Shown: positions 1 through 23,429, counted from the stretch's first letter. The stretch is DNA of 23,429 bases from a virus (IMGVR_UViG_3300044846_005683:1-23429), one strand, 5' to 3'. Notes: generated by a model from the letters alone, not told the origin. Numbers and translations: made by a program.

Positions 1-866
1 AAAGATTGTCTAACTGGACGCGTTATAGTATTATTAATGGTTCTAATAACACTATCAATCTGTCTATCGATATTTGGACCAAAATATTTTTTACCTTTTA
101 ATAAAATATTAGAAACAGCTTCTCCTTTATCTGCTATTAATTTTAAATGGGATTTACTTAATTTACCGCTTGAAACAGCTTCTTGATAAAATTTAGTTAT
201 TGCAGTTATAGCATCTGTAGATCCTTCGGCTGCATCTTTCCATAGTTTAGATGCAGATCTTAATCCACCTAATGATTGAAGTGCTCCTTTGAATCCTAAT
301 TTTATACCGGAACCTACAACCGGAATTATTGCTACTAATGAAAGTGTTCCCTCTAAATATTTACCTCTCGCAAAATATATTATAGCATTAACAGCATCTA
401 TTATGTCACCATATCCAGGAATCAATCCAAGCCAATCCATTGCAGTTTGGATGGTATCAATTGTAGATGGGGCTTTTTCTTTAGATTGTTTTGCTGTAGC
501 TAATTGTTGGTTTTGTTTGGTTTGTTGTTTTGTTCTTACCGCTGAAACTTTGATTATTTCCATTTCATTACCATCAACTGATAATTTAGGTATTCTGTCG
601 TTTTCTGAATACTCCCATGTTGTATTAGTGTCTGAAGCTTGAATATATGCAGTTCCGTCGCTATAAAAGTGTACAATACCCGTTTCTGGATCATCAAATA
701 CAAATGTTTTCATACCAGAAAAATATCCTGGATATTCGTTTATCTTTGCAAATAATTTTTCAACTTTCGGCCAATTCGACGTTACTGTTTGTTCAATTAG
801 ATGATTGGCTTTTGCAACTTCAACTTCTTCTAATATGATATTTTTTATGATTTTGAGTTGATGCAT
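1..866 (-). CDS. Partial protein with toxin-like hydrophobic segment; runs off left edge
   Basis: The reading frame is open from an ATG at 866 to the window edge, giving 288 residues with no stop. It starts just after the stop of the small membrane-protein gene. Residues 1-110 are soluble and mixed, with an aromatic, beta-rich stretch around 45-95. Residues 110-135 are a Gln/Lys/Ala-rich linker. Residues 143-200 hold a hydrophobic segment with LGLIPGYGDIIDAVNAI, then ARGKYLEGTLS, then IIPVVGSGIKLGFK. This order (PGxGDxxDxxNA, then RGxY, then IPxxGxxxK) resembles the membrane-associated segment found before the toxin domain in Rhs and other polymorphic toxins. The rest (200-288) is charged and helical. 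Its place beside the lysis genes fits a large virion or tail-associated protein or an effector. The function is not identified, because the C-terminal part lies outside the window. Confidence 0.75.
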   Translation of the reverse strand, partial: MHQLKIIKNIILEEVEVAKANHLIEQTVTSNWPKVEKLFAKINEYPGYFSGMKTFVFDDPETGIVHFYSDGTAYIQASDTNTTWEYSENDRIPKLSVDGNEMEIIKVSAVRTKQQTKQNQQLATAKQSKEKAPSTIDTIQTAMDWLGLIPGYGDIIDAVNAIIYFARGKYLEGTLSLVAIIPVVGSGIKLGFKGALQSLGGLRSASKLWKDAAEGSTDAITAITKFYQEAVSSGKLSKSHLKLIADKGEAVSNILLKGKKYFGPNIDRQIDSVIRTINNTITRPVRQS

Positions 867-874
867 AATATCTT

Positions 875-889
875 TTTTATAATAAATAT
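875..889 (-). promoter_or_regulatory. AT-rich intergenic element, copy A
   Basis: Read on the minus strand this is ATATTTATTATAAAA, 8 nt before the ATG of the gene starting at 866. The same 15 bases occur exactly at 9142-9156, and variants occur at 4119-4132, 13040-13054 and 23235-23249, each ahead of a start codon. It may be a phage promoter or a translation-favouring leader. In so AT-rich a genome, chance is a real alternative. Confidence 0.25.
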
Positions 890-1239
890 CACGTTTTCCA
901 AAAGAGCTGTACTAATATTAGTGCAAATGCTAATAATAAAGATATTGCAGTTTTTGCATTAATTGATTCTTCCCGAAAAATATATGTCATTAGTGTGAAT
1001 ATGAATATACCAGCACAGAAAGAAATAAATCGTCCGGGCCAAAATAACCCACCGAATCCATACACAACATAACTAGTTGCTTCCATAAACAACCACGTGA
1101 TAGGAACTCCTAGTAACATTAAAGCCCATCGCCATTCTTTTGCCCATGGCCAAATTAATGGACCATTAACTTGTATCCAAACTATAATTTGACCTAAAAT
1201 AAATAGTAAAAATGATAATAGTATGTAACGATAATTCAT
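889..1239 (-). CDS. Small four-TM membrane protein, unknown function
   Basis: This 116-aa protein is almost entirely hydrophobic. Predicted membrane spans lie at about residues 5-24, 38-58, 70-88 and 95-114, with a conserved-looking core of aromatic and Gly residues (QVNGPLIWPW near 23-32, GVPITWLF near 44-51, LFWPGRF near 65-71). The overall pattern resembles small uncharacterised membrane proteins often found in marine phages, but I cannot name a family. It follows the spanin-like pair after a 35-nt gap and precedes the large partial gene. It may assist lysis or host membrane takeover, which is inference from position only. It has no cleavable signal peptide. Confidence 0.8.
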   Translation of the reverse strand: MNYRYILLSFLLFILGQIIVWIQVNGPLIWPWAKEWRWALMLLGVPITWLFMEATSYVVYGFGGLFWPGRFISFCAGIFIFTLMTYIFREESINAKTAISLLLAFALILVQLFWKT

Positions 1240-1274
1240 ACTTTATTATATAATAGTATATTGCAAAATCCAAT

Positions 1275-1808
1275 TTAATTAGGAAAGTTGTATACTCTAG
1301 GTCTTATAGCTTCCGGAAATCTGTATTCCCATTGTAACGGAGGTGATTCTTCTCGTTCTGAGACTTTGTGGATTCTGTATTCTGCGGGGGTGTTGATAAA
1401 CAGCAAATTTGCATTTTTATTATTTAAATCTACATAATAAAATGATAAATCTACCAATTTTATTATAGAATCACTGTAAGAGTAATATATCCAAGTCCCA
1501 TCTACCGCAGCCCGATATATAAGATTCTCTAATAATTCCAATTTTTTTAGTTTTTCAACATAGAAGTTATAGTAAGATTTTTGTATTGAATCTAAACTGT
1601 CATTTAAATTGGAAATACGTTGAAATTGATTTTTTAACTGTAATATTTCTTGCTTTTGTTTTTCAAAAACAATATTAATATTATCTGCTTGTTTTTTTGT
1701 TAAAATAACAACTTCTTCCCCTTTAAAGACTGTCTGAAGTGGGTAGCGTGATTGTGCTGAAATCGTAAACGCCGCCGTTATCAATACTACCAGTAATAGA
1801 TTTTTCAT
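1275..1808 (-). CDS. Secreted coiled-coil protein, candidate outer partner of a spanin-like pair
   Basis: This 177-aa protein starts with a classic signal peptide (MKNLLLVVLITAAFTISAQS), and cleavage is likely near ISAQ. Such an Ala-Gln end is common in Bacteroidota. Residues 35-95 are a charged helical region, probably coiled coil, and the C-terminal third is Tyr- and Pro-rich and probably folded. Its first 28 codons overlap the end of the upstream coiled-coil gene (1723-2112) in another frame. That arrangement, a TM/coiled-coil protein overlapping a secreted protein beside holin and endolysin genes, is that of Rz/Rz1 spanins. However, the protein contains no cysteine, so it cannot be a lipoprotein as typical outer spanins are. 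The spanin role is therefore an inference. A periplasmic or virion-associated helper is the alternative. Confidence 0.7.
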   Translation of the reverse strand: MKNLLLVVLITAAFTISAQSRYPLQTVFKGEEVVILTKKQADNINIVFEKQKQEILQLKNQFQRISNLNDSLDSIQKSYYNFYVEKLKKLELLENLIYRAAVDGTWIYYSYSDSIIKLVDLSFYYVDLNNKNANLLFINTPAEYRIHKVSEREESPPLQWEYRFPEAIRPRVYNFPN

Positions 1809-2112
1809 ATTTAAGTTCCCGGTTGACTTGTTTTAAATTGTCTCCCATAACATTTAATTCCGATGAAACTTGTTTTACTTGATTCTGTAACTGGTTATTT
1901 GATAACTGCAATTCACTGTTTTTTGTTTCTAATGAATTGACAGTTCCCTTAAGTTGTTTATTTTGATTTGTTAATTGAGTGTTCTTTGTTTCTAATATTA
2001 TATTTTCGCCAACAACTACTACATGTCCGTGACCAGCTGATGCTACTTGTAATATAATTAATGTTATAATAGATAGTGCGATTGCTAATACAATTAATTT
2101 TCGTTTCTTCAC
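1723..2112 (-). CDS. Membrane-anchored coiled-coil protein, inner-spanin-like
   Basis: The start is GTG at 2112, preceded by an AAGGA Shine-Dalgarno-like sequence about 7 nt upstream. The 129-aa product has a basic N-terminus (MKKRK), one membrane span at about 6-26, and then a long Asn/Gln-rich coiled coil (about 35-105) with repeating TKN/LETKN units. The C-terminal tail is flexible. This is the layout of inner-membrane spanins (Rz): an N-terminal anchor and a periplasmic coiled coil. The last 86 nt overlap the next gene, which carries its own signal peptide, as in Rz/Rz1 pairs. The segment ASAGHG after the TM could be a cleavage site, in which case the protein would be secreted rather than anchored. 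Confidence 0.75.
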   Translation of the reverse strand: MKKRKLIVLAIALSIITLIILQVASAGHGHVVVVGENIILETKNTQLTNQNKQLKGTVNSLETKNSELQLSNNQLQNQVKQVSSELNVMGDNLKQVNRELKYEKSITGSIDNGGVYDFSTITLPTSDSL

Positions 2113-2115
2113 AGA

Positions 2116-2385
2116 TCAATCCTTTTTTGTAGACAGCAATGCCATAATTATTTCTTTAAGACTTTTAGATGATTCTGTGTTTTCTTTGATTGTTGACGAT
2201 GACTTTTTTAGTTCTTGTTTTATGCTAGTTCTAACTTCATCTTGCAACTCTTCCAATCTAGTGCGGTAATCATCTTCACTTTTCATGAGCTTATTAAGAA
2301 AGTGCCAACATAGGTATCCTAGGCCTAAGACCGCTAGTCCTAAGACACCATATTGAGTTAATGTTTCAAATATTCCAAATGACAT
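2116..2385 (-). CDS. Single-TM holin-like protein (BhlA/UviB type), longer paralog
   Basis: This 89-aa protein has one membrane span near residues 12-31 and a charged helical tail (33-80) rich in Glu, Lys and Ser. Its N-terminal section FGIFETLTQYGVLGLAVLGL aligns with that of the next upstream gene (2392-2583), sharing FG-x-FE-x-L-xx-YG-xx-GL-x-VL-x-LGY and a Trp after it. The two are clearly tandem paralogs. A short TM helix with a charged cytoplasmic tail inside a lysis cassette is typical of BhlA/UviB-type holin-like proteins. Whether it forms holes or regulates the main holin cannot be told from sequence. Confidence 0.7.
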   Translation of the reverse strand: MSFGIFETLTQYGVLGLAVLGLGYLCWHFLNKLMKSEDDYRTRLEELQDEVRTSIKQELKKSSSTIKENTESSKSLKEIIMALLSTKKD

Positions 2386-2391
2386 AATTGT

Positions 2392-2583
2392 TTATTGTTT
2401 TTTGCGTGTTGTTTTAGTTTCTTTTAGTTTTTGTCGGTCTTTTTCTGCTAAATTGCGTTGGATAAAAATCCAAGCAACATATCCTAAAGCTAAAACTACT
2501 AACCCAATTGGTCCATAATCAGCTAATTGTTCAAATACTCCAAAATTAGGTGCCGAGATGGTTGAATCTGCTGCTGGTATCAT
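2392..2583 (-). CDS. Single-TM holin-like protein, shorter paralog
   Basis: This 63-aa protein has one membrane span at about residues 24-42 and a Lys/Arg-rich tail ending TTRKKQ. Its FGVFEQLADYGPIGLVVLAL section parallels the neighbouring 89-aa gene, so the two arose by duplication. The tails differ: this one is short and basic, while the other is long and carries mixed charge. A strong AAAGGAG ribosome binding site lies about 7 nt before the ATG, inside the end of the holin gene, and the ATG overlaps that gene's stop by 4 nt (ATGA). Efficient translation coupled to the holin is likely. Confidence 0.7.
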   Translation of the reverse strand: MIPAADSTISAPNFGVFEQLADYGPIGLVVLALGYVAWIFIQRNLAEKDRQKLKETKTTRKKQ

Positions 2584-2999
2584 TGTCGATCTCCTTTATG
2601 TGTGTCAAATTTATCTAATATTTTATTTAATATGTCTGCCTGAATGAATCCAGCCATTGATGCATTTTTTAATGCACTTAATAATTCAAAAACAATAAAT
2701 GGCACCAGTATTGTTTCACTTAACCAACTAGTGCCAGGAAATCCTTTTTCCACTAGCAATAACACTGTTAAAATTACAATCCATGTTACTGTGGTTCGCA
2801 ATACTTTTAGTGCTTTAAATGTTTGGAAGCCTTCTCGTTTAACGCCAGCAACTATTCCAAAAAACCCGTCGAACAATACCACAGCAATTAATGCCAAATA
2901 TTGTTCGACGTGATTTAAGGTTAGATTGTAAAAATATGTACTAATAAATGTCATAGTTGTTGTTAGTACTAGTGATATTGCTAATGGTATCGATTTCAT
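2580..2999 (-). CDS. Phage holin, Phage_holin_4-like
   Basis: This 139-aa protein has three to four hydrophobic spans (about 5-24, 33-52, 70-86, 95-110). It carries the hallmarks of the Phage_holin_4 (toxin secretion/phage lysis) family: an Asp in the second span followed by a Gly-rich turn (FDGFFGIVAG, 43-52), a basic loop with KREGF, and the late FELLSALKNASMAG segment (104-117), which matches the family's E-L-x-S-x-x-x-N-x-x-x-x-G signature. Holins open the inner membrane so that endolysin reaches the wall. The start codon overlaps the endolysin stop by 1 nt (TAATG), tying the two together. This is the best candidate for the main holin of the cassette. Confidence 0.85.
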   Translation of the reverse strand: MKSIPLAISLVLTTTMTFISTYFYNLTLNHVEQYLALIAVVLFDGFFGIVAGVKREGFQTFKALKVLRTTVTWIVILTVLLLVEKGFPGTSWLSETILVPFIVFELLSALKNASMAGFIQADILNKILDKFDTHKGDRQ

Positions 3000-3808
3000 T
3001 ATTTTATATCATTTGATTCAATTAATGTATATGAAAATTTATTTCCGTTCATTTCACGAGCTTTACGACAAATTGCCATAAATTCTTCAAAATCTTTGGA
3101 CCGTTTAAATACCTGACATCCTTCTGACCAATTTTCGACGTATGTTGAATCCGCACCAGCTTTATGAATGTTGATACCAAATACACCTTCTTGAATTTTG
3201 TTTTCATCATATACCATATCCTTGTTTGGATCACGGAATACTTTAACCGGTTTGTTTTGACCTAATGCTTCATATTTTCCTGCATGAAGTCTCATGATAT
3301 GAGAATCAATATATTGTCCTTCAACTAATCGTGCTACCCCAGCTTTATTTCCGTATTGCATAACACCTTTTGTTCCTGGATCTGTAGTTGCAGGCCAACA
3401 GTGAAATTTTTCTTCGCCGTTAACAGTATATGATAAAGTGATATGATCATCAAACAGATTGGTTACTTTTTGTCCCGGGACAACATTACGAACACCTATA
3501 ATATTTAATAGATAATCTTTACCTTCAAACCATTTATATCCTTTTGCAGTAACCGCAGTTTTAACTTGATCTTTAGTGTATTTTGCCACAGCCGGTTTAG
3601 CTGCTGGCGTTACTTTTGATTCTACAACTATTCCCATTTTAGCTAATGTAGCAGGACCTACTACTCCATCTGGAGTTAATCCATTTTTAGCTTGCCATTC
3701 TTTTACAGCTTCTTCTGTTTTTGGTCCAAAATTTCCTACTTGTTCTATTCCTAAAACTGCTTGAATTTTTTTAACGACCTCGTTGTTGTCACCTCTTTTT
3801 AGTACCAT
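2999..3808 (-). CDS. Endolysin: PG_binding_1 domain plus YkuD-like catalytic region
   Basis: This 269-aa protein starts with a peptidoglycan-binding type 1 domain (about residues 3-60). Its core includes LKRGDNNEVVKKIQ, FGPKTEEAVKEWQ and LTPDGVVGPATLAKMG. After a Pro/Ala/Lys linker (62-78) comes a domain of about 190 residues. Near its end are H215 (INIHKAG) and S228-E-G230-C231 (WSEGCQVF), spaced like the His...Ser-x-Gly-Cys active site of YkuD/L,D-transpeptidase-fold enzymes. There is no signal peptide, so release through the neighbouring holin is expected. The context makes it the lysis enzyme, cutting or exchanging peptide cross-links in peptidoglycan. The exact bond is not predictable. 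The overall match to canonical YkuD domains is limited to the active-site signature. Confidence 0.82.
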   Translation of the reverse strand: MVLKRGDNNEVVKKIQAVLGIEQVGNFGPKTEEAVKEWQAKNGLTPDGVVGPATLAKMGIVVESKVTPAAKPAVAKYTKDQVKTAVTAKGYKWFEGKDYLLNIIGVRNVVPGQKVTNLFDDHITLSYTVNGEEKFHCWPATTDPGTKGVMQYGNKAGVARLVEGQYIDSHIMRLHAGKYEALGQNKPVKVFRDPNKDMVYDENKIQEGVFGINIHKAGADSTYVENWSEGCQVFKRSKDFEEFMAICRKAREMNGNKFSYTLIESNDIK

Positions 3809-3811
3809 ACA

Positions 3812-4069
3812 TTAACCTTGTTCTTCGTTATTATTTTGATTGTTATTATGTTTGCCTGAGAATTTTTCTAATCCAGCAATACCTAAACTTCCTAGAGTTA
3901 CAATTACAAATGAGTTGTAAATGTATTCATTCAATCGCAAATCATTACCTAAAGCACCAGTAACTAAATCTACGATCATTGCAAGTGTCATCACAGCAAA
4001 TGACATAAATCCAATAATCGTTTTTTCATTGTAATCATTGGAATTTTTAAAAATTTCTTTAAATTTCAT
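3812..4069 (-). CDS. Small two-TM membrane protein, holin-like
   Basis: This 85-aa protein has a charged N-terminus, two membrane spans (about 18-38 and 50-68) separated by a short polar loop, and a C-terminal tail rich in Asn and Gln. It is the first gene of the lysis cassette, just upstream of the endolysin, and has a good AAAGGTG ribosome binding site before the ATG. Size, topology and position suggest a second holin or a holin regulator (antiholin), but no specific family is recognised. The 66-nt gap before it is one of the largest non-coding stretches in the window, so transcription of the lysis block may start there. Confidence 0.7.
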   Translation of the reverse strand: MKFKEIFKNSNDYNEKTIIGFMSFAVMTLAMIVDLVTGALGNDLRLNEYIYNSFVIVTLGSLGIAGLEKFSGKHNNNQNNNEEQG

Positions 4070-4135
4070 AGCACACCTTTAATTTTTAAAAATTAATAAC
4101 TAGTTAATTTAAAGTAACTTTTATATAAATATGTT
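4070..4135 (-). promoter_or_regulatory. Intergenic region between glycan island and lysis cassette
   Basis: This 66-nt AT-rich gap separates the last glycosyltransferase from the lysis genes. It holds a perfect 16-nt palindrome at 4080-4095 made only of A and T, a second palindrome TAACTAGTTA at 4097-4106, and a variant of the recurrent AT element at 4119-4132 (ATATTTATATAAAA on the minus strand). A promoter and operator for the lysis block, or a weak terminator for the glycan operon, would fit. No GC-rich terminator stem is present. Confidence 0.3.
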
Positions 4136-5359
4136 TTAATTACATTTAATTAGATTTTTTTCATATGACTCTAATGAATATACCGATATTTTGAGATTGC
4201 CTAATTGAAAGTCGCCAATTTCTCCCGAATCTTGTAGTATTTCTGATAATTGTTGAATGTATGCAAAATCCTGATTAGTCATTCTAGTAGCATCCATTTC
4301 AACTACAACATCATTTTCACCGTGTGGGTCATTGTGCCCTATACACAGAATTCGTTTATCAAGTTCAAACGACGTTTTTGACTGTTCTTTATCTATATAA
4401 TGTGATGTTATAACTCCCAGTTCATCATCTATATATATTCGATCACACCATGGCTCTAAAAGTTCTAGTAATGAGGAATTGCATTTAGTAACTACGAATG
4501 CAATATTATATTTCGGTAATACTTTAGGCATCATTAATTCGTCATGCAGAACATTTTGTCCCCATTTTCTCCACCATTCTCGAAACTTAATAGCGCGCAA
4601 TGTTTTATATTCTTCTGAATCTTTTGGTTTATACCAAATAGTGCCATCGGGTAATGGTATCTCAGCTTCAATTTCAATACCATCTTTAAAACGACTGCCT
4701 CTGCACGTCATATGATATACAAACGAATCGCGAGACTGAATTAATTCATATCCAGATAAATGCATTCTATTAAAAATATCTGAATCTTCTAATTCCATCG
4801 GAGCAAATAATGGATCATGGCCACCAATAGATTGAAAGTCTGATTTATACATCATCCATGGGGCAAAGATTCCGTTTGTGTGCTTATCTGCATTTTCTTG
4901 TTCTAGAATATCCACTTCTTTTAAAAATGCATCACGTTCGAACTCTGCAGGCTCAAATCCAAATGATCTTACATGTTTCTCCGGACCTGGCGGATGCAAT
5001 GGCGGTTCAATACGTGTTGCTGCAACTACTACACCAGGTTTCATATGTTTCAATGAATTTGGTACATGATTCTTTGTTGTAATCATATCAGCGTGAAGTA
5101 TGCTAAAGATTTCCGTTCTAGATAATTCTACACCCCTATCATATAATATTGTATGTCCTACTCGTTCCGGACCAACGTTTCTATACTTAACGAAATGTTC
5201 GCCGTCTAACGATTGAATCCAATCCCACGTACCATCTGTCGATGCATCATCTAACAAAACAATATCATGTGCAACACCGTAACACTCTGTAATTGATGCA
5301 ACTGCTTGTTGCAAATACTTTAAATTATTCCTAGATGGAATTATAAAACTAATTCTCAT
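4136..5359 (-). CDS. GT2 glycosyltransferase with extra C-terminal domain
   Basis: This 407-aa protein opens with a GT-A fold of the GT2 family: FIIPSRNNLKYL (5-16), the nucleotide-binding LLDDASTDGT (35-44), the metal-site region LHADMI (89-93) where HAD replaces the usual DxD, and an acidic MELEDSDIF segment near 190 in the acceptor-site region. It would transfer a sugar from a nucleotide-sugar donor with inversion; donor and acceptor are unknown. Residues from about 285 to 407 form an added domain that I do not recognise, with alternating beta-like stretches. The ATG overlaps the stop of the SDR gene upstream by 4 nt. It is the last gene of the glycan island. Confidence 0.85.
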   Translation of the reverse strand: MRISFIIPSRNNLKYLQQAVASITECYGVAHDIVLLDDASTDGTWDWIQSLDGEHFVKYRNVGPERVGHTILYDRGVELSRTEIFSILHADMITTKNHVPNSLKHMKPGVVVAATRIEPPLHPPGPEKHVRSFGFEPAEFERDAFLKEVDILEQENADKHTNGIFAPWMMYKSDFQSIGGHDPLFAPMELEDSDIFNRMHLSGYELIQSRDSFVYHMTCRGSRFKDGIEIEAEIPLPDGTIWYKPKDSEEYKTLRAIKFREWWRKWGQNVLHDELMMPKVLPKYNIAFVVTKCNSSLLELLEPWCDRIYIDDELGVITSHYIDKEQSKTSFELDKRILCIGHNDPHGENDVVVEMDATRMTNQDFAYIQQLSEILQDSGEIGDFQLGNLKISVYSLESYEKNLIKCN

Positions 5360-6165
5360 TGTTTCCTTAATATATTATAAACTTGTTGTATGCCAGTTTC
5401 GATGCCGATATAATCAATAATCGGAATACTAGTATTTTCAATAATTGGAGTATTAAATGTACCAGTATATGGATTTGCAATACTAGATGATTCTATAATG
5501 ATTTCAACTTTATGTGAATCTAATTCATTGATCATTGTTGCAATATCTGATAACATGTATTTTTTTCGATAGCAACAATCTAAACTATGAGGCGGTGGTT
5601 CCCATGTCCGATCTCGTTTCAAATAAAATTTAATAACTGATACTAAATCTTTCATGTAGAAAAAATCCATATATTTATCTTGATGAATGATTATAGGTTG
5701 TTTATCAATATAACGTTTGATATTAGATTTAATAAATCTAGATTCTAATTCATTTTCATCAAAAACACCGAATATTCTTATGTTATAAAAATATGATATA
5801 TTATCAATTAGTTTTGATATTATATGTTTACTTAATCCATATGGCGATGCTGGCATTCCATCTTCTGCACCAGATCCGAAACTTATAAGTTGATTGAATT
5901 TATGTTTGTTATTCCATAAATTATAAAACATACTTAAGTTTTCATGTGTAATATTAAATTCATCTACATGTAATCTACTACCACCTTTAATTGCTGTATG
6001 TATTACTAAATCAAAATGTTTATCTTTAAAATATAAATCAGTTGCACTTCTATCTGTTAAATCAAAATCATCGCGAGTGATAACAGTTATATCATGATCT
6101 GTATATAATGCTGAATACAAACTTTTAGCAATATAACCATTTCCGCCAGTAATTAATATTTTCAT
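5356..6165 (-). CDS. NAD-dependent epimerase/dehydratase (extended SDR)
   Basis: This 269-aa Rossmann protein has the nucleotide-binding GGNGYIA motif (7-13) near its start and the catalytic Tyr-x3-Lys as Y109GLSK113, with serines in FGSGA just before (97-99). It probably reduces, epimerises or dehydrates a nucleotide-linked sugar. The protein is shorter than typical UDP-galactose 4-epimerases (about 330 aa) and nearer in size to RmlD-like reductases, but I cannot assign a substrate. Its start overlaps the stop of the TPP-enzyme beta-like gene by 1 nt (TAATG), so it may act on the product of that enzyme, for example by reducing a keto group. Confidence 0.85.
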   Translation of the reverse strand: MKILITGGNGYIAKSLYSALYTDHDITVITRDDFDLTDRSATDLYFKDKHFDLVIHTAIKGGSRLHVDEFNITHENLSMFYNLWNNKHKFNQLISFGSGAEDGMPASPYGLSKHIISKLIDNISYFYNIRIFGVFDENELESRFIKSNIKRYIDKQPIIIHQDKYMDFFYMKDLVSVIKFYLKRDRTWEPPPHSLDCCYRKKYMLSDIATMINELDSHKVEIIIESSSIANPYTGTFNTPIIENTSIPIIDYIGIETGIQQVYNILRKQ

Positions 6166-6701
6166 TATTTTTCTTTAGAATAATCGCCGAACTCAACTAA
6201 TATAGTACTTTTTCCATCTGTACGATTTAATGCTAATTCATATGCAGGAACGATATCTTCTGGTTCATGTAATTCGATAATGTCAATTGTTTTACACATC
6301 ATTCTGAATGCATCTGCAAAATTACCTTTATGTTGATCTTGCGGATCTACAGGACGTTCGCTACCTACTGCAACTCTAATAATTGCTTTTGGAGTACATC
6401 GACCATCTGATAACAACATAAATTTATCTAGATGATTGATTATTTGATCTGTTCCCATTAATAAAAAATTCCATCTCGGCATAATAGAAACTGGAATCAT
6501 TCCTTGTATAGCCATACCGTTAACGACGCCGCTTTGCAAATATTCTGCTACAGGGAATTCTATTTTCTTTTCATCAGGAATATGTGTTAATGTATCATAC
6601 AAACCAGTACCAGCATATTTAACAGCTTGTCCGATAAATATAGTTTTATCATGTTTAGCTAATAAGGACATTGCCTTTTTTAATTCTTCAAAATATTTCA
6701 T
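6165..6701 (-). CDS. Thiamine-diphosphate enzyme, E1-beta-like (Pyr domain only)
   Basis: This 178-aa protein matches the pyrimidine-binding domain of E1 beta subunits of 2-oxo-acid dehydrogenases. It has FPVAEYLQSGVVNGMAIQG (49-67), containing Glu53, which should be the residue that activates the TPP aminopyrimidine. Then come a Phe-containing segment and TDQIINHLDKF, and later IIRVAVGSERPVDPQDQH. The C-terminal transketolase_C domain of normal E1 beta (total about 325 aa) is missing, and no E2 or E3 gene is nearby. It should pair with the alpha-like gene immediately upstream (4-nt gap). In this setting the likely reaction is acyloin-type transfer of a two-carbon unit from pyruvate or a similar acid to a keto sugar, as known for AviB1/AviB2 of avilamycin. 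That is inference. Confidence 0.82.
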   Translation of the reverse strand: MKYFEELKKAMSLLAKHDKTIFIGQAVKYAGTGLYDTLTHIPDEKKIEFPVAEYLQSGVVNGMAIQGMIPVSIMPRWNFLLMGTDQIINHLDKFMLLSDGRCTPKAIIRVAVGSERPVDPQDQHKGNFADAFRMMCKTIDIIELHEPEDIVPAYELALNRTDGKSTILVEFGDYSKEK

Positions 6702-6705
6702 AACA

Positions 6706-7356
6706 TTAAAATTGAACTCGTTCGCCTGCTCCCGCGTGTGGATATTTAGTATTCTTATATTGGTAATATATCAAATTTGGTTGACGATAAATGCCATTAG
6801 CTGACATAATTGAATTCCAATTATTTACATCATCAATAAAGTATGGACATTCTCGATTCCATATTTCATTTGTAGGCGTTAATACCGATAGATCATTTGA
6901 CTCTACAACGAATGTTATTGGTAAATTGTGATTCCTAGAAAATTTATATGCTTCATGGAAATGACCCGTTTCTGCTGACATATCTCCTACCCAACACCAT
7001 ACATGATTTAATTTGCCTTGCAATTTATTTGCATACGCAATACCTGTTGCAATTGATGGAATTCCTCCTACAATTGAACTACAAATAAATTTATACTTTG
7101 GCAAATTCATTACCATTGATTTACCTTTAATAATTTCTGATGTTAATAAATCTTGCGGAATACCTTTTAATAAAGCCTGATAGTGATTACGCCATGTGCA
7201 ACAAACCCAATCATTTTCTCGATCAACGTTTTGAAATACTTCTGTAATTTTTGTTTCATTGCCCGAATATAAATGTATGGGAGCTTTAATTTTCTTTTGA
7301 TTGAATAGTTTGCCTATATGCGTTTCGTATGCAATCATTTCCTCAGTTGTTACCAT
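6706..7356 (-). CDS. Thiamine-diphosphate enzyme, E1-alpha-like (PP domain)
   Basis: This 216-aa protein resembles the E1 alpha subunit of 2-oxo-acid dehydrogenases, shortened from the usual 320-400 aa. The family pattern is visible in order: TWRNHYQALLKGIP near 69-82, SIVGGIPSIATGIAYANK near 113-130, then the TPP/Mg-binding GDMSAETGHFHEAYKFS followed by LPITFVVESND, which corresponds to the GDG...N motif with Met in place of the second Gly. The protein ends PHAGAGERVQF. It overlaps the RmlB-like gene by 7 nt and sits 4 nt before the beta-like gene, so an alpha/beta complex is expected. Sulfopyruvate and phosphonopyruvate decarboxylases are also small TPP enzymes, but the sequence pattern is E1-like. 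Confidence 0.82.
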   Translation of the reverse strand: MVTTEEMIAYETHIGKLFNQKKIKAPIHLYSGNETKITEVFQNVDRENDWVCCTWRNHYQALLKGIPQDLLTSEIIKGKSMVMNLPKYKFICSSIVGGIPSIATGIAYANKLQGKLNHVWCWVGDMSAETGHFHEAYKFSRNHNLPITFVVESNDLSVLTPTNEIWNRECPYFIDDVNNWNSIMSANGIYRQPNLIYYQYKNTKYPHAGAGERVQF

Positions 7357-8300
7357 ATGAACTTTTCTTTGTAATAGTTAACAATTTGTTTTAATTCTGT
7401 ATCAAATTCTTTTTCAGGTTGCCATCCTAGATTTCTTAATTTCATATCATCTAATGCATAACGAACATCTTGTCCTTGTCGATTATATGATAGATCTATA
7501 TGATCTTCATAATTTGCATCTGGATAATATAATTTAATAACTTTTTGTATAGTATCCAAATTACTTTGTTCGAATCCGCCGCATATGTTATAGATTTCAT
7601 TTTCAACCCCAGCTTCGATAATTGCAATAACTGCATTAGCGGTATCTTGTGCATGTAGCCATGTTCTTACAGGAGTACCATTATTATGTAATGGAATTAA
7701 TTTACCTAATTTTAAATGTTTACAAGCCTTAGGTATTAATTTTTCAACATACTGACCAACGCCGTAATTATTAGTAGGTCTTACAATAACATATGGTAAA
7801 TCATAAGTTCTACCCCACGCAGTGATTAACATATCTGCTGCAGCTTTTGTTGCTGAATATGGATTTGATGGTTTTAATAAATCTGTTTCTATATGTGCTC
7901 CAGATTCAATATCACCATATACTTCATCGGTACTAAAATGTAATAGGATTGGTTTTTTTGTATGCTCACCTCTATGATTATTTATCAATTCTAATAAATT
8001 ATGTACACCATTTATATTAGAATGAACAAATTCATCACTATTAGCAATCGAATTACCAACGTGTGTTTCTGCTGCGGTATTAATTATATAATCACAATCA
8101 TATAAAAATTTCAAATCATTCAAATCGCAATGAACGAATGAAAAATTCGAATATGATTTAAATTCATCTAATAAAGTTTTATTAGCAGCATAAGTCATCT
8201 TATCAACGCCTTTTACATACCAACCTTTTTCTAAACATGTACGTGTTACATATGATCCTATAAATCCTAAACACCCCGTTACGTATACTACTTTTGTCAT
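7350..8300 (-). CDS. rmlB: Nucleotide-sugar 4,6-dehydratase, RmlB family
   Basis: Extended SDR of 316 aa from the ATG at 8300. An in-frame ATG at 8327 would overlap the upstream gene and only adds nine residues before the conserved start. Motifs: VTGCLGFIGS (7-16) for NAD, the RmlB-type catalytic triad STDEVYG (123-129), Y148SATK152, and RPTNNYGVGQYVEKLIP near 174-190, which is characteristic of dTDP-glucose 4,6-dehydratases. The enzyme forms a 4-keto-6-deoxy nucleotide sugar. It is somewhat shorter than bacterial RmlB (about 350-360 aa). No RmlA, RmlC or RmlD is in the window, so the nucleotide carried (dTDP, UDP or CDP) is not certain. Its product is a natural keto substrate for the TPP enzyme just downstream. 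Confidence 0.88.
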   Translation of the reverse strand: MTKVVYVTGCLGFIGSYVTRTCLEKGWYVKGVDKMTYAANKTLLDEFKSYSNFSFVHCDLNDLKFLYDCDYIINTAAETHVGNSIANSDEFVHSNINGVHNLLELINNHRGEHTKKPILLHFSTDEVYGDIESGAHIETDLLKPSNPYSATKAAADMLITAWGRTYDLPYVIVRPTNNYGVGQYVEKLIPKACKHLKLGKLIPLHNNGTPVRTWLHAQDTANAVIAIIEAGVENEIYNICGGFEQSNLDTIQKVIKLYYPDANYEDHIDLSYNRQGQDVRYALDDMKLRNLGWQPEKEFDTELKQIVNYYKEKFIW

Positions 8301-8302
8301 AT

Positions 8303-9130
8303 CTATAAACTTTCTAATGAAATCCAATCTTTTGGAAAATAATTGTTATTAATAAATTGTGCTTCTGGATCTGAAGGTCCTATGTAATTTTTTGGGCATA
8401 CTACAATTTTATCAACATTTTGATTTAAATACGCACCCCACCATGAAAATGTACTATTTGCTATAATGTTATGATCACACATTGTCATCATACACATATC
8501 TACGTAGTTAGAATTATGTTCACTGTAAAATACATGTTCACCTACAATATATTCTTTACACCATTCAATATCATCAGAAAATACCAAAAGTTTAAAATAA
8601 GGAAATTTTTCTAAGAAAATCGATATTGCTTCGCTATAATAATCTAATGTTAAATTTAAAGAAGATACTTGTAAATAATCTCCTCTTCGAACATGTAATG
8701 AAACAATTGGATATTGTTCATTATCTTTAATGATATCTAAATTAGATTTTGCTTGTTTGACAATATCTGATTTAAACTTAAAAATATCCAATAAATCGGA
8801 TCTATATTCATGCCAATAATGATATAGATGAAACCAACCTCGTATATCCCAATTTTGTTTTGGATCTAACGTAAATACTTCAGAATCTAATACAATATCT
8901 TTAACTGTATATACGCCGTTAACTGGATCTTGTGTACTATAGAAATGTAGTTGGTGATTTAAATCAAATGCATCGAATAATTTGACTCCGCGGAATTGAT
9001 GAACATATTCTTCAAACAAACGTATTTCGCAATTTAACTTTTGGGATACTGCATACAATCCTGCATACTGTCCCATCTGCGAACCAAATTGTGGACCTAT
9101 AGATAAATTAGTCTTTGTTATGTAACTCAT
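8303..9130 (-). CDS. GT11 alpha-1,2-fucosyltransferase-like
   Basis: This 275-aa protein has the GT11 family features. The N-terminus has a GSQMGQYAGLYAVS segment (16-29), equivalent to the family's N-Q-M-F-Q-Y motif. The donor-binding motif is H146VRRGDY152, followed by VFSDD (183-187) and ANSTFSWWGAYLN (224-236). The HxRRGD arginine binds the phosphates of GDP-fucose. Expected reaction: transfer of L-fucose to a galactose or similar residue in alpha-1,2 linkage. The donor can be supplied by the gmd/fcl genes in this island. The gene starts after a 32-nt gap containing the recurrent AT element, suggesting a fresh transcription or translation start. Confidence 0.88.
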   Translation of the reverse strand: MSYITKTNLSIGPQFGSQMGQYAGLYAVSQKLNCEIRLFEEYVHQFRGVKLFDAFDLNHQLHFYSTQDPVNGVYTVKDIVLDSEVFTLDPKQNWDIRGWFHLYHYWHEYRSDLLDIFKFKSDIVKQAKSNLDIIKDNEQYPIVSLHVRRGDYLQVSSLNLTLDYYSEAISIFLEKFPYFKLLVFSDDIEWCKEYIVGEHVFYSEHNSNYVDMCMMTMCDHNIIANSTFSWWGAYLNQNVDKIVVCPKNYIGPSDPEAQFINNNYFPKDWISLESL

Positions 9131-9141
9131 TTAAATAACTC

Positions 9142-9156
9142 TTTTATAATAAATAT
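9142..9156 (-). promoter_or_regulatory. AT-rich intergenic element, copy B
   Basis: The minus-strand sequence ATATTTATTATAAAA is identical over 15 nt to copy A at 875-889. It lies 11 nt before the ATG of the GT11 gene in one of the few non-coding gaps of the island. It is a candidate internal promoter or unstructured leader. Confidence 0.25.
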
Positions 9157-9162
9157 TATGAA

Positions 9163-10023
9163 TTATTTTTTAGAACCATAATGATCAACTAACTTTTGTA
9201 CAATATCATTAATTGAATATTTGCATTGATATCCGAAATTTGTTAGTTTCGTAGTATCTAAATATGAATTTTTAACTTGAACTACATTGTGAAAATGCGT
9301 AGGTTCAATTTCTATGATATTTGAGTTTGAATTAGCAAGTTTGATGGCTTTTTTGATAATATTCAAAAACAAGTATGGTTTTCCACTTCCTATATTGATA
9401 ATTTCATTTACTGGTGCTTTCATTATACAATGTTTCATTGCACTTGCAACATCGTCAACGTATACGTAATCGCGAAGTACATTTCCGCCATAGTATAAAT
9501 GTACATCTCGATCTTCAACAATTTCTTTAATCAAAAACTGTAATGCATTTTTCTTTTTAGAAATTTTAGAATCGCCTTCGCCTAATACATTAGCTAATCG
9601 AAAGATACGATATTTGATGCCATATGTATTACAAAAACTAATAATTAACTGTTCCGCACATCTTTTTGTTATAGAATAGAACCCAGTTGGATTACAAGCT
9701 AAATCATCTTCGCGAAATGGTGTCTTATCATTTTGACCATATACGAACCACGAACTAACAAAATTAAACGTTGCATTAGGACGCGTTTTAAGGTGTTCTA
9801 ACACATTTAACAGTACTGTTAAGTTTGTGTCTACATCGATATGTAAATCCGTATGTATGTTGTAATTATCTATTGTACTAATGAAATACAATATGTTATC
9901 TGTTTGTGCTTTATAATCATCTCGATCATTAACTACTATTTGATCATTAAACATTTCACAAAAGCGACTACCAATAAATCCATGGCCGCCAAATACATTA
10001 ATTTTTTCCATATTATATTTCAT
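9163..10023 (-). CDS. NAD-dependent epimerase/dehydratase (extended SDR)
   Basis: This 286-aa SDR has the NAD motif GGHGFIGSRF (12-21), the Ser region FVSSWFVYG and the catalytic Tyr-x3-Lys YSITK followed by RCAEQ. Mid-protein features NVLGEGD, VLRDYVYVDDVA and INIGSG are usual for nucleotide-sugar epimerases and 4-reductases. The substrate is not known. A second in-frame ATG at 10011 (starting MEKINVFGG) lies 1 nt after the upstream stop and is equally plausible, giving 282 aa. Neither has a clear ribosome binding site. It sits between the DUF5672 pair and the GT11 gene. It could interconvert a 4-keto sugar made by the RmlB-type or Gmd enzyme. Confidence 0.85.
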   Translation of the reverse strand: MKYNMEKINVFGGHGFIGSRFCEMFNDQIVVNDRDDYKAQTDNILYFISTIDNYNIHTDLHIDVDTNLTVLLNVLEHLKTRPNATFNFVSSWFVYGQNDKTPFREDDLACNPTGFYSITKRCAEQLIISFCNTYGIKYRIFRLANVLGEGDSKISKKKNALQFLIKEIVEDRDVHLYYGGNVLRDYVYVDDVASAMKHCIMKAPVNEIINIGSGKPYLFLNIIKKAIKLANSNSNIIEIEPTHFHNVVQVKNSYLDTTKLTNFGYQCKYSINDIVQKLVDHYGSKK

Positions 10024-10654
10024 TTAATAAATTTATCATTGATTGAGTTGATGGATGACGTTTACCGTGAAACCCAAATGTTTGTGTTAAATCAAAAGGA
10101 CATTCTGATATTACAGATTCTAAAGAAAATTTCATTGCGACATGTACCGGAGCAAATGTAAATCCTTGTTTTCGTAAATACTTATTATGAGTTACTCCTA
10201 TTGTCCAATCATCATGGCCTGGTTCTGCCTTGATAGTTTTGCAAAAATCTATTAATTTTTTACTTCTAATACAAAAACCACCGTTGCCAACCCGTCCATC
10301 TGTTTGTTCAATAGGTCCAGCCCATGGAGCTCCAATATAATCATAGTTTAAAAATTCATCTGACCATAAATGGGGATTAGTAACAAATCCATCATCATGG
10401 ATCATCATAGTAAAATCGCCATCGACATATTCACTTAAATTGTTCATTACAAAATCGCTATAATGTTCTCGTCCATGGAATTCTGGAATTTGTATGAATT
10501 CGATATCATCAGGCAAGTTACTAGGAATCCTATTAGATAATATCTTTTTGTTTTTGAAATTAATTTCTTTAGAACTATATTGCAATGCACGTACAGACAT
10601 TTCTGGCGCATGGGTGTTTATTGACAATAATGTTACATTCGATAGATCAATCAT
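10013..10654 (-). CDS. DUF5672 glycosyltransferase-like protein, copy 2
   Basis: This 213-aa protein has the DUF5672 pattern: a GT-A-like acidic motif MIHDDGF (84-90), YDYIGAPW (104-111), RVGNGGFCIRSKK (121-133), then a second acidic site GHDDWT, and FGFHGK near the C-terminus. Proteins of this type occur in glycan clusters and are thought to be glycosyltransferases, though the reaction is not established. It is a paralog of the neighbouring 10647-11288 gene: same length, same motif order, overlapping it by 8 nt. This copy has His-Asp-Asp where the other has His-Ala-Asp. Confidence 0.8.
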   Translation of the reverse strand: MIDLSNVTLLSINTHAPEMSVRALQYSSKEINFKNKKILSNRIPSNLPDDIEFIQIPEFHGREHYSDFVMNNLSEYVDGDFTMMIHDDGFVTNPHLWSDEFLNYDYIGAPWAGPIEQTDGRVGNGGFCIRSKKLIDFCKTIKAEPGHDDWTIGVTHNKYLRKQGFTFAPVHVAMKFSLESVISECPFDLTQTFGFHGKRHPSTQSMINLLNEI

Positions 10655-11288
10655 AATTCTCTAATAGTTTAATTTTATTTAATGCTTGTTCGTGTAGCTT
10701 TCCATGGAATCCGAATGTATTTTTTAAATCATATTCGCATTCTGGTACTGCGTGTTCTAATGAAAACTTTGCTGCTACTTCTATTGGTGCATATCTACAT
10801 CCGTGATATGTAAAATAATCAAAATATGTATTTGTTACTAAAACATCATTATGAGCATTGGTATTTGGTAATGTTTGTTCAATATTCATAAACTTTTTAC
10901 TTTTCAATACAAACCCGCCATTTCCTACTCGATTTTTACTACACCAATCTAATGCCGGCCATGGAGCTCCAATATAATCATATTTTAAGAATTCTGTTTG
11001 CCATTTGTCTGCATTAATAACAAAACCATCTGCGTGTATTGATAACATGAATTCGTTGTCAATATATTTTGGCAATTCATTTAAATGAAACCAATTCATT
11101 GTTTGATGTGTTTGTTTTGGTATTTCTATGAATTCAATATTATCTGTTATATTGTTTGGTTTATAATGTGCAAATAATTTAATTGAACCAAATTCGATAT
11201 CTTTGGAACTATATAATAATGCACGTACCGAATTTTCTGGATCGACGCAATTAACTGATATTAAATCTATATTATGTAATTTAATCAT
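10647..11288 (-). CDS. DUF5672 glycosyltransferase-like protein, copy 1
   Basis: This 213-aa protein is paralogous to the next gene. The shared landmarks are SVRAL-x-YSSK (20-29), SIHADGF (83-89), YDYIGAPWP (103-111), RVGNGGFVLKSKK (120-132), then AxKFSLE and FGFHGK near the end. It has HAD in the presumed metal site. The ATG overlaps the stop of the upstream GT-A-like gene by 4 nt. The two copies probably add two similar residues or recognise two related acceptors; this is inference from the duplication. Confidence 0.8.
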   Translation of the reverse strand: MIKLHNIDLISVNCVDPENSVRALLYSSKDIEFGSIKLFAHYKPNNITDNIEFIEIPKQTHQTMNWFHLNELPKYIDNEFMLSIHADGFVINADKWQTEFLKYDYIGAPWPALDWCSKNRVGNGGFVLKSKKFMNIEQTLPNTNAHNDVLVTNTYFDYFTYHGCRYAPIEVAAKFSLEHAVPECEYDLKNTFGFHGKLHEQALNKIKLLENYD

Positions 11289-12256
11289 AACGTATTAAAT
11301 AATTTTGTTAAGTAATGCATTTCTATTTGATGTTGATTTTTTGTACAACCATATGCCATATGTATTCCATAACAATTTCGAACATATATTGGAGATTTTC
11401 CTAACTCATTTGCAAACAATGTTAATTGTCCTTCATCCCAATGATCAAAAAATAATTTTTGTGCATCTAAATAAAATTTTGTTTTTGCAATGAATATATT
11501 ATTACAAAAATATGGTGTTATATATTGATCTAAATAATATTCATGTTTATCTAATATTAAATTTTTATTTTGAATTGCATGATTTGCAATAAACATATTA
11601 TAATCATAAGAAAATCTGCCTGGGTGTACTCCTTTAACTATTGAATAAAACCAAGGAACATTTCTATTAAGTGTAGGATTCGATGATTGTATAACTTCCC
11701 AATATTGATCGCCATTCCAAGAATCTAATTTACTAATATAATTATATACTAATTCATAATTACATCCAAATATATTAGGATCTATATTATCTCTAATAAA
11801 CATTTCATTAACTAATTTCGTTTCTGATTCAGTTAAAAAATCTTTAATAAATAATTCAATAGATGGCATTCCGTTTGATAATGTCGGGGCTAATACTGAT
11901 ATGTTTGGATTATTTAATATATTAACGTTTTCAATCATATAGTCCCAGATATATCTGTTTATAAATACATCATCATCCCATTTACAAATATATTCAGTTT
12001 GTGTTTGTTGAGCGATTGCCATTTTATGTACATAATCATCAGAATCTAGTAATGCTAAAGAAACTTCAATACCCGATTCTAATACCGGCGTTAGTATTTT
12101 ATTAAATGTTGTTTCATTTAACACATTACAACATACAATTAAATGTATTTTATCTCTATTTTGTATTTTGATATTAGCTAATTCATTTAGAGCGGCCCTT
12201 ACTAATGGGATTCTATATTGATTTGTTGAACTATTGAATAAATGTATTTGTATCAT
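11285..12256 (-). CDS. GT-A-like glycosyltransferase, family uncertain
   Basis: This 323-aa protein has a GT-A-like N-terminal half ending in CKWDDDVFIN (91-100). Its D94-D95-D96 should bind the metal and the nucleotide sugar, preceded by an HKMAIAQQTQTEYI helix as in GT2 enzymes. The second half is aromatic-rich, with many Asn and Tyr residues, and no known domain is visible. A late HWDEGQLTLFANELGK segment may form part of the acceptor site. It overlaps both neighbours by 4 nt (ATGA) and must be co-translated with them. The function as a glycosyltransferase is likely, but the donor and linkage are unknown. Confidence 0.72.
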   Translation of the reverse strand: MIQIHLFNSSTNQYRIPLVRAALNELANIKIQNRDKIHLIVCCNVLNETTFNKILTPVLESGIEVSLALLDSDDYVHKMAIAQQTQTEYICKWDDDVFINRYIWDYMIENVNILNNPNISVLAPTLSNGMPSIELFIKDFLTESETKLVNEMFIRDNIDPNIFGCNYELVYNYISKLDSWNGDQYWEVIQSSNPTLNRNVPWFYSIVKGVHPGRFSYDYNMFIANHAIQNKNLILDKHEYYLDQYITPYFCNNIFIAKTKFYLDAQKLFFDHWDEGQLTLFANELGKSPIYVRNCYGIHMAYGCTKNQHQIEMHYLTKLFNTL

Positions 12257-13032
12257 AATAACTTATATGGTATTTCTAAATTTAATGCTCGCGCGAAATA
12301 GTTTACATTGGAATTGGTGCAACATAATAACATATTAGTTTTAGCTAATAAGTATGCTTCGATAATTACATCTTCTCCAACATAATATTTACTACATTGC
12401 ATTGAGTTATGATAATGTAATGGTGAATCTGAAGTACTTCTAAATGTAACATCATATTCTATAACTTTATCGCCGAATGCTTGTTTTATATAATCAACAC
12501 GATATTGTTCATCAGATGCAATAAACAGATAATCATAATCATCGATATACATTGAAATTTTGTCAACATAATATTGCATATCTTGTTTATCTGGATGATC
12601 TGTTCCTCTACAATGTATCCCTAATATACGTTTATTTTCAAAATTTGATTTATAAAAATCATCTATCTTTTGTTGAACGTGTGGTAACAATTCAACATGT
12701 TTTTGAATTATGTTGTGATATTCAATTCTACGTTGGGCATAAACTTCCGGTGTTAAATAGATATCTCGGAACTCACTCCATTCATCATGTAATAATCCAA
12801 CTTCAGAACTTATGCTTGTTGGCATTGTATTGATATGAGGTTGTTTAAAATAATAATCCCAAACATTATCAATACCTTGTTGTTTATACATTTCTTCATC
12901 AAAATAACATGATTCTTTTCCAAACCAAATATAATATTCGTCATCGGGATAATGATACATTGCTCTAATAGTTTGCCATATAAATGCAAACATTCCTGAG
13001 TTGTGTTGTGTGGGGTGTAATAATCTATACAT
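12253..13032 (-). CDS. NodZ/POFUT-like (GT23-type) fucosyltransferase
   Basis: This 259-aa GT-B-type protein has the donor motif GIHCRGTDH (138-146), matching the H-x-R-x-T-D signature of alpha-1,6-fucosyltransferases (NodZ, FUT8) and protein O-fucosyltransferases. IASDEQ (171-176) and GEDVIIEAYLLAKTNMLLCC (219-238) follow, corresponding to the late conserved motifs with the Ser/Thr-Asp pair. The conserved Arg142 would contact GDP-fucose. It is shorter than NodZ (about 320 aa). It should transfer L-fucose from GDP, but a different deoxyhexose is possible. It begins after a gap containing the AT-rich element and is followed with a 4-nt overlap by the GT-A-like gene. Confidence 0.8.
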   Translation of the reverse strand: MYRLLHPTQHNSGMFAFIWQTIRAMYHYPDDEYYIWFGKESCYFDEEMYKQQGIDNVWDYYFKQPHINTMPTSISSEVGLLHDEWSEFRDIYLTPEVYAQRRIEYHNIIQKHVELLPHVQQKIDDFYKSNFENKRILGIHCRGTDHPDKQDMQYYVDKISMYIDDYDYLFIASDEQYRVDYIKQAFGDKVIEYDVTFRSTSDSPLHYHNSMQCSKYYVGEDVIIEAYLLAKTNMLLCCTNSNVNYFARALNLEIPYKLL

Positions 13033-13039
13033 GTTTATT

Positions 13040-13054
13040 TAATATAATAAATTT
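13040..13054 (-). promoter_or_regulatory. AT-rich intergenic element, degenerate copy
   Basis: The minus-strand sequence AAATTTATTATATTA matches the recurrent element at 12 of 15 positions and lies 7 nt before the ATG of the NodZ-like gene. It occupies most of the 32-nt gap after the GT2-GT10 fusion gene. Confidence 0.2.
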
Positions 13055-13064
13055 TTCTTTAAAA

Positions 13065-14708
13065 TCAAATTAAATCCTTAAGGAATTTATCAAACAATTG
13101 ATCATTGTTATAAGCATATTGTTTTGCTAATTCGAAATTGCGTTGGATTGCGTCTTTTCGAGATTCATAATCAGAATCTGTTAAATTAGTAATGATATCA
13201 GTTAATTCATCAATTGTATTAAATGTAATAATACCATCCATATCAAAAAATTCTGCAATATTATCACATCCGTTGTAAATTGGAATAGTACCAGTTAGAA
13301 AACAATCTAATATTTTTTCTGTAAAATAATTATCATATTTACCATTCTCAATAGTTATCGAGAATCTATAATCTTGTAATCCTTCAATCTTACCTACAAT
13401 ATCATTAATTCCTTGACCAAAATAATCAACATTAACTTGTTTAGACATTAATGTTTGTGCACAATTGATTCTAAATTGATGACCTTTAGTCATTACTTTA
13501 TTTGATGTAATAAATGATATTAATTTTGTTTTATCATAAATTTTATATAAAGATTCATCTTGTAATAAAGGATATTCTTGTGAATGAACATTTTTATTTA
13601 AAACTGATTCATATCCACCATTTCTAAACACAGCATTGGGTAATTTCAATAATTCTGAATCAAATGTTAAAATTCTATCAAATTTATCGGCATTTTGTTT
13701 AACTGCGTCATATACTTGATTTTGTTGTAATAAATGCGGAGCTTCATGTATATCGGCAATAATTTTACCTCTGTTAATAGTTATCTCACCATTAATGAAT
13801 TTAATAATATCCATATCTTGAATCAATGTTATATCAAACTCGCCATCGGATAATCCATATGTATATGAAAACGTTTTAGGTATACTATTTCGTTCTCGGA
13901 AATCGCCAATTACATTTACTTGCGGCAATGTTTCTCCACTTAAACCTTCTTTGTAATGTTTTTTATTGCGAATCTCAAATTCATATTTACTATTATCAAC
14001 ACTTTCGCGTTCATGTGTTCGTACTTGATTAGATTTACTATGATTATATACACACGCATAAAAATCAATCAATCCAATTTTTTCTGGAGTACACATTTCT
14101 AAACATGGATATTGCATTGCTAAATCAGCTGCGTGCCAATATAATTTATTATCTAATTTAGAAACAAAATCATTCATATTGATTGCCTTGTATAAAAAGG
14201 ATCGATATGTACGTAAATGACTTGCTCGCCAATAATCTTGTCGATATAATTTATGTTGATGTATGAAATCTGGAAATGGTGTTGATTGCGGATATGGTAA
14301 TGTTGGTTCTTCATCAAACCCATTCCATGCAATAAAGCCACCGTATGTCATCCAACAATCATGCTCATTATAATATTGATTAAATTTTTCTAAGACTGTT
14401 TCATCATATAACCAATCATCACCATCTAGATGAATCATGATACTATCATCGTCAGCTAAAAATTCTTCCAATTCATGAGAATAATTATACATTGCACCTT
14501 TATTCTCAGATCTATTGATAAGTTTAAATTTAGGATTATCTCCTACTAGTTCAGTAACTCGTTCAAATGTCGTATCGGTAGATGCATCACAAAGATATAA
14601 AACTTCATAATTAGTATATGTTTGATTTAATATGCTAGCAATATTAAATTCAACCCATTCTTCATTATTGTATGAAGGTGTTACGATCCTAAATTTATTT
14701 TGTTTCAT
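13065..14708 (-). CDS. Fused GT2 glycosyltransferase and GT10 fucosyltransferase
   Basis: I place the start at the ATG at 14708, which overlaps the upstream stop as TAATG and gives 547 aa. An in-frame ATG at 14741 would add 11 residues inside the preceding gene. Residues 1 to about 240 are a GT2 domain: VTPSYNNEEW (9-18), CDASTDTT (40-47) and the metal motif HLDGDDWL (93-100). From about 290 to the end is a GT10 (alpha-1,3/1,4-fucosyltransferase) domain. Its signature RFSITIENGKYDNYFTEKIL (448-467) contains the Glu-Asn and Thr-Glu-Lys that bind GDP-fucose, followed by GTIPIYNG. One protein could therefore add a hexose and then a fucose branch, as in Lewis-type structures. Both domains keep their key residues. 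Confidence 0.88.
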   Translation of the reverse strand: MKQNKFRIVTPSYNNEEWVEFNIASILNQTYTNYEVLYLCDASTDTTFERVTELVGDNPKFKLINRSENKGAMYNYSHELEEFLADDDSIMIHLDGDDWLYDETVLEKFNQYYNEHDCWMTYGGFIAWNGFDEEPTLPYPQSTPFPDFIHQHKLYRQDYWRASHLRTYRSFLYKAINMNDFVSKLDNKLYWHAADLAMQYPCLEMCTPEKIGLIDFYACVYNHSKSNQVRTHERESVDNSKYEFEIRNKKHYKEGLSGETLPQVNVIGDFRERNSIPKTFSYTYGLSDGEFDITLIQDMDIIKFINGEITINRGKIIADIHEAPHLLQQNQVYDAVKQNADKFDRILTFDSELLKLPNAVFRNGGYESVLNKNVHSQEYPLLQDESLYKIYDKTKLISFITSNKVMTKGHQFRINCAQTLMSKQVNVDYFGQGINDIVGKIEGLQDYRFSITIENGKYDNYFTEKILDCFLTGTIPIYNGCDNIAEFFDMDGIITFNTIDELTDIITNLTDSDYESRKDAIQRNFELAKQYAYNNDQLFDKFLKDLI

Positions 14709-15439
14709 TATTTTTGATTTTTTTGCAATGTAAACGCCCAAATTAGATTTGGAGAATATGGATTATTTGTTGATGCATATTGCATTGTTGTTGCGTCAAT
14801 TGATGTTTCAAACCAATCATTAAAATTTTCAGAAAAATAAAATGTATTTTCAATGTTACATTTATTTCTAGTTGCCAATTGTTCAATCAATTGTATTCTA
14901 TCACAATCATATCTTCGAAGAAATGGCATCTTATTACCAGGATTAATATCACCAGACATTATTGGTTGTCCAGCTGGAACTGTAATAATTATTTTTGCAT
15001 CTTCTGAATCATCCAATAACGTTATCATTTTTTCTATTGCACGTAAATCATGATTCCATCGAATAAAATCATCGCCGGCGTACTCACCAGAAAATCCTGA
15101 AAATTCTGCAAAATTCATTCCGAAATGTTCTAATACATTAATACATATAATATATTTGTATTTTGTTTCTTCATCAGCTTCGATAAAATCTTGTTGTATA
15201 AATGAAACTCTGTTATCAGTATCGATAATATATTCTAATGTACTTTTAGCACCCATAGGCATAATATCAGTACATAAACATGAATCAAATGGTCTTTTTA
15301 AAACTGCTTGAAGAATTCCTTCAGTTGCAATACGTTCTCCAACAATTAAAATTTTATCAGATTCAACTTGTTTTTCTAGTTCGCGTTCTAGATATGGTAT
15401 TTCGACTAATTTAGTACCTTTTATTTCAAATTTATTCAT
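14708..15439 (-). CDS. Class I SAM-dependent methyltransferase
   Basis: This 243-aa protein has a class I methyltransferase core: KILIVGERIATEG (29-41) as the SAM-binding motif I variant, LCTDIMP (55-61) with the acidic residue at the end of strand 2, a DF acidic site near 84, and ICINVLEHFG (98-107) as motif IV/post-I of the NVLEH type. IIITVPAGQPIMSGD follows. It probably methylates a sugar hydroxyl in the glycan; a terminal O-methyl group is a common cap that stops chain growth. It overlaps the upstream gene by 4 nt, and an AAAGGA ribosome binding site precedes its ATG. Confidence 0.82.
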   Translation of the reverse strand: MNKFEIKGTKLVEIPYLERELEKQVESDKILIVGERIATEGILQAVLKRPFDSCLCTDIMPMGAKSTLEYIIDTDNRVSFIQQDFIEADEETKYKYIICINVLEHFGMNFAEFSGFSGEYAGDDFIRWNHDLRAIEKMITLLDDSEDAKIIITVPAGQPIMSGDINPGNKMPFLRRYDCDRIQLIEQLATRNKCNIENTFYFSENFNDWFETSIDATTMQYASTNNPYSPNLIWAFTLQKNQK

Positions 15440-16446
15440 ATATTTCCTTTTTTAATAGTTTCTTTAAAGATATCATACATTTTTAATTTCCACAATTCTA
15501 AATCATAATATTTTGTATAATTTTCTTTTGCTACTTTACTACAATGCATAAAAAATTCAGAGTCTGTGTTAAGTTTATAAGCTAATTGCCTAGCCATATC
15601 AATATCTTCAACATCAACTGATAATTCTGGATGACATAATTTTTGTGTATCTAATTTTTTATTTCCTATACATGGAATTCCAAAATAAGCACAATTTAAA
15701 CTAAATGTACCTGCTGCTACGGTTGGCATTAAATGTATTGCATATTTGAATGTAGACAATTGTTTCATCCATTCTACCCACATTAATCTAGGTAAATGAT
15801 TTAATCCTTCGATATGTTCTTCATTTGTTCGTTTAGAATGAGAATCTTGAGTCCATTTTTCTCCATCAAATTCATTTGCAACGATAAAGCTCTGAAAGCC
15901 GCCGTACCATCTAGAAAAATTACCTCCAATGATAACATTGTCTGTTTTATAATTTATGAAGTTTTGCAAATGGTGTTCAATCATTAATGTTGGCATAACT
16001 TCGACTGTCTTATTTGGAAATAAACCTTTATACCATAAAACATCACTTTCATTGTGTGCCAATAATAAATCAAAATCATTTAACTTATTATAATAATTAA
16101 ATTGTACATTTAAGTCATATTCATTGAATAACCAAATCGGGCCTTCTTGCATATGACAAATAATTTTATTATTAGATTTTAATACATTGACTAAATCAGT
16201 TTCTAAAATAGATCCTAATACATCATGTTTTCTAGCTGATATTTCTACGCCATGGGTATCTACCATAACATTGCCCTGCGGGAACAATATAATGACAATG
16301 TCATACCCAATAATTGAATTATAATTTTGTATATTATAATGATCTGCATCTAATGCATGCATCCAAGCAAATTCCGTACGCATATTAGTGTGATCTGCAG
16401 GAATCTTTCCTTCAAATCCCATCTCTGTTAAAAATGCTATTTTCAT
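15436..16446 (-). CDS. GT-B-like glycosyltransferase, family uncertain
   Basis: This 336-aa protein has the shape of a GT-B enzyme: an N-terminal Rossmann-like half (MKIAFLTEMG at the start, later IICHMQEGPIW and DLLLAHNES) and a C-terminal half with VIIGGNFSRWYGG and IHLMPTVAAGTFSLNCAYFG followed by IPCIGN. The last segment corresponds to the donor-binding region (usually an E-x7-E motif), but the acidic residues are not in their usual places. A GT4/GT1-like transferase is the best reading; the donor is unknown. A GGAG ribosome binding site lies about 8 nt before the ATG, and the start overlaps the gmd stop by 4 nt. Confidence 0.72.
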   Translation of the reverse strand: MKIAFLTEMGFEGKIPADHTNMRTEFAWMHALDADHYNIQNYNSIIGYDIVIILFPQGNVMVDTHGVEISARKHDVLGSILETDLVNVLKSNNKIICHMQEGPIWLFNEYDLNVQFNYYNKLNDFDLLLAHNESDVLWYKGLFPNKTVEVMPTLMIEHHLQNFINYKTDNVIIGGNFSRWYGGFQSFIVANEFDGEKWTQDSHSKRTNEEHIEGLNHLPRLMWVEWMKQLSTFKYAIHLMPTVAAGTFSLNCAYFGIPCIGNKKLDTQKLCHPELSVDVEDIDMARQLAYKLNTDSEFFMHCSKVAKENYTKYYDLELWKLKMYDIFKETIKKGNI

Positions 16447-17426
16447 TTATAAAACTCCATCCAATATGCAATCATTTCATCAAGCATTGATTCAAATGTA
16501 TAATCAGGTTCCCAACCGGTTGCTGTTTTTAATTTAGTACAATCTCCTTTGAGATCATGTAATTCTTCAGGTCTTAAAAATTTTGAATCAGCTTTTACAT
16601 ATTCTCTCCAATTCAAATCCAATTTAGAAAAAACATATTCGCATAAATATTGCACCGAATGTGATATACCCGTTGAACAAACAAAATCATTTGGTTCATC
16701 TAATTGTAATATCATCCACATTGCACGTACATAATCTTTTGCGTGACCCCAATCTCTCGTAGCACTTAAATTACCTAACCGCAATTGATCGGATAAACCT
16801 AATTTAATTTTTACGGCTTCTTTTACTACTTTATTTGTTACGAAATTTGTTCCGCGTCTAGGCGATTCGTGATTGAATAAAATGCCGTTAGATACGAACA
16901 TTTTATATGAATTACGGTAGTTTCTACTTATGTTGTATGCAAATACCTTAGCACATCCATAGGGAGATACTGGATTCATTGCCGTAGTTTCTCTTTGATA
17001 TCCATCTGTGTCGATTGTATTCCCAAACATTTCCGATGATGATGCTTGATAAACTTTACAATCTGGTTTTGATAGTTTAACTGCTTCTAAAAGATTTAAT
17101 GCACCCAACCCAGTTACGTTAGCTGTATATAAAGGTTGATCGAAACTAATTCTTACGTGGGATTGTGCTGCTAAATTATAAATTTCGTCTGGTTGTATTT
17201 CTTGAATAACTCGTATCAATGATGATAAGTCTGACATATCAGCATAATGCAATTTTAATCTAGAATATACTTTATCTAATCGCGCTGTCTGATTTTCTGA
17301 TACAGAATTTCTTTTTAGAATCCCGTGGACCTCATATCCTTTTTCTAATAAAAATTCAGATAAATACGAACCATCTTGTCCGTTGATACCTGTAATAAGT
17401 GCTATTTTATTTCCTTGCTGTGTCAT
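16443..17426 (-). CDS. gmd: GDP-mannose 4,6-dehydratase
   Basis: This 327-aa SDR matches GDP-mannose 4,6-dehydratase closely. It has ALITGINGQDGSYLSEFLLE (9-28), KRNSVSENQTARLD (38-51), AAQSHV (86-91), the catalytic SSSEMFG (129-135), Y156GCAK160 and the family-specific NHESPRRGTNFVTNK (185-199). It also has SATRDWGHAKDYV and KFLRPEELHDLKGD later. It converts GDP-D-mannose to GDP-4-keto-6-deoxy-mannose in the cytoplasm, the first step to GDP-L-fucose. It is shorter than E. coli Gmd (373 aa) but within the bacterial range. The start overlaps the fcl gene by 20 nt and there is no better in-frame start downstream. GDP-mannose must come from the host or from genes outside the window. Confidence 0.95.
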   Translation of the reverse strand: MTQQGNKIALITGINGQDGSYLSEFLLEKGYEVHGILKRNSVSENQTARLDKVYSRLKLHYADMSDLSSLIRVIQEIQPDEIYNLAAQSHVRISFDQPLYTANVTGLGALNLLEAVKLSKPDCKVYQASSSEMFGNTIDTDGYQRETTAMNPVSPYGCAKVFAYNISRNYRNSYKMFVSNGILFNHESPRRGTNFVTNKVVKEAVKIKLGLSDQLRLGNLSATRDWGHAKDYVRAMWMILQLDEPNDFVCSTGISHSVQYLCEYVFSKLDLNWREYVKADSKFLRPEELHDLKGDCTKLKTATGWEPDYTFESMLDEMIAYWMEFYK

Positions 17427-18306
17427 AATTTTCTTTAAACCAATGTACTGTTTCTCTTATACCTTCTTCAATTGAAGTAAATTCAAACTTCGGAAGATAT
17501 GATTTTAATTTGCTGTTATCCGATGGTTTTCTAAATTGTCCATCAGGTTTAGTTGTATCAAATATAACTTTTCCTTTAAATTCAAATTCTTTTACTAATA
17601 AATCTACCAAATCCATAATACTAATTTCATTCGAAGTACTAAATATGATTGGTTCCGATTCATCATAATTATGTAATGCCCATTCTGCTAACTTTGCTAC
17701 ATCTTTAGAAAAGATAAATTCTCGTAATGGCTTTCCGGTGCCCCAAACAATGAAATCTTCATTACGTTGTTGAGCTAAGTATAATTTATGCATTAACATA
17801 GGAATTACGTGTCCATGCTCTAATGAAAAATTATCATTAGGACCATATATATTGCATGGTATTACTGATGTATACTTTACTCCATATTGTTCTCGGTATG
17901 CTCTAATTTGAATATCAGCCATTCTTTTTGCATATGCATACGGATAATTTGAAAAATGAGGCTCACCCAAATGTATTTTTTTCTCTGTTAGCGGATATTC
18001 AATATTATCTGGAAATATACATGTAGATAAAAATGAAACTAAATTCGTAACTCCATGTTTTCTAGCAGATTCGATAACATTTGTATTAATCAAAATATTG
18101 TCATGAAAATACTCACCCTTGTAATTCATATTTCCGCCTAATCCACCAACTTTTGCTGCACAATGTATTACGTGTGTTGGTTGATATTTAGAAAACATTG
18201 CATCACATGTATTAGAATCAGTTAAATTATAATTTCGCCCGACTTTTACATCTGCATATATTGCAGATCCAACTAAACCAGTACCACCGGTAACTAATCT
18301 TTTCAT
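17407..18306 (-). CDS. fcl: GDP-L-fucose synthase
   Basis: This 299-aa SDR carries out the epimerase-reductase step from GDP-4-keto-6-deoxy-mannose to GDP-L-fucose. Motifs: LVTGGTGLVGSAI (4-16), HCAAKVGGLGGN (48-59), LSTCIFP (93-99) with Ser94 and Cys96, YAYAK (123-127) as Tyr-x3-Lys, YGPNDNF (154-160) and VWGTGKPLREF. The C-terminal part (DTTKPDGQFRKPSDNSKLK and ending DTARK) looks more like the animal FX/GFUS type than E. coli WcaG. The His that acts as acid/base in E. coli (His179) appears to be Tyr176 here, as I align it from memory. The gene lies between the RfbH-type gene (4-nt overlap) and gmd (20-nt overlap). Confidence 0.95.
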   Translation of the reverse strand: MKRLVTGGTGLVGSAIYADVKVGRNYNLTDSNTCDAMFSKYQPTHVIHCAAKVGGLGGNMNYKGEYFHDNILINTNVIESARKHGVTNLVSFLSTCIFPDNIEYPLTEKKIHLGEPHFSNYPYAYAKRMADIQIRAYREQYGVKYTSVIPCNIYGPNDNFSLEHGHVIPMLMHKLYLAQQRNEDFIVWGTGKPLREFIFSKDVAKLAEWALHNYDESEPIIFSTSNEISIMDLVDLLVKEFEFKGKVIFDTTKPDGQFRKPSDNSKLKSYLPKFEFTSIEEGIRETVHWFKENYDTARK

Positions 18307-19619
18307 TTTAACTCACTAAAAAATTTATCTACAATTGTACCAATGTATTCAATTTGTTGCTCTGTAATTACGGGACTACAACCTAAAAAGAATGTGTCAG
18401 TCGTTACTTTTCGTGCTACCGGAAAATCTTTGATTACTTGTTCAGAATCCATGATTCCTTGGTATGCTGGTTGCAACATAATGTTACCTGCAAAATATGG
18501 ACGTGTTTGAATTTTATTTGATTCTAAAAATTGGCAAAAATCTGCTCTACTAAATCCAGCTCCATCTTTTACTGTCAATGCAACTGCAAACCAATCTGGA
18601 TCTGCACCATCAGTTGCTTTAGGTAAAATAAAATATTCACTGTATTTTTCAAAGATAGAAGTAATTAATTTATGATTCTTTCTTCGAATTTGGCCTATTT
18701 CTTCTAATTTTTGCATTTGCACAAATGCCATGGCAGCTTGCATTTCAATTGGCTTTAAATTATAACCAATTTCTTCATAAACATATTTGTGATCAAATAC
18801 ATCATCCGGTAATGCTGGTAACCAATTATTGAATCTTTGATTACACATACCACATTCAAGTTGGTTTTGTTTACCTACACAATAACATCCACGACCCCAG
18901 TCTCTAAAACTTCTTAGGATGCGTTCTGTTTCCATATCATTACACGCTACAAATCCACCTTCACCCATTGTGATATGATGTGCTGGGTAAAATGAACAAC
19001 TTGCCATTTTACCATATGAACCTAGCATTTGCCCTTTATATGAAGACCCTAATGCATCGCAACAATCTTCTAAGAAAATTAAATTGTATTTTTCAACTAA
19101 TTCCATTAAACGATCCATGTTCGGCGGATTACCTAATACGTGAGCAAAGGTAATTACTTTAATTTCTGGATCTTCTTTTAATTTCTGTTCTACCTGGTCT
19201 AAATCCAAATTTAATGAATCTAATTCAATATCAACGAATACAGGAGTGAATCCTAATTGTAATATCGGATTAATTGTTGTAGGAAATCCAGCTATCGGAG
19301 TCAATACTTTAGTGCCTTTAGGCAAATTCATACCCCGTTTCGATGTTAATGCTGCTAACATCAATAAATTGGCGCTAGAACCACTATTAGTTAAAATACC
19401 TAATTTTTTACCTAATCTTTTAGGAAATCTAGATTCAAATCGAATGCCTTCTTGATTTAATACTAACCAACCTCCTAGCAAAGTTTTTACTGCGGCTACA
19501 TATTCTTTTTCATCAAAATAATTACCTGCATATTGTACTAAATCTTTTCCTGGAATCCATTCTTTCTTAGAATCCTTTTCTTTAATATATTGTTCTACTA
19601 GATTTAAAATTTCATCCAT
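18303..19619 (-). CDS. rfbH: RfbH-type 4-keto-6-deoxyhexose 3-dehydrase (PLP, [2Fe-2S])
   Basis: This 438-aa DegT/DnrJ-family PLP protein has the size and marks of RfbH/DdhC (E1), not of ordinary aminotransferases. The PLP lysine is replaced by His in FYPAHHITMGEGG (210-222), and Asp185 (LEDCCDALGS) should hold the pyridine nitrogen. Four cysteines follow the known E1 iron-sulfur spacing: C187-x57-C245-x1-C247-x8-C256, where Yersinia E1 is reported as x57, x1, x7; C259 is another candidate ligand. HKYVYEEIGYNLKP (277-290) is also typical. It would remove the C3 hydroxyl of a 4-keto-6-deoxy nucleotide sugar. No E3 reductase gene is in the window, so electrons must come from the host or elsewhere. 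The start follows a gap-free junction with the 52-aa gene. Confidence 0.9.
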   Translation of the reverse strand: MDEILNLVEQYIKEKDSKKEWIPGKDLVQYAGNYFDEKEYVAAVKTLLGGWLVLNQEGIRFESRFPKRLGKKLGILTNSGSSANLLMLAALTSKRGMNLPKGTKVLTPIAGFPTTINPILQLGFTPVFVDIELDSLNLDLDQVEQKLKEDPEIKVITFAHVLGNPPNMDRLMELVEKYNLIFLEDCCDALGSSYKGQMLGSYGKMASCSFYPAHHITMGEGGFVACNDMETERILRSFRDWGRGCYCVGKQNQLECGMCNQRFNNWLPALPDDVFDHKYVYEEIGYNLKPIEMQAAMAFVQMQKLEEIGQIRRKNHKLITSIFEKYSEYFILPKATDGADPDWFAVALTVKDGAGFSRADFCQFLESNKIQTRPYFAGNIMLQPAYQGIMDSEQVIKDFPVARKVTTDTFFLGCSPVITEQQIEYIGTIVDKFFSELK

Positions 19620-19620
19620 G

Positions 19621-19779
19621 TTATTTTTTATTTAAATTTATAAATTCCCTAATAGCCTTACCTAACTCAGCATCATTAGGATATTGTTTAACAAATGTTT
19701 CTATAACTTCCATTCTCAAAGTTTCATGTTTTTCTTTTAAGAATTCATATTCTAAGTCGGTATAAGTTTCATTACTCAT
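19621..19779 (-). CDS. Small helical protein, 52 aa, unknown
   Basis: An ATG at 19779 opens a 52-codon frame (starting MSNETYTDLEYEFLKEKHET) ending at a TAA 1 nt before the ATG of the RfbH-type gene. The start overlaps the stop of the GT2 gene upstream by 4 nt (ATGA), as for most real junctions here, and the frame fills the only gap between the two genes. The product is acidic-basic, highly helical, with no membrane segment or Cys, and has an NDAELGKAIREFINLNK end. It might be a small adaptor. No homology is recognised. Confidence 0.65.
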   Translation of the reverse strand: MSNETYTDLEYEFLKEKHETLRMEVIETFVKQYPNDAELGKAIREFINLNKK

Positions 19780-20423
19780 AATGTTTCATAATAACTATTT
19801 TGTTTTATTTGACGATCGATTGTTTTAGGATGATACAAAGCCCATTCTTCTTCCATTGGTAGATAAGCGAATTGTTTATGCCCATCTAAACGCTCATGAA
19901 CTTTATTCATCCATTTTATATCGGATACATTTCTATAGATCCTAGTTTGAAAATCAGGCCAATTGACCCAACTTTTCTCATCTACCCTCCATCCCCATTT
20001 TTGAATATGTTCAGATGTTAACCCGGCTACTGTATTTACTCTTGGTACAATATATAAATCAACAGCTGAATTATGTTCTAATATGGAGGGTAAGTTGATG
20101 ATTAGATTTTCATTAGGAATTTCATCAGAATCTATTTGAAAGATATAATCGCCTGTACATTGTTGAGTTAAATGGTTTTTAAATGCTGCAAAATCATTGT
20201 TTAATGGGTTAAATATAACTCGGCAATGCCCTTGCTCATTATGCTTCATAATATACTGCCAAACTAATTTTTTAGCTTCTGGCATACTATTAAGATCGGC
20301 TACAGACAAATCCATTTGAATAACAATTTCGTCTTGAGGTCGTTTATGTTCTAACAAAAAAGTTAATAATCGTTGAATTTCGATGAATTCATTACAAACC
20401 GTAATTGCGTATGATATCTTCAT
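19776..20423 (-). CDS. GT2 glycosyltransferase
   Basis: This 215-aa GT-A protein of the GT2 family has ISYAITVCNEF (3-13), the nucleotide-binding strand EIVIQMD (32-38), the metal motif FQIDSDEIP (95-103) with D98-x-D100, and then NWPDFQTRIYRN, IKWMNKVHERLDG and LYHPKT. The WP-x-F-Q-x-R-I-Y-R and VHE features are shared with short LPS-core type GT2 enzymes such as WaaE. Donor and acceptor are unknown. It follows the second GT4 gene after a 23-nt gap and overlaps the 52-aa gene by 4 nt. Confidence 0.85.
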   Translation of the reverse strand: MKISYAITVCNEFIEIQRLLTFLLEHKRPQDEIVIQMDLSVADLNSMPEAKKLVWQYIMKHNEQGHCRVIFNPLNNDFAAFKNHLTQQCTGDYIFQIDSDEIPNENLIINLPSILEHNSAVDLYIVPRVNTVAGLTSEHIQKWGWRVDEKSWVNWPDFQTRIYRNVSDIKWMNKVHERLDGHKQFAYLPMEEEWALYHPKTIDRQIKQNSYYETL

Positions 20424-20446
20424 AACATATTATAAGAAATTATTTA

Positions 20447-21727
20447 TTATTCACCAACCTTTTGTAATTTTGGCAATTCTAATTTTTTAAGTTTTGGCAA
20501 TTGCAATTGTACGGGTTTTGGTAATCTGTCTACAAGTACATCGACTTTACTTAAAACACTTTCATATGTTGTTTTTACTGCAGTTTTAGAGAATGTTGAA
20601 TTAACAAAATAACGTTGTCGTTTAGCTAAATCGCACCATTTTTTATAATTCTTTTCAACTTCTTTTATTAATTTTTCTGCATATGCATAATCAGGAGAAA
20701 ACCATTTTGCTTCACCAATTAGAAAATCATTTTGAGCTGAAGGATGTATTGGAGTTAAACCGCCTGGTATTTCACAAATAAAATCTTTTTTAAGAAAATC
20801 GGCTTGACCTGAATAATGTGGTGCAATTATAGGTTTTCCTGTAGTAGAAAATTCTAACAATGGTCGACCAAATCCTTCTGCTTTTGTGAATGATATCATT
20901 GCTTTTACTTTTGGATGATTATACAATGCATTCATTTCATCATCAGTTAATTCACCATGTAACAGATATACATTAGGCAACTTTGCAGTACCGAATATAT
21001 CTCGAATCTGGTTGATTTTATTTTCAATTTCTAGTCGATCCATGGTTGAGTACGTAGCTCCACTCGTTTTTAATATAAGAGCGGGCGCCGATTTTGTATT
21101 TTTATATGTGTCGAAGAAACAATGAATCAATCCACTTAAATTTTTACGATCTTGGCCTATTGCACCAGTCAACCAATGCCCTACTGCTAAAAATGCAAAT
21201 GATTCTGAAATTTCATCTAATTGCGGCAACATGTTTTTTGCATTAGTTGCTGATAACGATTTTGTTGAATATACCGTTTCATCAAAATATTCAGGAATTA
21301 CTTCAATTGGTGTAGTAAGTAATTTACCTTTCGTTCTTGCTGTATTTTCAAATACGTTTTTGGTAAATTCAGATGGAACTATTACCAATTGCATCGAATT
21401 AAGATTGTCAATCCATGATTCTGGACAAACATCTCCTTCAGTACCTGCAGTTATTCCGATATTAAGTTTTCCTACTGCCTGGAATTCATTTGGAACAGTT
21501 ATTTGAATCCAAACATCCGGTTGTTCTGTTAATGGCAACGGAACAATTCTTAGTTGAAGATCTGTTGATATTGGATATGTCATTGGTGTATGACCCCATG
21601 GCAATGAAACTAATTTAATGTCCCATTCATTTCCTCGTTGTTCTATAAAATTTGTTATGATTTCACGAGCGTGATGACCATAACCTGATTGTGTCGCTAC
21701 TGGCGATGCTATAACTACTTTTCTCAT
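20447..21727 (-). CDS. GT4 glycosyltransferase with LPKLKK tail
   Basis: This 426-aa GT-B enzyme has an N-terminal glycine-loop SPVATQSGYGHHARE (8-22) and the GT4 retaining signature: AVGHWLTGAIGQDRKN (181-196), LLHGELTDDEM (255-265), and SFTKAEGFGRPLLEFSTTGK (279-298) containing the E284-x7-E292 pair. After the catalytic domain ends, residues 402-426 form a repetitive tail with PKPVQLQLPKLKKLELPKLQ, a motif shared with the start of the protein encoded just upstream (MELPKLKK). The two GT4 genes overlap by 1 nt (TAATG). The tail may be a docking peptide. The sugar donor is unknown. Confidence 0.87.
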   Translation of the reverse strand: MRKVVIASPVATQSGYGHHAREIITNFIEQRGNEWDIKLVSLPWGHTPMTYPISTDLQLRIVPLPLTEQPDVWIQITVPNEFQAVGKLNIGITAGTEGDVCPESWIDNLNSMQLVIVPSEFTKNVFENTARTKGKLLTTPIEVIPEYFDETVYSTKSLSATNAKNMLPQLDEISESFAFLAVGHWLTGAIGQDRKNLSGLIHCFFDTYKNTKSAPALILKTSGATYSTMDRLEIENKINQIRDIFGTAKLPNVYLLHGELTDDEMNALYNHPKVKAMISFTKAEGFGRPLLEFSTTGKPIIAPHYSGQADFLKKDFICEIPGGLTPIHPSAQNDFLIGEAKWFSPDYAYAEKLIKEVEKNYKKWCDLAKRQRYFVNSTFSKTAVKTTYESVLSKVDVLVDRLPKPVQLQLPKLKKLELPKLQKVGE

Positions 21728-23217
21728 TATTCTACTATTCCCATTTGTTCGTATTTTACTGCATTTACTTTGTTTAGAGTATATAAAGGTCTTGGTTGTT
21801 TATCAGCTGTAAATAAATAGCCGAACATCTCAATCATTTTATTACCCATTGATTCCGCAGTTAATCCGTTATCAAAACAAAAACTACGTCCCATCATACC
21901 ACATACCATTCGTTCCGCCTCATCCATCTCATACCAATACATAATAGCATCAGCAACATCTTCGAAATTTACTCGATCATCAAAAATATACGGTGTTTGC
22001 GGAGATCCTTGCAATGAACGATTACTAGGAAATACTGGTTTCACCCATTCTCCGTGATTCTTGTATTGCCCGGTATGATTTGTTGAAAATTTACCATTGA
22101 ATCGAACCCATTCACCATTTTCATCCGTAAATCCACATTGATCTTGCAATCCGCCAGTAACATTATTAATAATTGGCGTGCCTGATAGCATTGCTTCGGT
22201 TGAACTAAGACCCCATCCTTCATTGGAACCTATATTCACTACAACATCAGCTACATTATACATTGCATTTAATTCTTTTGCTGACATTTTTTGTTCTGAA
22301 AAGATTATTTTACAATTTGGGGCTAATGATTTTGCTACAGTTCTAAGATCTGTTCCATTGTCGTCAATTGCTTGTGTATGCATTAATAGAGCTACACGAG
22401 ACTGATCTTCTTTCGGTAACTTATCAACAAAATGTTTAAATGATAGAATTAAATCGCCAGGCTGTTTACGTCTAATATTGCGATTATTCCACATTACTAC
22501 AAAATCAACATTATTATTAGTTTTAATTCTAGAATGCATTTGGTTGTATTCTTCAGAATCTTTAGAAATTGGTATAAACGTGTTATGATTTAATCCGTGA
22601 GGCACAAAACCGGTGATTACTTCATTCCATTTAATATCTGCGGGTACTGAATCTCCATCATCGTAATCTACCACCCCAAATCCGTTCTGTTTAAGAACTT
22701 CTCTATGAATATTATCCGATTGCTTACTAATTCCCATAATCATATCACATGACCCGTAATATGGGGCGTTCCACATAGGATACGGTAAATCATCCCATAT
22801 GGAATAATATGTAATTGGAATACGAAATGTTGTTTTAATTTCATGTTCTAATGCATATAACCAAGTCCAATAACGCGGGTCTGTAAAATGAAGAATTGCA
22901 TCGGGTTGTTCTTGATTTAAGATTGCAAATAGAATATTACGATCACCATATCCATTATATGGAATTAGTTTAACGGATGCATCTGCTATACCAGTTTCGT
23001 GTGCAATTTCTGCAGACATATCAAATGCTTTTCCGGCGTCTGGGTGATTAATTGCACCTCCAATTTGAATCCAATCAAATTCTTTAACTGTGTTGAAAAT
23101 AATTTCTTTACTGATTGTTCCAATTCCAGATGGCAAACGAAAATCATCTGCTAACAATAAAATTTTCTTTTTTGCTGGTTTGTTCGGATCGATTTTTTTT
23201 AATTTTGGTAACTCCAT
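21727..23217 (-). CDS. GT4 glycosyltransferase with LPKLKK N-terminus
   Basis: This 496-aa GT-B protein is led by a basic tag MELPKLKKIDPNKPAKKK (1-18). Next is ILLLADDFRLPSGIGTISKE (19-38), the N-terminal glycine loop of GT4 enzymes. FVPHGLNHNTF (204-214), MWNNRNIRRKQP (242-253) with the donor-phosphate-binding basic residues, and SNEGWGLSSTEAMLSGTP (331-348) with E333-x7-E341 follow. It would be a retaining glycosyltransferase using a nucleotide sugar. It is the first complete gene of the island; an AAGGAA ribosome binding site lies 5 nt before the ATG. No membrane segment is present, so it should act in the cytoplasm. Confidence 0.87.
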   Translation of the reverse strand: MELPKLKKIDPNKPAKKKILLLADDFRLPSGIGTISKEIIFNTVKEFDWIQIGGAINHPDAGKAFDMSAEIAHETGIADASVKLIPYNGYGDRNILFAILNQEQPDAILHFTDPRYWTWLYALEHEIKTTFRIPITYYSIWDDLPYPMWNAPYYGSCDMIMGISKQSDNIHREVLKQNGFGVVDYDDGDSVPADIKWNEVITGFVPHGLNHNTFIPISKDSEEYNQMHSRIKTNNNVDFVVMWNNRNIRRKQPGDLILSFKHFVDKLPKEDQSRVALLMHTQAIDDNGTDLRTVAKSLAPNCKIIFSEQKMSAKELNAMYNVADVVVNIGSNEGWGLSSTEAMLSGTPIINNVTGGLQDQCGFTDENGEWVRFNGKFSTNHTGQYKNHGEWVKPVFPSNRSLQGSPQTPYIFDDRVNFEDVADAIMYWYEMDEAERMVCGMMGRSFCFDNGLTAESMGNKMIEMFGYLFTADKQPRPLYTLNKVNAVKYEQMGIVE

Positions 23218-23234
23218 TTATTCCTTTTATATAA

Positions 23235-23249
23235 CTTTATTATAAATAT
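23235..23249 (-). promoter_or_regulatory. AT-rich element ahead of the glycan island
   Basis: The minus-strand sequence ATATTTATAATAAAG matches the recurrent element at 13 of 15 positions and lies 17 nt before the first complete gene of the island. It abuts the stop codon of the upstream gene. If the element is a promoter, this copy would drive the island. Confidence 0.25.
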
Positions 23250-23429
23250 CAGCCTAGTATAACTACTGGCTTTTTTAACTTGTTAACATTGGTATATGCT
23301 GTTTTTAAAACAGGATCTAATTGTGTTTCATTTGTCATTATGAGCATGTAATCACAATGTTCTGCAATTAGTTTCATGCGGTGATGTAATTGTGAAAAAT
23401 GATATTTTTTACCATAATATGATTCTGGC
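23249..23429 (-). CDS. C-terminal part of an unidentified protein, possibly SLOG-like
   Basis: An open frame enters from the right edge and stops at a TGA covering 23249-23251, giving 59 residues. It reads RMKLIAEHCDYMLIMTNETQ in the middle and KLKKPVVILG at the end. A basic residue plus helix, then a Cys-Asp and a hydrophobic strand, then a gap and a K-P-V-hydrophobic strand is the pattern seen in the last half of SLOG/YspA-like nucleotide-binding domains. With only 59 residues this is a weak guess. Only the existence of the frame and its C-terminus is firm. Confidence 0.6.
   Translation of the reverse strand, partial: PESYYGKKYHFSQLHHRMKLIAEHCDYMLIMTNETQLDPVLKTAYTNVNKLKKPVVILG

Follow-up and report, generated by a model that had tools for sequence, protein, structure and literature searches.

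The window analyzed here is a 23.4-kb fragment (23,429 nucleotides) of a virus record. In it, genes for glycosyltransferases and nucleotide-sugar enzymes form a long series, and genes for a holin and an endolysin lie toward one end. Two adjoining short genes on the minus strand resemble the alpha and beta subunits of the E1 component of 2-oxo acid dehydrogenases. The E1-alpha-like gene (6706..7356, minus strand) codes for a protein of 216 amino acids that consists of the PP (diphosphate/Mg-binding) domain, with GD (124-125) and N154 as well as R56, H58, and H207, and that ends without the C-terminal helical part. The E1-beta-like gene (6165..6701, minus strand) codes for 178 amino acids that form the Pyr (pyrimidine-binding) domain alone, with E53 and H124 and without the Transketolase_C domain, which serves E2 binding and dimerization. 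The beta subunits of viral relatives likewise stop after the Pyr domain.

The alpha subunit scores 65 bits against the Pfam E1_dh model (cut-off 22) and 90 bits against pyruvate dehydrogenase (PDH) E1-alpha models. The beta subunit falls slightly under the cut-off for Transket_pyr (25.3 bits versus 27) and gives a stronger match to the PDH E1-beta model (40.8 bits). AlphaFold models of the two single subunits have pLDDT values of 87 and 86, and their best PDB matches are the corresponding chains of human PDH E1, namely 3exe_A for alpha (E 2.8e-9, TM 0.61) and 3exe_B for beta (E 1.4e-10, TM 0.79). The closest families of the pair are the pyruvate and branched-chain 2-oxo acid E1 enzymes. The ThDP domains of both subunits are present, including the GD...N motif and the activating Glu, and, as judged from sequence and predicted structure, the pair is an intact, minimal version of the two halves of an alpha-keto-acid-dehydrogenase E1 with a complete set of active-site residues. 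A sequence-only reading of this DNA had already described two adjoining E1-like genes of these lengths, a beta subunit trimmed of its C-terminal domain, and the presence of E53 and of the alpha TPP site, and each of these points is borne out. The single-subunit models recovered the PDH E1 folds, rather than the different fold that the same reading had raised as a possible objection.

The minimal architecture recurs in 80 viral relatives, whose alpha subunits are 59-73% identical to that of the window and 206-222 amino acids long. Their beta subunits comprise 176-181 amino acids in nearly all loci (up to 209 if the earliest possible start is used, and with one of the 80 copies cut by a contig end), and the two genes adjoin in 79/80 cases. 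Identical minimal lengths across 80 loci rule out a truncation or sequencing artifact. Alpha residues R56, H58, G124, D125, E152, N154, and H207 and beta residues E53 and H124 are invariant in all aligned viral copies (80-81). The same catalytic residues are kept in 80 bacterial copies, except that Asp125 is replaced by Glu in 44 of them, where the GD motif reads GE. The parts that are absent from the pair are those that bind E2. In agreement with the prior claim that no E2 gene is present, a search of 18 related viral records, of up to 453 kb, gave no match to E2 (PF00198), the window's own record being a 23.4-kb fragment. On the evidence of these 18 records, we reject an ordinary PDH that moonlights while its E2 and E3 are encoded elsewhere.

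In cyanophages the two halves occur as a natural alpha-beta fusion. Over the 405 positions of phrog_34187, alpha matches 11-183 and beta matches 237-400, which argues that both subunits act as one enzyme. The fused genes of P-TIM68 and S-SM2 lie by genes for a Zn-alcohol dehydrogenase, a carbohydrate kinase, a nucleotidyltransferase, and a phosphoheptose isomerase, and this neighborhood is likely another sugar-branching cluster.

Directly upstream of the pair in the window is a gene (7350..8300, minus strand) that codes for an RmlB-like NDP-glucose 4,6-dehydratase of 316 amino acids, with a likely ATG start at 8300. Its score against TIGR01181 (300.7 bits) is below the cut-off of 365 for curated dTDP-glucose dehydratases, compared with 71 bits against the CDP-glucose dehydratase model, and its best PDB match is a dTDP-glucose 4,6-dehydratase (2hun, 234 bits). 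By these scores the enzyme is RmlB-like, not like RfbG, which with RfbF provides CDP-sugar activation in yersiniose-type pathways. A second gene, located 11 kb from the pair (18303..19619, minus strand), codes for a predicted RfbH-type PLP-dependent 3-dehydratase of 438 amino acids with a His in its SFYPAHH motif and conserved Cys. This protein scores 461.9 bits against NF011936, above the curated cut-off of 423, and matches PDB entries 3bcx and 3bb8 (CDP-4-keto-6-deoxyglucose 3-dehydrase of the ascarylose/yersiniose type) with 342 and 338 bits, versus about 170 bits for ColD.

In all aligned DegT homologs that were assigned to the E1-alpha pathway, His replaces the PLP-binding Lys, indicating that these proteins are 3-dehydratases of the RfbH/ColD kind and ruling out an aminotransferase of an amino-sugar pathway. 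The viral DegT homologs include one group that retains the RfbH cysteines and another that is shorter and ColD-like, and a gene of the DegT RfbH/ColD family is found in all 18 of the long or otherwise unresolved records. The combination by which a yersiniose-type pathway is recognized, a 4,6-dehydratase together with an RfbH-type 3-dehydratase that has Fe-S cysteines and a His instead of the Lys, is found in the window. The RfbH gene, which the earlier reading did not mention, likely defines the acceptor of the thiamine enzyme.

Directly downstream of the pair is a gene (5356..6165, minus strand) for an RmlD-like short-chain reductase (SDR) of 269 amino acids. Homologs occur in 39 of the 40 long E1-alpha loci (those of at least 16 kb); the sequence-only reading had suggested a search for the pair beside SDR genes in other phages. 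We propose that the SDR reduces the branched keto sugar, in a role like that of YerF. The SDR gene is directly followed downstream by a glycosyltransferase gene (4136..5359, minus strand; 407 amino acids, with a GtrB/GT2-like N-terminal part), which is a candidate for transferring the finished sugar. Elsewhere in the window, GMD and GDP-fucose-synthase-like genes (16443-18306) and a GT11 family glycosyltransferase gene (8303-9130) suggest that the same phage has a separate GDP-6-deoxyhexose pathway. Two adjoining, related genes of 213 amino acids each (10013-11288) lie within the glycosyltransferase run and are neighbors in a sister phage too. Genes for nucleotidyltransferases are rare (3/16 records of these phages), and no Fer2 gene (ferredoxin or ferredoxin-domain reductase) that could serve RfbH was found in 9 phage records. 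We therefore assume that the host provides both the activated sugar and the electrons.

The association of the pair with these genes was assessed by comparing the 40 long loci with a control of 35 phage sugar loci picked by GMD. With a minimum identity of 50%, the RmlB-like 4,6-dehydratase occurs in 40/40 long E1 loci versus 2/35 control loci (Fisher p about 3e-19), and a 3-dehydratase with His for Lys, either RfbH or ColD-like, is present in 36/40 versus 2/35 (Fisher p about 2e-14), with the caveat that viral loci share descent and that these p-values overstate independence. The E1-type pair sits by genes that make an NDP-keto-deoxysugar. A seeming lack of linkage between RfbH and E1-alpha in the set collected with an RfbH query (0/37) is explained by short flanks or by other thiamine enzymes that substitute for the pair.

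Such a substitution is found in a sister phage, L203. Its DNA homology with the window, which amounts to 87.6% over 4310-6176 and 82.6% over 7350-8303, ends at 6176 and restarts at 7350, and the swapped cassette between these points (6177..7349) holds E1-alpha and E1-beta alone. L203 keeps rmlB (85%), the reductase (90%), the GT11 gene (91%), and the glycosyltransferase (83%), and between rmlB and the reductase a synthase-acetaldehyde dehydrogenase-aldolase cassette (L203:5182-10541) replaces the E1 genes, with breaks at gene boundaries. Phages without the E1 pair came from a search of viral contigs with the window's RfbH. In L203 and two others (L169 and L178), rmlB is followed by genes for a 583-amino-acid enzyme of the acetolactate-synthase fold, an acylating acetaldehyde dehydrogenase, and a 4-hydroxy-2-oxo-acid aldolase of the DmpG type.

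The best PDB match of the 583-amino-acid synthase is a thiamine-pyrophosphate-binding protein (8rph, 481 bits, versus 252 bits for the best acetolactate synthase), which we take to be JanthE, and the NCDGG motif of the synthase agrees with this assignment. A CDG motif has been described for JanthE, a YerE-like enzyme (PMC12247030). The L203 synthase is thus predicted to be YerE/JanthE-like. ErwE, a member of JanthE's group, uses 4-hydroxy-2-oxo acids as long donors (PMC12247030), and the acetaldehyde dehydrogenase and aldolase of L203 would make donors of this type. Aldolase/dehydrogenase donor genes accompany 40/46 of the synthases but 0/40 of the E1 pairs, as expected if the donor for the pair is pyruvate.

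Other cassettes carry the synthase with different donor-type genes (L005:3819-7987, L020:9517-12022, L056:9180-11910, L182:8920-11743, and L204:5448-9371), including HpcH-like plus DHQ synthase-like, NeuB-like, DAHP synthase-like, and ketopantoate hydroxymethyltransferase genes. The NeuB-like, DAHP synthase-like, HpcH-like, and ketopantoate hydroxymethyltransferase enzymes could make 2-oxo acids, as if the donor were varied. A third arrangement is represented by a minimal split transketolase (202 + 163 amino acids, PP and Pyr domains only) that directly follows RfbH (L183:10311-11395). It also occurs in four further phage loci (L184, L185, L190, and L194) and alongside an E1 pair in two (L012 and L014). 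Branching of keto sugars is known or proposed for exactly three thiamine-enzyme superfamilies, namely decarboxylase/YerE, alpha-keto-acid dehydrogenase 2, and transketolase (PMC12247030). All three occur in this one phage pathway, and their alternation argues that all perform keto-sugar carboligation. By placing unrelated thiamine enzymes in the same slot, phages appear to change which carbon branch a surface sugar carries.

The exchange is not absolute. The E1 pair is the sole thiamine enzyme detected in 69 of the 80 viral loci, and E1-alpha is near none of 62 JanthE-like synthases, but a second thiamine enzyme is present in the other 11 viral loci (a synthase in 9 and a split transketolase in 2). 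These cases rule out strict one-to-one exclusivity of the three enzymes, and a model with one enzyme per sugar leaves them unexplained. In such loci the E1 pair may not be the sole or the final branching enzyme, and the two enzymes might yield separate products or act one after the other on the same sugar.

Bacterial relatives of the pair are 43-51% identical and come from Nitrospira, Verrucomicrobia, Betaproteobacteria, SAR86, Pelagibacteraceae, and others. Their cassette (L085-L164) includes genes for a GHMP kinase, a nucleotidyltransferase, a SIS isomerase, a His-type DegT dehydratase, the minimal E1 pair, a B12-radical-SAM protein, and SDRs. In the tree, the viral clade stands apart from the bacterial clade with 99/97 support. 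One viral locus (L011) has two E1 pairs, one of each kind (8001-9170 and 13787-16459), of which the second nests with a Bacteroidales sequence. Besides its RmlB/RfbH-type pair, this locus has a bacterial-type pair beside a B12-radical-SAM-like gene for 511 amino acids. In a search of 84,980 species genomes, no bacterial copy exceeded 51% identity, and the RmlB/RfbH-linked form therefore looks virus-specific within these sequence searches. The carriers are large aquatic T4-like phages, with a T4-like gp23 in 9/16 of the best-sampled viral records.

The RfbH gene and the natural swap, neither of which was part of the sequence-only reading, together make the case for a specific pathway. The RmlB-like dehydratase (7350-8300) would convert NDP-glucose to a 4-keto-6-deoxy sugar. 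RfbH (18303-19619) would then eliminate the hydroxyl at C3 of this sugar, leaving NDP-4-keto-3,6-dideoxyhexose. The alpha PP domain and the beta Pyr domain would form one ThDP active site, as in an E1 heterodimer. With the E2-binding and dimer-forming C-terminal parts gone, the acyl group would not be handed to lipoamide; the pair would decarboxylate a 2-oxo acid, most likely pyruvate, and the C2 carbanion would add to the C4 ketone of the acceptor to yield a 4-C-acetyl octose. The SDR (5356-6165) would then reduce the 4-C-acetyl group to 4-C-(1-hydroxyethyl), forming a yersiniose-like sugar that phage glycosyltransferases might place on a glycan, most likely host LPS.

We consider it probable that the pair is a carboligase that adds a C2 unit from a 2-oxo acid to C4 of NDP-4-keto-3,6-dideoxyhexose to give a yersiniose-like product, and within this pathway we infer the subunit assembly, the pyruvate donor, the C4 target, the nucleotide carrier, the role of the reductase, and the use on host LPS. 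A branched-chain sugar had been suggested before by analogy with AviB1/AviB2, an E1-like pair that reportedly adds a two-carbon branch to a sugar of avilamycin. The association with 4,6- and 3-dehydratases and the replacement by a YerE/JanthE-like enzyme in a sister phage strongly support this suggestion and refine it, in that the closest product would be a yersiniose-like sugar (3,6-dideoxy, with a two-carbon branch at C4) and not a eurekanate-like one.

The destination of the sugar is a separate question. There is an appreciable minority chance, which overlaps with that of the carboligase reading, that the sugar is made as proposed but is attached to phage DNA or virion proteins and not to host LPS. 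T4-like phages glycosylate their DNA, and the carriers belong to this group. Furthermore, a search of 9 records detected no Polysacc_synt-family flippase, and 4/9 have a thymidylate synthase-family gene, which does not settle the sugar's destination. However, the big arrays of diverse glycosyltransferases and the several nucleotide-sugar pathways resemble O-antigen gene sets, phages can use host export machinery, and a survey of pelagimyophages read their glycosyltransferases as LPS-directed (PMC7029224).

We regard it as rather improbable that the pair is a keto-sugar carboligase for another donor or acceptor, such as a C2 ketol (a glycolaldehyde unit, as in transketolase), a longer 2-oxo acid, or another position or deoxy sugar. 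The different cassette of the bacterial relatives suggests a heptose-type acceptor and hence a family that serves more than a single sugar, and some loci have the shorter ColD-like dehydratase in place of RfbH, but the window has a true RfbH. With regard to the donor, the families closest to the pair act on pyruvate and branched-chain 2-oxo acids, and the lack of aldolase-pair genes in E1 loci points to a common metabolite.

A supporting role, in which the pair does not act on a sugar but supplies a small precursor (such as acetaldehyde, acetoin, or a further 2-oxo acid) or transfers an acyl group to some other acceptor, could fit the loci with a second thiamine enzyme, but it appears very improbable given that most loci have none and that the L203 synthase replaces the pair one for one beside a reductase that is still 90% identical. 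Finally, we give almost no credence to a degenerate or inactive remnant of a host PDH E1, which would account for the loss of whole C-terminal regions from both subunits but not for constant lengths, catalytic residues that are invariant in viral and nearly so in bacterial copies, or a separate, well-supported viral clade that must have been long maintained.

The keto-sugar carboligase reading can be extended to a modular system, a proposal whose chances we judge to be evenly balanced. In this system a fixed core of RmlB and 3-dehydratase and a reductase would flank a swapped cassette that determines which carbon branch a host or virion glycan bears, and with it the phage-recognition or immunity properties of that glycan, with the minimal E1 pair forming a virus-specific clade. 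The swapped part would be the minimal E1 pair, a YerE/JanthE-like synthase, or a minimal split transketolase, the synthases being combined with varied 2-oxo-acid genes (DmpG/MhpE-type aldolase, NeuB-like, DAHP synthase-like, HpcH-like, or ketopantoate hydroxymethyltransferase).

Few O antigens and antibiotics are known to contain C-branched deoxysugars, which are rare. Our literature search found no report of a virus-made C-branched deoxysugar and no phage example of yersiniose, RfbH, or thiamine-dependent branching. The earlier statement that no characterized phage example was known holds to this extent, but uncharacterized phage relatives (P-TIM68 and S-SM2) are already in databases. If the proposed function is correct, phages make C-branched sugars and trade, as a cassette, the step that forms the C-C bond. 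This would represent a new route of phage-driven surface change and provide a natural collection of thiamine enzymes that accept ketones, among them, to our knowledge, the smallest two-subunit form. The swap between the window and L203 comes close to a genetic experiment in which one enzyme is altered and the rest of the pathway is held constant.

ThDP-dependent branching of keto sugars is known chemistry, and what is new is the system: it is viral and minimal, it is linked to RfbH, and unrelated enzymes can take its place. The pair shares its catalytic residues with PDH E1, which is the best structure and sequence match for both subunits. It differs in that beta has no C-terminal domain and alpha no C-terminal part, and in that no E2 was detected in related phages. 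Cyanophages P-TIM68 and S-SM2 have a fused protein (phrog_34187, named 'transketolase central region-containing protein') with the same two domains, which lies in phage sugar clusters and is 35-37% identical to the alpha part. Unlike the window pair, it is a single chain on a separate tree branch, and its neighbors are not RmlB plus RfbH.

For the E1-type pairs AviB1/B2, Pau11/12, and KbDH, the proposed reaction is transfer of a pyruvate-derived C2 unit onto a keto sugar, and C2 addition to ketones has been demonstrated in vitro for KbDH (PMC4425429, PMC12247030, PMC10338323). The window pair resembles these systems as a split E1-alpha/E1-beta enzyme in a deoxysugar cluster with a proposed reaction that has no E2 partner, and no structure has been solved for aKADH2 pairs of this kind (PMC12247030). 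However, it is shorter (~209-216 + 178 amino acids) than actinobacterial Pau11 and Pau12 (325 and 345 amino acids; PMC4425429). According to the descriptions of these pairs, it is further set apart by being phage-borne, linked to RfbH (the 3,6-dideoxy pathway), and predicted to serve a glycan and not an antibiotic.

Another close parallel is the pathway to yersiniose A in the O antigen of Yersinia pseudotuberculosis (YerE, and likewise ErwE and JanthE), with the same predicted precursor, a C2 branch that in the window is likewise proposed at C4, and a subsequent reductase, a role for which the RmlD-like SDR is the candidate here. The precursor, 4-keto-3,6-dideoxyhexose, arises from a 4,6-dehydratase and RfbH/E1, and its NDP form is the acceptor of YerE in yersiniose synthesis (PMC12247030). 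YerE is a decarboxylase-type, single-chain ThDP flavoprotein, whereas the window has an E1-type pair from a different superfamily. No YerE-type enzyme is present in the window, but a YerE/JanthE-like enzyme fills the same slot in sister phages.
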